A stretch of 64,000 nt of DNA from NCBI RefSeq assembly GCF_016446475.1, contig NZ_JAEHFP010000001.1, positions 1-64,000 on the forward strand, in the 5' to 3' direction. Below, in pieces: positions 1 through 64,000 of this stretch. Origin of the DNA: Paracoccus binzhouensis (GTDB lineage Bacteria; Pseudomonadota; Alphaproteobacteria; Rhodobacterales; Rhodobacteraceae). Position numbers and translations under genes: made by a program. Numbering within the stretch: position 1 is the first letter of the stretch; every line of letters starts with the position of its first letter. The notes under the pieces were generated by a model, which was given only the letters and a program-made list of their open reading frames with translations, did no database searches and was not told the DNA's origin.

Positions 1-335
1 GGGAAGGATCGCTGATCGGGCATCCCGGCCGCATCTGCATTGGCCAATGTCGCGATGCTTCGCCGGAAAGGCCCGGCTGCAACTGTCCTGCGCCGCCCCC
101 TCGTGGGCGGCGCCGGTCGTTCCGGAACCCTGGCGACCTGCCGCCAAGAGGGGGCGCAGCGCATCCTGTCTGCACCGGCAGGCTTGACAGGCGCGGGCCG
201 GATACGGTGACATCGACGCCCATGACGATGAGTCGACCGGCGCCGGCATGATCGCCCGCAGCCTTCCTGCCGACCCGCGGCCATTCTCGGCCGGCCCGAG
301 CCGGGCCCGGGCCGAAACTCGACGAAAGGGAGGGG
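1..335. other. Non-coding window start, 335 bp
   Basis: I see no convincing gene here. The only structure is a GC-rich hairpin at 90-113, listed separately. A TTGACA hexamer lies at 184-189 without a good -10 element at normal spacing. The stretch probably holds the 3' flank of a gene lying left of the window plus the promoter of the VOC gene at 336. Confidence 0.5.
90..113. terminator. GC-rich hairpin, possible terminator
   Basis: GCGCCGCCC at 90-98 pairs perfectly with GGGCGGCGC at 105-113 around a six-base loop. No U-tract follows on either strand, so it may be an intrinsic terminator of the weak alphaproteobacterial kind or only an mRNA-end stabiliser for a gene outside the window. Confidence 0.35.
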
Positions 336-788
336 ATGATGAAGATCGTGACCAGCCTGAGCTTCCAGGGCCAGTGCCGCGAGGCGTTCGAATTCTACGC
401 CGAGGTGCTGGGCGGCAAGATCACCGCCGCCATGCCCTATGGCGATGCGCCGCCCGGCATGCCGATTACCGACGATCGATACAAGACCTGGCTGATGCAT
501 TGCTGGCTCGAGGTCGGCGACCAGGCGCTGATGGGCGCCGACATGGACAAGGCCTGGGCGCCCAATATCGACAAGCCCAAGAACGGCTTCGACGTCACCC
601 TGCATACCGAGGATCTCGAGCAAGGCCGGCGCTGGTTCGAGCGGCTGGCCGAAGGCGGCAAGCCGGTCATGCCCTTCGGCGAGACCTTCTGGTCGCCCGG
701 CTTCGGCTCGCTGGTGGACAGATTCGGGGTGCCCTGGATGATCAACACCATCCCCGCCGCAGACTGGCAGCCCGCCGCGCAGGGCTAG
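336..788 (+). CDS. VOC-family (PhnB/glyoxalase-like) protein
   Basis: A 150-residue protein of the vicinal-oxygen-chelate fold, closest in style to the PhnB / 3-demethylubiquinone-methyltransferase-like group. It opens with a beta strand (KIVTSLSFQG), has a segment with an aromatic pair (FEFYAEVLGG) near residues 19-28, and ends with the typical FGxxWMINT-like strand around residues 128-137. The ribosome site is the run GGGAGGGG just before tandem ATGs at 336/339. Members of this group are cytoplasmic and many lack a demonstrated reaction, so no substrate is assigned. It stands alone and converges on the dehydrogenase gene ending at 812. Confidence 0.8.
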   Translation: MMKIVTSLSFQGQCREAFEFYAEVLGGKITAAMPYGDAPPGMPITDDRYKTWLMHCWLEVGDQALMGADMDKAWAPNIDKPKNGFDVTLHTEDLEQGRRWFERLAEGGKPVMPFGETFWSPGFGSLVDRFGVPWMINTIPAADWQPAAQG

Positions 789-811
789 GCGCCAATCGTC
801 GGCCGCCCGTC

Positions 812-1954
812 TCAGGCCATCGCCCGCAGCGCCTGTTCCTCCATCACCCGGTCCGGCACGATGACCAGCTTGCCGAGGAAATCGCGGTCGCGCTCGACGA
901 AAAGGTGCTCGGCCTCGCGCAGGCGGGACAACGGCATGATCCCGGCCAGCACCGGCCGCAGCCGGTCGTCGCGGATCCAGCCGACCAGCTGCCGGGCCTC
1001 GGCGCGGCTGCCATGCGAGATGCCGAAGATCTGCACCTGGTTCAGATAGACCAGCGTCCAGGGCAGCGCCGTCACGTTGCCGGCCCCGGCCCCGGCGATG
1101 GACAGCCGGGGCAGGGTGGTGCGGCTGCGCATGTCGCGGCACATGGCCCGGATCAGCGGCACGGTCATCTCGCCGCCGACCAGATCCATCACCGCGTCGA
1201 TGCGGACCCCGCCGGTCGCGCGGTCGATGGCCTGCGGCCAGTCGGTGACGCCGCCGCGGTCGATCACCGTCTCGGCGCCGAGCGTGTGCAGGGCCTCGGC
1301 CTTGCCGGCGCTGGCGATGGCGTGGGGAACCGCGCCGATCACCCGGCAGAGCTGCAGCAGCGCGGTGCCGACCCCGCCCGAGGCGCCGGTGACCAGCACA
1401 TGCTCGCCCGCCCCGACCCCCGCCGCGGTCAGCATCCGGTAACCCGTCTGCCAGGAACACATGCCCAGCGTCGCCAGCGCGGCATCGCTCAGCGCCGGGT
1501 TGGCGATGGCGTGGAACTGCTCCGAGGGGAAGCAGCCATATTCTGCGAAACCGCCATCGGCGCCATGGCCGAAATAGTCGGGCGCCAGGTTCAGGTCGTC
1601 GCGGGTGTCGGGATAGATGTTGAAATCCAAGAGCCCCCGTTCCCCGATGCGCTGCGGCGCGACGCCCTCGCCCACCGCGACGACATGGCCGACCACATCC
1701 GCGCCCTGGATGCGCGGAAAGGCCAGCGTGTTCCCGGCCATGGCGAAGGAAGTGACGGCGCCGTCATCGGCGGTGGAGTAAAGCCCCTCGCGCACCTTGC
1801 GGTCGGTGTTGTTCTTGGCGCAGGCGGTGATGCGCACCAGGACCTCGCCCGGACCGGGGCGGGGAACCGGCCAGTCCTCGTGCCATTCCAGCCACTCGGG
1901 CCCGCCATGGCCGGTCAGGACCATGGCGCACATCGTCTCGGGGATCGCCGCCAC
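812..1954 (-). CDS. Medium-chain dehydrogenase/reductase at the end of the ectoine operon
   Basis: A 380-residue protein of the zinc-alcohol-dehydrogenase/quinone-oxidoreductase superfamily. The N-terminal GroES-like domain contains the GADVVGHVVAVGEG strand-turn (about residues 84-97). The Rossmann domain contains VTGASGGVGTALLQL (about 188-202) for NAD(P)H binding. I do not see the structural-zinc four-cysteine lobe, which points to the zinc-independent quinone-reductase/enoyl-reductase branch. It lies three bases after doeD and is surely co-transcribed with the ectoine genes, but it is not part of the described ectoine pathway; its substrate is unknown. The listed start is a GTG without a clear Shine-Dalgarno; an ATG at 1933 is an alternative. 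Confidence 0.8.
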   Translation of the reverse strand: MAAIPETMCAMVLTGHGGPEWLEWHEDWPVPRPGPGEVLVRITACAKNNTDRKVREGLYSTADDGAVTSFAMAGNTLAFPRIQGADVVGHVVAVGEGVAPQRIGERGLLDFNIYPDTRDDLNLAPDYFGHGADGGFAEYGCFPSEQFHAIANPALSDAALATLGMCSWQTGYRMLTAAGVGAGEHVLVTGASGGVGTALLQLCRVIGAVPHAIASAGKAEALHTLGAETVIDRGGVTDWPQAIDRATGGVRIDAVMDLVGGEMTVPLIRAMCRDMRSRTTLPRLSIAGAGAGNVTALPWTLVYLNQVQIFGISHGSRAEARQLVGWIRDDRLRPVLAGIMPLSRLREAEHLFVERDRDFLGKLVIVPDRVMEEQALRAMA

Positions 1955-1957
1955 GGG

Positions 1958-3331
1958 TCAGCCCAGGATTTCGCGCAGCGCGTCGGCGGTGGCCTCGACG
2001 ATCACATCCGCCTCGGCCTCGGTCAGGCAGAGCGGCGGGGCCAGGCCGATGATGTCGCCCTGCGGCATGGCCCGCGCGATCACGCCGCGCTTCAGCATCG
2101 CGGCGACGACCTTGCCGCCGATGCCCTCGGCCGCGTCGAAGAAGCCGCGGCTGTCGCGGTCGCGGACCAGCTCGACGGCGCAGAGCATCCCCTCGCCGCG
2201 GATCTCGCCCACGTTCGGATGATCGCCAACTGCCGCGCGCATCCGGTCGTTCAGGATGCGGCCGACCCGGCCGGCATTCTCGACCAGCCCCAGCCTGTCG
2301 ATCAGTTCCAGGTTGGCGATGCCCGCCGCCGCGCCGATGGGATGGGCGGAATAGGTCCAGCCATGGCCCAGCACACCATATTCGTCGCTGCCCTGCATCA
2401 GCACCTCCCAGACCTTCTGCCCGACGATGCTGCCCGACAGCGGCGCATAGGCCGAGGTCAGGCCCTTGGCGATGGTGATGATGTCCGGGGTCATGCCGTA
2501 ATGATCCGAGCCGAACATGCTGCCCAGCCGGCCGAAGCCCGTCACCACCTCGTCCGCGATCAGCAGGATGTCGTGGCGCGCCAGCACCTTCTGGATCGCA
2601 TCCCAATAGCCCCTGGGCGGCGGCACGATGCCGCCCGTGCCCAGCACCGGCTCGCCGATGAAGGCGGCGATGGTGTCGGCGCCCTCGGCGGCGATCAGCC
2701 TTTCCAGCTCCTCGGCGCAATGGGCGCTGAACTGTTCCTCGGACAGTGCCGCGTCCTTGCGGCGATAGTAATAGGGCGCCTCGGTATGGATCACCTGCGC
2801 CAGCGGCAGGTCGAATTTCCTGTGGAACAACTCGAGCCCGGTCAGCGAGCCGGTCATCAGCCCCGAGCCGTGATAGCCCCGCCAGCGCGAGATGATCTTC
2901 TTCTTCTGCGGCAGCCCGCGGATGTTGTTATAATACCAGACCAGCTTGATGTTCGTCTCATTGGCATCCGAACCGCCGAGGCCGAAATAGACCCGCGCCA
3001 TGTGCCCGGGCGCACGGTCCATGACCATTTTCGCCAGCGTGATCGAGGCTTCCGAGCCATGCCCTGCATAGGCGTGGTAATAGGCCAGCTCGCGCGCCTG
3101 CGCGGCGATGGCCTCGGCGATCTCGGGCCGGCCATAGCCCACGTTCACGCAATAGAGCCCGGCGAAGCCGTCCAGCAGCCGGTTGCCGTCCCGATCCGTG
3201 ATATGGACGCCTTCCGCGCCCGAGACGATGCGCTGCGCGCCTTCGCCGCGTGCGAACTGGCCCAGATTGGTCGAGGGGTGGAACAGGCTCTCGCGGTCCC
3301 ATTTGGACAGCTGGTCATTGGTCAGCATCAT
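1958..3331 (-). CDS. doeD: Class III aminotransferase, L-2,4-diaminobutyrate transaminase of ectoine catabolism
   Basis: A 457-residue fold-type I PLP enzyme of the omega-aminotransferase family. Visible landmarks are the Asp260 that pairs with the PLP pyridine nitrogen ([13 protein letters not shown]) and the Schiff-base Lys289 (ITIAKGL). In ectoine degradation DoeD transaminates L-2,4-diaminobutyrate to L-aspartate-beta-semialdehyde, which DoeC then oxidises. The role is inferred from family plus operon position: its ATG at 3331 overlaps the doeC stop (ATGA), and it follows doeA-doeB-doeC. In Ruegeria the corresponding gene is called atf. Cytoplasmic. The assignment to this substrate rather than another omega-amino acid rests mainly on context. 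Confidence 0.88.
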
Positions 3332-4779
3332 GCTCTCCTTGTCTCTGCCCAGTCGCGGCAGACGTATTTGATCTCGGTGAAGGCCTCGAGCCCGTGGCGG
3401 CTGCCCTCGCGGCCCAGGCCCGATTGCTTCATGCCGCCGAAGGGGATCGGCGCGCCGGTGACCTTGGTGCGGTTGACCGCGACCATGCCGAATTCCAGCG
3501 CGCGCGACAGGCGATAGATGCGGCGCGGGTCGCGGCTGTGGACATAGGCGACAAGGCCGTATTCGGTGGCATTGGCGATGCGCACCGCCTCGTCCTCGGT
3601 GTCGAAGGGGGCGATGGCGGCGACGGGGCCGAAGGTCTCCTCGTGGAGGATCCGCGCCTCGGCCGGCACGTCGGCCAGCACGGTCGGACGATAGAACAGC
3701 GGCCCCTGCGGATCGCGGCTGCCGCCGGTCAGAAGGCGCGCGCCCCGGGCCAGCGCATCGGCCACGTGCTCCTCCTGCTTCTGGACCGCGCCCTCGTTCA
3801 TCAGGGGGCCAAGGTCGCGATCCTCGACCCCCGGCCCCAGGGTCAGCGCGGCGGCAGCGGCGGTGAAGCGGCGGCAGAACTCGTCATAGACCGGCCGCTC
3901 GATCAGGAAGCGGTTGGCGCCCAGGCAGTCCTGGCCCGAGGTGGCGAACTTGGCCTTGATCGCCTCATCCACCGCCAGGTCGAGGTCGCAATCGGCAAAG
4001 GCGATGAAGGGCGCGTGCCCGCCCAGTTCCAGCACCAGCCGCTTCACCGTCTCGGCGCTTTGGCGATAAAGCAGCTTGCCGATCTGCGTCGAGCCGGTGA
4101 AGCTGAGCGCCCGCACCCGCGGATCGGCGCACCATTCGCCGACGATCTCGGGCGCGTCGCCCGTCACCACGTTGAAGACGCCGGCCGGGAACCCCGCCCG
4201 ATCCGCCAGTACCGCCAGCGCGGTCGCCGACAGCGGCGTCTCGGCCGAGGGATGCACGACCACGGTGCAGCCCGCCGCCAAGGCCGCCGCCGCCTTGCGG
4301 GTGATCATGGCGCAGGGAAAGTTCCAGGGCGTGACCAGCGCCGCGACGCCCAGCGGCTCGCGCCACAGCTCCATCTCGGCGGTCGAGAGATGCGAGGTCA
4401 CGCTTTCGATGTTCGGGCGCTTGGCCTCCTCGGCATAGAACTCGACGAAGCTGGCGGCATAGTCGATCTCGCCGCGGGCTTCCGACAACGGCTTGCCCTG
4501 CTCGGCGGTCATGATCCGCGCCAGATCCTCGCGCGCATCGACAATCAGTCGGTGCCAGCGCATCAGCACCGCGGCGCGTTCCTGCGGCAACAGCGCCGCC
4601 CAGCCGGCAAAGGCCGCCTGCGCCGCATCGACCGCCGCGCGCGCCTGCGCGGCGTCCAGCCGCGCCACCTGCGCCACGGGCCTGCCCGTCGCGGGGTCGG
4701 TGACGGCAAAGCGCGGCCCGGCCACCCAGGCGCCGTTCACGAAGGCATCCTCGCGCAACAGGGTCTTGTCGGTGATCAT
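3328..4779 (-). CDS. doeC: Aldehyde dehydrogenase of ectoine catabolism (aspartate-semialdehyde oxidation)
   Basis: A 483-residue NAD(P)-dependent aldehyde dehydrogenase resembling succinate-semialdehyde dehydrogenases. The PWNFP nucleotide-site motif is at about residues 151-155, the general-base Glu251 sits in LELGG and the nucleophile Cys285 in SGQDC. In the ectoine route DoeC (ssd in Ruegeria) oxidises aspartate-beta-semialdehyde to L-aspartate. The start is the ATG at 4779, which overlaps the doeB stop as ATGA; an upstream extension in the same frame reads through doeB and is not real. The gene is coupled at its other end to doeD by the same overlap. Confidence 0.88.
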
Positions 4780-5786
4780 GGCTGAACCTCCTCGCCGATG
4801 ACGGCGACGCAATCGCCGGGTTTCACGATGCCGGGGAAATGCCGCGCCATCATCAGGCCTCCGCGGCGGGCATGGACCGCGACCGGGGCCACGCCGGTGC
4901 GCGTCACCGGGAAGATGCGGGCGACGGGCTGGCCCTGTTCGACGGCATCGCCCAGGTCGGCCAGGAACTCGATCAGCCCGCCATCCTCGGCAAAGGTGAA
5001 GCAATCCGCGTCGGGCATGTCGAGCCAGCGCGTCGGCTGCGCCACGACCTCGCCCCGCATCACGCCGGCTGCGACCAGCAGGTTGCGCAGGCCGCGCCTG
5101 GCGATGCCGGCGGTGCGGGCGCTGGCAGTGCCGCCGCCGCCCAGCTCGGTGGTGACGAAGACCTTGCCCATCTCCTCGGCCGCGGTGTCATACATGCCGA
5201 CCGCGTCGATCTCGAGCATCCTGACCGACCAGGGCGCCCCGAAGGCGCACACAAGATCGAAGGCCGCCGCCTCCTGCCGCTTGTCGGGCAGGACATGGGC
5301 GGCGCAATAGGGCAGGAAATCCAGCGTCTTGCCGCCGGAATGGAAATCCAGCACCACATCCGCCATCGGCAGCAGCACGCGCTGGAAGTAATCCGCGATC
5401 TTCTGCGTGACCGTGCCGTCCGGCCGCCCCGGAAAGCTGCGGTTCAGGTTGCCCCGGTCGATGGGCGAGGTGCGGGTGCCTGCCGCGAAGGCCGGGTAGT
5501 TCATCGCCGGCACGATGATCAGGCGGCCGGTGACGTCCTCGGCCCGCACGGTCGCGGCCAGGTCGAACAGCGCGATCGGCCCCTCGTATTCGTCGCCATG
5601 GTTGGCGCCGGTCAGCAGCGCCGTCGGCCCTTCGCCGTTGTTGACCACGGTAATCGGCGTCATGACCGAGCCCCAGGCCGCGTCGTCGCGCGAATGCGGC
5701 AGGCGCAGGAAGCCGTGGTGAACCCCCGGCGCCGCGTAATCCACCGTCGCCGCGATGGGCGAGGGCGCAGGCTGCATCTGCAACAT
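4776..5786 (-). CDS. eutE: N-alpha-acetyl-L-2,4-diaminobutyrate deacetylase
   Basis: A 336-residue zinc hydrolase of the succinylglutamate-desuccinylase/aspartoacylase family (M14-like fold). The zinc ligands are in NHGDEYEG (His and Glu, near residues 62-69) and in DFHSGG (His, about 148). EutE, also called DoeB, removes the acetyl group from N-alpha-acetyl-L-2,4-diaminobutyrate released by the ectoine hydrolase. The C-terminal third ends in a short beta-rich segment (GVAPVAVHARRGGLM) typical of these enzymes. It lies four bases after eutD and overlaps doeC by ATGA, so the three steps are translationally tied together. Confidence 0.92.
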   Translation of the reverse strand: MLQMQPAPSPIAATVDYAAPGVHHGFLRLPHSRDDAAWGSVMTPITVVNNGEGPTALLTGANHGDEYEGPIALFDLAATVRAEDVTGRLIIVPAMNYPAFAAGTRTSPIDRGNLNRSFPGRPDGTVTQKIADYFQRVLLPMADVVLDFHSGGKTLDFLPYCAAHVLPDKRQEAAAFDLVCAFGAPWSVRMLEIDAVGMYDTAAEEMGKVFVTTELGGGGTASARTAGIARRGLRNLLVAAGVMRGEVVAQPTRWLDMPDADCFTFAEDGGLIEFLADLGDAVEQGQPVARIFPVTRTGVAPVAVHARRGGLMMARHFPGIVKPGDCVAVIGEEVQP

Positions 5787-5790
5787 GGCG

Positions 5791-6972
5791 CTAGTCCTTC
5801 ACGAACAGCTGGCGCGGGACATTGGCGAGGCATTCCACGCCGGTCTCGGTGATCAGGATCGACTCGGTGATCTCCAGCCCCATGTCCTCCAGCCACAGGC
5901 CGGTCATGAAATGGAAGGTCATGCCGGGCTGCAGCACCGTGCGGTCGCCGGGGCGCAGCGACATGGTGCGCTCGCCCCAGTCCGGCGGATAGCTGACGCC
6001 GATGCCGTAGCCGGTGCGGTTGTCCTTGACGATGCCGTATTTCGCCAGCACCTCGAAGAAGCCCTTGGCGATGTCCTCGCAGGTGTTGCCGGGCTTCGCG
6101 GCGGCCAACCCGGCCTCCATCCCCTCCAACGTGGCCTTTTCCGCATCGAGGAAAGCCTGCGTCGGCTGGCCCAGGAACACCGTGCGCGACAGCGGCACGT
6201 GATAGCGGTGATAGCAGCCGGCGATCTCGAAGAAGGTGCCTTCGCCCGACCTCATCGGCCTGTCGTCCCAGGTCAGATGCGGGGCCGAGGCATCGCGGCC
6301 CGAGGGCAGCAGCGGCACGATGGCCGGATAGTCGCCGCCGATCCCGTCCACGCCGCGGGTGCCGGCGTCATAGATCTCGGCCACCAGGTCGCATTTGCGC
6401 ATCCCCACCTGCACCTTGTCGAGGATGCGGGCGTGCATCGCCTCGACGATGCGGGCGGCGTTGCGCATATAGGCGATCTCCTGCGGCGACTTCACCGCGC
6501 GCTGCCAGTTCACCAGCGCCGTGCAATCGGTGAAGCGCGCGTCCGGCAGGTTCCGCGTCAGGCTGGCGAAGGCGGCGGCGGTGAACCAGTAATTGTCCAT
6601 CTCGACGCCGATGCGCCTCGCGCCCCAGCCGCGGTCGCGCAGGATACCTGACAGGTAATCCATCGGGTGCATCTCGGGGTTCTGCACGTAATGGTCGGGA
6701 TAGCCGATGATGTTTTCCTGCTTCAGATAGGCGGTCAACTTTGCGCCGTTGGCGTCCTGGCCGCGGCCATACCAGACCGGCTCGCCCTCGGGCGGCACGA
6801 CGACGCATTGATGGACGTAGAAGGACCAGCCGTCATAGCCGGTCAGCCAGTTCATGTTCGAGGGATCGGTGACGATCAGCAGATCGACGCCCGCCTTGTC
6901 CATCGCCCGGCGGGTCTTGGCGAGGCGGTCGGCATATTCCTCGCGGGTGAACTTCAATGCGACATCTGTCAT
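5791..6972 (-). CDS. eutD: Ectoine hydrolase (M24 peptidase fold)
   Basis: A 393-residue member of the creatinase/aminopeptidase-P (M24) family, known as EutD or DoeA. It opens the ectoine ring to N-acetyl-diaminobutyrate. The N-terminal creatinase domain (residues about 10-150, with LLIVTDPSNMNWLTGYDGWS) is followed by the pita-bread catalytic domain, where CYHRYHVPLSRTV and GLEITESILIT carry the family's conserved His and Glu. The start is the ATG at 6972, consistent with known lengths near 390-400 residues; longer in-frame readings overlap eutC and eutB. It sits 11 bases after eutC. Cytoplasmic. Confidence 0.93.
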   Translation of the reverse strand: MTDVALKFTREEYADRLAKTRRAMDKAGVDLLIVTDPSNMNWLTGYDGWSFYVHQCVVVPPEGEPVWYGRGQDANGAKLTAYLKQENIIGYPDHYVQNPEMHPMDYLSGILRDRGWGARRIGVEMDNYWFTAAAFASLTRNLPDARFTDCTALVNWQRAVKSPQEIAYMRNAARIVEAMHARILDKVQVGMRKCDLVAEIYDAGTRGVDGIGGDYPAIVPLLPSGRDASAPHLTWDDRPMRSGEGTFFEIAGCYHRYHVPLSRTVFLGQPTQAFLDAEKATLEGMEAGLAAAKPGNTCEDIAKGFFEVLAKYGIVKDNRTGYGIGVSYPPDWGERTMSLRPGDRTVLQPGMTFHFMTGLWLEDMGLEITESILITETGVECLANVPRQLFVKD

Positions 6973-6983
6973 GGCGGTTTCTC

Positions 6984-7961
6984 TTACAGGGTGAAGCTGC
7001 GGCCGGCCCCGGCCTTGCCCGCGCGGGCAAGCGCCAGGGTGGCGATGGCGGTGTCCTGGATGCCGGTGCCGGTCAGGTCGGCCAGGGTGATCTGCGCCGG
7101 GTCGGTCCGGCCGGCGGCCTGCCCGGCCAGGACCTGGCCCAGTTCGGGGAAGTCCCGCCCGGCCAGCGGCGCGTGATGCAGCTCCCCCAGCTCGCGGGTC
7201 TGCGACAGGCGGTCGGCGACGTAATGGGCGCGCGCGATCAGGTCCGGCGCGATCTCGTTCTTGTGCTGGGCGTCCGAGCCCATGGCGGTGACATGCGTGC
7301 CGGGGGCGATATCGGCGGCGGTCAGGATGGGCCTTTCGGAAGGCGTGGTGGTGACCACCAGATCGGCGGCCCGCGTGGCGCCGGCCACGGTGCCAGCGGC
7401 GATCACCGGGATGCGCAGGGCGGCGGTCATCTCGGTCGCGAAAGTCTGCGCCTTGACGGGATCGCGCGCCCAGACCCGCGCGCCGGTCAGCGGGCGGACC
7501 AGCGCCAGTGCCTGCAGCTGCATCCGCGCCTGCATCCCGGCCCCCAGGATCGCCGCCGTGACCGCATCCGGCCGGGCCAGCGCATCGGCGGCCACCGCCC
7601 CGGCGGCGGCGGTGCGGATATCGGTCAGGTAGCCGTTGTCCAGAAGCAGCGCCTCGACCAGCCCGGTGCGCGAGGACAGCACCACCATCATGCCGTTGGT
7701 CGAGGGCAGGCCAAGCGCCGGATTGCCGAAGAAACCGGGCGAGATCTTGATGGCGAAATGCGTGAGGCCGGGAACATAGGCGGTCTTCACATCGACCTCG
7801 CCCCGGTGTTCTGGAATGTCCAGGCGCAGGATCGGCGGCATGGCGACGGGCTTGGTCGCCAGCGCCACGAAGGCGTCGCGGATGCAGGCGACCGCCTCGC
7901 CGTCCAGCGGCACCAGGGCGCGCAGCTCGGTCTCGGTCAGGATGGTCACGGGCGGTCTCAT
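6984..7961 (-). CDS. eutC: Ornithine-cyclodeaminase-family protein of hydroxyectoine conversion
   Basis: A 325-residue member of the ornithine cyclodeaminase/mu-crystallin family. The NAD-binding Rossmann motif is visible as AILGAGMQARMQL (about residues 127-139), and the substrate-domain strands before it are intact. EutA, EutB and EutC together convert 5-hydroxyectoine to ectoine by genetic evidence in other Rhodobacterales; the individual chemistry of EutC is less certain. The ATG at 7961 overlaps the eutB stop as ATGA. Longer upstream reading would overlap eutB out of frame and is rejected. Confidence 0.9.
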   Translation of the reverse strand: MRPPVTILTETELRALVPLDGEAVACIRDAFVALATKPVAMPPILRLDIPEHRGEVDVKTAYVPGLTHFAIKISPGFFGNPALGLPSTNGMMVVLSSRTGLVEALLLDNGYLTDIRTAAAGAVAADALARPDAVTAAILGAGMQARMQLQALALVRPLTGARVWARDPVKAQTFATEMTAALRIPVIAAGTVAGATRAADLVVTTTPSERPILTAADIAPGTHVTAMGSDAQHKNEIAPDLIARAHYVADRLSQTRELGELHHAPLAGRDFPELGQVLAGQAAGRTDPAQITLADLTGTGIQDTAIATLALARAGKAGAGRSFTL

Positions 7962-8908
7962 GCGGCCTCCGCCATGATGCGGGCATGCAGCGCGGGGTCG
8001 ATATTCGCGCCGGAAAGGATGCAGAGGGTCGGACCTTGCGGGACGAACCTGCCGGCCAGCAGCGCGGCGGTGCCGACGCTGGCCGCGCCCTCGACGACAT
8101 GGCCGGCACGGCCGAGATGGCGGATGCCCTCGGCGATCTCGGCTTCGGTCAGCAGGATCACATCGTCCAGCAACGCGCGGCACAGCGGATAGGTCACGCG
8201 GTTGCGCAACCCGATGCCGCCGCCGAGGCTGTCGGCGAGGCTGGGGCTTTCGGCGACCTCGACCGGATGGCCGGCGGCCAGGCTCGCGGCCATGGCGGCC
8301 CCGTTTTCCATGGTCAGGCCGATGACATGCGTGGCGGGTGACAGCGCCTTCATCGCCACCGCGATTCCGGCCGCGAGGCCGCCGCCGGACAGCGGCACCA
8401 GCACCGCCTCGGGCGTGCCGATTTCCAGGCCGATGGTGCCCTGGCCCGCCACCACCGCTTCATGGTCGAAGGGCGGGATCTCGGTCATGCCCTCTTCCGC
8501 CACGGCGCGGGCGACTTCCTGCATCGCCTCGTCCTGGCTGGCGCCGGTGATGCGGACCTCGGCCCCCAACTCGCGGATCGCCTGCACCTTGTTCTCGGGC
8601 ACCAGCCGCGACAGGCAGACGGTGACCGGCACGCCCAGTGCCCGGGCGGCATGGGCCAGGGCGCGGCCGTGATTGCCGGTCGAGGCGGTGACGACGCCGC
8701 GCGCCAGCGCCTCGGGCGGCAGCGACAGCATGGCATTGGTCGCACCGCGCAGCTTGAAGGCGCCGGTGGTCTGGCGGTATTCGCATTTCAGCCAGACCGG
8801 CTGGCCCAGCCGCGCCGACAGCAGCTCGTCGCGCAGCAGCGGGGTTTCCACCACATGGCCGCGGATGCGTTCGGCGGCGGTGCGGATGTCGTCCAGGGTC
8901 ACGGTCAT
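7958..8908 (-). CDS. eutB: Threonine-dehydratase-like PLP enzyme of hydroxyectoine conversion
   Basis: A 316-residue fold-type II PLP enzyme of the threonine/serine dehydratase family without an ACT regulatory domain. The Schiff-base Lys52 lies in GAFKLRGA, the phosphate-binding loop is SGGGLAAG (about residues 180-187), and STGNHG is present at about 75-80. EutB is proposed to dehydrate hydroxyectoine as the first step towards ectoine. The start at 8908 overlaps the eutA stop (ATGA). Absence of the regulatory domain separates it from biosynthetic IlvA. Confidence 0.9.
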   Translation of the reverse strand: MTVTLDDIRTAAERIRGHVVETPLLRDELLSARLGQPVWLKCEYRQTTGAFKLRGATNAMLSLPPEALARGVVTASTGNHGRALAHAARALGVPVTVCLSRLVPENKVQAIRELGAEVRITGASQDEAMQEVARAVAEEGMTEIPPFDHEAVVAGQGTIGLEIGTPEAVLVPLSGGGLAAGIAVAMKALSPATHVIGLTMENGAAMAASLAAGHPVEVAESPSLADSLGGGIGLRNRVTYPLCRALLDDVILLTEAEIAEGIRHLGRAGHVVEGAASVGTAALLAGRFVPQGPTLCILSGANIDPALHARIMAEAA

Positions 8909-9648
8909 GGCTGCCTCATCAACTGGCCCGGAGCGATCGGCCCGGTCACGCCGCAGGCCCGCGCCGCGGCCCAGAGCGTCGCGGAATTGGCCGAGACCAC
9001 CGGCACGCCGACCGCATCCTCGATCCGGTCGATGATCGCGCAGGCGCGGACGGCGGTGCAGGCAAGAAACAGCGCTTGGCTGCCCGGCGCCAGCGCGGCG
9101 CGTGCGGCCTCGATGATCGTTGCATGGGAAATCCGCGCCATCTCGCGGTCGTCGGTCAGGTTCAGGCAGGATACGCCCTGCAAGGCGAAGCCGCCCGCCT
9201 CGAAGCATTCCGCCATCGGTTGGGTCGTCCGCGGTGTGTAGGGGGTCAGCAGGGTGATCCGCTCCGCCCCCAGCGCCCGCAGCGCCGCGAAGCCGGCCGA
9301 GATCGGCGTGATCGGTTCCGCCGAAGGCTTGCCCAGCCGGATCGCGTCCCGCACCGCCCGGTCCCCGATCACCACCGAGGCCGAGGTGCAGCTATAGACC
9401 ACCGCGTCCAGCTCCTCCTCCGGCAGGATCAGCGCCGCGGCCGCGGTCACGTCGCGGGCCATGGCGGCCAGGGTTTCCGGCGTCACCGGGTTGGCGAAGG
9501 GGATGCGGGTGGCATAGACGCCCACGCCATGCGCCGGCAGGGCGGCGAAATCGACCTCGGTCGTGTGGTCGGTGGCCAGCGTCACCAGACCGACCCGGCG
9601 CGGCAGCGGGCGGTCGTCCAGCACGAGGGGAACGGACAGGACAGTCAC
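8905..9648 (-). CDS. eutA: Asp/Glu-racemase/maleate-isomerase-family protein of hydroxyectoine conversion
   Basis: A 247-residue protein of the Asp/Glu racemase superfamily (arylmalonate decarboxylase/maleate isomerase branch). It keeps both active-site cysteine contexts: Cys87 in YSCTSAS and Cys197 in LACTAVR. I chose the GTG at 9648 because GGGAGG lies seven bases upstream and because GTGA overlaps the ehuD stop, the same coupling used throughout the operon. In hydroxyectoine use it acts with EutB and EutC, probably handling stereochemistry of the hydroxyl-bearing intermediate (inference). Confidence 0.9.
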   Translation of the reverse strand: MTVLSVPLVLDDRPLPRRVGLVTLATDHTTEVDFAALPAHGVGVYATRIPFANPVTPETLAAMARDVTAAAALILPEEELDAVVYSCTSASVVIGDRAVRDAIRLGKPSAEPITPISAGFAALRALGAERITLLTPYTPRTTQPMAECFEAGGFALQGVSCLNLTDDREMARISHATIIEAARAALAPGSQALFLACTAVRACAIIDRIEDAVGVPVVSANSATLWAAARACGVTGPIAPGQLMRQP

Positions 9649-10304
9649 CGCGAAATCCTCCCGTAACGGCGTTCCAGCCAGCGCAGCACCACCACCGAGA
9701 TCAGGCTGACAACCAGGAACATCACCCCGACCAGCGTCATCGGCTCGACATAGCGATACGAGCTGTTCGCGACCGACTTGGCCTGGTTCATCAGCTCCAG
9801 CACGGTGATCGCGGACAGCAGCGGCGTTTCCTTGAACATGGCCAGCAGGTAGTTCGCCATGGCCGGGATCATCGGTGGCACCGCCTGCGGCAGCACCACA
9901 TGCAGCCAGGTCTGGCGCGTGGTCAGGTTGGTGGCCTTGGCCGCCTCCCATTGCCCGCGCGGCACCGCCTCGATGCCGCCGCGATAGACTTCGGCGGCAT
10001 AGGTCGCGTAATGCAGCCCCATGCCGATCACCCCGGCGGCCAGAGCCGGCAGGCGCAGCCCGAGGTCGGGCAGCACGTAGAAGATGAAGTAAAGCTGCAC
10101 CAGCAGCGGCGTGCCGCGGATGAACTCGACCAGGAAGCCGGTGGTGCGGGCGACGGCGCGGTTGGCCGAGCGGCGCAGGATAGCGAAGACCAGCCCCAGC
10201 ACCGCCGCGACGATGGCGCCAAGGAAGGTGGCGACCAGGGTGATGCGAAACCCGGCCAGCAGGGTCGGCATGATCGACCAGGCGAAATCCCAATCCCATT
10301 CCAT
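9645..10304 (-). CDS. ehuD: Ectoine/hydroxyectoine ABC importer permease
   Basis: A 219-residue inner-membrane permease of the polar-amino-acid (HisMQ/GlnP) family. There are five or so hydrophobic segments. The cytoplasmic coupling loop reads EAAKATNLTTRQTWLHVVLPQA (residues about 119-140), matching the EAA motif that contacts the ATPase. It would pair with EhuC to form the channel through which EhuB-delivered ectoine passes, powered by EhuA. One base separates it from ehuC, and its stop is fused to the eutA start. Confidence 0.92.
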   Translation of the reverse strand: MEWDWDFAWSIMPTLLAGFRITLVATFLGAIVAAVLGLVFAILRRSANRAVARTTGFLVEFIRGTPLLVQLYFIFYVLPDLGLRLPALAAGVIGMGLHYATYAAEVYRGGIEAVPRGQWEAAKATNLTTRQTWLHVVLPQAVPPMIPAMANYLLAMFKETPLLSAITVLELMNQAKSVANSSYRYVEPMTLVGVMFLVVSLISVVVLRWLERRYGRISR

Positions 10305-10305
10305 C

Positions 10306-10962
10306 TCAGCGCACTCCGTCCAGGCCGCGCGTCACCCGCCGTTCCAGCCGGCGCATGCCGAAGGAGATGGCCGAGGACATGGCGAAATACAGCAGCAGGA
10401 TGGTGACGAAGGGCATCAGCGTGCTGCCGGTCTGCGAGCGCACCACCTGCGCCTGAAAGGTCATGTCCGACAACGAGATCAGCGACACGACCGAAGTGGC
10501 CTTCAGAAGCTCGATGGCGTTGTTGCCGAAGGTCGGCAGCATCAGCGGCAGCGCCTGCGGCATGATGACATGGCGCATGCGCTGGAAGCGGGTCAGGTTG
10601 ACGGCGACGCAGGCTTCGTGCTGGTCGCGCGGCACCGCCAGGATGGCGCCGCGCACCACCTCGGCCCCATAGGCGCCGACATTCAGCCCCAGCGCCATGA
10701 CCCCGGCCTGCATCGGCGTCAGCTCTGCCCCCGTCATCGGCAGCACGAAATAGATCCAGAACAGCTGCACGAAGATCGAGGTGCCGCGGAAGAACTCGAT
10801 ATAGCCGGTCGCCAGCCAGCGGATCCAGGCATGGCGCGAGATGCGGCCCAGCCCGGCGATGAAGGCCACCACCAGCGCCAGGGCCGAGCCCATCAGCGTC
10901 AGCTCGACCGTGACCCATGCCCCCTGAAGGATGAGTGTCAGATATCCTGCCCAGTCGCCCAT
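10306..10962 (-). CDS. ehuC: Ectoine/hydroxyectoine ABC importer permease
   Basis: A 218-residue inner-membrane permease, paralogous partner of EhuD. The EAA coupling loop is the segment EACVAVNLTRFQRMRHVIMP (about residues 115-134). The N-terminus starts in the periplasm-facing helix GYLTLILQGAWVTVELTLMG-like. The start ATG at 10962 lies downstream of the strong hairpin that separates it from ehuB, so translation of the permeases probably proceeds at a lower level than that of the binding protein (inference from architecture). Confidence 0.92.
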   Translation of the reverse strand: MGDWAGYLTLILQGAWVTVELTLMGSALALVVAFIAGLGRISRHAWIRWLATGYIEFFRGTSIFVQLFWIYFVLPMTGAELTPMQAGVMALGLNVGAYGAEVVRGAILAVPRDQHEACVAVNLTRFQRMRHVIMPQALPLMLPTFGNNAIELLKATSVVSLISLSDMTFQAQVVRSQTGSTLMPFVTILLLYFAMSSAISFGMRRLERRVTRGLDGVR

Positions 10963-10994
10963 GCGCCGAAGCCTGCCTCTTTCGCTGATGGAAG

Positions 10995-11013
10995 GGCGGG
11001 GCCGGGCCCCGCC
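10995..11013 (-). terminator. Intercistronic hairpin after ehuB
   Basis: GGCGGGGC at 10995-11002 pairs perfectly with GCCCCGCC at 11006-11013 around a three-base loop. It lies in the 58-bp gap between ehuB and ehuC. With no U-tract it more likely protects the ehuB mRNA 3' end or causes partial termination than ends the operon. Confidence 0.6.
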
Positions 11014-11020
11014 AGAGCTG

Positions 11021-11842
11021 TCACTGCGCGGCGCAGAGCTTGTGGCGGGTGGTGGACATCGCGGCCTCGGCCGAGAAGCCGTAGGGCTCGACGATCTTGG
11101 CGAATTCGCCGGATTCCTTCAGCTTGGCCAGTTCCACGTCGAAGGCGTCGCGCAGCGCGGTGTCCTTCTTGTTGAAGGCGGCGCCGTCGCAATAGACCGG
11201 GGCGCCCTCGACTGGGGCGAAGACCTCCAGATTGGCGTCGCCGGACTTCGCCAGCAGGTCGTTCAGCGACAGGACCGGCAGCGAATAGGCGTCGATGCGG
11301 CCGTCCTGCACCATCTTCAGCCCCGATTGCGGGTCGGGCACCACCACCAGCCGGTCGCGCGGCACGCCGGCATCCAGCGCCAGCTTTTCCTCGGTGCCGC
11401 CGCCGGGCGCGCCCAGCCTGGCGGCCGGGTCATTGGCGATGTCGGCATAGGACTTGAAGCCCTTGGGATTGCCCTTGGGCACCAGGAGCGCCTCGGCATC
11501 GCAGAGGATCGGCTCGGAATAGGCGACGGCCTGGCAGCGTTCCGGCTTCATGAACAGGCCGGCGGTGATCGCATCGACGCGCCCCGCCTGCAGGCTGGGG
11601 ATCATCGCGCCATATTCGGCGATCGAGGCCTCCAGGTCCTTGATCCCCAGCTTTTCGAAGACCGCGCGGGCCACGTCCGGCGCCGCGCCCGAGACCTTGC
11701 CGTCCGAGGCGACGGCGGTATAGGGCGGCTCGTTGCCGATGGCGATGCGGACATAGCCCTGTTCCCTGAGATCGTCGAGCTTGTCTGCCAGGGCGGGCAG
11801 CGGCGCGGCCAGCAGCGCCGCGGCAATCAGGCATTTCTTCAT
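11021..11842 (-). CDS. ehuB: Ectoine/hydroxyectoine-binding periplasmic protein
   Basis: A 273-residue type II periplasmic binding protein (SBP_bac_3 family). A Sec signal peptide is visible: MKK, a hydrophobic run (CLIAAALLAAPLP) and an ALA-D cleavage site near residue 20. The mature part begins with the usual strand YVRIAIGNEPPYTA. It delivers ectoine or 5-hydroxyectoine to EhuCD. Two ATGs are adjacent; AGGAG lies six bases before the second (11842), which I use, and three before the first (11845). The intercistronic gap to ehuA is 23 bases. Confidence 0.92.
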   Translation of the reverse strand: MKKCLIAAALLAAPLPALADKLDDLREQGYVRIAIGNEPPYTAVASDGKVSGAAPDVARAVFEKLGIKDLEASIAEYGAMIPSLQAGRVDAITAGLFMKPERCQAVAYSEPILCDAEALLVPKGNPKGFKSYADIANDPAARLGAPGGGTEEKLALDAGVPRDRLVVVPDPQSGLKMVQDGRIDAYSLPVLSLNDLLAKSGDANLEVFAPVEGAPVYCDGAAFNKKDTALRDAFDVELAKLKESGEFAKIVEPYGFSAEAAMSTTRHKLCAAQ

Positions 11843-11865
11843 CATTCTCTCCTGTCGGGTTGGCA

Positions 11866-12651
11866 TCACACGCGCTGTCCGGCGGCGATGATCTTGCGCA
11901 GGAAGGACTTCGTGCGGTCCTCTTGCGGCGCGGTGAATAGCTGGGCGGGCGGGCCCTGCTCGACGATGCGGCCCTTGTCGAAGAACAGCACGCGATCGGC
12001 GAAGTCACGGGCGAAGCCCATCTCATGCGTGACCAGCAGCATGGTCATGTCGGTTTCGGCGGCCAGGCGCTTCATCACCTCCAGCACCTCCTCGACCAGC
12101 TCGGGGTCGAGCGCGGATGTCACCTCGTCGAACAGCATGATCTGCGGCTGGAGCGCTAGGGCGCGGGCGATGGCGACGCGCTGCTTCTGGCCGCCGGACA
12201 GCTGGCTGGGCATGTAGTCGGCCTTGTCGGCCAGCCCCACCATGTCCAGCAACTCGCGCGCCCGCTTTTCGGCCACGGTCCGCGACTCGCCCTTGGTCAG
12301 CATCGGCGCCAGCGTGATGTTCTGCAAGACCGACTTGTGCGGGAACAGATTGAAATGCTGGAACACCATGCCGATATGGCGGCGCATCCTGTGCAGATGC
12401 GCCTCGTCCGCGGGCACCTCGGCGCCGTGCTTCTGCATGTGGTACAGCGGCTCGCCGCAGACCTCGATACGCCCGCCCGAGATGCCTTCCAGGGTCATCA
12501 GGATGCGCAGGATGGTGGTCTTGCCCGAGCCCGAGGGGCCGATCAGCGCCAGCTTCTCGCCCTTCATCACGTCGAAGTTCAGCCCGTCGATGACGGTCAG
12601 CGTCCCGAAGGATTTGCGCAGGTCCTGGATGCGGATGATCGGCTGGTCCAA
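11866..12651 (-). CDS. ehuA: Ectoine/hydroxyectoine ABC importer ATPase
   Basis: A 261-residue ATPase of the polar-amino-acid importer family (GlnQ/HisP-like). Walker A is GPSGSGKT at residues 38-45. The Q-loop is in GMVFQHFNLFPH, the signature is LSGGQKQR, Walker B is IMLFDEVTSALD and the switch His is in LLVTHEMG. It is the first gene of the catabolic operon. Its start is a TTG at 12651, supported by AAGGGGGA five bases upstream and by the family N-terminus (IIRIQDLRKSFG). The rare start codon may temper expression of the whole import module. Confidence 0.93.
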   Translation of the reverse strand: MDQPIIRIQDLRKSFGTLTVIDGLNFDVMKGEKLALIGPSGSGKTTILRILMTLEGISGGRIEVCGEPLYHMQKHGAEVPADEAHLHRMRRHIGMVFQHFNLFPHKSVLQNITLAPMLTKGESRTVAEKRARELLDMVGLADKADYMPSQLSGGQKQRVAIARALALQPQIMLFDEVTSALDPELVEEVLEVMKRLAAETDMTMLLVTHEMGFARDFADRVLFFDKGRIVEQGPPAQLFTAPQEDRTKSFLRKIIAAGQRV

Positions 12652-12704
12652 AGGCGTCCCCCTTGCTGTCGGATGGACCTTTGCAGCCCGATCAAATCAG
12701 GTCA

Positions 12705-12740
12705 ATATTAAAATAATATCATTACAATTTTTGCTTTGTC
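12705..12740 (-). promoter_or_regulatory. Putative ehuA promoter with palindromic operator (EnuR candidate site)
   Basis: Within the AT-rich 96-bp gap between enuR and ehuA, a minus-strand promoter can be drawn with GACAAA as -35 (12735-12740), a 16-bp spacer and TATTAT as -10 (12713-12718). A perfect inverted repeat, ATATTA-AAA-TAATAT (12705-12719), covers the -10. EnuR is a known repressor of ectoine operons that releases DNA on binding a catabolite, so this is the natural place for it to act. The binding itself is inference. Confidence 0.55.
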
Positions 12741-12747
12741 CTGCCTG

Positions 12748-14133
12748 TCAGATCAGCGGCAGCAGCGGCTCCGCCGTGCCGCCCAGGGTCTCGGCCACCA
12801 GGGTCAGGCCGCGGCGCAACTCCTCGGCGCTGGTCGAGCCGAGCGCGATTCGCACCGCGTCGCGCCGGCCGCGCTCGCTCAGCCGGAAGGCGCGGCCCGA
12901 GGCGACGGCCACGCCGCGCTGGCGGGCCTGGGCGACGAATTCCTCCTCGTCACGGCCGGGCGGCAGTTCCAGCCAGATATGCAGGCTTTGCGGATGGGCG
13001 CGGAAGGGCGTGCCGCCCAGCACCTCGCGGGCGATGCGGTGGCGGGCGGCCAGCGCCGCGCGCTGCCAGTCGATCAGCCGGTCGACGGTGCCGTCGCTGA
13101 TCCAGTGGCTCAGCAGCTCGACCATGGCCGGGGTGGCCATCCAGTTCGTCACCAGATGCCGGTTGGCGGTGGCCGAGGCAAGCCGCGCCGGCGACAGCAG
13201 CCATGCGACCCGCAGGCCGGGCAGCGTGGTCTTGGTGAAGCCGTTGATGTGCAGCACCCGCTCGGGCGCCAACACGGCCATGGGCGGCGGGCGGTCCGGG
13301 ACCATCGCGTTCAGCATGTCGTTCTCGACGATCAACAGGTCGTGGCGGCGGGCGATCTCGGCCAGTTCGGCCCGGCGCTGGGTGCTGGTCATGATCGCCA
13401 TGGGGTTGATCGCCGCCGGCTGCATGTAAAGCGCGCGCAGGCTGCCCTTGCGGGCCAGGTGATCCAGCGCCTCGGGGATGATGCCGTCTTCGTCGACCGG
13501 CAGGCCCTCCAGGTGCAGGCCCAGGTATTTGCACAGCGGCATCAGCAGGTGATGGGTCAGCGCCGCCGCCGCCAGCGTGCCGCCGGCGGGCACCGCGCTC
13601 ATCACCGCGGTGGTGATGGCGGATGTGGCGCCGTCGGTGATGGTGATGTTTTCGGGCGCGGCCTCGATGCCCTTGCGGCGCAGCCAGTCGGCCGCGACCT
13701 GCCGGTGCTGCGGCAGGACCGAGTTCGGCCGAAAGGACAGCGCGGCGGGGGCGGTCAGGTTCTCGGCCACCCAATGCAGCCCGTCACGGAAGGTCTCGAC
13801 ATGCATCCGCTCGGTGACGGGTTTCAGGATCGACAGGTCGACCATCTCGCCCGGCCGCTCGGCCAGATAGGGCGGCGTGTTCTCGGCCCCCGGCGGCAGC
13901 ACGAAAGAGCCGCGGCCGATCTCTCCGACCACCAGGCCGCGGCGGATCAGCTCCTCATAGGCGCGCGAGACGGTCTGCACCGACAGGCCCAGATCGTCGG
14001 CCAGCCGGCGGTGCGGCGGCAGCCGGGTTCCGGCGGGCAGCTGGCCCTCGCGGATCGCGCGGGCATATTGCTCGGCAAGCGAGAGATAGGCCGGCCGATG
14101 CAGGGTGCCGGGATCGGGGGTCCAGATTGTCAT
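12748..14133 (-). CDS. enuR: MocR/GntR-type PLP-binding regulator of ectoine catabolism
   Basis: A 461-residue regulator with an N-terminal GntR winged helix (residues about 12-80, with RLADDLGLSVQTVSRAYEEL) joined to an aminotransferase-like fold-type I domain. Lys301 in GFTKTTLPGLR is the expected PLP-linking lysine, in line with the Lys at about 302 described for Ruegeria pomeroyi EnuR. The family senses L-2,4-diaminobutyrate derivatives through PLP and derepresses ectoine genes. It lies directly upstream of ehuA, same strand. No Shine-Dalgarno precedes the ATG, and a promoter ends six bases before it, so the message may be leaderless. Confidence 0.93.
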   Translation of the reverse strand: MTIWTPDPGTLHRPAYLSLAEQYARAIREGQLPAGTRLPPHRRLADDLGLSVQTVSRAYEELIRRGLVVGEIGRGSFVLPPGAENTPPYLAERPGEMVDLSILKPVTERMHVETFRDGLHWVAENLTAPAALSFRPNSVLPQHRQVAADWLRRKGIEAAPENITITDGATSAITTAVMSAVPAGGTLAAAALTHHLLMPLCKYLGLHLEGLPVDEDGIIPEALDHLARKGSLRALYMQPAAINPMAIMTSTQRRAELAEIARRHDLLIVENDMLNAMVPDRPPPMAVLAPERVLHINGFTKTTLPGLRVAWLLSPARLASATANRHLVTNWMATPAMVELLSHWISDGTVDRLIDWQRAALAARHRIAREVLGGTPFRAHPQSLHIWLELPPGRDEEEFVAQARQRGVAVASGRAFRLSERGRRDAVRIALGSTSAEELRRGLTLVAETLGGTAEPLLPLI

Positions 14134-14139
14134 GAAATG

Positions 14140-14167
14140 AAATTAGGACAATTGCGGCGGATGGCAA
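14140..14167 (-). promoter_or_regulatory. Putative leaderless promoter of enuR
   Basis: On the minus strand TTGCCA (14162-14167), a 16-bp spacer and TAATTT (14140-14145) form a sigma70-like promoter. Only six bases lie between the -10 and the enuR ATG at 14133, so the expected transcription start coincides with the A of the start codon. Confidence 0.45.
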
Positions 14168-14206
14168 GAATGTTTTGGTTTGTGCTGCCTGGTCCAGCCG
14201 GTCCGG

Positions 14207-14983
14207 CTAGCGCCGGGCCGCCGCATGGCCACCGTTAAGGCGGCGCAGCGACAGGTCCAGCCGCGCCTCGGCTTCGCGGATCTCGCGGCTGGCCTGGCGC
14301 AGATAGCCGATATGCTCCTCCGCCGCCTGCCGCGCGGCTTCCGCGTCCCCGGCGAGAATGGCTTCGGCGATGGCGCGGTGCTGGCGGCGCAGCAGCTCGC
14401 GGATGGCCGGCACCGCGAACAGCCGGCTGCGGTTCTGCATCACGTCCGAACGCAGCACCCCGGCCAGCGCCTGCATGATCTGCAGCAGCGTCAGATTGTG
14501 GCTGGCCTCGTAGATCAGCAGATGCAGCTCGGCATCCGCCTCGGCTTCCTCGCTGGGATCGGCGCCGGCATGGGCGCGGTCCATGCGCTCCAGGCAGTCG
14601 CGGATGCGCGCCAACTCGATCTTGGTGGCGCGCTTGGCCGCCAGTGCCGCGGCGGCGCTTTCGACGATGCCGCGGAATTCCAGGTAGTCGTCGGCGGCCT
14701 CGGCATGGCGGGCCAGCATGGCCAGCAGCGGGTCGGTGATCGCCGCCTGGCCCAGAGCTGCCACCCGGTTGCCGCGCCCGCCGGCACCCGTCAGCAGCCC
14801 GCGTTCTTCCAGGATCTTCAGCCCGTCGCGCAGGGTCGAGCGCGAGACGTTCAGCCGCTCGGCCAGTTCGCGCTCGGGCAGAAGCCGCTCCTCGGGGCGC
14901 AGCGAGCCTTCCAGGATCAGCGCCTCGATATGCTGGGCCACCGCCTCGGCGGCGCGTTCGGATTTCACGGAAGCCTGGGTCAT
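14207..14983 (-). CDS. glcC: GntR/FadR-family regulator of the glycolate oxidase genes
   Basis: A 258-residue regulator. The winged helix lies at residues about 10-75 (ERELAERLNVSRSTLRDGLKIL), and an all-helical FCD ligand domain follows with the metal/ligand-binding Asp and His residues of the FadR family (AELHLLIYEASHN and RQHRAIAEAI). It is divergently transcribed from glcDEF across a 132-bp gap containing a FadR-type palindrome, which supports the GlcC role. I use the ATG at 14983; a GTG at 14989 is equally open. In other bacteria GlcC responds to glycolate; whether it activates or represses here is not decided by sequence. Confidence 0.8.
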   Translation of the reverse strand: MTQASVKSERAAEAVAQHIEALILEGSLRPEERLLPERELAERLNVSRSTLRDGLKILEERGLLTGAGGRGNRVAALGQAAITDPLLAMLARHAEAADDYLEFRGIVESAAAALAAKRATKIELARIRDCLERMDRAHAGADPSEEAEADAELHLLIYEASHNLTLLQIMQALAGVLRSDVMQNRSRLFAVPAIRELLRRQHRAIAEAILAGDAEAARQAAEEHIGYLRQASREIREAEARLDLSLRRLNGGHAAARR

Positions 14984-15054
14984 CGGCACTCATGCGGTTG
15001 TCGGACTAGCGGCATGTAAGCACAGGGCAAGGCTTCGGTCCAGAAAAATACCGA

Positions 15055-15083
15055 TTGACTATCATGGTATGAAAATTATACCA
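15055..15083 (+). promoter_or_regulatory. glcD promoter with GlcC-type palindromic operator
   Basis: TTGACT (15055-15060), a 16-bp spacer and TATACC (15077-15082) form a promoter facing glcD. The perfect inverted repeat TGGTAT (15065-15070) / ATACCA (15078-15083) spans spacer and -10. TGGT...ACCA is the half-site style of FadR-family regulators, matching the neighbouring glcC product. Confidence 0.65.
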
Positions 15084-15115
15084 AATGACAGTGTCGCCGA
15101 CCGAGGGAGGAGAGC

Positions 15116-16570
15116 TTGTCCGGTATCGCCATGCCCCAGCCCGATGCGGGCATCTTGGCCCGCGCGCCGCAGATCGTCGCGGCCCTGCGCGCGGTGTTGC
15201 CCGAGGATGCCGTGATCTGGGACCCCGAGGAGACGCGCGCCTATGAATGCGACGCGCTGACCGCCTATCGCTGCCCGCCCTTGGCCGTGGTGCTGCCGCG
15301 CACGACCGAGGAAGTCGCGGCCGCCATGCGCATCTGCCACGAGCTGCGGGTGCCGGTGGTGCCGCGCGGCGCGGGAACCTCGCTGGCCGGGGGGGCGCTG
15401 CCCACGGCGGACAGCGTCATCATCGCCACCCTGCGCCTGCGTGAGGTGCTGGAGATCGACACCGCGAACCGCTTCATCCGCGTGCAGACCGGGGTAACCA
15501 ACCTGTCGGTCAGCGCCGAGCTGGAGCCGCATGGCTTCTTCTATGCGCCCGACCCGTCCTCGCAGCTGGCCTGCACCATTGCGGGCAATATCGCGATGAA
15601 TTCGGGCGGGGCGCATTGCCTGAAATACGGCGTGACCACCAACAACCTGATGGGCGCCACCGTGGTGCTGCCCACCGGCGAGGTGGTCGAGCTGGGCGGG
15701 CCGGAAATGGGACCGACGGGCCTGGACCTGATGGGGCTGCTTTGCGGCTCCGAAGGCCAGCTCGGCATCGTGACCGAGGCCACCCTGCGCATCCTGCCGC
15801 GGCCCGAGGGCGCGCGCCCGGTGCTGATCGGTTTCGACGGCGCCGAGGTGGCGGGGGAATGCGTGGCGCGCATCATCCGCTCGGGCGTGCTGCCGGTCGC
15901 CATCGAATACATGGACGATGTCTGCCTGCGCGCGGTCGAGGCCTTCGCCCATGCCGGCTATCCTGATTGCGCCGCGGTGCTGATCGTCGAGGTCGAGGGC
16001 TCGCCGGCCGAGATCGACCACCAGATCGCCCGCATCCGCGAGATCGCGGATGCCCTGAATCCGGTCGAGTTCCGCGAAAGTCGCAATGCCGACGAGGCCA
16101 TGGCGATCTGGAAGGGCCGCAAATCGGCCTTCGGCGCCATGGGCCGGCTGGGCGACTATATCTGCCTCGATGGCACGGTGCCGGTCGGGCAGCTGCCCCA
16201 TACGCTGAAGATGATCGGGGAACTCTCGCGCCAGCACGGGCTGGAGGTGGCGAATGTGTTTCACGCCGGCGACGGCAACATGCACCCGCTGATCCTGTTC
16301 AACGCCAACAAGCCCGGCGACCTGGAACGCGCCGAGGCCTTCGGCAGCGACATCCTGCGGCTTTGCGTGGATGTCGGCGGCTGCCTGACCGGCGAGCATG
16401 GCGTGGGCATCGAAAAGCGCGACCTGATGGGCAAGCAATATGACGGCCCCGACCTGGCGATCCAGATGGCGGTCAAGGATGTTTTCGACCCGCGCTGGCT
16501 GCTGAACCCGGCCAAGGTCTTTCCGCTGGACGCAAGCCAGCCCTGGCGCGAGGAGGCAACGGCCCGATGA
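15116..16570 (+). CDS. glcD: Glycolate oxidase FAD subunit
   Basis: A 484-residue flavoprotein of the FAD-linked oxidase type 4 family. The PCMH-type FAD site is seen in VVPRGAGTSLAGGALP (about residues 81-96), and the C-terminal domain has the metal/substrate motif NVFHAGDGNMHP and GEHGVGIEKRDL. GlcD oxidises glycolate to glyoxylate within the membrane-associated GlcDEF complex. The start is a TTG at 15116, five bases after GGAGG; an ATG at 15131 is possible but poorly placed relative to the ribosome site. Its end overlaps glcE by ATGA. Confidence 0.93.
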   Translation: MSGIAMPQPDAGILARAPQIVAALRAVLPEDAVIWDPEETRAYECDALTAYRCPPLAVVLPRTTEEVAAAMRICHELRVPVVPRGAGTSLAGGALPTADSVIIATLRLREVLEIDTANRFIRVQTGVTNLSVSAELEPHGFFYAPDPSSQLACTIAGNIAMNSGGAHCLKYGVTTNNLMGATVVLPTGEVVELGGPEMGPTGLDLMGLLCGSEGQLGIVTEATLRILPRPEGARPVLIGFDGAEVAGECVARIIRSGVLPVAIEYMDDVCLRAVEAFAHAGYPDCAAVLIVEVEGSPAEIDHQIARIREIADALNPVEFRESRNADEAMAIWKGRKSAFGAMGRLGDYICLDGTVPVGQLPHTLKMIGELSRQHGLEVANVFHAGDGNMHPLILFNANKPGDLERAEAFGSDILRLCVDVGGCLTGEHGVGIEKRDLMGKQYDGPDLAIQMAVKDVFDPRWLLNPAKVFPLDASQPWREEATAR

Positions 16571-17700
16571 TCCCCGAGACTCCCAGCCGCGCGGGACTGA
16601 CCCCCGCCAGCGAGGCCGAGCTTGGCGCCCTGATCGCCGAGCGTTTTGCCGCCCGCCAGCCGCTGCGCATCGCTGGCGGCGGCACGCGGGTCGAAACCGG
16701 GCATCTGCCGGGCGACACCCTCTCGACCGCCGCGATCTCGGGCGTCGTGACCTATGAGCCGGGCGAGATGACGCTGATCGCCCGCGCCGGCACGCCCTTG
16801 GACCAGATCGAGGCGATGCTGGCCACCGAGGGCCAGGCGCTGGCCTTCGAGCCCGCCGACATGCGCGGCGTTCTGGGCCGCAATGGCACGCCGACCATCG
16901 GCGGCGTGGTCGCGGCCAATGCCAGCGGCCCGCGCCGGCTGCTGGCCGGGGCCTGCCGCGACCATCTGCTGGGCCTGCGCTTCGTCGACGGGCAGGGCAG
17001 GGTGCTGAAGAACGGCGGAAGGGTGATGAAGAACGTCACCGGCCTCGACCTCGGCAAGCTGCTTTGCGGCGCGCATGGCACGCTGGGCGTCCTGACCGAA
17101 GTGGCGCTCAAGACCCTGCCGCATCTGCCCGACCGCTGCACGCTGGGCTTTCACGGCGTCACGGTCGAGGAGGCGGTGGCGATCTTCTCGGCCGCGCTGG
17201 CGACGCCTTTCGAGGTCTCGGGCGCGGCCTTCCGCGACGGCACCGCCTGGCTGCGGGTCGAGGGGCTGGGGCCGCAGATGGACTATCGGCGCGACCGGCT
17301 GCTGGGGCTGCTGGCACCGCGCGAGGCCGAGCTGCTGGATGCCGAGGCCACCCTGGCCCTGTGGCGCGAGCTGCGCGACCTGGCGCATTTCGCCGGCTCG
17401 GACGCGCCGCTCTGGCGGGTGCTGGTCAAGCCCAGCGACGCACCGGCCACGGCGCGGGCCTTGCAGGCGCTTGGCGGCGAGGCGTCGCTCGACTGGGGCG
17501 GCGGGCTGGTCTGGTATTGCGGGCCAGGCGGCGCGCAGGCGGTGCGGCAGGTGGCCGCCCATGCCACGCTGGTGCGGCGCGGCGGGCTTGCCGGCCCGGC
17601 CTTCCCGGCCGAGGCCCCGGCCGTCGCCCGGCTTTCGGCCGGGTTGCGCCAGAGGTTCGACCCCGCCGGCATCCTCAATCCCGGCCTGATGGATCAGTGA
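16567..17700 (+). CDS. glcE: Glycolate oxidase FAD-binding subunit
   Basis: A 377-residue FAD-binding subunit, shorter relative of GlcD. The N-terminal PCMH domain includes LRIAGGGTRVETG (about residues 38-50) and the segment TIGGVVAANASGPRR (about 114-128). It is an essential part of glycolate dehydrogenase together with GlcD and the iron-sulfur subunit GlcF. Its ATG lies inside the glcD stop (ATGA), and glcF begins one base after it, so the subunits are translated as a set. Confidence 0.92.
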   Translation: MIPETPSRAGLTPASEAELGALIAERFAARQPLRIAGGGTRVETGHLPGDTLSTAAISGVVTYEPGEMTLIARAGTPLDQIEAMLATEGQALAFEPADMRGVLGRNGTPTIGGVVAANASGPRRLLAGACRDHLLGLRFVDGQGRVLKNGGRVMKNVTGLDLGKLLCGAHGTLGVLTEVALKTLPHLPDRCTLGFHGVTVEEAVAIFSAALATPFEVSGAAFRDGTAWLRVEGLGPQMDYRRDRLLGLLAPREAELLDAEATLALWRELRDLAHFAGSDAPLWRVLVKPSDAPATARALQALGGEASLDWGGGLVWYCGPGGAQAVRQVAAHATLVRRGGLAGPAFPAEAPAVARLSAGLRQRFDPAGILNPGLMDQ

Positions 17701-17701
17701 C

Positions 17702-18997
17702 ATGCAGACCAATTTCACCGCTGAACAACTGGCCGACCCCGGCACCGCCCGCGCCAACGAGATCCTGCGCAGCTGCGTGCATTGCGGCTTTTGCACCGCG
17801 ACCTGCCCGACCTACAAGGTGCTGGGCGACGAGCTGGACAGCCCGCGCGGCCGCATCTACCTGATCAAGGACATGCTGGAAAACGGCAAGGTGCCCGACG
17901 CCAAGACCGTCGGCCATATCGATCGCTGCCTCAGCTGCCTCAGCTGCATGACCACCTGTCCTTCGGGCGTGCATTACATGCACCTGGTCGATCACGCCCG
18001 CGACTATATCGAAAAGACCTATCGCCGGCCCCTGGGCGAGCGGGCGCTGCGTTGGCTTCTGGCGAAGATCCTGCCCTATCCAGGGCGCTTCCGGCTGGCG
18101 CTCATGGGCGCGAAACTCGCGCGGCCGTTTCGCCGGCTGGTGCCGGATGCGCGGCTGCGGGCGATGCTGGACATGGCGCCCCGCGACATCCCGCCGCCCA
18201 GCCTGAACGACCGCCCGCAGGTCTTTGCCGCCGAGGGGTCGCGCCGCAAGCGGGTGGCGCTGCTGATCGGCTGCGCGCAAAGGGCGCTGAACACCGACAT
18301 CAACGACGCGACCATCCGCCTGCTGCGCCGGCACGGCTGCGAGGTGGTGATCCCGCGGGGGCTGGGCTGCTGCGGCGCGCTGACCCATCACATGGGCAAG
18401 ACCGGCGAAAGCCACGCCATGGCCGCCGCCAATATCCGCGCGCTGATGGCCGAGGTGGCGGGCGAGGGGCTGGACGCGGTGGTCATCAACACCTCGGGCT
18501 GCGGCACCACGGTCAAGGATTACGGGCATATGTTCGCGGATGATCCGCTGGCGGCCGATGCCGCGCGGGTCGCGGCCCTGGCCAAGGACATTACCGAGAT
18601 CATGGCCGATCTGGGCCTGCGCGAGCCCGGCCATGCCGAGCCGCTGCGCGTCGGCTATCACGCCGCCTGCTCGTTGCAGCACGGCCAGCAGATCCGCGCG
18701 ACGCCCAAGGAGCTTTTGGCCGCCGCCGGCTTCACCGTGCTGGAGCCGAAGGACGCGCATCTTTGCTGCGGCTCGGCCGGCACCTACAACCTGATGCAGC
18801 CAGCGATCTCGGCCGACCTCAGGCGCCGCAAGGTCGAGACGCTGGAGGCCCTGACCCCGCAGGTCATCAGCGCCGGCAATATCGGCTGCATGATGCAGAT
18901 CGGCTCGGGCACCGGGGTGCCGGTGGTCCATACCGCCGAACTGCTGGACTGGGCGACCGGCGGGCCGAAGCCGGCGGCCCTGGTCCGCGGCGTCTGA
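17702..18997 (+). CDS. glcF: Glycolate oxidase iron-sulfur subunit
   Basis: A 431-residue protein with two [4Fe-4S] ferredoxin-type clusters near the N-terminus: Cys25/28/31/35 and Cys76/79/82/86. Two cysteine-rich CCG domains follow (GLGCCGALTHHMG and LCCGSAGTYN), the GlcF/heterodisulfide-reductase D-like arrangement. It passes electrons from the flavin subunits to the respiratory quinone pool. Last gene of the glc operon; no obvious terminator follows, only an A-rich run after the stop. Confidence 0.93.
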   Translation: MQTNFTAEQLADPGTARANEILRSCVHCGFCTATCPTYKVLGDELDSPRGRIYLIKDMLENGKVPDAKTVGHIDRCLSCLSCMTTCPSGVHYMHLVDHARDYIEKTYRRPLGERALRWLLAKILPYPGRFRLALMGAKLARPFRRLVPDARLRAMLDMAPRDIPPPSLNDRPQVFAAEGSRRKRVALLIGCAQRALNTDINDATIRLLRRHGCEVVIPRGLGCCGALTHHMGKTGESHAMAAANIRALMAEVAGEGLDAVVINTSGCGTTVKDYGHMFADDPLAADAARVAALAKDITEIMADLGLREPGHAEPLRVGYHAACSLQHGQQIRATPKELLAAAGFTVLEPKDAHLCCGSAGTYNLMQPAISADLRRRKVETLEALTPQVISAGNIGCMMQIGSGTGVPVVHTAELLDWATGGPKPAALVRGV

Positions 18998-19028
18998 AGC
19001 CTTCGCCGAAAAAAAAAATCGCGGCGCC

Positions 19029-19055
19029 TGTCACAAACCGGCGCCCCGGCTCGTC
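19029..19055 (+). promoter_or_regulatory. ECF41-type promoter
   Basis: TGTCACA at 19029-19035 and CGTC at 19052-19055 are separated by 16 bp. This equals the promoter motif reported for ECF41 sigma factors (TGTCACA, 16-17 bp, CGTC). It sits just upstream of the two-gene ECF41 module, so autoregulation is likely. Confidence 0.8.
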
Positions 19056-19072
19056 ATGGTTCTGTAGGAAGC

Positions 19073-19552
19073 ATGATGGAGAAACCGACCATGACCCCAC
19101 GTCTCGACTATTTCAAGGCCGCCCCCGAGGCGATGAAGGCGATGCTGGCGCTGGAGATGGCGTCCCGGCAGCTCTCGATCCCGCTGGCGCTGCGCGAACT
19201 GGTGAAGATGCGCGTGTCGCAGATCAACGGCTGCGCTTTCTGCCTCGACATGCACGCGCCCGAGGCGCGGGCGGCCGGGATTTCGCAGCAGAAGCTGGAC
19301 GTGCTGGCGGCCTGGCGGGAAAGTCCGGCCTTCGACGCGCGCGAACGCGCGGCGCTGGCCTGGGCCGAGGCGCTGACCCGACTGGAGGCCAGCGGCGCGC
19401 CGCAGGGCGATTACGACGCCCTTGCCGCGCAGTTCAGCGCGGTGGAATGTGTCGAGCTGACGCTGGTCGTCAACACCATCAATGCCTGGAACCGCTTCGC
19501 GGTCGGTTTCCGGGCGCTGCATCCCGAACGGACCGAGGGCGATGGCCGCTGA
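19073..19552 (+). CDS. Carboxymuconolactone-decarboxylase (AhpD-like) partner of the ECF41 sigma factor
   Basis: A 159-residue all-helical protein of the AhpD/carboxymuconolactone decarboxylase family. The redox site is Cys54-x2-Cys57 followed by His61 (GCAFCLDMH), typical of the AhpD-like alkylhydroperoxidase core rather than of true decarboxylases. Such proteins are one of the three conserved partners (COE) of ECF41 sigma factors, possibly a redox target or signal. Its gene overlaps the sigma gene by 11 bases. AGGA lies three bases before the ATG at 19073 and six before a second ATG at 19076; either could be used. Confidence 0.88.
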   Translation: MMEKPTMTPRLDYFKAAPEAMKAMLALEMASRQLSIPLALRELVKMRVSQINGCAFCLDMHAPEARAAGISQQKLDVLAAWRESPAFDARERAALAWAEALTRLEASGAPQGDYDALAAQFSAVECVELTLVVNTINAWNRFAVGFRALHPERTEGDGR

Positions 19553-20435
19553 TCGCCACAGCGAGATCTTCGAAAACGAGCGCCGCCGGCTGGCGGGGCT
19601 CGCCTATCGCATGACGGGCTCGGTCGCCGATACCGAGGATATCCTGCAAGAGGCCTGGCTGCGCTTTGCCCGCCAGGATCTGGCGGCGATCGCGCAGCCG
19701 CCGCGCTGGCTGGGCGCCGCCGTCACCCGGCTCTGCCTCGACCAGCTGAAATCGGCGCGGAAGCGGCGCGAGACCTATGTCGGTGCCTGGCTGCCCGAGC
19801 CGCTGGTCCAGGACGACGACCCCGGCGCCGAGCGGCAATGGATGGTGACCGAGGATGTGGGCATCGCCCTGGTCCTGACACTGGAGGCGCTGTCGCCCGA
19901 GATGCGCGCGGCCTTCATCCTGCGCGATGCCTTCGACTATGCTTTCGAGGAGATCGCGGCGGTGGTCGGCCGCAGCCCGGCCGCCTGCCGCCAGCTGGTC
20001 TCGCGCGCGCGGCGGCGGCTGGCCGGGGCCGAGATGCCGAGGCCGGTGGCGCAGGAGGAGGCGCTGCCCATCGTCACCGCCTTCTGGCAGGCCAGCCGGC
20101 AGGGCGACATGGAGGGCTTGCTGCGGCTTTTCGCCGAGGAGATCGAGGTGCATAGCGACGGCGGCGGCAAGGTGCCCTCGGCGATCAACGTGCTGCGCGG
20201 GCGGCGGCGGGCGGCCGGGTTCTTCGCCGGGCTGGCGCGCAAATGGCCCTATCCGCAAGCGCCCGCACCGCGGTTCTGCCGGATCAACGGCTCGCCCGGC
20301 TTCGTCTCGGTCGAACTGGGCGGGGTGGTCCAGACCACGGCGCTGGCGATCAGGGACGGCCGCATCGCCGCCATCTGGATCGTCCGCAATCCCGACAAGC
20401 TGCGCCATCTCGAACCGGGCCTGCGGACCGGGTAA
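19542..20435 (+). CDS. ECF41-family RNA polymerase sigma factor with SnoaL-like C-terminal extension
   Basis: A 297-residue ECF sigma factor. Region 2 is at about residues 8-75 (AYRMTGSVADTEDILQEAWL) and region 4 at about 113-162 (EEIAAVVGRSPAACRQLVSRARRRL). The long C-terminal extension resembles a SnoaL/NTF2 fold. The three hallmark ECF41 motifs are all present: WLPEP at 83-87, DGGGK at 206-210 and NPDKL at 283-287. In this family there is no separate anti-sigma factor; the extension controls activity. The start overlaps the upstream gene by 11 bases. Confidence 0.93.
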   Translation: MAADRHSEIFENERRRLAGLAYRMTGSVADTEDILQEAWLRFARQDLAAIAQPPRWLGAAVTRLCLDQLKSARKRRETYVGAWLPEPLVQDDDPGAERQWMVTEDVGIALVLTLEALSPEMRAAFILRDAFDYAFEEIAAVVGRSPAACRQLVSRARRRLAGAEMPRPVAQEEALPIVTAFWQASRQGDMEGLLRLFAEEIEVHSDGGGKVPSAINVLRGRRRAAGFFAGLARKWPYPQAPAPRFCRINGSPGFVSVELGGVVQTTALAIRDGRIAAIWIVRNPDKLRHLEPGLRTG

Positions 20436-20439
20436 GCCC

Positions 20440-20469
20440 CGCCGAGCCCGCCCTGCGGCGCGATTTTTT
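20440..20469 (+). terminator. Probable intrinsic terminator after the ECF41 gene
   Basis: CGCCG at 20440-20444 can pair with CGGCG at 20456-20460, followed by CGA and six T residues (20464-20469). The stem is short but GC-only and the U-tract is clear. Confidence 0.55.
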
Positions 20470-20549
20470 CCCGTTTCGTCCAACGGTCACGGAAATATCG
20501 CGGCTTTCATGCTACCTTTTCGCAAATGCCGTCAGCGGAAGGGAGTGCC

Positions 20550-22820
20550 ATGGTCGATCTGCGCGTCCAGGCCGAGGTCGAGAATGTCGTGCGCGAGCGG
20601 CTGCGGCGGGCCCGGCCGGAAATCGAGGCCTCGCTGGCCCATATCGCCCAGGGCAATCCGCTGGCGGCCGAAACCACGATCCCGCGCCGGCTGGAGCGGT
20701 TGCAGGCCAAGACCGGCGGCAGCCGGGCCGAGGCGGCGCTGCTGTCGGCCGCCATCGACATGGCCGGCGCCGGCCTCGCCACCACCCGCAGCAAGCAGCC
20801 GGGGCCCGAGGCGATCCGGGGCACCACGCTGGATTTCGTGGGCGTGGCCTTCCTGGAACGCGGCCGGCGCGCCGCCGACGCGGTGGGCCGGGTCGCCCAT
20901 CTGAACGGCGGGCCGCAGGGCACCGGGTTTCTGGTGGCGCCGAACCTGTTCCTGACCAACCACCATGTCATCGAGACACCCGCGGCCGCCGCCCGCCTGC
21001 AGGTGCAGTTCGACTATGAACACGACCGGTTGGGGCGGGTGCGGGCGGTCTCGGGCTTCCTGTTCGACCCGGAGCGGTGCTTCGTCACCGACGGGATCGA
21101 GGGGCTGGACTATACGCTGATCGGCGTCGGCCCGCGCCGCGAGGGCAGCCGGGCGCTGGCGGAATTCGGCTTCATCCCGCTGTCGGAGGCCACCGACAAG
21201 CACATGCTGGGCGAGATCGCCAACCTGATCCAGCATCCCGACGGCCGCTTCAAGGAACTGGTGCTGCGCGAGAACCATTTGGTCGCCCGCGACGAGACCC
21301 GGCAGGTGCTGCATTACGTCGCCGATACCGAGCAGGGCTCATCGGGCGCGCCGGTGTTCAACAACGAATGGGAGCCGATCGCCCTGCATCACTGGGGCGG
21401 CCCCTGGCGCGAGGTGATGGACAGCGCCGGCCGGCCCCTGGCGCGCGAGATCAACGAGGGCATCCGCATCAGCGCCATCGTCCGGGATCTGCGCGCCCGG
21501 GCAGAGGCGGCAGCGGTCGATGCGGCGGCGATCCGGGAGGCGCTGGCCGCCTGGGATGCCGCCGGTCGCAGCCCCGGGCCCATGTCGCCGGCGGGGCCGC
21601 CCGTGGCCGACGCGCCCGTGCCCCCTGCGCCGGTGTCGAGGCATGGCGACGGCTCGGTGACCTGGACCTTGCCCATCGAGATCACCCTGCGCGCGCCCTG
21701 GCTGGCCGGTGCTGCCGCGCCCGTGCCGCCGCCCGGCGGCGCCGAGGCGGGCACCTGGCGCAGCGAGGATTTCGCCGACCGCGGCGGCTATGAGCCGGGC
21801 TTCATTCCCGGCCATATCGTGCCGCTGCCCGGCACCGATGCGCTGCCCTGGCGGCTGGCCCGAAACCAGCTGGCGGCCGCGGGCGACGATCCGCACGAGC
21901 TGCGCTATCACCATTTCTCGATCCTGATGAATGCCGACCGCCGGCTGGCCTGCTGCACCGCCGTCAATATCGACGGCGCCCGGATCCGGGCGGTCAATCG
22001 CGACGACAAGACCGTCATCGCCGACCCGACGCTGGCCCAGCTGGGCATCGAATCGGCCGAGGCCAGCGACGATTTCCGCCCCGACCGCCGCATCCTGCCC
22101 GAGGAGCAGATGAACCGGCCCTTCTATGCGGACCAGGTGGTGCCGGGCTTCCCGGACCCCAGCTCGGCCGGGCGCATCGCCCGGATGTTCCAGAAGGGCC
22201 ATATCATCCTGCGCGGCGATCCGGCCTGGGGCAGCGAGGCCGAGGCCCGCGCCGCCGAGCGCGACACCTTCTTCTATACCAATGCCGCGCCGCAGGTCGG
22301 TTTCTTCAACCAAGGGAGCGCGCTCGACCGGCCAGGCGCCAAGGGCAAGCTGCGCTGGCGCGCGGTCGAGACCTATGTGCTGCGCAATGCCGTGACCATG
22401 CGGCAAAGGATCAGCGTCTTCGCCGGCCCGATCTTCGACGATGCGGCCGACCCGGTCTATCGCTTCGGCGCCCGGGTGCCGATGCGGTTCTGGAAGATCG
22501 CGGTCTGGAACGACGGGACCGCGCTGCGCGCCATCGCGCTGATCGCCGACCAGCGCCCGGTGCTGGAGGTCATGCCCGAGGCGATCGGCGCCGAGGCCTT
22601 CCAGGACGAGGAGGAACTGGCCCGGGTCTCGGAATTCCTGTCCACGGTGCGCGAGGTCGAGGCGCTGACGCATCTGGAGTTTCCTGCGGCGCTGCGCGAC
22701 GGCGATGTGCGGGCGGGCGCGGCCGATCCGGTCCCGGCCCTGACGCTGCAGCCGGCGGCGCTGGCCGGCGGCGTCCCGCCGCCGCGGCGCAAGGGCCGCA
22801 AGGCCAGCAAGCGGTCCTGA
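20550..22820 (+). CDS. Fused trypsin-like serine protease and NUC1-type DNA/RNA non-specific endonuclease
   Basis: A 756-residue two-enzyme protein. Residues about 90-320 form a trypsin-like (S1/V8) protease: GTGFLVAP then NHH (His138/139), an Asp in LDYTL (Asp187) and the nucleophile Ser265 in GSSGAP. A Pro/Ala-rich linker spans about 341-366. Residues about 400-690 form an Endonuclease_NS domain: LACCTAVNIDG, the active-site His551 in QKGHIILR (most family members have R-G-H where this has K549-G550-H551), and FYTNAAPQ with FFNQG for metal binding. No signal peptide is visible, so it appears cytoplasmic. The start at 20550 follows AAGGGAG. Function unknown; a proteolysis-triggered nuclease or conflict effector is a hypothesis. 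Confidence 0.85.
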   Translation: MVDLRVQAEVENVVRERLRRARPEIEASLAHIAQGNPLAAETTIPRRLERLQAKTGGSRAEAALLSAAIDMAGAGLATTRSKQPGPEAIRGTTLDFVGVAFLERGRRAADAVGRVAHLNGGPQGTGFLVAPNLFLTNHHVIETPAAAARLQVQFDYEHDRLGRVRAVSGFLFDPERCFVTDGIEGLDYTLIGVGPRREGSRALAEFGFIPLSEATDKHMLGEIANLIQHPDGRFKELVLRENHLVARDETRQVLHYVADTEQGSSGAPVFNNEWEPIALHHWGGPWREVMDSAGRPLAREINEGIRISAIVRDLRARAEAAAVDAAAIREALAAWDAAGRSPGPMSPAGPPVADAPVPPAPVSRHGDGSVTWTLPIEITLRAPWLAGAAAPVPPPGGAEAGTWRSEDFADRGGYEPGFIPGHIVPLPGTDALPWRLARNQLAAAGDDPHELRYHHFSILMNADRRLACCTAVNIDGARIRAVNRDDKTVIADPTLAQLGIESAEASDDFRPDRRILPEEQMNRPFYADQVVPGFPDPSSAGRIARMFQKGHIILRGDPAWGSEAEARAAERDTFFYTNAAPQVGFFNQGSALDRPGAKGKLRWRAVETYVLRNAVTMRQRISVFAGPIFDDAADPVYRFGARVPMRFWKIAVWNDGTALRAIALIADQRPVLEVMPEAIGAEAFQDEEELARVSEFLSTVREVEALTHLEFPAALRDGDVRAGAADPVPALTLQPAALAGGVPPPRRKGRKASKRS

Positions 22821-22823
22821 AGC

Positions 22824-24377
22824 CTAGCGCCAGAACCGCTTGGCATCGGCGAAGGCGTCATGCGCCTCGGCCGCGGCCTCGATCAGCACCCGCTTGTCGG
22901 CATGGCCGGCCAGCACGGCCGTGGCCGGATCGTCCTGCAGGCCAAGCCGGGTGATCAGCGCGGGCGCGGTCGCCAGGTCGTTCAGCGCCCCCATCCGGTC
23001 CTGCAGCGCTTCGAGCGCGTCCAGAAACCGCGCCGCCCGGCGCCTGCGGCGCTTCTCGGGGAACAGCGGCGCGAAGAACTCGGCGGCATAGCGCAGCTTC
23101 TTGGCGTCCTTGCGCACCTCGTGCCGGGCCGGGTCCGGCAGTTCGGCCAGGTCGGCGCCGCCCTTCCTGACCTTGCGGCGCAGCCGGTCCAAGGCGGCGG
23201 CGGCGAATTCCCGCGCCGCCATGTCGCGGCTTTCGGCCGCCGCGGGCAGGGCCAGCCAGGGACCGATGGCCAGGTATTCCGCCAGGTCGATCATCAGCAG
23301 CCGGGCGCGGCGCGAGGCCAGCGCCGCCTGGGCCCGCCCATAGGCCGCCTCGCGCGCCGGCTCGATCCTGGCCAGCAAGGCGACGGCTTCATCGCGCGCC
23401 CGCAGCACGTCCAGGTCGCGCGCCTCGCCCAGCGTGGCGGCCAGCCAGCGGCATTCCTCGGCCAGCCGGCCGGCGGTCTCGTCCCGCAGCATCGGCCGGA
23501 AGATCGACAGCGCCGAGCGCAGGCGGCGCAGCGCCACGCGGGCCTGATGCACCGCCTCGGGGTTGGCGCGGTCGATCAGCGGCTCGTTCAGCCGGAACTG
23601 GAGCAGGCAGGCGGCGGCGATCCGGCGGAAGCTGTCGCCGGCGGTCATGTCCCGGGTCAGGGCGACCGGGGCGGCCTTGTGCATGCGCCGCAAGGGCCCA
23701 CGCAGCAGGAAGCCGCGCCCGGCCTCGTCCAGCAGGCCGAGGCGCAGCGGCGCGATGGCGTCCAGGCGCCGCGCCAGCGAGAACAGCGTCGCCGGTGGGC
23801 CGTCGAGCAGCTCCAGCCCCAGGCTGCACAGGGCCGCGCGGCGACCATCGGCCGTCACATCGCCCTGGTCCAGCACCAGCCGGATGGTCGCGCCCTCCCA
23901 GGCCAGGGTCCAGAGCCGGCGCTGCGTGGCAAGCGCAAAGATCGGCCCCAGGTCCTGCGCGCGGATGCCGAGCAGCGCCGGGACCGGCATGGAATCGTCC
24001 AGAACCGGCCGGTCGCCCGCGACCTCGCGGCGCCACTCCGGCAGCGCGAACAGTCCCGGCGGCGCGCCGGGCGCCTGAAGGATCTGCTGCCGGTCGCCCC
24101 CCTGTTCGCGGATGCGCAGGGTGAAGCCGGCCGCGGCCAGGTCGCCGCCGGAGCTGTCGAAATAGGTGGTGCGCCGCGCGATCGGCTGCGGCACGCCCGG
24201 CAGCAGCTCGGACCCGGCCAGGACCGCCGCCGCATCGGGGCCGAGGTCCAGCTGCAGCGCCTCGGTGGTGATCGGGCATCCGGGCGCGCAAGGGTCGCCG
24301 GCCCGGGGCAGGCCCGGAATCGCTGCCTTGCCGTCCCGGTCTTCTTCGGTCCTGTCGGTCATGGTCGGTCGCTTCAT
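22824..24377 (-). CDS. CYTH-CHAD domain protein (polyphosphate/triphosphate-related)
   Basis: A 517-residue protein with an N-terminal CYTH triphosphate-tunnel domain (about residues 35-235) and a C-terminal CHAD helical domain (about 240-515). The CHAD part shows the conserved histidine-basic patches VHQARVALRRLRSALS and HEVRKDAKKLRYA that bind polyphosphate. The usual ExExK opening motif of CYTH is degenerate here (EALQLDL), so catalysis as an inorganic triphosphatase is uncertain. It converges on the protease-nuclease gene with three bases between stops. An alternative start is the ATG at 24362. Confidence 0.85.
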   Translation of the reverse strand: MKRPTMTDRTEEDRDGKAAIPGLPRAGDPCAPGCPITTEALQLDLGPDAAAVLAGSELLPGVPQPIARRTTYFDSSGGDLAAAGFTLRIREQGGDRQQILQAPGAPPGLFALPEWRREVAGDRPVLDDSMPVPALLGIRAQDLGPIFALATQRRLWTLAWEGATIRLVLDQGDVTADGRRAALCSLGLELLDGPPATLFSLARRLDAIAPLRLGLLDEAGRGFLLRGPLRRMHKAAPVALTRDMTAGDSFRRIAAACLLQFRLNEPLIDRANPEAVHQARVALRRLRSALSIFRPMLRDETAGRLAEECRWLAATLGEARDLDVLRARDEAVALLARIEPAREAAYGRAQAALASRRARLLMIDLAEYLAIGPWLALPAAAESRDMAAREFAAAALDRLRRKVRKGGADLAELPDPARHEVRKDAKKLRYAAEFFAPLFPEKRRRRRAARFLDALEALQDRMGALNDLATAPALITRLGLQDDPATAVLAGHADKRVLIEAAAEAHDAFADAKRFWR

Positions 24378-24575
24378 CCTGTCCCGATGCCTATGCGGGG
24401 AGTTGATGAAGATAATATGTCAGCCGCTTGACGGGCTGCAGAAAATCCGCGCGGGAAGCGGGAGCGGGCGACGGAAGCCTCGGGGCCGGGCGGGGCCGCC
24501 TGGTCCCCGCCGGCGCGGAACGGGCTTGCGGGCAGGCGCCGGGACGGTCCCCGGACCTGCCGCGCAGGGTGCGGT
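24378..24575. other. 198-bp intergenic stretch
   Basis: No gene is evident. The AT-richer part near 24405-24440 (minus-strand hexamer-like CATATTAT) may hold the promoter of the CYTH-CHAD gene. The imperfect dyad CAGCC...GGCTG at 24421-24438 is noted without assigned role. Confidence 0.3.
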
Positions 24576-24824
24576 TCATTGCGCCGGGCTTGCGCCGGCA
24601 TCGGGCGCGGGATCCGGGGCGGGCGCGGTTCCGGTTTCGGGTGCCGGGGCGGGCACCTCGTCGGCCGGGCCGGGGATTTCGCCCGGGATCTCGGGATTGC
24701 TGGTTTCGTCGGCGAACCACCACAGGAAGCCCAGGATGGCGATCAGCACGGCGGCGGCGATGCCGATGATCGGCACCAGGTGGCGGCGCCTCTGCCTGGC
24801 GATATTGGTGCGGGGTGCGGACAT
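24576..24824 (-). CDS. Small single-span membrane protein with Pro/Ala-rich tail
   Basis: An 82-residue protein. A basic N-terminus (RQRRRH) precedes one transmembrane helix (about residues 16-36, LVPIIGIAAAVLIAILGFLW-like). The rest is a low-complexity tail rich in Pro, Ala, Glu and Asp. The topology predicts the tail in the periplasm (positive-inside rule). AGGAGA lies six bases before the ATG. I do not recognise a family. It sits between the CYTH-CHAD and the carboxylate-amine ligase genes on the same strand, but no functional link can be read from sequence. Confidence 0.7.
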   Translation of the reverse strand: MSAPRTNIARQRRRHLVPIIGIAAAVLIAILGFLWWFADETSNPEIPGEIPGPADEVPAPAPETGTAPAPDPAPDAGASPAQ

Positions 24825-24968
24825 GGGAATCTCCTTTTCCGTCTGGCGGCCCTCGCCCGGGGTCGGGAACCGAACCCCTCGGCGGCCGGGTTGTTCCCGG
24901 CTTCGTCCTGCGTGCCCCGCCCAGCCAGTCCGCCCCTGCCGGTCCGCGCGCGCTTGGCGGCCCGGCGC

Positions 24969-26099
24969 CTACAGGTCGCGGCGGAACTCGGCGATCAGCC
25001 ACATCACCACCGCGCGGAAGGCTTCCTCGCGGCTGGCGCCGGCGGCCAGCGCGCTGGCGAAGATCGCCCGCTGCTGCTCGGCCGCGTTGCCGCGGGCGAT
25101 GATCCGGCGCAGGCCGGCCACGGCGGGCTGGCAGTCCAGCGCATCGGCATCCTCGGCGATCGCCGCCAGCCAGTCCTCGGCGAGCGCCTCGAAGGGGATG
25201 ATGCGGCCGGTGCCGAAGTCGATCAGCCCCTCGGTCAGCCCATAGCGGGCGGCGCGCCAGCGGTTCTCGGCCAGCAGGAAATTGTCGTATTGCCGCCAGC
25301 GCAGGTTCCTGCGCGACAGCCGCCACAGCATGCGCAGCGTCGCCTGCACCAGCGCCACCAGGGTGATGGTGTCGTCCAGCCGCGGGCAGGCGTCGCAGAT
25401 CCGCGTCGCGAGCGTCGGGAACCGGGCCGAGGGACGCAGGTCCCACCAGATCTTGCTGGCATCCTCGATGATGCCGCTTTCGGTCAGGGCCGAGACCGAG
25501 CGCGCGAAGCCGCCCCAGCCGGCCAGGCGCGGCGGCAGGCCGGTGCGCGGATAGCCGGCGAAGACCGTGGTACGATACGAGGCCAGCATCGTGTCCTCGC
25601 CCAGCCAGAACGGGCTGGACGCGGACAGCGCCAGCAGTGGCGGCAGGAACCACGAGAACTGGTTCATCAGGTCGATGCGCATGTCCCGGTCGGGGATGCC
25701 GACATGGACATGCATGCCGCAGATCAGCATGCGCCGGGCGACGCCGCCCATTTCCCGCGAGATCCGGTTGTAGCGGTCCTTGTCGGTGCGTCCCTGCGCC
25801 CGCCAGTCCGCGACCGGATGGCAGGCGACCGAGATCGGGGCCAGCCCGAATGCGGCGGCATGGCGGGCGATACCGTCGCGCAGCCGCGCCAGATGTGCCC
25901 GCGCCTCGGCCAGGCCGGCGGCGACGGGGGTGCCGACCTCGATCTGGCAGCGCAGGAATTCCGGCCCGACCTGGCCGGCCAGATCGGCCTTGCAGGCCCG
26001 CATCAGCGCCTCGGGCGCCTCGCATAGCGCGCCGCTTTCGGCATCGACCAGCAGGTATTCCTCTTCGATGCCCAGGGTGAACGGGATCTGCTCTGCCAT
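24969..26099 (-). CDS. YbdK-family carboxylate-amine ligase (GCS2 family)
   Basis: A 376-residue ATP-dependent ligase of the glutamate-cysteine ligase family 2. The opening [11 protein letters not shown] (about residues 9-19) supplies the metal-binding glutamates. [11 protein letters not shown] (about 126-136) is the family hallmark, and the late segment [14 protein letters not shown] is also conserved. E. coli YbdK has weak gamma-glutamylcysteine ligase activity, but the physiological substrate of most homologues is unknown. The product is cytoplasmic and full length for the family. Confidence 0.88.
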
Positions 26100-26172
26100 C
26101 GGCGGCCCCTTCCTGCCGGATCGCTGTCAGGCGGAACCCGGAACCGCGGCGCGATGTTCCCCGAGCGGCGGT

Positions 26173-27174
26173 TCAGGCGATCTGGAAACCGTGCCGCAGC
26201 GGGTCGTCGTCATCGACCAGGATGGTGTTGTGGCCGGTGATCCGGGCCCAGCCGCCGATGCTGGGCAGGATGCCGGCATGGGGGCCAACCGTCACCGCCT
26301 GCTCGGCCCGGCCCTCGAAGACGGTGCCGATCAGGCTCTTGTTGCGGAAGCTTTCGCCCACCGCCAGCCGGCCCTTGCCGTGAAGCTGCGCCATGCGCGC
26401 CGAGGTGCCGGTGCCGCCGGGCGAGCGGTCGATGGCCTTGTCGCCATAGAAGACCGCGTCGCGGCCGTCGCAATCCGGCCCATCCGGGCCGTCGCACCAG
26501 ATGGCGTGATGGACGCCGCGGATTCGGTCGTCCTCGGGATGGACGACGGTTTCGCCGAACCCGGCCAGCGCATCGCGCAGCGCCCGGCTGTGGGTCACGA
26601 TCTCGGCGGCGCTCATGCCGGTCAGACCGGGCCAGCTGTCCTGCGGCTCGATCACCGCGTAGAAATTGCCGCCATAGGCGATGTCCACCACCAGCGGGCC
26701 AAGGCCGGGGACATCGACGCGGATATCGGCGCTGTGCAGGAAGCTCGGGACGTTGAACAGCCGCACCGAGGCGACGCGCCCGCCCTCCATGGCGTATTCC
26801 GCGTCGACCCGGCCGGCCGGGGTCTCGATGGCGAGCCGGCCGGAGGTCTTCGGCGTGACCAGCCCCTCTTCGATGGCGACGGTGGAAAGGCCGATGGTGC
26901 CGGCGCCGCACATCGGCAGGCAGCCCGAGACCTCGATGAAGAGCGCGGCGAAGTCGCAATCCTCGCGATGGGCCGGATAGATGATCGCGCCCGACATGAT
27001 GTCATGGCCGCGCGGCTCGAACATCAGCGCGGTGCGCACCCAGTCGTGCTCGCGCAGGAACAGATCGCGCCGCTCGAAGATCGGCAGATGCGGCAAGAGC
27101 GGCGCGCCGCCCGCCACGACCCGGACCGGGTTGCCGCAGGTATGCGCGTCGATGCAGAAGAAGCGGTGGCGCAT
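26173..27174 (-). CDS. Proline-racemase-superfamily protein, 4-hydroxyproline epimerase-like, with altered active site
   Basis: A 333-residue member of the proline racemase/4-hydroxyproline 2-epimerase family. The first catalytic Cys is present (Cys89 in PMCGAGTIG). At the second position the sequence is DRSPGGTGTS, so Gly253 replaces the Cys of epimerases (or the Thr of trans-3-hydroxyproline dehydratases). Ala91 also replaces the usual His of MCGH. Both changes are plain in the DNA (GGC and GCC codons). The reading frame is intact and codon use normal, so this looks like a changed enzyme rather than a dead gene. It ends an operon encoding a betaine/proline-type importer and probably acts on the imported ring compound. 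Confidence 0.8.
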   Translation of the reverse strand: MRHRFFCIDAHTCGNPVRVVAGGAPLLPHLPIFERRDLFLREHDWVRTALMFEPRGHDIMSGAIIYPAHREDCDFAALFIEVSGCLPMCGAGTIGLSTVAIEEGLVTPKTSGRLAIETPAGRVDAEYAMEGGRVASVRLFNVPSFLHSADIRVDVPGLGPLVVDIAYGGNFYAVIEPQDSWPGLTGMSAAEIVTHSRALRDALAGFGETVVHPEDDRIRGVHHAIWCDGPDGPDCDGRDAVFYGDKAIDRSPGGTGTSARMAQLHGKGRLAVGESFRNKSLIGTVFEGRAEQAVTVGPHAGILPSIGGWARITGHNTILVDDDDPLRHGFQIA

Positions 27175-27175
27175 G

Positions 27176-28006
27176 TCAGCGTTTCCGGCGTTCGCGCTGC
27201 AAGGCGCCGCGCGACAGCCGGTCCATCAGCAGCGCTACGGCGACGATGGCGAGGCCGGCGCGCAGGCCGAGGCCCATCTCCATCCGCGTCAGGCCGCGCG
27301 TCACCTCGGCGCCAAGACCGCCGGCGCCGACCAGGCCCGCCAGCACCACCATGGCCAGCGACAGCAGGATGCACTGGTTCAGCCCGACCAGCAGCGTGGG
27401 CTTCGCGGCCGGGAACTCGATCTTCCACAGGATGGTGCGGGGCTTTGCGCCGATGGCCTGGCCCAGCTCCTTCAGGTCCGCGGGCACGCCGCGGAAGGCC
27501 AGCGTGGTCAGGCGCAGCATCGGCGGGATGCCATAGACGATGGTGGCGATGATCGCCGGGACGCGGCCCAGGCTGAAGATCATCACCGCCGGGATCAGGT
27601 AGACCCAGGGCGGCACGGTCTGCATCACGTCGAGGATCGGGCGCAGTGCCGCCTCGACCCGCGGCCGCCGGGCGGCAAGGATGCCCAGCGGAAAGGCGAT
27701 GGCGACCGCGATCAGCACCGCGACCAGCACCAGCGCGATGGTCTGCATCGAGGCCTGCCACAGCCCCATCAGCCAGCAGAAGCCCAGGCAGCAGCCGACC
27801 AGGATCGCCACCCGCAGCCCGGCCGCGAAGAAGGCCAGTGCCACCACCAGGGCGATCAGCCCGGCGGGCGGCAGGGTCAGGAAGGCGGCCTCGAGGGCGC
27901 CCAGCACCGCCTCGATCAGCTGCGTGACCAGGGCGAAGAACGGGTGGAAATTGGCGTTCAGCCAATCGACGACGGGGGCCAGCACGGCTCCGGGATTGAA
28001 GGTCAT
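27176..28006 (-). CDS. Betaine/proline-family ABC importer permease, second subunit
   Basis: A 276-residue ProW/OpuAB-type permease. Multiple membrane helices surround the central loop ELGQAIGAKPRTILWKIEFP (about residues 181-200), the coupling motif contacting the ATPase. The C-terminus is strongly basic (RERRKR). It is clearly different from the adjacent permease at 28003, so the channel is probably a heterodimer like OpuCB/OpuCD. It overlaps the upstream permease gene by ATGA, and the racemase-family gene starts two bases after it. Confidence 0.87.
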   Translation of the reverse strand: MTFNPGAVLAPVVDWLNANFHPFFALVTQLIEAVLGALEAAFLTLPPAGLIALVVALAFFAAGLRVAILVGCCLGFCWLMGLWQASMQTIALVLVAVLIAVAIAFPLGILAARRPRVEAALRPILDVMQTVPPWVYLIPAVMIFSLGRVPAIIATIVYGIPPMLRLTTLAFRGVPADLKELGQAIGAKPRTILWKIEFPAAKPTLLVGLNQCILLSLAMVVLAGLVGAGGLGAEVTRGLTRMEMGLGLRAGLAIVAVALLMDRLSRGALQRERRKR

Positions 28007-28836
28007 TTCACCCTCGCTGCGGCTTGCGTCACGCGGTCCAGCACCATGGTCAGCACGACGATGGCGATCGAGGCGTTGATCGAGGTGGCGATGTCCAGCG
28101 TGCGGATGGCGCCGTAGATGGTCTCGCCCAGGCCCCCCGAGCCGACGATGCCCGCGATCACCACCATGCCGAAGGCCATCATCAGGCTTTGGTTGATGCC
28201 GGCCATGATCGAGGGCACGGCAAAGGGCAGGCGGATCTTCCAGAACATCTGCATGGGCGTCACGCCGGTGGCGTGGCCCAGCTCGATGAACTCGTTGGGC
28301 GTCTGGCGAATGCCGAGCGCGGTCAGACGGATCGTCGGCGGCATGGCAACGATCACCGTGGCGACCAGCGCCGTGGCGGGGCCGTAGCCCAGCAGCGCGA
28401 TGGCCGGCAGCAGGTAGATATAGGGCGGCATGGTCTGGATCAGGTCCAGCACCGGGGTCAGCGCCCGGTCGAGGCGCGGCATCAGCCCGGCCAGCACCCC
28501 AAGCGGCAGGCTGATCGCCAGGGCGATGACGGTGGCGGCGATGACCAGCGCCAGCGTGCTCATGGTTTCCGGCCAGCGCGCCATGGCGGCGCAGGCGATC
28601 AGCGCGACGGCGGTGGCGATGCCGGCGCCAAGGCCCAGCATCCGCCAGGCCAGCAGTCCGGCCAGCGCGGCGATGACGTGGAAGGGCGGCAGCATCAGAA
28701 GCCAGAGCACCCCGTCATAGAGCCCTTCCAGCAGCAGCCGGAAGAAGTCGAAGACGAAGGCCGCGTGGTCGGAAAGCCAGAACAGCGCGTTGTCAACGGC
28801 CGTATCGAAGGCGGTCACGAAGTTTTCCATGGCCAC
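28003..28836 (-). CDS. Betaine/proline-family ABC importer permease, first subunit
   Basis: A 277-residue ProW-type permease. The coupling loop ELGHATGVTPMQMFWKIRLP lies at about residues 185-204, and ETIYGAIRTLD follows near the end. An N-terminal helix and two hydrophobic spans precede the conserved permease core (about 90-270). It would form a heterodimer with the product at 27176. It starts three bases after the ATPase gene ends. Confidence 0.87.
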   Translation of the reverse strand: MAMENFVTAFDTAVDNALFWLSDHAAFVFDFFRLLLEGLYDGVLWLLMLPPFHVIAALAGLLAWRMLGLGAGIATAVALIACAAMARWPETMSTLALVIAATVIALAISLPLGVLAGLMPRLDRALTPVLDLIQTMPPYIYLLPAIALLGYGPATALVATVIVAMPPTIRLTALGIRQTPNEFIELGHATGVTPMQMFWKIRLPFAVPSIMAGINQSLMMAFGMVVIAGIVGSGGLGETIYGAIRTLDIATSINASIAIVVLTMVLDRVTQAAARVK

Positions 28837-28839
28837 CCC

Positions 28840-29904
28840 TCAGGCCGCGGCGGCGACGGCATCGCCCCGCACGCCCTGCAGCAAGTTGCGGATGGTGACG
28901 ATGCCGACCAGCTTGCCGGCGTCCTCGACGGCGATGGCATCGCTGCCGGTCTCGGTGATCTGGCCGATCAGCGTGTCGATATCGGCCTCGGGCGAGCAGC
29001 GCGGCAAACCCTCCGCGGTTCCCTGCCATTCAGCGGCCGGGATCATCACCGAATGCGCCTTGACCAGGTGCAGCCGCGAGATGCCGGCGACGAAATCCGC
29101 GACATACTGGTCGGCCGGGTTCATCACGATCTCTTCGGCGGTGCCGGTCTGGATGATGACGCCGTCCTTCATGATGGCGATGCGGTCGCCGATGCGGATC
29201 GCCTCGTCGAGGTCGTGGGTGATGAACACCGCCGACTTGCCCAGGTCCTTGGTCAGCTGCCGGAACTCGTCCTGCAATTGCCGGCGGATCAGCGGGTCGA
29301 GGGCGGAAAACGGTTCGTCCATCAGGATGATCTCGGGGTCCGAGGTCAGCGCCCGGGCCAGGCCCACCCGCTGCTGCATGCCGCCCGACAGCTCCGACGG
29401 GTAGCGCGCCTTCCAGTCCGACAGGCCGACCTTGGCCAGCGCGGCCTCGGCGGCACGGTTGCGCTCGTCCTTCGGCACGCCCTGCACCTCCAGCCCGAAG
29501 GCGGCGTTCTCCAGCACCGTGCGCTGCGGCAGCAGGGCGACGGACTGGAACACCATGCCGATATGGTGGGCGCGGGTCTCGCGCAGGGTGGCGGCGTCCA
29601 TGGCGGCGATGTCACGGCCCTTGACCAGGACCTGGCCCAGGCTCGGCTCGATCAGCCGGTTCAGCAGTCGGATCAGCGTCGACTTGCCGCTGCCCGACAG
29701 GCCCATGATGCAGAAGATCTCGCCCCGTCGCACCTGCAGCGTGGCGTCCGAGACGCCGACCACACAGTTGTATTCCTGCAGGATGTCCTTCTTGGTCAGG
29801 CCGCGTTCGGTGATCGCGCGGATCGCCTCGGCATTGCGGTCGCCGAAGACCTTCCAGACCGACCGGCAGTCGATCAGGACGTCGCTGGTGTCTGCTTGCG
29901 TCAT
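28840..29904 (-). CDS. Betaine/proline-family ABC importer ATPase with CBS-like C-terminus
   Basis: A 354-residue ProV/OpuAA-type ATPase. Walker A is GLSGSGKST (about residues 62-70), the signature is LSGGMQQR, Walker B is IILMDEPFSALD and the switch His is in VFITHDLDEA. The region after about residue 280 resembles one CBS unit (SDAIAVEDAGKLVGIVTIRNLL), the ionic-strength sensor of osmoregulatory ProV/OpuA proteins, though shorter. The N-terminal insertion RGLTKKDILQEYNCVVGV is typical of ProV. I chose the ATG at 29904 for spacing from AGGG; 29910 is an alternative. Confidence 0.88.
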   Translation of the reverse strand: MTQADTSDVLIDCRSVWKVFGDRNAEAIRAITERGLTKKDILQEYNCVVGVSDATLQVRRGEIFCIMGLSGSGKSTLIRLLNRLIEPSLGQVLVKGRDIAAMDAATLRETRAHHIGMVFQSVALLPQRTVLENAAFGLEVQGVPKDERNRAAEAALAKVGLSDWKARYPSELSGGMQQRVGLARALTSDPEIILMDEPFSALDPLIRRQLQDEFRQLTKDLGKSAVFITHDLDEAIRIGDRIAIMKDGVIIQTGTAEEIVMNPADQYVADFVAGISRLHLVKAHSVMIPAAEWQGTAEGLPRCSPEADIDTLIGQITETGSDAIAVEDAGKLVGIVTIRNLLQGVRGDAVAAAA

Positions 29905-29941
29905 TTCCATTTCCCTGTCGCGGCTTTTGTCGTGCCATTGC

Positions 29942-29966
29942 CGGGCGGCCCGCATCGGGCCGCCCG
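29942..29966 (-). terminator. Intercistronic hairpin after the binding-protein gene
   Basis: CGGGCGGCCC (29942-29951) and GGGCCGCCCG (29957-29966) form a perfect 10-bp stem with a five-base loop, in the gap between the substrate-binding protein gene and its ATPase gene. There is no U-tract; partial termination or mRNA protection is likely. Confidence 0.65.
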
Positions 29967-29977
29967 TGCCGGAGGCA

Positions 29978-30829
29978 TCAGTAGGACTTGATGTTTTCCC
30001 AGCACCCGATCAGGTCGGCATGGGCCTCGATCCAGTCGGCGATGGCCTGGTCCATGGTCTTGCCCTCGTTCACGGCGGTGTTGATTGCGGTGACCTCGGC
30101 AATCGGCACGTAGACGCTGGCGATGGCCTCGCGCGCTTCGGGGTTTTCTTCCGAGAAGCCCTTCTGGCCGATCCAGTAATAGCCCTGCGGCGGGGCGAAG
30201 ACGCCCTTGGGATCGGCCAGGAACTTGGTGTCGAATTTCTGCACCATCCAGGACGGTTCCCAGATCGTCACCGCGATCCATTCCTGCCGGTCGGTCGCCG
30301 ATTTCAGGGCGGCGGTCATGGCGGCGGAGCTGCCCTCGACCAGCTGGAGGTTCAGCCCATAGGCGGATACCGCATCGCTGGCCTCGCGCATCAGGCCCGA
30401 TCCCGGCTCGATGCCGACGATCTTGCCGCCGAACTTCTCGGCATTGTCGTTCAGCTGCTCGATCGAATCCACGGGCACATATTTCGGCACGGCGATGCCC
30501 TGATAGAGCCCGTGCGACACCGGCGAGATCTTCTCCAGCCGGTTCTTGTTGCGCTGCCAGTAGTCTTGGGCGACGTAATCGGTCTGCGAGGCCAGGATCT
30601 GCACGTCGCCCTTGGCCAGCGCCGCATAGGCGATGCCCCATTCGGAAAACTCGGTCACCTCGACGGTGAACCCCTTGTCCTCCAGTACCTTCCTGGTGAT
30701 GCCGGTGATCGGCGTCAGGTCCTCCCAGGACAGGGTGCCTATCCTGATTGCCTTGTCCTGCGCCAGCGCCGGCGAGGCGAGCCCCAGCGCCACGGCGCCG
30801 GCAAGGATGGCTTTGAACAGTCTGCGCAT
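29978..30829 (-). CDS. Betaine/proline-family ABC substrate-binding protein
   Basis: A 283-residue OpuAC/ProX-type periplasmic binding protein with a clear Sec signal peptide (MRRLFKAILAGAVALGLA, cleaved after ALA near residue 23). Aromatic residues likely to cage a cationic amine appear in LSWEDLTP, IWEPSWM and GYYWIG. The ligand is presumably a quaternary or cyclic secondary amine (betaine, proline or hydroxyproline type); sequence alone does not choose. The first gene of the transport operon, with GGAGGA eight bases before its ATG and a 256-bp regulatory region upstream. Confidence 0.87.
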   Translation of the reverse strand: MRRLFKAILAGAVALGLASPALAQDKAIRIGTLSWEDLTPITGITRKVLEDKGFTVEVTEFSEWGIAYAALAKGDVQILASQTDYVAQDYWQRNKNRLEKISPVSHGLYQGIAVPKYVPVDSIEQLNDNAEKFGGKIVGIEPGSGLMREASDAVSAYGLNLQLVEGSSAAMTAALKSATDRQEWIAVTIWEPSWMVQKFDTKFLADPKGVFAPPQGYYWIGQKGFSEENPEAREAIASVYVPIAEVTAINTAVNEGKTMDQAIADWIEAHADLIGCWENIKSY

Positions 30830-30971
30830 TCAGATTCCTCCGCTGATTGGTCGTCCTTGGTCCAGGCCATGGACATCACCCGGCCTTCGCCGTGACACGC
30901 GCCACGGCGGGATTGTTCCGGCGCGGCCCGGCAGGGGCCGCGTTATTCCAGAGGGTTACGGGTCGATTGCC

Positions 30972-30992
30972 TCAGGATTCCCCCGATCCTGA
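30972..30992. promoter_or_regulatory. Inverted repeat in the importer-operon upstream region
   Basis: TCAGGAT (30972-30978) and ATCCTGA (30986-30992) are a perfect 7-bp inverted repeat with a 7-bp centre, about 145 bp upstream of the binding-protein start. It could be an operator or a short hairpin; it is not repeated at the partner operon. Confidence 0.35.
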
Positions 30993-31049
30993 ATGCGACG
31001 ATTTATCCCCGGGCACAGGGGCGCGGGCAAACGAGAATTTGCTTCGGCT

Positions 31050-31066
31050 GGGCATTAGAAAATCTA
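31050..31066. promoter_or_regulatory. Candidate GcvA-like LysR box, copy 1
   Basis: GGGCATTAGAAAATCTA lies between the regulator stop and the importer operon. It differs at a single base from the box at 35935-35951 upstream of the second operon of the same cluster. Its ATTAG core is the complement of CTAAT, the recognition element described for E. coli GcvA, and the regulator encoded next door is GcvA-like. Confidence 0.6.
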
Positions 31067-31085
31067 CGGCGCGCGGCCGCAGAGA

Positions 31086-32063
31086 TCAGCCAGCCTGTTC
31101 CCGCAGCGTGGCCAGCACATGCTCGACAAAAGCCGCCACACCGGGTCTCTTGAGAGACTTCTTCTTGCAATTCAGGAAGTTGCCGCGCCCCGCGGTGATC
31201 GGCGCCGGATGGGCGAAGACCAGCCGGCCTTCGGCGATCGGGGCGCGCACCATGTGGTGCCAGCCCAGCATCACCCCTTCGTCCCGCAGCGCGGCGTTCA
31301 TCAGCAGGCTGACCTTGTTCGTGGACAGGCTCGACGGCGCCTTGGCCCATTCGGCGCCCTGCGCGCGGAACCATTCCGCCCAGCCCAGCGGCTGCCAGCC
31401 GATGGCGTCCGCGCTCCAATGCCGGTCGTGCAGGTGCAGAAGGTTCACCCGGTTGAATGCGTCGGCGGTGTCGAAGGGGCCGTGCTCGGCCAGGAAACCG
31501 GGCGAGCAGACCGGCTGCGCGATCTCCTGGAACAGGAAATGCAGCTCCTCGCCGACCTCGCAGCGTTCGTTGCCGCAGAGGATGGCGATGTCCACCTCGG
31601 AATAGTTGCGCAGGGTGTCGTCGGCATCCGAGGCCAGCACCACGAAACCGATATCCGGATGCTGGGTGCGGAAGCTGTCGATCAGCGGCTGCAGCCAGAA
31701 CAGCGCCATGCCGTCGGTGGCCGAGACGGTCACGGTCTGCGGCCCCTCGTCCCCCGCCAGCATCGACACCGCGGCGCTGATCGTGTCCAGCCCCGCCGTC
31801 ACCGCCTGGAACAGCCCCGCCCCCTCGGGCGTCAGCTCCAGCGCATTGTGCTTGCGCACGAACAGCGGCACCTCCAGCGCGCGCTCCAGCAGGCGGATCT
31901 GCTGGCTGACCGCGCCCTGGGTCACGTTCAGTTCCTTCGCCGCCAGGGTGAAGCTCAGATGCTTGGCCGCGACCTCGAAGGTGGCGAAGGCCCCCAGCGA
32001 AGGCAGGTATCGGCGCTTGATCGGCGGCATGGCGGCGATGCTTCCCCTTGGACGGAGCGTCAT
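31086..32063 (-). CDS. GcvA-like LysR-family transcription regulator
   Basis: A 325-residue LysR regulator of the GcvA/AmpR-type branch. The winged helix spans about residues 17-75 (FEVAAKHLSFTLAAKELNVTQGAVSQQIRLLE), and the effector-binding domain follows from about residue 105. I list the ATG at 32063 because it overlaps the oxidoreductase stop (ATGA); the ATG at 32030 (MPPIKRR) is the alternative and gives a more typical length. Being translated with the catabolic enzymes, it most likely controls both flanking operons through the shared 17-bp box. The inducer is presumably a pathway intermediate. Confidence 0.85.
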   Translation of the reverse strand: MTLRPRGSIAAMPPIKRRYLPSLGAFATFEVAAKHLSFTLAAKELNVTQGAVSQQIRLLERALEVPLFVRKHNALELTPEGAGLFQAVTAGLDTISAAVSMLAGDEGPQTVTVSATDGMALFWLQPLIDSFRTQHPDIGFVVLASDADDTLRNYSEVDIAILCGNERCEVGEELHFLFQEIAQPVCSPGFLAEHGPFDTADAFNRVNLLHLHDRHWSADAIGWQPLGWAEWFRAQGAEWAKAPSSLSTNKVSLLMNAALRDEGVMLGWHHMVRAPIAEGRLVFAHPAPITAGRGNFLNCKKKSLKRPGVAAFVEHVLATLREQAG

Positions 32064-33406
32064 TCTAGCCGGGACTGCCACTCTTTCCAGCGCATATACG
32101 CATTGGCGCCGATGGTGTCGAAAGGATGCGGCGGCAGGCGGCCCGGCTCGGCCTCGGCGGTGAAGAACTCGGTGATGATGCTCGACCGCCCGCACAGCAT
32201 CTCGGCCGCGCCGATGCCGGTCAGGGTGCTGCGGGTGGTGCCCAGCCCGTTGTCCACGCAGGCGGCGAACAGCCCCGGCTCCAGCTCGCGCATGACCGAG
32301 ACGCCGTTCTTGGACAGGCACAGATGCCCCGACCAGCAATATTCGAAGCGCAGCCCCTTGAGCATCGGGAAGCGCGCGTCGAATTTCCGCCGCATCTGCC
32401 GGACCAGGCGGGCGAGGTCGGCGGCGCTGGTGCGCATCTGCGGCCGGTAATAGCCGCCCTGCCGGATGACGATGCGGTTGCCGCCCTGTGCCGGGCCGAT
32501 CCGGCGCACCGTGGTGCCCATCGGGTCCGAGGGGGTGGCGCCCCAGCATTCCTGGCCGCCAAGCGCGCGCAGGGCGTCGGGCGACAGCTCCTCGGTCATG
32601 CAGGCGTTCAGCATGATGTGCATCAGCCGGCCGCGCTTGAAGCCGAAGCTTTCCAGATGGCCGTTATTGGCCATGATGACCTTTTGCGCCCGCACCTCGC
32701 CCTGCGCCGTCGCCAGCCGCCAGCCCTGCGGCGCGGTCTCGATGGTCAGCACCGGCGCGTTCTCATGGATGCGCACGCCGCCGCGCTCCAGCCCGGCGGC
32801 AAGGCCCTGCACATAGCCCGCCGGCTGGATCATCGCCGTGCCGGGGGTGTAGAGGCCGCCGCGATAATAGCTGGTGCCGGTGATCTCGCGCATGGCGCGG
32901 GCGTCCAGCATCTCATGCGCCTCGCCCAGGTCGCGCAGGTGCCTGGCATAGCTTTCGTTCGCGGCCAGCCCGGCGGCCGAGGCGGCGGCGTTGATCTTGC
33001 CGCTGCGCTGGAACCAGCCCTCGGGGATGGCGTATTCCGCCACCGCCTGCGCCGCGAAATCGATGGCATGGCGGTTCAGCCGCGTCAGCTGCCGGTCGTG
33101 GCTGTCGCCCGAGCCGGCATAGTCCGATGAGGTCAGCTCATGCGGCAGGTCGATCATGAAGCCGGAATTGCGCCCGGTGCCGCCTTCGGAAATCCGCGCG
33201 GCGTCCAGGATCACGACATCCAGCCCCGGGTCGATCTGGTGCAGGCGCCGGGCGGCCGAGAGCCCGGCGAAGCCGCCGCCGACGATGGCGACATCGCAGC
33301 CTGTGCTGCCTTCCAGCCGGGCGCGGGGCGCGACCGGGGGCAGGATGGCGCTCCACCCGGCCGGGCCGTTGAAGACCGGGGTGCGGACGGCCTGGTGCCG
33401 GGCCAT
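32060..33406 (-). CDS. FAD-dependent oxidoreductase (DAO family)
   Basis: A 448-residue flavoprotein of the D-amino-acid oxidase/PuuB-like family. The dinucleotide motif is VAIVGGGFAGLSAARRL (about residues 39-55), followed by the acidic strand end (VVILDAARISEGGTGRNSGF, about 64-83). In a hydroxyproline-type route it would oxidise the D-imino acid (cis-4-hydroxy-D-proline) to the pyrroline; a secondary- or tertiary-amine oxidase/demethylase is also possible given the betaine-type importer. Gene order (aldehyde dehydrogenase one base upstream, regulator overlapped downstream) ties it to the pathway. Confidence 0.82.
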   Translation of the reverse strand: MARHQAVRTPVFNGPAGWSAILPPVAPRARLEGSTGCDVAIVGGGFAGLSAARRLHQIDPGLDVVILDAARISEGGTGRNSGFMIDLPHELTSSDYAGSGDSHDRQLTRLNRHAIDFAAQAVAEYAIPEGWFQRSGKINAAASAAGLAANESYARHLRDLGEAHEMLDARAMREITGTSYYRGGLYTPGTAMIQPAGYVQGLAAGLERGGVRIHENAPVLTIETAPQGWRLATAQGEVRAQKVIMANNGHLESFGFKRGRLMHIMLNACMTEELSPDALRALGGQECWGATPSDPMGTTVRRIGPAQGGNRIVIRQGGYYRPQMRTSAADLARLVRQMRRKFDARFPMLKGLRFEYCWSGHLCLSKNGVSVMRELEPGLFAACVDNGLGTTRSTLTGIGAAEMLCGRSSIITEFFTAEAEPGRLPPHPFDTIGANAYMRWKEWQSRLE

Positions 33407-33407
33407 G

Positions 33408-34913
33408 TCAGTCGAGGCCCGCTTCGGCGGTGTCGGTCAGGTCCAGCCAGATGGTTTTCAGCTGGGTATATTGGTCATGGGCGTGGATCGAGTTGTCGCG
33501 CCCGCCGAAGCCCGATTGCTTGTAGCCGCCGAAGGGGGTGGTCACGTCGCCCTCGCCGAAGCTGTTGACCGTCACCGTGCCGGCGCGCAGGGCGCGGGCG
33601 CCGCGCAGCGCCCGCTTGCCGTTGGCCGAGAAGATCGAGGCCGCCAGCCCGTATTCGGTGTCGTTCGCCACCGTGATCGCCTCTTCGAAACTGTCCACCA
33701 CGATCACCGTCAGGATCGGGCCGAAGATCTCCTCGACCGCCAGCTTCGAATCCCGCTCGGTCTCGACGATCGTGGGCTCGATGAAGCCGGGGCTGACGAC
33801 ATTGCCGCCGACCAGCACGTTTTCCGATTTCGCCGCATCCAGATAGCTGCTGACCTTGTCGAAATGCGCCTGGCTGACCAGCGGGCCGACGCGGTTGGCC
33901 GGATCCAGCGGATCGCCGACCAGCCAGCCGGCCGCCTCGGCCCGGACCTTTTCCAGCAGCCGGTCCCTGATGCCGCGCTGCACGATCAGACGCGATCCGG
34001 CCGAGCAGTTCTGCCCCATGTTCCAGAAGGCGCCGTTGACGACATGCGCCGCCACCGCGTCCAGATCCTCGGCATCGTCCAGCACGATGCAGGGGTTCTT
34101 GCCGCCCAGTTCCAGCACCACCTCCTTGAGGTTGCTGTCGGCGGAATAGTTCAGGAAGCGACGCCCGGTCGCGGTCGAGCCGGTAAAGCTGACCATGTCC
34201 ACATCCGCGTGCCGGCCCAGCGGCTCGCCCACCTCGCGGCCCGAGCCGGTGACGATGTTCAGCACCCCGGCCGGCAGCCCGGCCTTGGCGGCCAGTTCCG
34301 CCACGCGCAGCGCGGTCAGCGTGGTCTCGCCCGCAGGCTTCAGCACCACCGAGCAGCCGGCGGCCAGCGCCGGGCCGATCTTCCAGGCCAGCATCAGCAG
34401 CGGGAAGTTCCAGGGCAGCACCAGGCCCACGACGCCCACCGGCTCGCGCACCACCATGGCGATGTGGTTGTCGGATGCGGGCGAGACCTGGTCGTAGATC
34501 TTGTCGATCAGCTCGGCATGCCACTTGATGACATGGATCGTCTCGGGCACATCCACGGTTTCGCAATCGAAGATGGTCTTGCCGGCGTCGAGGCTTTCCA
34601 GCACCGCCAGTTCGCGGGCATTCTCCTCCATCAGCGCGGCGAGGCGCAGCAGGGTTTCCTTGCGCTCGCCGGGATGCAGCTTGGACCAGCGGCCGTCCTC
34701 GAAGGCGGCGCGGGCGGCGGCGACGGCAACGTCCACGTCCTCGGGGCCGCAGGCGGCGATCTCGGCCACCGCCTCGCCCGTGGCCGGGTTGGTCGTGGTG
34801 AAGGTCTTGCCCGAAATTGCCGGGCGGAAGGTGCCGTCGATGAAGGCCAGCTTCGGGAAGATCAGGCCGGCAGCGATGGCCTTGTATTCCTCGGTGGTCA
34901 GCAGGTCGCTCAT
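33408..34913 (-). CDS. Aldehyde dehydrogenase, candidate 2-oxoglutarate-semialdehyde dehydrogenase
   Basis: A 501-residue NAD(P)-dependent aldehyde dehydrogenase of the PuuC/betaine-aldehyde-like group. LPWNFP is at about residues 166-171, the general base Glu268 is in VLELGGKNP and the nucleophile Cys303 is in GQNCSAGSR. With the DapA-family enzyme before it and the FAD oxidoreductase after it, the best-fitting role is oxidation of 2-oxoglutarate semialdehyde to 2-oxoglutarate, the last step of hydroxyproline catabolism. The start at 34913 is backed by GAGGGG seven bases upstream. Other aldehydes cannot be excluded. Confidence 0.85.
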   Translation of the reverse strand: MSDLLTTEEYKAIAAGLIFPKLAFIDGTFRPAISGKTFTTTNPATGEAVAEIAACGPEDVDVAVAAARAAFEDGRWSKLHPGERKETLLRLAALMEENARELAVLESLDAGKTIFDCETVDVPETIHVIKWHAELIDKIYDQVSPASDNHIAMVVREPVGVVGLVLPWNFPLLMLAWKIGPALAAGCSVVLKPAGETTLTALRVAELAAKAGLPAGVLNIVTGSGREVGEPLGRHADVDMVSFTGSTATGRRFLNYSADSNLKEVVLELGGKNPCIVLDDAEDLDAVAAHVVNGAFWNMGQNCSAGSRLIVQRGIRDRLLEKVRAEAAGWLVGDPLDPANRVGPLVSQAHFDKVSSYLDAAKSENVLVGGNVVSPGFIEPTIVETERDSKLAVEEIFGPILTVIVVDSFEEAITVANDTEYGLAASIFSANGKRALRGARALRAGTVTVNSFGEGDVTTPFGGYKQSGFGGRDNSIHAHDQYTQLKTIWLDLTDTAEAGLD

Positions 34914-34914
34914 C

Positions 34915-35832
34915 TCACTTCCCCTCGACAATGGCGGCGACGGTGGTTTTCAGCGTGGCGATCACGGCTTCCAGTTCGGCCTTTTCCTCGGCATTCAAGC
35001 CTTGCAGCGGCGGGCGCATCGGACCGGCGCGCAGGCCCGAGACCTCGACCCCGTGCTTGACGCATTGGATGAACTTGCCGCCCTGTTCCAGCACCGCCAT
35101 CAGCGGCATCATCGCCGCCATGATCTTGCGGCCCTTGGCGAAATCGCCGCGCACGGCGCAGGCTTCGTAAAGCGCGACATGCTCCTCGGGCAGGAAGTTC
35201 GAGCCGGCGCAGATCCAGCTGCGCGCGCCCCAGGCGAAGAATTCCAGCGCCTGGTCGTCCATGCCGCAGCTCAGCTGGATGTTCGGATAGTCGCAGGCCA
35301 GCAGGTGGATGCGGTTCACGTCGCCCGAGCTTTCCTTGATGCCGATGACGTTCTTCGACTGGCTGACGATGTCCAGGAACGCGCGCCCCATGCTGACGCC
35401 CATGCGGCCGGGATAGTTGTAGAGGATGACCGGCAGGTCGGCGGCGCGGTCGATCTCTAGCGCATTGGCGGCGTTCTCGGCCTCGGTCGGCACCGAATAG
35501 GGCGGCGTGCCCAGCAGGATCGCATCCGCCCCCATCTCGCGCGCGCCCGCCGCCAGCGCGATGGAATCGGGAGTGCGCATGGCGCCGGTGCCGACGATGA
35601 CCGGCAGCCGGCCATCGGCGCGCTCGGTGATGAAGCGGGCCAGTTCCAGCCGCTCCTCGACGGTCTCGGCATAGTTCTCGCCGGTCGAGCCGCCCGAGAT
35701 CAACCCGTGGACGCCCGCCGCCACCAGCCGCTCGACCAGATCGGCCAGGGCGTCGTGGTCGATCGCGCCATCGGCGTGAAACGGGGTGATCACCGGGGTG
35801 TAAATGCCTTCCAGAACCATGCGGGGTGTCAT
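34915..35832 (-). CDS. DapA/N-acetylneuraminate-lyase family protein, candidate pyrroline-hydroxycarboxylate deaminase
   Basis: A 305-residue class I aldolase-type TIM barrel of the DHDPS family. The Schiff-base Lys166 is in GIKESSGD, the proton-relay Tyr140 in LYNYPGRMG, and the carboxylate-binding loop reads GGSTGENYAET (about residues 47-57). In bacterial 4-hydroxyproline degradation a member of this family deaminates 1-pyrroline-4-hydroxy-2-carboxylate to 2-oxoglutarate semialdehyde, which is the substrate of the aldehyde dehydrogenase encoded next. The start at 35832 follows GGAGG by seven bases. It leads the second operon of the cluster. Confidence 0.85.
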   Translation of the reverse strand: MTPRMVLEGIYTPVITPFHADGAIDHDALADLVERLVAAGVHGLISGGSTGENYAETVEERLELARFITERADGRLPVIVGTGAMRTPDSIALAAGAREMGADAILLGTPPYSVPTEAENAANALEIDRAADLPVILYNYPGRMGVSMGRAFLDIVSQSKNVIGIKESSGDVNRIHLLACDYPNIQLSCGMDDQALEFFAWGARSWICAGSNFLPEEHVALYEACAVRGDFAKGRKIMAAMMPLMAVLEQGGKFIQCVKHGVEVSGLRAGPMRPPLQGLNAEEKAELEAVIATLKTTVAAIVEGK

Positions 35833-35934
35833 GTCGCGGCCTCCATTCCTCTGCAACCGCCCCGGCCGGGGCGTATCCCTGCCATGAGGTAAGTCCACAG
35901 GCCCGAAGCCCGCAAAGGAGAATGTTCATGGATC

Positions 35935-35951
35935 GGGCATTAGAAAAACTA
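35935..35951. promoter_or_regulatory. Candidate GcvA-like LysR box, copy 2
   Basis: GGGCATTAGAAAAACTA, 16 of 17 bases identical to copy 1 at 31050-31066 and in the same orientation relative to the downstream operon. It lies 103-119 bp before the DapA-family start codon, a normal distance for a LysR activation site. Confidence 0.6.
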
Positions 35952-36003
35952 GGGTCATGCCGGCGGTGGCAGGCCCGGTGCCATTGTAGACGGCCGCGGC
36001 AGG

Positions 36004-36041
36004 TTGACAGGCCCGGGTCCAGATTATAAACGAACGGTCGT
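36004..36041 (+). promoter_or_regulatory. tetR-efflux operon promoter with TetR-type operator
   Basis: A consensus TTGACA (36004-36009), a 15-bp spacer and TATAAA (36025-36030) form a strong promoter. It runs straight into the dyad ACGA-ACGG-TCGT (36030-36041), the right position and size for a TetR-family dimer. Autorepression by the gene that begins at 36063 is the natural reading. Confidence 0.6.
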
Positions 36042-36062
36042 GCTGAAATTATCCGGACCGCC

Positions 36063-36638
36063 ATGGGACGCAAACGCTCGATCGACCGGGACGAACTGAT
36101 GCAGGCCATCGAGCGGGTGGCCCGCCGCGCCGGCATTGCCGGGCTGAGCATCGACGCCGTGGCCAGGGAGGCGGGGATCAGCAAGTCCAGCGTGGTCTAT
36201 GACTGCGACAGCAAGGCCGGGCTGCTTGCCGCCTTCACGCGCCACCGCATGTCCCAGCACCGCGCCGATTTCCAGGAAATGCTGGCCCGCCACCAAGGCC
36301 AACCCAACGCCCGGTTGCGCGCGGTGATCGAGAAGTTCCGCACCGCGCCGACCGAGGAAGAGATCGCCATGGCCATGCTGGTTTCTGCCAGCATGGGCGA
36401 GAACGCCGAATGCCGCGAGATCATGCGCGAATGCATGGCCGAGGACGTCGACCAGATAGCCGCCGAGGCGGGCAACAAGGCCAAGATGCTGCGCGCGCTG
36501 TTGACGCTGCATGGCATGGCCTTCCTGGAGTTCTTCGGCTTCTACCGTTTCGATGACGAGACCCGCAACGAGATCCTCGATGAACTGATGGTGGTCGCGG
36601 AAAGCGATCCCGGTGCCGACGGAGACCCGGACCCCTAA
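36063..36638 (+). CDS. TetR/AcrR-family repressor of the adjacent efflux pump
   Basis: A 191-residue TetR-family regulator. The N-terminal helix-turn-helix covers about residues 10-58 (LSIDAVAREAGISKSSVVYDCDSKAGLL); this family usually has Tyr-x-Tyr/His-F after the recognition helix and here it is VVYDCDSK. The helical ligand-binding domain follows and is moderately rich in Met and Glu. It is immediately upstream of, and in line with, the RND pump genes (28-bp gap), with a palindrome in its own promoter. Confidence 0.87.
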   Translation: MGRKRSIDRDELMQAIERVARRAGIAGLSIDAVAREAGISKSSVVYDCDSKAGLLAAFTRHRMSQHRADFQEMLARHQGQPNARLRAVIEKFRTAPTEEEIAMAMLVSASMGENAECREIMRECMAEDVDQIAAEAGNKAKMLRALLTLHGMAFLEFFGFYRFDDETRNEILDELMVVAESDPGADGDPDP

Positions 36639-36666
36639 AGACCTCCCCCCAGGAAAGACCCCTCCC

Positions 36667-37872
36667 ATGACGAACAGATCTTTTCCCGGCCTCGGCGCCG
36701 GGCTGGTGCTTTGCTGCCTGATGGTGGCCTCTCCTCTGGCGGCGCAGCAGCTGCCGCCGCCGCAGGTCAGCGTTCAGGAACTGACGCCCGAGGCGCTGCC
36801 GGTCGTCAACGAACTGCCCGGCCGGGTGGCCGCAACCCGCATCGCCGAGGTGCGGCCGCGGGTCGGCGGCATCGTCGTCGAGCGCGTCTTCGAGCAGGGC
36901 GGCAAGGTCGAGGCGGGCGACGTGCTGTATCGCATCGACCCCGCGCCCTATGACGTGCGCGTCGCCAGCGCCAGGGCGACCCTGGCGCGCGCCCAGGCCA
37001 CGGCGCTGAATGCCGCTGACCAGGAAAGGCGCGCCCGCGCCCTGCGCGAGCGCAAGGTGACGGCCGGGGTCGATCTGGATAATGCCACCACGGCGCTGGC
37101 CCAGGCCGAGGCGGATGTCGCCATCGCCCGCGCCGCCTTGCAGGAGGCCGAGCTGAACCGCGGCTATACCGAGGTCACGGCGCCCATCGCCGGCGTGGTC
37201 GGCCGCGCCCTTGTGACCGAGGGCGCGCTGGTCAACGCCCAGACCGACATCATGGCGACCATCCAGCAGCTCGATCCGGTCTATGTGGACTTCACCCAGT
37301 CCTCCTCCCAGCTGTTCGCGCTGCGCCGGGCGCTGGCAGCGGGGCAGCTGGCGATGATGTCGGCCGATCAGGCCGAGGTGCGGCTGATCTTCGACGACGG
37401 CAGCGAATACGCCCATCCCGGCAAGCTGCTGTTCTCGGAAGCCAGCGTGGACAGCTCGACCGGGCAGATCACCCTGCGGGCCGAGTTTCCCAACCCCGAT
37501 GGCGACCTGCTGCCCGGGCTTTACGTCCGGGTGCGGATCGAGCAGGCGATACGGGACAATGCGCTGACCATTCCGCAGATGGCGGTGCAGCGCGACCAGT
37601 CCGGCCAGGCCTATGTCTATGTGCTGAAGGACAAGGATACGGTCGAACGGCGCGACGTCACCCTGGGCCAGACCAGCGGCAACCGCTGGCTGGTCGAGGC
37701 CGGGCTGAAGGCCGGCGAGCGGGTGGTCGTGGCCGGGGCGCAGAAGCTTTATCCCGACGCCAAGGTGGTGGCGCAGCCGGTCGCGGCCAAGCCCGTGCCC
37801 GCCGGGGCCGCCGCCGCGGCCGAGGCGCCCGAAGCGCCGCTGCCCGCCGGCGACGCCAAGGCCGGGGAATAG
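36667..37872 (+). CDS. RND efflux periplasmic adaptor (membrane fusion protein)
   Basis: A 401-residue AcrA/MexA-type adaptor. A signal peptide ends near SPLAA-QQ (residue about 23); no standard lipobox is seen, unlike AcrA. The lipoyl half-motifs appear around VRPRVGGIVVERVFEQGGKVEAGD (about 60-83) and GYTEVTAPIAGVVGRALVTEGA, with the coiled-coil hairpin between (about 100-150). It bridges the inner-membrane pump to the outer-membrane channel. A long Ala/Pro-rich tail ends the protein. The start at 36667 is four bases after CCTCCC, with no strong ribosome site, so coupling to the repressor gene may matter. Confidence 0.92.
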   Translation: MTNRSFPGLGAGLVLCCLMVASPLAAQQLPPPQVSVQELTPEALPVVNELPGRVAATRIAEVRPRVGGIVVERVFEQGGKVEAGDVLYRIDPAPYDVRVASARATLARAQATALNAADQERRARALRERKVTAGVDLDNATTALAQAEADVAIARAALQEAELNRGYTEVTAPIAGVVGRALVTEGALVNAQTDIMATIQQLDPVYVDFTQSSSQLFALRRALAAGQLAMMSADQAEVRLIFDDGSEYAHPGKLLFSEASVDSSTGQITLRAEFPNPDGDLLPGLYVRVRIEQAIRDNALTIPQMAVQRDQSGQAYVYVLKDKDTVERRDVTLGQTSGNRWLVEAGLKAGERVVVAGAQKLYPDAKVVAQPVAAKPVPAGAAAAAEAPEAPLPAGDAKAGE

Positions 37873-37876
37873 CGGC

Positions 37877-40800
37877 ATGGCACAGTTCTTCATCCGCCGG
37901 CCGGTGCTGGCATGGGTCATCTCGATCTTCATCGTCATCGCCGGCCTCTTGGCGCTGCCGAACATCCCGGTGGCGCAATATCCGCAGGTGGCCTGGCCGC
38001 AGATCACCATCTCGACCTCTTACACCGGCGCCGCGCCGGGCGAGATCAACCAGGCCGTCGCCCAGCCCATCGAGGACGAATTGAACGGCGTCGAGGGGCT
38101 GGCCTATTACGAATCCGTCTCGGATTCTTCGGGGGCCATGCAGATCACCGCGACCTTCGAGCCCGGCACCGACGTGGCCCGCGCCCAGGTGGACGTGCAG
38201 AACGCGGTCTCGCGGGTCGAGCCGCTCCTGCCGCAAAGCGTGGTCGACCAGGGCGTGCTGATCGAGGAGGCCGGTTCGGGTTTCCTGATGATGGTGGCGC
38301 TGACCTCGGAAGACGGGGCGATGGATGACATCGCGCTGGGCGATTACATCAACCGCAACGTCGCCGGCGAGCTGCGGCGGATCGAGGGCGTCGGCCGGGC
38401 GCAGGTCTTTGCGCCCGAACGCGCGCTGCGCATCTGGGTCGATCCGGCCAAGATGACCGGGCTGAACCTGTCCTCGGCCGAGATCGTCGCCGCGGTGCGG
38501 GCGCAGAACGCCCAGGTCGCGGCCGGCAAGGTCGGGGCGGACCCGAACCCCATCGGCCAGCAGCTGACCGCGACCGTGCTGATCAAGGGCCAACTGGCCG
38601 ATCCCGAGGAGTTCGGCCGCATCGTGCTGCGCGCCAATCCCGACGGCTCGACGGTGCTCTTGCGCGACGTCGCCCGCATCGAGGTCGGGGCCGAGACCTA
38701 CAGCTTCGCCTCGCGCCTGGACGGCAAGCCGGCGGCGGCGCTGGGGATCCAGCTGTCCAGCACCGGCAACGCGCTGAACACCTCGGAAGCGGTGCATGAG
38801 AAGATGGAGGAGCTGTCGCGCTTCTTCCCACCGGGTGTGACCTATGCCATCCCCTATGACACCACCCCCTTCGTCGAGGCCTCGATCGAGAAGGTGCTGC
38901 ACACCCTGGTCGAGGCGGTGGCGCTGGTCTTCGTGGTGATGTTCCTGTTCCTGCAGAATTTCCGCTATACCCTCATCCCGACCATCGTGGTGCCCATCGC
39001 GCTGATGGGGACGGTGGCGGTCATGCTGGCGGCGGGATTCTCGATCAACGTCCTGACCATGTTCGCCATGGTGCTGGCCATCGGCATCCTGGTCGACGAC
39101 GCCATCGTGGTGATCGAGAATGTCGAGCGCATCATGGCGACCGAGGGCCTGCCCCCGCGCGAGGCGACGCAGAAGGCCATGGGCCAGATCTCGGGCGCCA
39201 TCGTCGGCATCACCCTGGTGCTGGCGGCGGTCTTCGTGCCGATGGCCTTCTTCCCCGGTTCCTCGGGGATCATCTACCGGCAATTCGCGCTGACCATGGT
39301 GGTGTCGATCCTGTTCTCGGCCTTCCTGGCGCTGACGCTGACCCCGGCGCTCTGCGCGACCTTCCTGAAGCCGATCCGCGGCCATCACGAAAGGAAGGGC
39401 TTCTTCGGCTGGTTCAATCGCAATTTCGACCGGCTGACCGGGCGCTACGCGCGCGCGGTGGGGCTGGTGGCGCGGCGGCGGCTGGTGATGATGGTGTTCT
39501 ATGTCGGGCTGGTGGTCGCCACCGGCATGGGCTTCCTGCGCCTGCCGACCAGCTTCCTGCCCAACGAGGACCAGGGCTTCGTACTGACCGACGTGCAGAC
39601 CCCGGCCACCGCCAGCTCGAACCGCACCGACGAGGTGCTGGCCCAGGCCACGCGGATGTATCAGGGCATGGAGCCGGTCGAGAACGTCGTCTCGATCCGC
39701 GGCTTCAGCTTCTCGGGCCAGGGGCCGAACGCGGGGCTGATGTTCGTCACCTTCAAGGACTGGGCCGAGCGCGAGCAATCGGCGCAGGACATCGCCGATG
39801 CCGCGAACATGCAGCTGTTCGGCTATCAGGACGCGCAGGCCTTCGCGCTGTCGCCGCCGCCGATCCCCGGCTTCGGCACCACCGGCGGCTTCAGCTTCCG
39901 CCTGCAGGACCGCGGCGGGCAGGGTCAGGAGGCGCTGCTGGCCGCAGCCCAGCAGATCATTGCCAAGGCGCAAGAGGGCGGCATCGTCACCGGGCTGCGC
40001 ATCGAGGGCCTGCCCTCGGCGGCGCAGGTCTTCGTCACCATCGACCGCGAAAAGGCCAATGCCTTCGGCGTGACCTTCGCCGACATCTCGGCCACCATCT
40101 CGCAATACCTGGGCTCGGCCTATATCAACGACTTCCCGAATGCCGGGAAGATGCAACGCGTGGTCATGCAGGCCGAGGATGACAACCGCATGCAGGCCGA
40201 GGACATTCTGGCGCTGACCGTGCGCAACGCGAACGGCGGCATGGTGCCCTTCTCCTCCTTCGCCAGCGTCAGCTGGGAACAGGGGCCGTCGCAGGTCGTG
40301 GGCTATAACGGCTATCCCTCGATCCGCATCGCCGGCCAGGCCGCGCCGGGCCACAGCTCGGGCGCCGCCATGGCCGAGATGGAGCGGCTGGCCGCCGAAC
40401 TGCCGCAGGGCTTCGGCTATGAATGGACCGGGCAGTCGCTCGAGGAGATCCAGGCCGGCAGCCAGGAGATGCTGCTTTACGCCATGAGCATCGTCTTCGT
40501 CTTCCTGCTGCTCTCGGGGCTTTACGAAAGCTGGTCGATCCCCTTGTCGGTGATGCTGGTGGTGCCGCTGGGCGTGCTGGGCTGTGTCGCCGCGGTGATG
40601 CTGCGGGGCATGCCGAACGACATCTATTTCAAGGTGGGCCTGATCGCGATCATCGGGCTGTCGGCCAAGAACGCCATCCTGATCGTCGAATTCGCCAAGG
40701 ACCTGCGCGAGCAGGGGCAAAGCCTGATCGAGGCGGCGGTGACGGCGGCGCGGCTGCGCTTCCGGCCGATCCTGATGACCTCGCTGGCCTTCACCCTGGG

Positions 40801-41008
40801 CGTGCTGCCCCTGGCCATCGCCACCGGACCCTCGGCCGCCAGCCAGAACGCCATCGGCACCGGGGTGATCGGCGGCATGGTCGCGGCCACGGTGCTGGCG
40901 ATCTTCTTCGTGCCGGTGTTCTTCGTCTTCGTGCTGGGCCTGTTCAGCCGCATCGGCGGCAAGCCGCGGCGGCAGGGCGAGACGGCCGAGACCCATCCGG
41001 CGGGCTGA
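37877..41008 (+). CDS. RND multidrug efflux pump, inner-membrane transporter (HAE1 family)
   Basis: A 1,043-residue AcrB/MexB-type proton antiporter. The N-terminus MAQFFIRRPVLAWVISI is the classic HAE1 opening. Twelve membrane spans are predicted around two large periplasmic domains. The proton-relay pair of aspartates is present in GILVDDAIVVIENV, followed by the EATQKAMGQISGAIVGIT loop typical of AcrB. It exports drugs or hydrophobic compounds from periplasm and bilayer together with the adaptor and channel. It begins four bases after the adaptor gene. Substrate range cannot be read from sequence. Confidence 0.95.
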   Translation: MAQFFIRRPVLAWVISIFIVIAGLLALPNIPVAQYPQVAWPQITISTSYTGAAPGEINQAVAQPIEDELNGVEGLAYYESVSDSSGAMQITATFEPGTDVARAQVDVQNAVSRVEPLLPQSVVDQGVLIEEAGSGFLMMVALTSEDGAMDDIALGDYINRNVAGELRRIEGVGRAQVFAPERALRIWVDPAKMTGLNLSSAEIVAAVRAQNAQVAAGKVGADPNPIGQQLTATVLIKGQLADPEEFGRIVLRANPDGSTVLLRDVARIEVGAETYSFASRLDGKPAAALGIQLSSTGNALNTSEAVHEKMEELSRFFPPGVTYAIPYDTTPFVEASIEKVLHTLVEAVALVFVVMFLFLQNFRYTLIPTIVVPIALMGTVAVMLAAGFSINVLTMFAMVLAIGILVDDAIVVIENVERIMATEGLPPREATQKAMGQISGAIVGITLVLAAVFVPMAFFPGSSGIIYRQFALTMVVSILFSAFLALTLTPALCATFLKPIRGHHERKGFFGWFNRNFDRLTGRYARAVGLVARRRLVMMVFYVGLVVATGMGFLRLPTSFLPNEDQGFVLTDVQTPATASSNRTDEVLAQATRMYQGMEPVENVVSIRGFSFSGQGPNAGLMFVTFKDWAEREQSAQDIADAANMQLFGYQDAQAFALSPPPIPGFGTTGGFSFRLQDRGGQGQEALLAAAQQIIAKAQEGGIVTGLRIEGLPSAAQVFVTIDREKANAFGVTFADISATISQYLGSAYINDFPNAGKMQRVVMQAEDDNRMQAEDILALTVRNANGGMVPFSSFASVSWEQGPSQVVGYNGYPSIRIAGQAAPGHSSGAAMAEMERLAAELPQGFGYEWTGQSLEEIQAGSQEMLLYAMSIVFVFLLLSGLYESWSIPLSVMLVVPLGVLGCVAAVMLRGMPNDIYFKVGLIAIIGLSAKNAILIVEFAKDLREQGQSLIEAAVTAARLRFRPILMTSLAFTLGVLPLAIATGPSAASQNAIGTGVIGGMVAATVLAIFFVPVFFVFVLGLFSRIGGKPRRQGETAETHPAG

Positions 41009-41024
41009 GCTCCGGCCTCGCCGC

Positions 41025-41055
41025 GCTGCGGGCGGTCCAGCCGGCCGCCCGCAGC
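41025..41055 (+). terminator. Strong hairpin between pump and outer-membrane channel genes
   Basis: GCTGCGGGCGG (41025-41035) and CCGCCCGCAGC (41045-41055) form a perfect 11-bp stem with a nine-base loop, followed by CATTT. It lies in the 96-bp gap after the RND gene and may reduce read-through into the channel gene. Confidence 0.6.
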
Positions 41056-41104
41056 CATTTCCCATCGGCGGCGCCTCTCGGGCCGCGACAGACAGAGAGA
41101 ACCG

Positions 41105-42481
41105 ATGACCCAGAGTTTTTCCCTTTCCCGCCGTGGTATCCTGGCCGGGCTGGCCTCGACGCTCGCGCTGGCCGCCTGCGCGCAGGTGAGCTACACCGCG
41201 CCCAAGGCCGAACTGGCCAACGCCTTCGCCGGCAATTCCCCCGCGCGCCGCGCCGGGGCCAACGCCTGGTGGGCGGCCTTTCGCGACAAGCAGCTGGACG
41301 CGCTGATCGCGGCGGGGCTGAAGCGCAACCTCGACGTGCTGACCGCCGTCGCCACCATCCGCGAGGCCCAGGCCAATGCCCGGCTGGTCGGCGCGGGCGA
41401 CCTGCCGCAGGTCGATGCCTCGGGCGCCGCCGGCCGCAGCCGCAGCGAGACGGGCAGCGTCGGCGAGACCAGCTCGGCCACGCTGGGTGTGTCCTGGCTG
41501 ATCGATCTCTTCGGCCAGAACCGCGCCGCGCGGGCCGGGGCCTCGGCGCAGCTCGACGCCGCCTATCTCTCGGCCGAAGTCGCGCGCCTGACGGTGGCCA
41601 GCGCCATCGCCCAGGCCTATGTCGATGCGCGCTATTACCAGGAGGCGCTGGCGCTGACCCGGCAGAGCCTCGACAGCCGCAAGCGCTCGCTGTCGATGAC
41701 CCGCACCCAGGACGAATTCGGCAGCGCCACCCGGCTGGAGGTCCTGCAGGCCGAGCAGCTGGTGACCCAGGCCGAGGCGGCGCTGCCGGGGCTGGAGGTC
41801 GGCTTCGACCAGTCGGTGAACCGGCTCGCCACGCTGACCGCCGGGCGCAGCGCCGAGATCGCCGCGCAGCTGCGCAAGAGCGGCGGCCAGCCGCGCGCCC
41901 GCTACAGCGCCAGCGTCGGCGTGCCGGCCGAGGTGATCCGCGTGCGCCCCGACGTGCGCGTGGCCGAGCGCAACCTGGCCGCCGCCGTCGCCGGCGTGGG
42001 CGAGGCGCAGGCGGCCTTCTATCCCAAGCTCACGCTCTCGGGCTCGATCACGCCGGCGAATATCGGCGGCGGCAGCACCAAGACCTGGAGCTTCGGCCCG
42101 CAGATCACCCTGCCGCTGTTCAACGCCGCGAACCAGGCCAACCTGTCGGCGGCGCAGGCGCGGGCCGAGCAGGCGCGGCTGGCTTGGCAGGCCTCGGTCC
42201 TGAACGCGGTCGAGGAGGTCGAGAATGCGCTGGCCGGCTACAACCGCGACGCCCGCGCCGTCTCGGCGCAATCGCGGCTGGTCGAGAACGCCCGCGAGAC
42301 GGTGAACCTGACCCGCAGCTCCTACGAGCTGGGCGAGTCGGATTTCTTCCCGGTCCTGGACGCCGAGCGCAGCCTGCTGTCAGCCCGCCAGGAACTGGCC
42401 GCGGCGCTGCGCGATCAGGCGGTGAACTTCATCAAGCTGAGCGCGGCCTCGGCGGGCGGCGTGGGCGTGCCGGCGGTCTGA
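41105..42481 (+). CDS. NodT/OprM-family outer-membrane efflux lipoprotein
   Basis: A 458-residue TolC-like channel of the NodT family. A lipoprotein signal peptide is clear, with lipobox LAAC (Cys25). The n-region contains twin arginines (SLSRRGILAG), which resembles a Tat signal although such channels are normally Sec-exported. Duplicated outer-membrane efflux protein repeats span about residues 60-245 and 265-450, including VIRVRPDVRVAERNLAAA and the LFNAANQANL loop. It completes the tripartite pump. Confidence 0.92.
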   Translation: MTQSFSLSRRGILAGLASTLALAACAQVSYTAPKAELANAFAGNSPARRAGANAWWAAFRDKQLDALIAAGLKRNLDVLTAVATIREAQANARLVGAGDLPQVDASGAAGRSRSETGSVGETSSATLGVSWLIDLFGQNRAARAGASAQLDAAYLSAEVARLTVASAIAQAYVDARYYQEALALTRQSLDSRKRSLSMTRTQDEFGSATRLEVLQAEQLVTQAEAALPGLEVGFDQSVNRLATLTAGRSAEIAAQLRKSGGQPRARYSASVGVPAEVIRVRPDVRVAERNLAAAVAGVGEAQAAFYPKLTLSGSITPANIGGGSTKTWSFGPQITLPLFNAANQANLSAAQARAEQARLAWQASVLNAVEEVENALAGYNRDARAVSAQSRLVENARETVNLTRSSYELGESDFFPVLDAERSLLSARQELAAALRDQAVNFIKLSAASAGGVGVPAV

Positions 42482-42500
42482 GAACGCCGCGCGGCGCCGG

Positions 42501-43256
42501 TCAGCGCAGGGCCAGGATATCGGCAGCCCGGATCATTCTGGGCTGCCGCGGCGTGAACTCGTGCTTACGGCGCTGGAATGCGTCGCAGAAGGCGGCGGGA
42601 TCGTCGAAACTGAACCCGGCAAGATCCCTGAGCGAATAGGTCCACCATTGCGTGTCGAGCAACCGACGGATCAGCGGCTGGGGAAAGCGGTACTTGATGA
42701 CCTTGGCCGGGACGCCGCCGACCACGGCATAGGGCGGCACGGATTTCGTGACCACCGCCCGCGCCGCGATCACGGCGCCGGTGCCGATGGTGATGCCTTG
42801 CGCCAGCATCACGTCGCCGCCGATCCAGACATCATGGTTGACCTGCGTCAACCCCTGTTGCGGGCGGTAGGGCGAGAAGATCCTGACATCGGTCGCGCCC
42901 TGGTCCTTGGCTTTCCGCCGATAGGCCTGGCCATAGCTGACCGGATGGGTCGAGACGCGCTCGATCGGGTGCATGTCGCCCATGATCTTGACCCCCGATG
43001 CGATCGAGCAGAAGGCGCCGGTCACAAAGCCGCGCGCCGGGGAATGGGCATAGCTCATGTACCCCAGCGAACCCAGAACCATCACATTGTCGTTTCGCAC
43101 GAAATGCTGTGTGCTGACCGAGACGCGAAGCCTGTCGTGAAAGACGATGCGCTTGATCCGCTTCAGATCGTTGTCGATCGCCGGCTCTTTGGGCAGGATA
43201 TCCGCTTGGTTGAGAAACGTGAAGATCCTGCCGTTCATGGGGAGGTTATGGATCAT
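42501..43256 (-). CDS. CatB-like hexapeptide-repeat acetyltransferase
   Basis: A 251-residue left-handed beta-helix acyltransferase of the xenobiotic/CatB class. The repeats show as isoleucine- and valine-led hexapeptides (GAFCSIASGVKIMG; DVWIGGDVMLAQGITIGTGAVIAARAVVTKSV) and the C-terminal proline turn PYAVVGGVPAKVIKYRF is typical. The catalytic His is in the HPIERVSTHP region. Given its neighbours (galactofuranose genes) it more likely O-acetylates a surface sugar than a drug. The start at 43256 is uncertain; a longer open frame reaches 43319. Confidence 0.82.
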   Translation of the reverse strand: MIHNLPMNGRIFTFLNQADILPKEPAIDNDLKRIKRIVFHDRLRVSVSTQHFVRNDNVMVLGSLGYMSYAHSPARGFVTGAFCSIASGVKIMGDMHPIERVSTHPVSYGQAYRRKAKDQGATDVRIFSPYRPQQGLTQVNHDVWIGGDVMLAQGITIGTGAVIAARAVVTKSVPPYAVVGGVPAKVIKYRFPQPLIRRLLDTQWWTYSLRDLAGFSFDDPAAFCDAFQRRKHEFTPRQPRMIRAADILALR

Positions 43257-43367
43257 GGCCTGCACCAATCTGTAAAAACAATACTCAACTGACCTGGCGG
43301 CGGCGCGCTGTCCCGGCAATAGCCCGGCGAGTGGCGGCAGCGCGCATTCCGCCGGGTCAGCGGACCA

Positions 43368-44540
<1,173 letters not shown>

Positions 44541-44555
44541 CTATCGGATCGGCGG

Positions 44556-46406
44556 TTATTGCGCCGCCATGGGGGCCGGGGCCGGGGCCGGCTCGGGCGC
44601 GATTTCCAGCCGCCTGGTCCAGAATTCCGTGCTGGCCAGCTCGGCATAGCCCTTGCGCCATTCGGTCTTCAGCCGCGGATATTCGCGCATCAGCCGGATG
44701 CCGTTCCTGAGCATCCGCCAGCCTTCGCGCAGCGCCGCGCGCTTGGAATGGCGCACGGTGAAGCTTTGCTTGCCGTCGGCGCTGACATAGGTGATCTCGG
44801 CCGCGCCCCAGGTTTCGCGGATGCGGCCGCGCTGGCCGGATTGCAGCACCAGCCGGTTGCCGTAAAGCCGGAAGAAGGGCAGCAGATGGCCGTTCAGCGT
44901 GAACTTCATCAGCAGCCGCGGCAGCCGCCTGTGCGGATTGAAGCGGATGCGCGGCCGCGGCAGCGAACCCGTCAGCGGCTTCCAGGCCTCGTCCTTGCGG
45001 AAGGCGGCGATGGCGGCGCGGCGCTCGGCCATGTCGGCGTTCTCGGCGAAGAAGGCGGGGCCGCGCAGCACGTCCTCGACCGCCAGGTTCAGCGCCGAGA
45101 GGGATTCGTAATGGCACTGGAACAGGCTGCGCATGAAGAACCAGCCGGGCATGGTCAGCGTCTTGAACAGGCCGATATCCATCTGCGGCAGGGCGAGGTG
45201 ATGGACGATGTGGCTGCGCAGATCGAGATAGAGCGTCTGCGCCGATTCCTTGTCCGAGAAATCCGCATCCTGGAAGCAGACCACGCCCGGCAGCGTCACG
45301 ATGTCGAAATCGTTCGCGATCGAGAAGCTGATGTCGTCGCCGCGCACGAAGAACGGGAAGGGGCGGTATGTCGTCTCGGCGATGGGGAAGGCGAAATACC
45401 ACCAGCCGCCATAGAAATTGTGCGGCTTGTCCTTGGTCGATTCCATCTCCATATGCGCGACCTGGTCGAAATTGCGCAGGTCGACGCCCAGCCATTGCGG
45501 CTGGCAATGACGCTCGAACACCGCGCCGTTTTCCCACAGCGCCCAGCGGTGGTTGGCCATGGTCATGCCGCCGGCCACCGCGGTTTTCGGATCGGTGGCA
45601 TAGGCGAGGAAGGTCCAGGTCCGCTCGACCGCGCCCATATGCACCGAGGCGTCGTCATCCATGAACAGGCAATGCGTGGCGCCGCGGGCCTCGGCCTCCA
45701 GCAACCCGCGGGCGAAGCCGCCCGAGCCGCCCAGGTTCTCGTTGCCGATCAGCGTGACATGTTTCGAGGGCCGGATCGCGGCGCTGCGGCCGTTATCCAC
45801 CACGATCAGGTGCAGATGCGGCGCCAGCGGGGTTTCGGCCATGAAGGCTTCGAACCGAGCGGCGCTGGCCTCGACCGCGGCCTCGCGCTTGAAGGTGGTG
45901 ATCGACAGGGCCAGCTGAGGCTGGCGGCGCGGAGCCTGCCGGGTTTCCCAGGCGGCGCCGGTCAGCTTGCCCTCGCCGAGCGCGCGCAGGGTGAAATAGA
46001 CCAGCCCCACCGGCTCGGCCTCCAGCAGCGGCGTCAGGTCCAGCCGGAAAGGCTCGCCGGCCTGCAGCTCGATCACCTCGTTGACCGGGCGTTCCCAGGA
46101 CCGCTGCGGCAGAGTCTGGAACACCACCAGCTCGAAGCGCCCCTCGCCCTCGAGTCGCAATCCCAAATCCTCGAGCGCGCAATGCCGCCGCCATTTGCCG
46201 AGGTTGAACAGGTTGGCGGCGGTGTTGAATTCGGCGGTGCCGCCGGCCGAAAAGACGATGCTGTGTGTGCTGTCCGAATAGGCCGCAGGCCCGAACAGCC
46301 GCAGATAGAGCAGGTGCTCGGTCGAGATCCCGCGCTCGGGCCAGAGCAGGGATTGCAGGGTGTGGTGGGTGCGCTGCGTCAAAGGCTGTGAAACAATGGA
46401 TGTCAT
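44556..46406 (-). CDS. GlfT2-like galactofuranosyltransferase
   Basis: A 616-residue GT-A glycosyltransferase resembling mycobacterial GlfT2. An N-terminal beta-sandwich region (about residues 30-160) precedes the catalytic domain (about 165-400). The metal site is Asp250-Asp251-Asp252-Ala (FMDDDAS), like the DDA motif of GlfT2. NLGGSGGFARGL and FVRGDDISFS are further family segments, and the C-terminal helical part is basic. It would polymerise or add galactofuranose from the Glf product on a lipid- or cell-surface-linked acceptor. Adjacency to glf strongly supports the sugar. Confidence 0.9.
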   Translation of the reverse strand: MTSIVSQPLTQRTHHTLQSLLWPERGISTEHLLYLRLFGPAAYSDSTHSIVFSAGGTAEFNTAANLFNLGKWRRHCALEDLGLRLEGEGRFELVVFQTLPQRSWERPVNEVIELQAGEPFRLDLTPLLEAEPVGLVYFTLRALGEGKLTGAAWETRQAPRRQPQLALSITTFKREAAVEASAARFEAFMAETPLAPHLHLIVVDNGRSAAIRPSKHVTLIGNENLGGSGGFARGLLEAEARGATHCLFMDDDASVHMGAVERTWTFLAYATDPKTAVAGGMTMANHRWALWENGAVFERHCQPQWLGVDLRNFDQVAHMEMESTKDKPHNFYGGWWYFAFPIAETTYRPFPFFVRGDDISFSIANDFDIVTLPGVVCFQDADFSDKESAQTLYLDLRSHIVHHLALPQMDIGLFKTLTMPGWFFMRSLFQCHYESLSALNLAVEDVLRGPAFFAENADMAERRAAIAAFRKDEAWKPLTGSLPRPRIRFNPHRRLPRLLMKFTLNGHLLPFFRLYGNRLVLQSGQRGRIRETWGAAEITYVSADGKQSFTVRHSKRAALREGWRMLRNGIRLMREYPRLKTEWRKGYAELASTEFWTRRLEIAPEPAPAPAPMAAQ

Positions 46407-46418
46407 GGAGAACAGGCC

Positions 46419-47537
46419 TCAGGGTTTGAAGCTGGCGCGCAGCATGGCAATGAAATCGCGCGGCGCCTCTGGCAGCGCCGCGGTCAGGTCCGGGGTCAGC
46501 TGATCCAGTGCCGCGCGCATGGCTTCGGGCTCGGGGATCGGGCGAATGGCCAGCATGTCGTCGAGATCCGGGAAGAACGGCTTGCCGCCGGTAGTCTCGG
46601 ACAACCAGGCATGGATCGGCAGGAACCGATCATACATCTTGCGGCGGCCGGATTCGCCGAACATTTCGACCTGCCTGTTCGGAACCAGATCGACCTTCTG
46701 GTCGAGATCCAGCAGGAACCGCACCAGTTGGTGGGCTTCCGGCCCGGGCAGGGCAGCGTTGCCGCGCCTGGCGATCTCGGTAACCGCCAGCGGCAGGCTC
46801 TTGTTGGCCATGACGGCAGGCAAGAGGCCGTCGGGGAATTGCAGGCCGGAATGGGCGATGTAATCGGCCTCGGAACCGCCTGCGGCCAGCACGTCGCGAT
46901 AGTTGCGCAGAACCTTGTTGTCGCCGGGCACCCGTTTCATCCAGACCTCGGCCGCCAGGCGGAAGTCGAAATGGATGGTCGACAGGTATTGCTTCCAGGC
47001 ACCGTCCCGCAGCTGCTCGCAGGGCTCGCTGACCTTGATGCGCTGTCCGTGCCAGGAGACGATGTATTCGTCCGGGCGGCGCAAGGCGCAATAAAGGCTG
47101 AAGCCTGCCTGCGGGAACTGGTTGCAGAGTCGGTCGACCAGTTCAGGGTTAAAGAGGCCGAAATTCGAGAAGGCCTCCGAGCAGAGCACGACGCCCTTGG
47201 GATTCATCGCGGCGATCTGGGAGCGGATGGCATGCAGCATCTGCCCCGAATGCGGCAGCATGCGGAATTGCTGAGGAACCTGGAAGCGGGTCGTGTCGGC
47301 CATCATTCGATAGGCCAGCGCGCTGTGCGGTTCACGGACGTTCGGGCCCAGCACCTCTGCCTTGTCGCCGCGCATCATGCGCGTCATGGCCTGTGCGGCG
47401 CCGCGCATCTCGGTAAAGGGATAGAGAATTCCGGCCCGGGCCAGCCGCGCGAAATTCTGCGACAGAAAGACTTGAAGCGAGGTGGAGCCGACCTTGTGAT
47501 GACCGATGTAAAGGCTGATATGAAGCGGTTGGGTCAC
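46419..47537 (-). CDS. Sulfotransferase-like protein of the galactofuranose cluster
   Basis: A 372-residue protein whose opening GHHKVGSTSLQVFL (about residues 9-22) resembles the 5'-phosphosulfate-binding loop of PAPS-dependent sulfotransferases; EYIVSWHGQRI later could be the 3'-phosphate region. It may add sulfate to the surface glycan, or be a kinase-like P-loop protein of unknown reaction. The start is a GTG at 47537 without a strong ribosome site; a longer in-frame reading to 47789 has no typical N-terminus. It is the first gene of the glycan operon, 12 bases before the transferase gene. Confidence 0.7.
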   Translation of the reverse strand: MTQPLHISLYIGHHKVGSTSLQVFLSQNFARLARAGILYPFTEMRGAAQAMTRMMRGDKAEVLGPNVREPHSALAYRMMADTTRFQVPQQFRMLPHSGQMLHAIRSQIAAMNPKGVVLCSEAFSNFGLFNPELVDRLCNQFPQAGFSLYCALRRPDEYIVSWHGQRIKVSEPCEQLRDGAWKQYLSTIHFDFRLAAEVWMKRVPGDNKVLRNYRDVLAAGGSEADYIAHSGLQFPDGLLPAVMANKSLPLAVTEIARRGNAALPGPEAHQLVRFLLDLDQKVDLVPNRQVEMFGESGRRKMYDRFLPIHAWLSETTGGKPFFPDLDDMLAIRPIPEPEAMRAALDQLTPDLTAALPEAPRDFIAMLRASFKP

Positions 47538-47859
47538 TGGGTTTGGATCTCGATCAGCAGCATTCCGGTTCGTGCGTGGTCCTGCCGGGCCGCGGCAGGC
47601 TGGGCGCGGGTCTAGCCCATTATGGCTGCCTGGGAAAGCATGAATGCTGGGTTGGGGGCGAGGGGCCGAACCGGATGGTTCACCTGCATCGGCAGGGTTT
47701 CGCCGATGACCCCGCGTCAGCGGGGACAAATCGGCACGGCTCCGAAATCCGCGCATCCCTGCCCGGTAGGGCGACCGCATCAAGCCCATGGCAGCCGTTT
47801 GCGCTTTGTGGCAATGCGGAGCGATAGGGACCGCAGCAGATCGGGGAAAGACGGCCGTG
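47538..47859. other. 322-bp divergent regulatory region
   Basis: No gene is evident. The region separates the minus-strand glycan operon from the plus-strand GlxA-type regulator and should hold both promoters. The one clear structure is a 6-bp perfect dyad, CCCCGC/GCGGGG with a four-base centre, at 47710-47725. It could be an operator or a small hairpin. Confidence 0.4.
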
Positions 47860-48885
47860 ATGCAATCATCGCAAGACAGCGAACGCTACATCGCGCGGGG
47901 CATCGCCCATGTGAAGCTGGCGGCCGCCGTCGAGGCGCCGATCGAGGTCGCCTTCGTGTTGATGCCGCGTTTCACCATGCTGGCCTTCACCTCGGCCATC
48001 GAGCCCCTGCGTGTCGCCAACCAGCTGACCGAGAAGCTGCTGTTCAAATGGCACGTCCTGACCGAGACCGGCCAGCCGATCAGCTGCTCGAACGGCGTGC
48101 CGGTGGTGCCCGATGCCGCGCTTTCCTCGGCCCCGGCCAGCGATTACGTCCTGGTCTGCGGCGGGGTCGAGCCGGATGCAGCATGCAGCCCGGAACTGAC
48201 CGACTGGCTGCGCAAGCAATGGCGCCACGGCCGCACGGTGGGCGGGCTCTGCACCGGCGCCTATGCGCTGGCCCGGGCCGGCATCCTGAACGGCCGCCGC
48301 TTCACCCTGCATTGGGAAAACATCCCCAACTTCACCGAGAAGCATCCCGACCTGGCCCCCGAGCGGCGGATCTTCTGCATCGACGAGCGTATCGTCACCT
48401 GCGCCGGCGGCGTCGCCTCGACCGAGCTGGCGCTGAAGCTGATCGAGGATTACTACGGCACCGAGCTGATGCAGGCGGTGATGGACATGTGCTTGCTGGG
48501 CCAGATCCGGCGCGGCGAGGAGGAGCAGCTCAGCTCGCTTTCCGTGCGCCTGGGCACCCGCAACGACCACCTGATCCGCGCCGTCGCCTATATCGAGGCG
48601 CATGTCGAGGACGAGGTGGACCTGGGCGAATGCGCCAGCTATCTGGGCATCTCGCGCCGGCAGCTGGAGCGGCTGTTCCAGCGCTACCTGGATACCACGC
48701 CGCTGCAATATCTCAACCGGGTGCGGCTGCAGCACGCGCGCTCGCTGCTGACCGAGACCAATCTCAGCGTGATGGAGGTGGCGGTGGCCTGCGGCTTCGG
48801 CTCCTCCTCCTATTTCTCCAAGGTGTTCCGCTCGCATTACGGCATCTCTCCGCACAAGTTCTCGCTGACGCGCAAGCGGGGCTGA
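47860..48885 (+). CDS. GlxA-type transcription regulator (DJ-1/PfpI plus AraC DNA-binding domain)
   Basis: A 341-residue regulator. The N-terminal DJ-1/PfpI-like amidotransferase domain spans about residues 25-195, with the nucleophile-elbow segment GGLCTGAYALARAG. The C-terminal AraC double helix-turn-helix is at about 230-330 (DLGECASYLGISRRQLERLF and VAVACGFGSSSYFSKVFRSHYG). Relatives include GbdR, CdhR and ArgR-type activators of amino-acid or betaine catabolism; the target here is unknown, and no co-directional catabolic gene follows. The start is ambiguous; I use the ATG at 47860. Confidence 0.87.
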   Translation: MQSSQDSERYIARGIAHVKLAAAVEAPIEVAFVLMPRFTMLAFTSAIEPLRVANQLTEKLLFKWHVLTETGQPISCSNGVPVVPDAALSSAPASDYVLVCGGVEPDAACSPELTDWLRKQWRHGRTVGGLCTGAYALARAGILNGRRFTLHWENIPNFTEKHPDLAPERRIFCIDERIVTCAGGVASTELALKLIEDYYGTELMQAVMDMCLLGQIRRGEEEQLSSLSVRLGTRNDHLIRAVAYIEAHVEDEVDLGECASYLGISRRQLERLFQRYLDTTPLQYLNRVRLQHARSLLTETNLSVMEVAVACGFGSSSYFSKVFRSHYGISPHKFSLTRKRG

Positions 48886-48941
48886 GCCCCGGCGCGATTG
48901 CGTGTATGCTGCGCCCGAAGCGCTGGCGAAGGGGGAACGGC

Positions 48942-49769
48942 ATGGGAAGCAAGGACGGCGGCAAGGGCAAGGCGGGACGGATCCGCATCGGCATCGGCGG
49001 CTGGACCTACGAGCCCTGGCGCGGCAGTTTCTACCCCGAGGGCCTGCCGCAGCGGCGCGAGCTGGAACATGCCAGCCGCCAGCTCACCTCGATCGAGATC
49101 AACGGCACCTATTACGGTGCGCAGAAGCCCGAGAGCTTCCGCAAATGGCATGACGAGACGCCCGAGGATTTCGTCTTTTCGCTAAAGGCGCCGCGCTACG
49201 CCACGAACCGCAGGGTGCTGGCCGATGCGGGCGAGACCATCGCGCGCTTCTTCGACAGCGGCGTCCTGCTGCTGGGCGACAAGCTGGGGCCGATCAACTG
49301 GCAGTTCATGGCCACGAAGAAATTCGAACCCGAGGATTTCGCCGCCTTCCTGGACCTGCTGCCGGCATCTCTGGACGGCAGGCCGCTGCGCCATGTCGTC
49401 GAGGTCCGGCACGAAAGTTTCCGCAGCCCGGACTTCATCGAGCTGATCCGCGCCCGGGGCGTGGCCGCGGTGGTTTCCGCCGATGGCGATTTCCCGCAGA
49501 TCGCCGATCCCACCGCCCCCTTCGTCTATGCCCGCATCATGGGCACGCGCGAGAACGAGCCGCTGGGCTATGCGCCTGCCGCGCTGGATTTATGGGCAGA
49601 GCGGGCACGGATATGGGCTGCGGGCGGCCGACCCGAGGGGTTTGACCATGTCGGCGACAACGATGCTGACGCGCCGCGCGACGTGTTCCTTTACGTCATC
49701 AGCGGCTGCAAGCAGCGCAATCCGCAGGCGGCGATGGCCTTGATGGAAAGGCTGGGGCAGGGCGGCTGA
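48942..49769 (+). CDS. DUF72-family protein
   Basis: A 275-residue protein of the DUF72 (YecE-like) family, a TIM-barrel fold. The opening IRIGIGGWTYEPWRGSFYPEG (near residues 14-34), STxEINGTYYG-like segment and VFSLKAPRYATN-like strand are characteristic. No enzymatic activity is established for the family. GGGGGA precedes the ATG at 48942 by six bases. It stands 56 bp after the GlxA-type gene and may share its transcript. Confidence 0.87.
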   Translation: MGSKDGGKGKAGRIRIGIGGWTYEPWRGSFYPEGLPQRRELEHASRQLTSIEINGTYYGAQKPESFRKWHDETPEDFVFSLKAPRYATNRRVLADAGETIARFFDSGVLLLGDKLGPINWQFMATKKFEPEDFAAFLDLLPASLDGRPLRHVVEVRHESFRSPDFIELIRARGVAAVVSADGDFPQIADPTAPFVYARIMGTRENEPLGYAPAALDLWAERARIWAAGGRPEGFDHVGDNDADAPRDVFLYVISGCKQRNPQAAMALMERLGQGG

Positions 49770-49877
49770 TCCCTGCTGCAGGGCCAGCGATTTCCCGCTG
49801 TCGCACCGCCGTCGAATTGCGCTTCGCCGCGTCGCGCCTATATCTCGCTGCAACGCAAAAACCGGGAAGGAACATTC

Positions 49878-51302
49878 GTGGGCGAAGGACGACAACCGGC
49901 ACAGGCCGGGCCGATCCTGCATTTTCGCGGCATCGAGGGTCGGGCCATCCGGCTTGCGGCCATCGTGATCCGCGGCGACGACGCGGTGCCGGGCAGCCTG
50001 CGCGCCTCGGACGCCGAGATCGCGCCGCAGCGCCTCGCGACCATCGCCGGCATCACCGCCTGGCGCTACGATTTCACCCTGGCCGCCGGCGACCCGGGCT
50101 ATGAGCTCGAGGGCGAGCACTACGAGGTAGCGACCGAATTCGACGGCGATCTGCGCATCGCCTTCGTCTCCTGCAATGGCGAGGAGAATGGCGATCTGGA
50201 CCGCGACGGCGAGGAGCGCAACCGGATGTGGGCCCGGCTGGCGCGCGACCACGCCCGCGCACCCTTCGCCCTGCTGCTGCAGGGTGGCGATCAGGTCTAT
50301 GCCGACGAGGCGACGCAGGGCCATCCGCTGAGCCATGACTGGCCCGACAAGGCGCCCGAGGTTGACGACCCCGAGGCATTGGCCGATCTGGCCGAGCATC
50401 TGCGTCGCCGCTTCGTGGAACGCTACCTGCATGTGCTGCAGGCGCGCGGCTATGCCTGGATGGCGGCGCGGGTGCCGACATTGTCGGTCTGGGATGATCA
50501 CGACATCTGCGACGGCTGGGGCTCGCTGCCCGAAAAGCGCAGCCGCTCGGCCATAGGCCGGACCCTGTTCGCCGTGGCGCGCGAGACCTATCTGCTGTTC
50601 CAGCACGGCGCGGTGGAAAGCGACATTCCCGACCTGTTCCTCGACGCCTCGGGCGCCAGCCTCAGCTGGAAGCGCGAGCTGCCGGGCCTGACCATCGCCG
50701 CGCCGGACCTGCGGTCGGAACGCAACCGCCACCGTATCATGGGCCCGGCGGGCTGGCGGGCGGTCGAGGCGCTGGCGCCGCAGGGCGCGCATGTGTTCCT
50801 GGTTTCCAGCGTGCCGCTGCTGGGGCCACGCCTGTCGCTTCTGGAACGGCTGATGATGGCGATCCCGCGCATGCAGCATTACGAGGACGACCTGCGCGAC
50901 CAATGGCAGAGCCGCGCCCATCGCGAGGAATGGCAGCGCATGCTGCGCGAGGTGCTGGCCTGGCGCGCCCACGCGCCTGTCACCGCCCTGTCGGGCGAGA
51001 TCCATCTGGCCACCCGCGCGGTGATGGGGCCGGATGCGCAGCGCGTGCATCAGCTGGTCGCCTCGGGTATCTCGCATCGCGCGCCGCCCAAGGCCTATGC
51101 GCGCAGCCTGGGCCTGTTCGCCGGGCTGGGAGAGGCGCCCTTGCCAGGCCACCCGATCCGCATCCACCCGCTGCCCGGCCAGCGCCACCGCTACATGGCC
51201 GAGCGGAACTACCTGACCCTGGCCCGGCGGGAGGGGCGCTGGCAGTCGGTCTGGCACCTGGAAGACAGCGGCGAAACCCCGGCGCTGGATCTGTCCGACT
51301 GA
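49878..51302 (+). CDS. PhoD-like metallophosphatase
   Basis: A 474-residue alkaline phosphatase D-like enzyme (metallophosphatase fold). Metal ligands appear in FVSCNGEENG, LLLQGGDQVYADE, WDDHDICDGWG and the late LSGEIHLA, the usual PhoD_like order. I see no Tat or Sec signal peptide, unlike secreted PhoD, so this homologue is probably cytoplasmic. The start is a GTG at 49878 after GGAAGGAA. It is separated from queC by two hairpins. Substrate (phosphodiester or phosphomonoester) is not predictable. Confidence 0.87.
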   Translation: MGEGRQPAQAGPILHFRGIEGRAIRLAAIVIRGDDAVPGSLRASDAEIAPQRLATIAGITAWRYDFTLAAGDPGYELEGEHYEVATEFDGDLRIAFVSCNGEENGDLDRDGEERNRMWARLARDHARAPFALLLQGGDQVYADEATQGHPLSHDWPDKAPEVDDPEALADLAEHLRRRFVERYLHVLQARGYAWMAARVPTLSVWDDHDICDGWGSLPEKRSRSAIGRTLFAVARETYLLFQHGAVESDIPDLFLDASGASLSWKRELPGLTIAAPDLRSERNRHRIMGPAGWRAVEALAPQGAHVFLVSSVPLLGPRLSLLERLMMAIPRMQHYEDDLRDQWQSRAHREEWQRMLREVLAWRAHAPVTALSGEIHLATRAVMGPDAQRVHQLVASGISHRAPPKAYARSLGLFAGLGEAPLPGHPIRIHPLPGQRHRYMAERNYLTLARREGRWQSVWHLEDSGETPALDLSD

Positions 51303-51307
51303 CGGGG

Positions 51308-51326
51308 CGGGCGGTTGCGCCGCCCG
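51308..51326 (+). terminator. Hairpin after the PhoD-like gene
   Basis: CGGGCGG (51308-51314) and CCGCCCG (51320-51326) form a 7-bp stem with a five-base loop, six bases after the stop codon. A second small stem (GCCCG/CGGGC, 51332-51347) follows. Likely the terminator region separating phoD-like from queC, though without a U-tract. Confidence 0.5.
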
Positions 51327-51395
51327 TCAAAGCCCGCTATGTCGGGCGCCCATACCGGTCGCAGCCTACCCGGTCATCAAAACAAGGGTCACATC

Positions 51396-52097
51396 ATGAA
51401 GACGACAGTTGTCTGCTCGGGCGGACTCGATTCCGTGTCGCTGGCGCATATGATCGCCGCGCAGGGCGGGCTTTCGCGCCTGATTTCCTTCGACTACGGC
51501 CAGCGCCACCGCAAGGAGCTGGATTTCGCGGCCAGCGCCGCCCGGCGACTGGACGTGCCGCATCACGTCATCGACATGCGCGGGGTGGGGGCGGTGCTGA
51601 CCGGCTCGGCCCTGACCGGCGGCGCCGAGGTGCCGGACGGGCATTATGCCGAGGAGACGATGCGCATCACCGTGGTCCCGAACCGCAACGCCATCATGCT
51701 GACCGTGGCCTTCGGCATGGCGGCGGCGATGGGCGATCAGGCGGTGGCGACCGCCGTGCATGGCGGCGATCATTTCATCTATCCCGACTGCCGCCCCGCC
51801 TTCACCGAGGCGTTCCAGCAGATGCAGGACGCGGCGCTGGACGGCTATGCGCAGCTGCGGCTGCTGACCCCCTTCGTGCATCGCACCAAGACCGACATCG
51901 TCACCGAGGGCGCCCGCCACGACACGCCCTTTGCCGAGACCTGGTCCTGCTACAAGGGCGGCGCCCTGCATTGCGGGCGCTGCGGCACCTGCGTCGAGCG
52001 GCGCGAGGCCTTCCACCTGGCCGGCATCCCCGACCCGACCGCCTATGAGGACGCGGATTTCTGGCGGCAGGCCATCGCGGAACGGGAGCGGGCCTGA
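51396..52097 (+). CDS. queC: 7-cyano-7-deazaguanine synthase
   Basis: A 233-residue PP-loop ATP pyrophosphatase that converts 7-carboxy-7-deazaguanine to preQ0 using ATP and ammonia. The PP-loop SGGLDS is at residues 8-13, and the structural zinc site is Cys185, Cys193, Cys196 and Cys199. It opens the queCDEF cluster. The ATG at 51396 gives the correct family N-terminus; the upstream open frame is spurious. Its stop overlaps the queD start by one base (TGATG). Confidence 0.95.
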
Positions 52098-52450
52098 TGT
52101 TCCGCATCGCCAAGGAGTTCCATTTCTCGGCCTCGCATCAACTGGCGCATCTGCCGCCGGATCACCAATGCGCCCGGCTGCACGGGCACAATTATGTCGT
52201 CGTGGTGGAACTGGCCGCGGCCGAGCTGAACGCCGACGGCTTCGTGCGCGACTATCACGAGCTTGCGGCCCTGAAGCACTATATCGACACGCATTTCGAC
52301 CATCGCCACCTGAACGACGTGCTGGACGGCCCCTCGACCGCCGAGGCCATGGCGCGGCATTTCCACGACTGGTGCAAGGCGCGCTGGCCCGAGACGGTGG
52401 CGGTCCGGGTCTCCGAGACGCCCAAGACCTGGGCCGAGTATCGGCCATGA
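52097..52450 (+). CDS. queD: 6-carboxy-5,6,7,8-tetrahydropterin synthase
   Basis: A 117-residue member of the PTPS/QueD family. Zinc ligands are His14, His29 and His31 (HFSASH and RLHGHNY), and the catalytic Cys25 is present. It converts 7,8-dihydroneopterin triphosphate to 6-carboxytetrahydropterin, the second step to preQ0. Coupled to queC by TGATG and to queE by ATGA overlaps. Confidence 0.95.
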
Positions 52451-53154
52451 CGCTGCGCATTGCCGAGATCTTCGGCCCGACCATCCAGGGCGAGGGCGCG
52501 CTGATCGGCGAGCCTACGGTCTTTGTGCGCGCCGGCGGCTGCGACTATCGCTGCGTCTGGTGCGACAGCCCGCATGCGGTGGAGAGCCACCATCGCCACG
52601 AATGGCGGCCGATGAGCGCCGAGGCCGTCTGGGCCGAGGTGCGGCGCCTGTCCGGCGGCCAGCCGCTGACCGTCTCGCTTTCGGGCGGCAATCCGGCGAT
52701 CCAAGATTTCGCGCCGCTGATCGCGCTGGGACGCGGGCAGGACTATCGGTTCGCCTGCGAGACGCAGGGCTCGGTCGCGCAGCCCTGGTTCGCGGACCTG
52801 TCCATGCTGGTGCTGTCGCCGAAACCGCCCTCCAGCGGACAGGTGGTCGATTGGGACGCCTTCGACCGCTGCCTCAAGGCCGGCGAGGGTGCCGGCCAGC
52901 GGGTGCTGAAGATCGTGATCTTCGACCGGCGCGACCTGGACTGGGCGCGCGCGGTCGCCGCCCGCCATCCCCACCTGCCGCTCTACCTGCAGCCCGGCAA
53001 CCCCGAGACCGATCCGGCCCTGCCGGTCGATCCGCAGGCCCTGGCCGACCGGCTGCTCTGGCTGGTCGAGAACACGGTCGGCTGTGGCTGGCTGAAACCG
53101 CGCATCCTGCCGCAGCTGCATGTCCTGATCTGGGGCAACCGGCGCGGCGTCTGA
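52447..53154 (+). CDS. queE: 7-carboxy-7-deazaguanine synthase (radical SAM)
   Basis: A 235-residue radical SAM enzyme. The cluster-binding cysteines are Cys32, Cys36 and Cys39 (CDYRCVWC). Substrate-side conserved segments are PTIQGEG (about residues 11-17) and SGGNPAIQ (about 79-86). It performs the ring contraction of carboxytetrahydropterin to 7-carboxy-7-deazaguanine. The start overlaps queD by ATGA; the long upstream open frame overlapping queC and queD is not real. Confidence 0.95.
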
Positions 53155-53169
53155 CATCCGGAGAGAAGC

Positions 53170-53634
53170 ATGACCGAGACGATCTACAGCGGCCTCAAGC
53201 AGCTGGGCGGGGCCACCGTGCCGCCCGAAAGCCCCGACAAGGCCGAGCTGGAGCGGGTGCAGAACCCGCAGGCCGACGTGTCCTATAACGTGCGCTTCAC
53301 CGCGCCCGAGTTCACCTCGCTCTGCCCGATGACCGGGCAGCCGGATTTCGCGCATCTGGTGATCGACTATGTGCCGGGCGACTGGCTGGTCGAGTCGAAA
53401 TCGTTGAAGCTTTATCTGGGAAGCTTCCGCAATCACGGCGCTTTCCACGAGGATTGCACCGTCTCGATCGGCCGGCGCCTGGCCGGATTCCTTGAACCGC
53501 GCTGGCTGCGCATCGGCGGCTATTGGTATCCGCGCGGCGGCATGCCCATCGACGTGTTCTGGCAGACCGGCCCCATGCCCGAGGGGGTCTGGATCCCCGA
53601 CCAGGGCGTGCCGCCCTATCGCGGCCGCGGCTGA
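53170..53634 (+). CDS. queF: NADPH-dependent preQ0 reductase
   Basis: A 154-residue type I (YkvM-like, unimodular) QueF. The nucleophile Cys52 and Asp59 occur in [10 protein letters not shown], and the family motif E(S/L)K(S)xKxY is seen as ESKSLKLY (about residues 75-82), followed by [10 protein letters not shown]. It reduces preQ0 to preQ1, which commits the pathway to queuosine. Last gene of the cluster, closed by a strong terminator. Confidence 0.95.
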
Positions 53635-53663
53635 AACCCCACCATCCTGCAAAAAACCATCGG

Positions 53664-53698
53664 TCGGCGCGGTCCCGGGTATCGGGCCGCGCCGATTT
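53664..53698 (+). terminator. Intrinsic terminator of the que operon
   Basis: TCGGCGCGG (53664-53672) pairs with CCGCGCCGA (53687-53695), and an inner CCCG/CGGG pair extends the stem to 13 bp with one bulged base. Three T residues follow. This is the clearest terminator in the window. Confidence 0.8.
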
Positions 53699-53701
53699 CG
53701 C

Positions 53702-53755
53702 TTGACAGCCCCGCGGCGAATGTGTGAGCATTTGCCCATCGCATTAGCAAATGCT
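53702..53755 (+). promoter_or_regulatory. Polyol operon upstream region with 9-bp inverted repeat operator
   Basis: A consensus TTGACA (53702-53707) is followed by a perfect inverted repeat: AGCATTTGC (53727-53735) and GCAAATGCT (53747-53755), centre 11 bp. Between them GCATTAGC partly repeats the half-site. The position, between -35 and the smoE start at 53779, suits a repressor or activator of a sugar-alcohol operon. No regulator gene is next to it in this window. Confidence 0.6.
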
Positions 53756-53778
53756 GATCCGTAGGGGAGGACAATCGA

Positions 53779-55086
53779 ATGAGCATGATGCTGCGCGGCC
53801 TGATGGGAGCTTGCGCCATGACGGCGCTGGCCGTTCCGGCCATGGCCGAGACGCTGACCATCGCCACCGTGAACAACGGCGACATGATCCGCATGCAGAA
53901 GATGACCAAGCCGTTCACCGACGCGAACCCGGACATCGAGCTGGAATGGGTCACGCTGGAGGAGAACGTGCTGCGCCAGCGCGTCACCACCGACATCGCC
54001 ACCAAGGGCGGGCAATACGACATCGTGACCGTCGGCAATTACGAGGTGCCGATCTGGGCCAAGCAGGGCTGGCTGGCCCCGCTGGAAGACATGGGCGCCG
54101 ATTACGACGCCGACGACATCCTGCCGCCGATCCGCGACGGGCTGTCGCTGGACGGCAAGCTTTACGCCGCGCCCTTCTACGGCGAATCGGCGATGATCAT
54201 GTATCGCAAGGACCTGATGGAGAAGGCCGGGCTGGAAATGCCCGAGCGCCCGACCTGGGACTTCGTCTATGACGCGGCGCGCAAGATGACCGACAAATCC
54301 GCCGAGGTCTATGGCATCTGCCTGCGCGGCAAGGCCGGCTGGGGCGAGAACATGGCCTTCCTGACCTCGATGGCGGCGAGCTACGGCGCGCCCTGGTTCG
54401 ACATGGAATGGAAGCCGCAATTCTCGGGCGAGGCCTGGAAGAAGGCGCTGACCGATTATGTCACCATCATGACCGAGGCCGGCCCGCCCGGCGCCTCGTC
54501 GAACGGCTTCAACGAGAACCTGGCGCTGTTCCAGACCGGCAAATGCGGCATGTGGATCGACGCCACCGTCGCCGCCAGCTTCGTCTCGAACCCCGAGGAA
54601 TCGACCGTGGCCGACAAGGTCGGCTATGCGCTGGCCCCCGAGGGCGCGAAGCCGCAGATGTGGCTCTGGGCCTGGACGCTGGCGATCCCGTCCTCGACCG
54701 ACGCGCCGGATGCGGCGAAGAAGTTCGTCGCCTGGGCGACCTCCAAGGCTTACACCGAACAGGTCGCGGCGGCAGAGGGATGGGCGAACGTGCCTCCGGG
54801 CACCCGCACCTCGCTGTATGAAAACCCGGAATACCAGAAGGCCGCGCCCTTCGCGAAGCCCACGCTCGACAGCATCATGTCGGCCGACCTGAAGAACCCG
54901 ACCACTGTGGAAGTGCCCTATATCGGCACGCAATGGGTGGGCATCCCCGAGTTCCAGGCGCTCGGCACCGCCGTTGGCCAGCAGTTCTCGGCCGCGCTGG
55001 CCGGACAGGCCAGCGTCGAGCAGGCACTGCAGATGGCCCAGCAGATCGCCGAGCGCGAGATGGCCAAGGCCGGCTATCCGAAGTGA
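53779..55086 (+). CDS. smoE: Sorbitol/mannitol ABC substrate-binding protein
   Basis: A 435-residue extracellular solute-binding protein family 1 member. A signal peptide (MMLRGLMGACAMTALAV, cleaved after AMA near residue 23) precedes the mature ETLTIATVNNGD. It matches the SmoE type of Rhodobacter polyol operons in length and position, upstream of two permeases, an ATPase and mannitol dehydrogenase. GGGGAGGA lies seven bases before the ATG. It captures sorbitol, mannitol or related polyols in the periplasm. Confidence 0.87.
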   Translation: MSMMLRGLMGACAMTALAVPAMAETLTIATVNNGDMIRMQKMTKPFTDANPDIELEWVTLEENVLRQRVTTDIATKGGQYDIVTVGNYEVPIWAKQGWLAPLEDMGADYDADDILPPIRDGLSLDGKLYAAPFYGESAMIMYRKDLMEKAGLEMPERPTWDFVYDAARKMTDKSAEVYGICLRGKAGWGENMAFLTSMAASYGAPWFDMEWKPQFSGEAWKKALTDYVTIMTEAGPPGASSNGFNENLALFQTGKCGMWIDATVAASFVSNPEESTVADKVGYALAPEGAKPQMWLWAWTLAIPSSTDAPDAAKKFVAWATSKAYTEQVAAAEGWANVPPGTRTSLYENPEYQKAAPFAKPTLDSIMSADLKNPTTVEVPYIGTQWVGIPEFQALGTAVGQQFSAALAGQASVEQALQMAQQIAEREMAKAGYPK

Positions 55087-55122
55087 GCCTGGTCAACCGG
55101 TAACCCGGTCACGATCACGCAG

Positions 55123-55141
55123 GGGACGGCACGCCCGTCCC
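55123..55141 (+). terminator. Intercistronic hairpin after smoE
   Basis: GGGACGG (55123-55129) pairs with CCGTCCC (55135-55141) around a five-base loop, followed by TTG. It sits in the 116-bp gap between smoE and smoF, again right after a binding-protein gene. Confidence 0.6.
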
Positions 55142-55202
55142 TTGCTTCCCGACCCGGAAACCTCATCCGTCAATCTCGTCGCTCGCGTGAGGAGGCGCGC
55201 CG

Positions 55203-56072
55203 ATGGCTACCCGACATCAGAAAACACTCGCGCGCCTGATGGTCGCGCCCTCGGTCCTGCTGCTTCTGGGCTGGATGATCGTGCCGCTGGCCATGACGCT
55301 GTGGTTCAGCTTCCAGAGCTACAACCTGCTCTCGCCCGGCATGGAACAGTTCATCGGCTGGACCAACTACAAGTATTTCCTGTCCGATCCCGCCTTCTGG
55401 ACGGCGATGCGGAACACGCTGCTGCTGGTCGGGGGCGTGCTGGTCATCACCGTGGGCGGCGGCATCCTGCTGGCCCTGCTGCTGGACCAGCCGATGTTCG
55501 GCCAGGGCATCGTGCGCATCCTGGTGATCGCGCCCTTCTTCATCATGCCCACCGTCTCGGCGCTGGTGTGGAAGAACATGTTCATGAACCCGGTGAACGG
55601 GCTGTTCGCCTGGATCGCCAAGGCCATCGGTGCGCAGCCCATCGACTTCCTGGCGCAATATCCGCTGCTGTCGGTCGTCCTGATCGTCGCCTGGCAATGG
55701 CTGCCCTTTGCCACGCTGATCCTGCTGACGGCGCTGCAGTCGCTGGACAGCGAGCAGATGGAGGCGGCCGAGATGGACGGCGCCGGCGCCTTCGCCAAGT
55801 TCACCCACCTGATCCTGCCGCACCTGTCGCGCGCCATCACCGTGGTGATCCTGATCGAGACCATCTTCCTGCTCTCGGTCTTTGCCGAGATCCTGGTCAC
55901 CACCAATGGCGGGCCGGGCTATGCCTCGACCAACCTGACCTATCTCGTCTATTCGCAGGCGCTGCTGCAATACGACGTGGGCGGCGCTTCCGCCGGCGGC
56001 ATCGTCGCCGTCATCCTGGCCAATATCGTTGCGGTCTTCCTGATGCGGATGATCGGCAAGACGCTGGAGTAA
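55203..56072 (+). CDS. smoF: Polyol ABC importer permease
   Basis: A 289-residue MalF/UgpA-type permease with six predicted membrane spans. The coupling motif EAAEMDGAGAFAKFTHLILP lies at about residues 193-212. It forms the translocation pore with SmoG. The start ATG at 55203 follows GAGGAG-like bases and gives a normal N-terminus. Confidence 0.9.
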   Translation: MATRHQKTLARLMVAPSVLLLLGWMIVPLAMTLWFSFQSYNLLSPGMEQFIGWTNYKYFLSDPAFWTAMRNTLLLVGGVLVITVGGGILLALLLDQPMFGQGIVRILVIAPFFIMPTVSALVWKNMFMNPVNGLFAWIAKAIGAQPIDFLAQYPLLSVVLIVAWQWLPFATLILLTALQSLDSEQMEAAEMDGAGAFAKFTHLILPHLSRAITVVILIETIFLLSVFAEILVTTNGGPGYASTNLTYLVYSQALLQYDVGGASAGGIVAVILANIVAVFLMRMIGKTLE

Positions 56073-56077
56073 GAACC

Positions 56078-56908
56078 ATGGCCCGCAAGATTTCCGACAC
56101 CCGCCGCTGGGGCTTCACCATCCTGGCCTGGGGCGTGGCGCTGCTGATCTTCTTCCCGATCCTGTGGACGATCCTGACCAGCTTCAAGTCCGAGGCCGAC
56201 GCCATCGCCAGTCCGCCGAAATTCCTGTTCTTCGACTGGACGACCGAGAACTATGCCGAGGTGCAGTCGCGCTCGCCCTATTTCCGGCATTTCCTGAACT
56301 CGGTCATCATCTCGGTCGGCTCGACGCTCTTGGGTCTCCTGATCGCCATTCCGGCCGCCTGGTCGATGGCCTTCCAGCCGGCCAAGCGGACCAAGGACCT
56401 GCTGATGTGGATGCTGTCCACCAAGATGATGCCGGCCGCCGGGGTGCTGATCCCGATGTATCTGCTGTTCCGAAACTGGGGGCTTCTGGACACGCGCTTC
56501 GGCATCACCGTGGTGCTGATGCTGATCAACCTGCCGATCATCACCTGGATGCTCTATACCTATTTCCGCGAGATCCCGTCCGAGATCCTGGAAGCGGCGC
56601 GGATGGACGGCGCCAGCCTGAAGAACGAGATCCTGCATGTGCTGACGCCGATGGCGGTGCCCGGCATCGCCTCGACGTTGCTGCTGAACGTCATCCTGGC
56701 CTGGAACGAGGCGTTCTGGACCCTGAACCTGACCACCTCGCAGGCGGCGCCGCTGACGACCTTCATCGCCAGCTATTCCAGCCCCGAGGGGCTGTTCTAC
56801 GCGAAACTTTCGGCGGCGAGCACCATGGCCATCGCCCCGATCCTGATCCTGGGCTGGTTCAGCCAGAAACAACTCGTGCGCGGCCTGACCTTCGGCGCGG
56901 TGAAATGA
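56078..56908 (+). CDS. smoG: Polyol ABC importer permease
   Basis: A 276-residue MalG/UgpE-type permease. The coupling motif EAARMDGASLKNEILHVLTP is at about residues 172-191, and TSFKSEADAIASPPKF after the first helix is typical. The start at 56078 lies five bases after smoF. Longer in-frame reading upstream overlaps smoF and is not real. Confidence 0.9.
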   Translation: MARKISDTRRWGFTILAWGVALLIFFPILWTILTSFKSEADAIASPPKFLFFDWTTENYAEVQSRSPYFRHFLNSVIISVGSTLLGLLIAIPAAWSMAFQPAKRTKDLLMWMLSTKMMPAAGVLIPMYLLFRNWGLLDTRFGITVVLMLINLPIITWMLYTYFREIPSEILEAARMDGASLKNEILHVLTPMAVPGIASTLLLNVILAWNEAFWTLNLTTSQAAPLTTFIASYSSPEGLFYAKLSAASTMAIAPILILGWFSQKQLVRGLTFGAVK

Positions 56909-56920
56909 AAGGGGGGAACG

Positions 56921-57919
<999 letters not shown>

Positions 57920-57921
57920 GC

Positions 57922-57946
57922 GCGCCGCCCCTTCGGGGTCGCGCCC
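57922..57946 (+). terminator. Hairpin with TTCG loop between smoK and mtlK
   Basis: GCGCG (57922-57926) and CGCGC (57942-57946) flank an inner CCCC-TTCG-GGG stem-loop. It starts three bases after the smoK stop. With no U-tract it may stabilise or attenuate the transcript before mtlK. Confidence 0.4.
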
Positions 57947-57987
57947 GCGGCCCTGTTTCCTGCATGACAGAACCGGGATGAATTCGG

Positions 57988-59451
57988 ATGGACAGGCTTT
58001 GCAACCAGACCCTCGACCGCCTCGGCCAGCCGGTGCCGGGCTATGACCGCGCCGCCCTGCGCCCCGGCATCCTGCATTTCGGCGTCGGCAATTTCTTCCG
58101 CGCCCATCAGGCCGCCTATCTGGACCGGCTGATGAACATGGGGCTGGCGCAGGACTTCGCCATCATCGGCGCCGGCGTCATGCCGGGCGACGCGCGGATG
58201 CGCGACACGCTGGCGGCGCAGGACTATCTTTACACGCTGGTCGAGCAATCGGCGACGCGCTCGGATGCCCGCGTGCTGGGGCCGATCGTGGACTATATCG
58301 CGCCGGGCGATCCCGCGCGGGTCGTCGCCACGCTGGCCGATCCGGCGATCCGCATCGTGGCGCTGACCATCACCGAGGGCGGCTATTTCATCGACGCCGC
58401 CACCGGGCATTTCGACCCGAAGCATCCCGCCATCGCCGCCGATGCCGCCCGCCCCGACGCGCCGCAGACCGTCTTCGGCCTGATCGTCGCCGGGCTGAAG
58501 GCACGCCGCGCCGCCGGGCATGTGCCCTTCACCGTCATGTGCTGCGACAACATCCCCCATAACGGCAACGTCACCCGCGAGGCGGTGGCCGAGACCGCGC
58601 GGCTGAGCGATCCGGAGCTGGCCGGCTGGATCACCGCCAATGTCGCCTTCCCCAACGCCATGGTGGACCGTATCACTCCGGCGACCAGCGACCGCGAGCG
58701 GCGCATGGTGCGCGAGGATTTCGGCATCGCCGACGAGGCCCCGGTCTTCTGCGAGGATTTCATCCAATGGGTGCTCGAGGACAATTTCCCGGCCGGCCGG
58801 CCGCCGCTGGAAAGGGCCGGCGTCGAATTCGTCGCCGAGGTGACGCCTTGGGAGCTGATGAAGATCCGCATCCTGAACGGCGGCCATGCGGTGATCGCCT
58901 ATCCAGCCGGCCTCCTGGACATCCATTTCGTGCATGAGGCGATGGCGGACGCGCAGGTTTGCGCCTTCCTGGAAAAGATCGAGGAAGACGAGATCATCCC
59001 CGCCGTGCCGCCGGTGCCCGGCACCGACCTGCGGGCCTATTTCGCCAAGGTCGCCGAACGCTGCGCCAATCCCAAGATCGGCGACACGGTGCGGCGGCTC
59101 TGCCTGGACGGCTCGAACCGGCAGCCGAAATTCATCGTGCCGACCATCGCCCACCGGCTTGAGCGCGACCAGCCGGTCGCGGGGCTGGCGCTGGAATCGG
59201 CGCTCTGGTGCCGCTATTGCGCCGGCGTGACCGACACCGGCGCCGCCATCGCGCCGAACGATCCGAACTGGGACCACCTGACGCGGGTGGCGCAGGCGGC
59301 GCGCTCGGATCCCTCGGCCTGGCTCGGCATGGCCGAGATCTATGGCGCGACCGGCCGCGACCCGCGCCTTGCCGAGCCTTTCGCGCGCTGGCTGGCGATG
59401 CTGTGGGACAAGGGCACGCGGGCGACGCTCGACGCCTATCTCAAGGGCTAG
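57988..59451 (+). CDS. mtlK: Mannitol 2-dehydrogenase
   Basis: A 487-residue polyol-specific long-chain dehydrogenase/reductase. The nucleotide-binding segment is [12 protein letters not shown] (about residues 29-40). The catalytic set Lys292, Asn297 and His300 (KIRILNGGH) matches the Lys-x4-Asn-x2-His signature of Pseudomonas mannitol dehydrogenase. It oxidises D-mannitol to D-fructose with NAD+, and relatives also accept arabinitol or sorbitol. It follows the importer genes in the same operon. Zinc-independent, cytoplasmic. Confidence 0.94.
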
Positions 59452-59470
59452 CGGCGGGGGCTGGGCGGCG

Positions 59471-60124
59471 GTGCGCGGGCTGATCTTCGATTGCGACGGG
59501 GTGCTGGTCGATTCCGAGCCACTGGCGGTGGCGGAACTCGAGATCCTGCTGCAGGGGCTGGGGGCGCCGATCACCAGCGCGCGCATCTATGACGAATTCC
59601 TCGGCCGCTCGGTCTCGACCATCGTCGAGGCGGCGCGCGATCACGGCATCGAACTTGGGCCGGCGCTGCCCGGCTTTTCCGCGGCGCTGTTCCGCCGCTT
59701 TCGCCGCGACCTGCGGCCCATGCCCGGCATGGCCGAGGTGCTGGCACAGCTGTCCGGGCCGCGGGCCGTGGCCTCCTCCAGCGCGCCGGACCGGCTGGCG
59801 CTCTCGCTGGCGCTGACCGGGCTGGCGCCGCTGTTCGGTCCGCATGTCTATTCCGCGACCCAGGTGGCACGCGGCAAGCCGGCGCCGGACCTGTTCCTGT
59901 TCGCCGCCGGGCATCTGGGCGTCGCCCCCGGCGATTGCGTGGTGATCGAGGACAGCCCGGCCGGCCTGCGCGCCGCCCGCGCCGCCGGGATGCGGGTGAT
60001 CGGCTTTCTGGGCGGCAGCCATGCCGGGCAGGCGCGGCTGGCGGAAAAGCTTGCCGCCGAAAACCCGGACGCGCTGATTGACCATGCCCGGGATTTGCCC
60101 AAAACTCTGGCCGGATTGCGCTGA
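59471..60124 (+). CDS. HAD-family sugar phosphatase / beta-phosphoglucomutase-like
   Basis: A 217-residue haloacid dehalogenase-superfamily hydrolase, subfamily IA. Motif I is [11 protein letters not shown] (about residues 6-16), motif II is the Ser run in [10 protein letters not shown], motif III Lys is in RGKPAPD and motif IV is [12 protein letters not shown]. Such proteins act on sugar phosphates. The start is a GTG at 59471; the frame is open further upstream into mtlK but has no start signal. It lies 20 bp after mtlK and belongs to the polyol operon. Confidence 0.85.
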
Positions 60125-60129
60125 GGGGA

Positions 60130-61590
60130 GTGGGCGAGTTGCTGATCGGGGCCGTGGATGTGGGCTCGGCCCGGGCGCGGGCGGGGCTGTTCACCGCCGA
60201 GGGGCGGCTTGTCGCGCGGGCAAGCCGCGGCTTTTCTACCATCGCCGGTCCCGACCGCCAGGCCATGCACGATTTCGCCGAGATCTGGCAGGCGGTGGCC
60301 GAGGCGCTGGCCGAGGCGCGGCGCCAAGCCGGCGCCAGCCCGGCGCAGATCCGCGCCCTGGCCTTCGACGCCACCTGCTCACTGGTGGTCGAGGCGCCGG
60401 GCTTCGCCCCGGACGTGATCGCCTGGCACGACCACCGCGCCCTTGCCGAGGCGGCCGAGCTTGGCGCCATCGCGCATGAGGTGGTGGTGCGGGCCGGCGG
60501 CTCGGTCTCGCCCGAGATGCAGACGCCGAAGCTGATGTGGCTCAGGCGCCACCGGCCCGAGGTCTGGGCGGCGCTGCGGGGGCTGCGCGATCTCTGCGAC
60601 CACTTGGCCTTTCGTGCCACCGGCATCGAGGCGCGCTCGCATTGCGCGGCGGTGGCGAAATGGCCCTGGCTGCCCGATCGTGGCGGCTGGCAGACGGACT
60701 TGCTGGCCCGGATCGGCATTGCGGATTTTCCGCGCCCGGGCCCGGTCCTGCCGCCGGGCAGCCGCATCGGCCCGCTGTCGCCGCGGGGCGCGGCCGAGCT
60801 GGGGCTGGAACCCGAGACGCTGGTCGCCGTCGGGCTGATCGACGCCTTTTCCGGTGCGCTCGGCGCGGCGCCGGGCATGCCGGCGCTGATCGCCGGCACC
60901 TCGAACTGCGTCATGGCGACCGGGCTGGCGGCGGCTCCGGCGCTCTGGGGGCCTTATCCCGGCGCCATCCTGCCCGGCGAGGCGGTCAGCGAGGGCGGGC
61001 AATCCGCCACCGGCGCGCTGCTGGAGCGGATCCGCCGGCTCTATCCGCGCCCGGCCAGCCATGACGAGATCCTGGCCCGCCTTGCCGAGGCCGAGAACGA
61101 GCCGGGCGCGGGCCTGCATGTGCTGCCCGATTTCAAGGGCAGCCGCACGCCCTTTGCCGATCCGCTGATGCGCGGCACCATCCACGGCCTGTCGCTTGAC
61201 GGCAGCCCCGCGGCGCTGGACGGGCTTTACTGGCGCGCGGCGGTGGGGATCGCGCTGGGAACCCGGCAGGTCATCGCCCATATGGGCCTGGCCCCCGCTG
61301 CGCTGGCCATGGCCGGCGGGCAGGCGCGCTCGGCCCTGCTGCGCCAACTCTATGCCGATGCCATCGGGGCCGAGATCCATTGGCAGCCCGAGGACGCGGT
61401 GCTGCGCGGCACCGCCATCGCCGCCGCCGCGCCGCTGATGGGCGGGCTGGGCGCGGCCCGTGCCCGCTTCGCCCGCCCTGCCCGGATCACCCGTCCGGAT
61501 CCCGCTGCCCAGACCCGGCGCGAGCGCGACTGGCGCATCTTCCTGCGCATGCAGCAGCAGCGGGCCGAGATCGCCGCGATGGAGGGCTAG
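60130..61590 (+). CDS. FGGY-family carbohydrate kinase (ribulokinase-like)
   Basis: A 486-residue sugar kinase of the FGGY family. The N-terminal ATPase-fold phosphate motif is GAVDVGSARARAGLF (about residues 7-21). The catalytic Asp is in VIAWHDHRA, with DATCSLVV before it, a pattern of the D-ribulose kinase-like (YDR109C/FGGY) branch. The C-terminal ADP-binding domain shows GLIDAFSGALGAAPG and AMAGGQARSALLRQL. It phosphorylates a ketose made from the imported polyol, fitting the operon. The start is a GTG at 60130, five bases after the HAD stop. Confidence 0.87.
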   Translation: MGELLIGAVDVGSARARAGLFTAEGRLVARASRGFSTIAGPDRQAMHDFAEIWQAVAEALAEARRQAGASPAQIRALAFDATCSLVVEAPGFAPDVIAWHDHRALAEAAELGAIAHEVVVRAGGSVSPEMQTPKLMWLRRHRPEVWAALRGLRDLCDHLAFRATGIEARSHCAAVAKWPWLPDRGGWQTDLLARIGIADFPRPGPVLPPGSRIGPLSPRGAAELGLEPETLVAVGLIDAFSGALGAAPGMPALIAGTSNCVMATGLAAAPALWGPYPGAILPGEAVSEGGQSATGALLERIRRLYPRPASHDEILARLAEAENEPGAGLHVLPDFKGSRTPFADPLMRGTIHGLSLDGSPAALDGLYWRAAVGIALGTRQVIAHMGLAPAALAMAGGQARSALLRQLYADAIGAEIHWQPEDAVLRGTAIAAAAPLMGGLGAARARFARPARITRPDPAAQTRRERDWRIFLRMQQQRAEIAAMEG

Positions 61591-61604
61591 TCCTTACAAT
61601 TGCG

Positions 61605-61940
61605 TTTGTTTCCGACTTCTGCATCGCCGGGTTCCATGACGTGGATGTCGATGGCCAGGCCGCCACGCTGCACGAGCAGTTCGGCAGCAGTCTGGCCTTC
61701 ATTGACAACGGCGACGGCTCCGAGGTCTGCGACAACCCGGCCTCGGATTTCATGGCAGCGCGCATTCTCGATTCACTGTTTGCGGGTGTTCTCTGCCCAG
61801 ACCCGCGCCGGATCGGGGACGATGGCGACCACCTCGCGGCACTGGAGATGTTCCGGTGGCAGATCGACACGCTGGCTGCTTGGGCACTTGACCGGCTGCT
61901 GGTGCGCGGCGGCTGGATCGATGGCTGCGGCGACCGATAG
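61605..61940 (+). pseudogene. Unrecognised coding fragment without a start codon
   Basis: An open frame of about 112 codons (ending TAG at 61938) has coding-like third-position GC but no ATG near its 5' end; the first usable start would be a GTG at about 61641. The product includes SSLAFIDNGDGSEVCDN and LAALEMFRWQIDTLAAW. I do not recognise the family. It directly follows the FGGY stop and leads into clear pseudogenes, so it is probably the 3' remainder of a truncated gene. The antisense frame is also GC3-rich, so the strand is not certain. Confidence 0.4.
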
Positions 61941-62002
61941 GCGTTCACCGCGCCTCCCCTGCCGGGTCACAAGCCGCTTCCCTTCCGTCTGGATCTGTAA
62001 CG

Positions 62003-62518
62003 ATGATCTACTGATACACCGTAAACCCGCATTCCGGGCATGACGACCCCATCCCCAGCGCCGGCCGTCCCTTCGCGATACCGGCCACATGAAGGCGGCG
62101 CCGATCGAACGGCTGTGGGAGAAGGTCGAGCCGGATGACGACTTCTGGCTCGTCGGCGACTTCGCCTTCGGGCCGAAGGCGAAGAACGAGGACTGGCTGC
62201 GGAGCATCTTCGACCGACTGCCCGGCACGCATCTGGTGGTCGGCAAGCACGACGGTCCGCCGATCCAGGCGCTGCCATGGTCAGCCTGTCATGGCTGGTG
62301 GAGGTGGACGACCCCGCCAGTAACCGGCCGGTGACGCTCTGCCACCATCCGATGATGACCTGGAACCACGCCCGGAAGGGCAGGCTGCACCTGTTCGGCC
62401 ATGTGCATGGCAATCGGCAGGGCAGTGCGAACGCGGTCAATGTCGAGGTGGATGCGTGGAACTTTTCTACCCGCCGACGGTGCATGAAGCCGCACGGCGG
62501 GCGAAAGAGATGCCGTAG
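62003..62518 (+). pseudogene. Degraded metallophosphoesterase
   Basis: Reading across three frame changes restores a calcineurin-like phosphoesterase of about 170 residues. It begins ATG ATC TAC then an in-frame TGA (62012-62014), continues YTVNPHSGHDD...GRPFA in frame 2, shifts near 62065-62080 to frame 1 (PDDDFWLVGDFAFGPKA; LPGTHLVVGKHD), shifts near 62275 to frame 0 (PVTLCHHPMMTWN; HLFGHVHG; NVEVDAWNF) and shifts near 62465 back to frame 2 (YPPTVHEAARRAKEMP, stop 62516-62518). The GNHD metal motif has also become GKHD. One stop, three frameshifts and an altered ligand show it is dead. Confidence 0.85.
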
Positions 62519-62546
62519 AACAAGCACTGGAAGGATGTCGATCCCC

Positions 62547-62906
62547 GTCATGCCGGCCATGGCCGGGCTGATCGACACCATGCCGGCCGACCGCATGTTG
62601 ATCCTGGTGAGTGACCGCGGCCGACCCATGACCGGTCGTCATGCCTCAGACGACCTGCGCTGCTGGCGCAACAAGCCGGGTCTGACACCCGAAGCTCTAG
62701 GATATGACTCGTGACTTCAGAACACCTGGGGAACGGCCGCCACCCGTCTTCTGAACGCCGGGCTTACGCTGGCCGAAATCGCGGCGCACATGGGCTGGTC
62801 GGTCCGCCACGCGGCAGCCGTGATCGAGCATTACGCCCACGTCCCGCCCGATGAATCGGACGGCATTCTGGTCAAGCTCGCCCAGGCGAAAGGGGGCGCA
62901 AAGTGA
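62547..62906 (+). pseudogene. Tyrosine-recombinase (integrase) remnant next to tRNA-Cys
   Basis: The C-terminal third of a phage/island integrase: MPADRMLILVSDRGRPMTGRH, then LRCWRNKPGLTPEALGYD, an in-frame TGA (62712-62714), then TWGTAATRLLNAGLTLAEIAAHMGW and the nucleophile Tyr in VIEHYAHV, ending at 62904-62906. The catalytic Arg of the usual (L/T)RGTA motif is Trp here (CGG to TGG) and the stop can come from CGA, so both defects look like C-to-T decay. The N-terminal part is missing. It ends 62 bp from the 3' end of tRNA-Cys, the usual target position for such integrases. Confidence 0.85.
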
Positions 62907-62968
62907 ACGAAACTGTAAACGCCGGAATGAGAGAAAAGCCCGATATGACACAAGCGTTTGAAAAGACT

Positions 62969-63042
62969 TGGAGGCGGGTACCGGAATCGAACCGGTCTTC
63001 ACGGATTTGCAATCCGCTGCGTAACCTCTCCGCCAACCCGCC
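62969..63042 (-). tRNA. tRNA-Cys (anticodon GCA)
   Basis: A 74-nt minus-strand cloverleaf. The 7-bp acceptor stem is GGCGGGT (5', at 63042-63036) with ACCCGCC, discriminator T and an encoded CCA at 62971-62969. The T-arm GGTTCGATTCC is intact, and the anticodon loop TTGCAAA carries GCA. The 3' end faces the integrase remnant. Confidence 0.95.
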
Positions 63043-63054
63043 GGAGCCTCGCGT

Positions 63055-63083
63055 TTGCTAGGGTTTTCATCCGTCACGGTCAA
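63055..63083 (-). promoter_or_regulatory. Probable tRNA-Cys promoter
   Basis: On the minus strand TTGACC (63078-63083), a 17-bp spacer and TAGCAA (63055-63060) lie 12 bp before the mature tRNA 5' end. Just upstream the direct repeat GGTTATCAC occurs twice (plus strand, about 63085-63105). Confidence 0.55.
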
Positions 63084-63234
63084 GGGGGTTATCACTCTGG
63101 TTATCACTTTCTTGTTCTGGTCCCGTTCTGTTCCTGGATCTCGTGCCACGCGAAGGACATCGGACGCCTGCCTTGCGGCCAGGCGTCCGGCGCCTTCTCG
63201 TGGCCAGGTCAGGACGTCGCGCGTCTCTGCGATT

Positions 63235-63597
63235 TCAGGGTGTTGGGTGAATGCGCGCGTCGCGTAGGCCAGCGGCGGTTTGCAGCCTCGGTTGGCGCCC
63301 GAGCCAGGCCGGGTTCAGCGCCAGCCACCGCGCCACGGCATCCACCAAGGTCATCTGGAAGTTGAACGCGGGCTTGTAACCGGGGATCCAGTCCTCGCCG
63401 AGGCCCTTCAGCACCGCACTGATGTTCTGGTGCTTGAACTCGACAGACCCCTCGGACCGGTCGTTCAGCAGCGGCAGCAACGCGCGACGGTGTTCGGCCT
63501 TGCTGTAGCGGCGCGCGGAGATGTCGTCGGCCAGCATCGCGAAGTAATCCGCGACGATCAGGTCGTTCTCTTCATCTGTCCACGCGCCGTTCGACAT
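63235..63597 (-). pseudogene. Truncated gene: N-terminal domain of a DUF3883-type protein
   Basis: A 120-residue frame starting MSNGAWTDEENDLIVADYFAM. The N-terminal ~95 residues (RRYSKAEHRRALLPLLNDRS; KHQNISAVLKGLGEDWIPGY; TLVDAVARWL) are well conserved in a family of larger bacterial proteins that often carry a C-terminal DUF3883 and occur near mobile and restriction genes; that assignment is from memory and tentative. After about residue 97 the sequence becomes Arg/Thr-rich and stops early, so the gene seems cut off. It may still be expressed as a short protein. Confidence 0.55.
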
Positions 63598-63598
63598 T

Positions 63599-63615
63599 GC
63601 GCCAGGCTATGGCGC
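63599..63615. promoter_or_regulatory. Palindrome abutting the start of the truncated gene
   Basis: GCGCCA (63599-63604) and TGGCGC (63610-63615) form a perfect 6-bp dyad with a five-base centre ending one base before the start codon at 63597. It replaces any ribosome site and may be an operator or a translation-blocking hairpin. Confidence 0.35.
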
Positions 63616-63930
63616 GAAGTCTGTTTGTCATCAGAGACTTCTGGCAGGGTCTTGGCTCGCTTCGAACGCTGCCGCCGGACTTGGGATCGGCCGCCACAGA
63701 GCCGTCCTTCTGACCGCCCTGCGCCTTCGTGTCAGTCTCCGCCACCGGATTATCTCGCGAAAGGGACGACCCCATGAACGCGGCAACCCATTGGAAATGC
63801 GAGGATGTTTTACGCCGTCCCGTGACCGTCGAGGGGCGCTCGAAGAGAGACGCAGGCCATTCGGAGACCCATTCCGCGTCAAGCGCCCAGTCTCCGAAAG
63901 GCGGAAGGCCCTGCCAACGCCCTTTGAAAC
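63616..63930. other. Non-coding stretch between the truncated gene and the terminator
   Basis: Several short open frames exist on both strands but none has a ribosome site, a recognisable product or consistent codon use. I see no further tRNA or repeat. It is probably residual island DNA. Confidence 0.5.
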
Positions 63931-63958
63931 AAAAAGAAAAAAGGCCCCAATCGGGGCC
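63931..63958 (-). terminator. Intrinsic terminator downstream of the partial tRNA
   Basis: Read on the minus strand, GGCCCC-GATT-GGGGCC (63958-63943) is followed by a T-rich tract (complement of the A-run at 63931-63942). It is a textbook rho-independent terminator for the minus-strand RNA gene that enters the window at its right edge. Confidence 0.85.
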
Positions 63959-63983
63959 CTTGGTCGGATTCAGTATCTGAATG

Positions 63984-64000
63984 TGGCGGAGGGCGCGGGT
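63984..64000 (-). tRNA. 3' end of a tRNA, probably tRNA-Ser (partial)
   Basis: The last 17 bases read on the minus strand as ACCCGCGCCCTCCGCCA: the end of a T-arm, the acceptor strand GCCCTCC, discriminator G and encoded CCA. The G discriminator and the sequence resemble serine tRNAs. The rest lies outside the window, and the terminator at 63931-63958 supports an RNA gene here. Confidence 0.55.

Follow-up and report, generated by a model that had tools for sequence, protein, structure and literature searches.

A mechanism with two bases and two cysteines is the textbook feature of the proline racemase superfamily (PRS). In 4-hydroxyproline 2-epimerase (4HypE), the bases are given as Cys88 and Cys236, and the prolyl nitrogen is coordinated by His90 and Asp232 (PMC4113996). 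Replacement of Cys by Ser at either catalytic site is reported to abolish epimerisation in the canonical Pseudomonas 4HypE (PMC1964878), and in a Ser-Cys enzyme the first residue is described as acting from trans to cis and the second from cis to trans (PMC4113996). Published discrimination sites are R1 (Ser/Val) and R2 (His) (PMC1964878) as well as site 5 (Cys/Tyr) (PMC4364671). A sequence-only reading of the locus described here listed Cys-Cys, Ser-Cys and Cys-Thr as the known catalytic pairs, to which Ser-Thr has to be added (PMC4113996; PMC4364671). It was also stated in 2014 that some clusters of the superfamily lack one or both cysteines (PMC4113996). A Cys/Gly pair was named in no title or abstract opening met in our literature search. 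Hydroxyproline betaine is epimerised at C2 by HpbD (4e8g/4izg/4j1o, 2pmq, 4h2h), an enolase superfamily enzyme unrelated in fold and family to the PRS protein described below.

We analysed 64,000 nucleotides of Paracoccus binzhouensis DNA (contig NZ_JAEHFP010000001.1, positions 1 to 64,000; hereafter the window), in which an uninterrupted reading frame of 333 amino acids from ATG to stop encodes a PRS protein (Table 1). PF05544 was its sole family match (412.1 bits, cut-off 27; profile positions 1-325 of 325), and MR_MLE, the enolase superfamily of HpbD, was not matched. An AlphaFold2 model (mean pLDDT 93.5) aligned along its length with solved PRS structures (Z 45.8 to 6r76, rmsd 1.8 over 330 residues; Z 45.7 to 1w61). 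Judged by profile and predicted model, the protein is a full-length PRS member with the PRS fold. It scored 542.3 bits against the NCBIfam equivalog NF010578 (PRK13971), '4-hydroxyproline epimerase' (cut-off 376), 251 of 540 bits against NF045511 and 179 of 550 bits against NF047722. This curated equivalog gives Cys/Gly proteins the 4-hydroxyproline epimerase name despite the missing second catalytic Cys. A search of the same genome found no second full-length PRS gene; contig 197 carries the C-terminal remnant of another PRS gene (L122:1044-1526), followed by what we read as an ornithine-cyclodeaminase-like reading frame.

Table 1. Features of the PRS gene and its operon, in window coordinates
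Feature	Position	Strand	Basis
PRS protein, Cys/Gly type	26173..27174	-	relatives annotated 4-hydroxyproline epimerase; profile matches, AlphaFold2 model
Gly253 codon GGC, replaces second catalytic Cys	26416..26418	-	sequence
His222 codon	26509..26511	-	strict in Gly clade, Ser/Thr in Cys clade (alignment)
Ala91 codon GCC, replaces MCGH His (ring nitrogen contact in 4HypE)	26902..26904	-	sequence; PMC4113996, Fig. 5 legend
Cys89 codon TGC, first catalytic residue kept	26908..26910	-	sequence
ABC permease, ProW/ChoW type	27176..28006	-	profile matches
Second ABC permease, ProW/ChoW type	28003..28836	-	profile matches
ABC ATPase, ProV type	28840..29955	-	TIGR01186 over cut-off
OpuAC-type substrate-binding protein	29978..30829	-	closest in sequence, among solved structures, to binding proteins of betaine systems
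LysR/GcvA-type regulator	31086..32030	-	profile matches; start approximate
FAD-dependent amine/amino acid oxidase	32060..33406	-	PF01266
Aldehyde dehydrogenase (ALDH)	33408..34931	-	profile matches
Dihydrodipicolinate-synthase (DHDPS) family enzyme, predicted deaminase/dehydratase	34915..35832	-	start chosen by eye

Homologues were drawn from the best 80 of 582 confirmed loci (named records) and from 30 loci of 101 relatives. The alignment held 118 distinct proteins, namely 52 with Cys-Ala/Gly (Gly-type), 56 with Cys-His/Cys (Cys-type) and 10 of other PRS types, the last being excluded from the Gly-versus-Cys contrast. Among these sampled loci, MCGA together with SPGG was present in 52/52 distinct close homologues, whereas MCGH with SPCG was present in 56/56 of the nearest canonical relatives. 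By tblastn, homologues with at least 69% identity all had MCGA with SPGG, and those of the same subfamily at 54-66% all had MCGH with SPCG. A maximum-likelihood tree (quick mode) separated the 52 from the other proteins at a branch (SH-aLRT 99, stem 0.42) inside the Cys-Cys group. On this evidence from sequence, the Cys89/Ala91/Gly253 proteins are one clade. Other sites co-vary with it: position 222 was His in all 52 Gly-type and Ser or Thr in the 56 Cys-type proteins, and Arg277, Val174 and Gly237 were strict in the former and present in 1, 1 and 6 of the latter. Across the 52 sequences Gly253 and Ala91 were each encoded by four different codons and are therefore not one copied error; synonymous codon variation was seen at 89, 91, 222 and 253. 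A sequencing error or a lone oddity is ruled out by this codon variety and by the 52 homologues. Values of dN/dS ranged from 0.07 to 0.28 (15 pairs from six Paracoccus sequences) and nine inspected sites had zero amino acid changes across the 52 sequences; by these measures the Gly-type gene is under purifying selection. Gly-type fragments were seen in Paracoccus genomes G058, G014 and G060, suggesting that the gene may be being lost there.

The codons and the uninterrupted frame bear out what the sequence-only reading had described, an intact gene with Cys89, Ala91 and Gly253. That reading had allowed that close relatives might all carry Cys at the second site, where we found Gly in every one of the 52. 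It had also proposed looking for a separate clade with a common neighbourhood; using the tree and a neighbourhood count rather than a full similarity network, we found both.

The Cys/Gly pair is not the mark of a single PRS lineage. A scan for DRSPGGTGT in 385 alphaproteobacterial genomes, a thin sample of the class in which the window's genome was the sole one of its genus, matched five, namely the window's genome and four others whose match belongs to a different PRS lineage. This second lineage (L151, L152, L153, L155) resembles the window protein in its MCG...SPGG pair but differs in its low identity (32-35%), its retained MCGH and its proline-type Phe at R1. In three contexts (L156-L158), acyl-CoA dehydrogenase, thiolase-like and CoA-transferase or SDR-like reading frames adjoined it in our own reading. 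The change from Cys to Gly thus probably arose at least twice, and since the second lineage keeps MCGH, the change from His to Ala is not its automatic companion and Cys/Gly alone does not define the betaine-linked group.

We then compared the Gly clade with 4R-hydroxyproline 2-epimerases. The catalytic pair of these enzymes, one residue on each face (Cys-Cys or Ser-Cys), was lacking, as Gly253 occurred in 52/52, and so was the MCGH His of the Cys-Cys enzymes, with Ala91 in 52/52. In contrast, the pocket sites (R1 Ser/Val, R2 His, site 5 Cys/Tyr) aligned with Ser61, His223 and Tyr243, and these three and Asp249 were kept in all 52 proteins. A ring with a 4-hydroxyl should therefore still fit. 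Going by the aligned residues, the nitrogen side and the D-face base have changed. By analogy with the Ser-Cys enzyme, Cys89 would act on the L isomer. As exchange of either cysteine for Ser abolishes epimerisation in the canonical enzyme, a conventional mechanism is unlikely in the Gly clade, and a Gly-type epimerase would need a substitute for the second Cys. The likeness to Cys-Cys 4HypE thus extends over family, fold, a full-length match, Cys89, the four kept residues and an identity that reaches 66% with the closest Cys-Cys relatives, whereas the differences are Gly for the second Cys, Ala for the MCGH His, His for Ser/Thr222 and another operon with a betaine-type importer. With the Cys-Thr and Ser-Thr trans-3-hydroxyproline dehydratases the protein shares a first-position base without a second thiol, but it has Gly for Thr, a pocket of the 4-hydroxyproline type and no Pyr2C reductase gene in its operon.

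In the window, the PRS gene comes after the permease, ATPase, binding protein, LysR, oxidase, ALDH and DHDPS genes, all on the minus strand. Neighbourhoods were counted by tblastn with R. johnstonii proteins in 49 Gly-type loci (48 named and the window) and 32 Cys-type loci, because a greedy choice of reading frames had picked some antisense ones (e.g. F8, F13). At 45% identity or more, the Gly-type loci had DHDPS in 42, ALDH in 44, the FAD oxidase in 40 and GntR in 38, with the importer's binding protein in 44, its ATPase in 44 and its permeases in 44 and 46. The Cys-type loci had 0/32 for every operon gene except ALDH (1), although these zeros are slightly weakened by some short Cys-type loci (L072 4.7 kb, L074 3.2 kb) and loci cut by contig ends were scored absent. 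At 30% identity, Cys-type counts were 6 for DHDPS, 11 for the ATPase, 2 for ALDH and 0 for permeases, binding protein, oxidase and GntR. The betaine-type importer that the sequence-only reading had pointed out beside this gene is common to the clade (44-46/49 Gly-type versus 0/32 Cys-type loci at 45% identity). Oxidase, ALDH and DHDPS adjoining Cys-type genes shared no more than 24, 32 and 33% identity with their counterparts in the Gly operon and, at such identities, are other subfamilies. The window operon has a LysR regulator, whereas 37/49 Gly-type loci carry, at 30% identity, a GbdR-related regulator (208 bits, below the cut-off of 480). The operon was kept in Rhizobiales, Rhodobacterales and Pseudomonas; beside the Gly-type gene it was not found in P. 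denitrificans DSM 413, P. beibuensis and Salinicola. Some Paracoccus carry a PRS gene of the Ser-Cys type immediately downstream of the Gly-type one (L047:11042-12022; L004:11053-12022); it is split over two frames in L004/L085 and absent from the window. In a larger Paracoccus cluster (L047, G035), second DHDPS and oxidase copies lie there with it, a hint that the two PRS types have separate roles in that cluster.

In Rhizobium johnstonii 3841, the Gly-type operon is part of an island on pRL12, from 559 to about 585-586 kb. Its first genes encode an importer of the betaine type, a ProC-like protein, TetR, a flavoprotein resembling TMADH/OYE and ETF subunits. After these come class III alcohol dehydrogenase, fghA and gfa, then the Gly-type operon, and last a reductase like GbcB, a Rieske oxygenase and LysR. 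Betaine importer, demethylase-type genes, oxidase, DHDPS and ALDH are thus all together here, and genes for an Ldh-family and a ProC-like reductase also lie within the island. The flavoprotein presumably resembles StcD. In the stretches read between 556 and 625 kb, no racemase or epimerase candidate other than the Gly-type protein (RL_RS35575) is annotated; putA lies at 599.5 kb, about 15 kb past the island with other genes between. Old pRL12 gene numbers were counted from two agreeing anchors (TetR, pRL120518, and putA, pRL120554), and by this count the island importer would be Qat3 (pRL120514-6), which has been credited with residual glycine betaine uptake (PMC6421345). Literature passages on putA, Qat3 and other genes held no expression data for the 3841 Gly operon. 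Two genes annotated as DMSP-lyase-like accompany the ETF subunits in the 3841 island. DMSP-lyase-like genes near the Gly operon of R. johnstonii / R. leguminosarum (L132:9935-10540, 12290-12985; L115:12185-13465) include a DddP-like M24 protein (364 bits, below the cut-off of 600), and a role as sulfonium or betaine lyases is possible for them.

A Rieske oxygenase and a GbcB-like reductase were found within 10 kb in 19/49 Gly-type versus 0/32 Cys-type loci, the 19 being essentially one Rhizobium lineage. The Rieske protein scored 411 bits against the GbcA model, below the cut-off of 670; its nearest solved structures were 4qup (named 'monoxygenase; demethylase') and 3vca, which we take to be the stachydrine demethylase Stc2. 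In Rhizobium CIAT894, a 78%-identical Rieske protein is encoded on the opposite side of the Gly operon. In Paracoccus G026, G014 and P. versutus the operon is flanked by other Rieske and reductase genes, with about 36-41% identity; in G014 the Gly-type gene is only a fragment. A half-length Rieske match adjoins the Gly-type gene of P. denitrificans, and sarcosine oxidase subunits are encoded near it in L025, L049 and R. indicum. No demethylase adjoins the window operon; a GbcA-like Rieske protein and the flavoprotein are encoded on other contigs of that genome.

We also compared whole genomes. The 3841-type Rieske protein at 80% identity or more was present in 10/28 Gly-type versus 0/20 Cys-type genomes, and in G109, G112, G131 and G147 it lay 2-6 kb from the flavoprotein. 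At 71-75% it also occurred in Paracoccus G013, G020 and G033, which have no Gly-type protein, so it is not exclusive to the Gly type. The flavoprotein comparison drew on 50 loci (28 of the 48 named Gly-type and 22 Cys-type, one left out), with G148, which has both PRS types, counted as Gly-type. The TMADH-like flavoprotein was found in 21/28 Gly-type versus 5/20 Cys-type genomes and, within the genus Paracoccus (at least 65%, near full length), in 6/6 Gly-type genomes versus 28/55 others (one-sided p 0.024), both tests being weak because phylogeny is uncorrected. With the thresholds used, 3 of the 28 Gly-type genomes searched had no Rieske match (G106, G107, G122) and 2 had no flavoprotein match (G115, G122).

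HpbD catalyses the same reaction as we propose below for the Gly type. A protein from Paracoccus G035 was identified as HpbD by PDB matches to 4e8g/4izg/4j1o at 777 bits and by records annotated hpbD. Matches of at least 55% over most of the query were found in 7/48 Gly-type genomes, an eighth (G118) having a 60% fragment. At this identity, 40 of the 48 Gly-type genomes searched had no HpbD, 3841 included; in the window's genome it was not found, the best match being 24%. An anti-correlation of HpbD and Gly-type protein within the genus was considered and rejected, as 2/6 intact Gly-type genomes (G035, G059) have HpbD at 55% or more versus 4/55 others.

We favour, with a probability of about 0.4, a Gly-type protein that is a C2-epimerase for N-methylated 4-hydroxyproline. 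For substrate, reaction, order of steps and the part of His222, we infer the following. The betaine-type importer would bring the N-methylated compound into the cell, and Cys89 would deprotonate C-alpha on the L face. With the ring nitrogen contact His91 and the Cys253 side chain gone, there would be room for the N-methyl groups, and the proton would be returned on the other face by His222 or by water in the space vacated by Cys253. N-demethylation would be carried out by Rieske and flavin enzymes with genes next to the operon or at other sites; oxidase, deaminase and aldehyde dehydrogenase would then yield alpha-ketoglutarate. This reading draws on the kept 4-hydroxyproline residues, the changed nitrogen contact and second base, the importer and demethylase linkage, the 3841 island, the lack of HpbD matches in most Gly-type genomes and the GbdR-related regulator. 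Against it count the effect of Cys-to-Ser exchange in a canonical 4HypE, the single Rhizobium lineage that makes up essentially all 19 Rieske loci, the Gly-type genomes with HpbD or with no Rieske or flavoprotein match, the Rieske protein in Paracoccus genomes of no Gly type, the three genes not accompanied by the operon and the window operon's lack of an adjacent demethylase. On the sequence-only suggestion of a new activity, the linked N-demethylation genes support a ring amine with N-substituents, and a one-base dehydratase is little favoured. A bolder and more doubtful proposal is a one-thiol, cofactor-independent 2-epimerase for hydroxyproline betaine, which would be the first enzyme of the proline racemase fold to act on a quaternary amine and the counterpart of the enolase-fold HpbD, having arisen through removal of two side chains round the ring nitrogen and gain of a histidine.

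If the protein were an ordinary 2-epimerase of trans-4-hydroxy-L-proline with a stand-in for the second cysteine, for example His222, this would be consistent with the kept 4-hydroxyproline pocket and with an operon whose oxidase, DHDPS and ALDH belong to the same superfamilies as the enzymes of the known t4Hyp pathway (PMC4113996). No further full-length PRS gene was found in the window's genome, the catalytic pair can vary, as in Ser-Cys 4HypEs, and P. denitrificans PD1222 is reported to grow well on t4Hyp, at the level of the organism (PMC4113996). However, this reading has to accommodate the loss of canonical activity upon Cys-to-Ser exchange at either site (PMC1964878) and the absence of the nitrogen-contact His as well, its three pathway enzymes are at most 24% (oxidase), 32% (ALDH) and 33% (DHDPS) identical to those beside canonical genes, and importer and demethylase linkage are left unexplained; we regard it as unlikely. 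Still less probable is a one-base dehydratase, in which Cys89 takes the C-alpha proton, the 3-hydroxyl leaves and Gly replaces the inert Thr of the Cys-Thr and Ser-Thr trans-3-hydroxyproline dehydratases (t3HypD). Although the first base alone is kept, as described for t3HypD (PMC4113996), and Ldh-family and ProC-like reductases are encoded in the 3841 island, the pocket has the 4-hydroxyproline pattern, the window operon has no ketimine-reductase gene, DHDPS and ALDH would be unneeded after dehydration, and a quaternary nitrogen could presumably not give an imine product. Loss of a catalytic residue and the Paracoccus fragments (G058, G014, G060) might point to a non-catalytic or decaying copy, but the low dN/dS (0.07-0.28), the nine sites unchanged in 52 sequences and an operon kept across Rhizobiales, Rhodobacterales and Pseudomonas make this very improbable.

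The name '4-hydroxyproline epimerase' is unsafe for the Gly clade. As NF010578 and RefSeq/GenBank records use it, it may introduce errors into metabolic models of rhizobia and Paracoccus. A widespread, conserved branch without the second base would be either a one-thiol epimerase or a new reaction. If the N-methylated-hydroxyproline reading is true, the Gly-type protein would provide the step that has been missing from plant-betaine use in many root-associated bacteria without HpbD.
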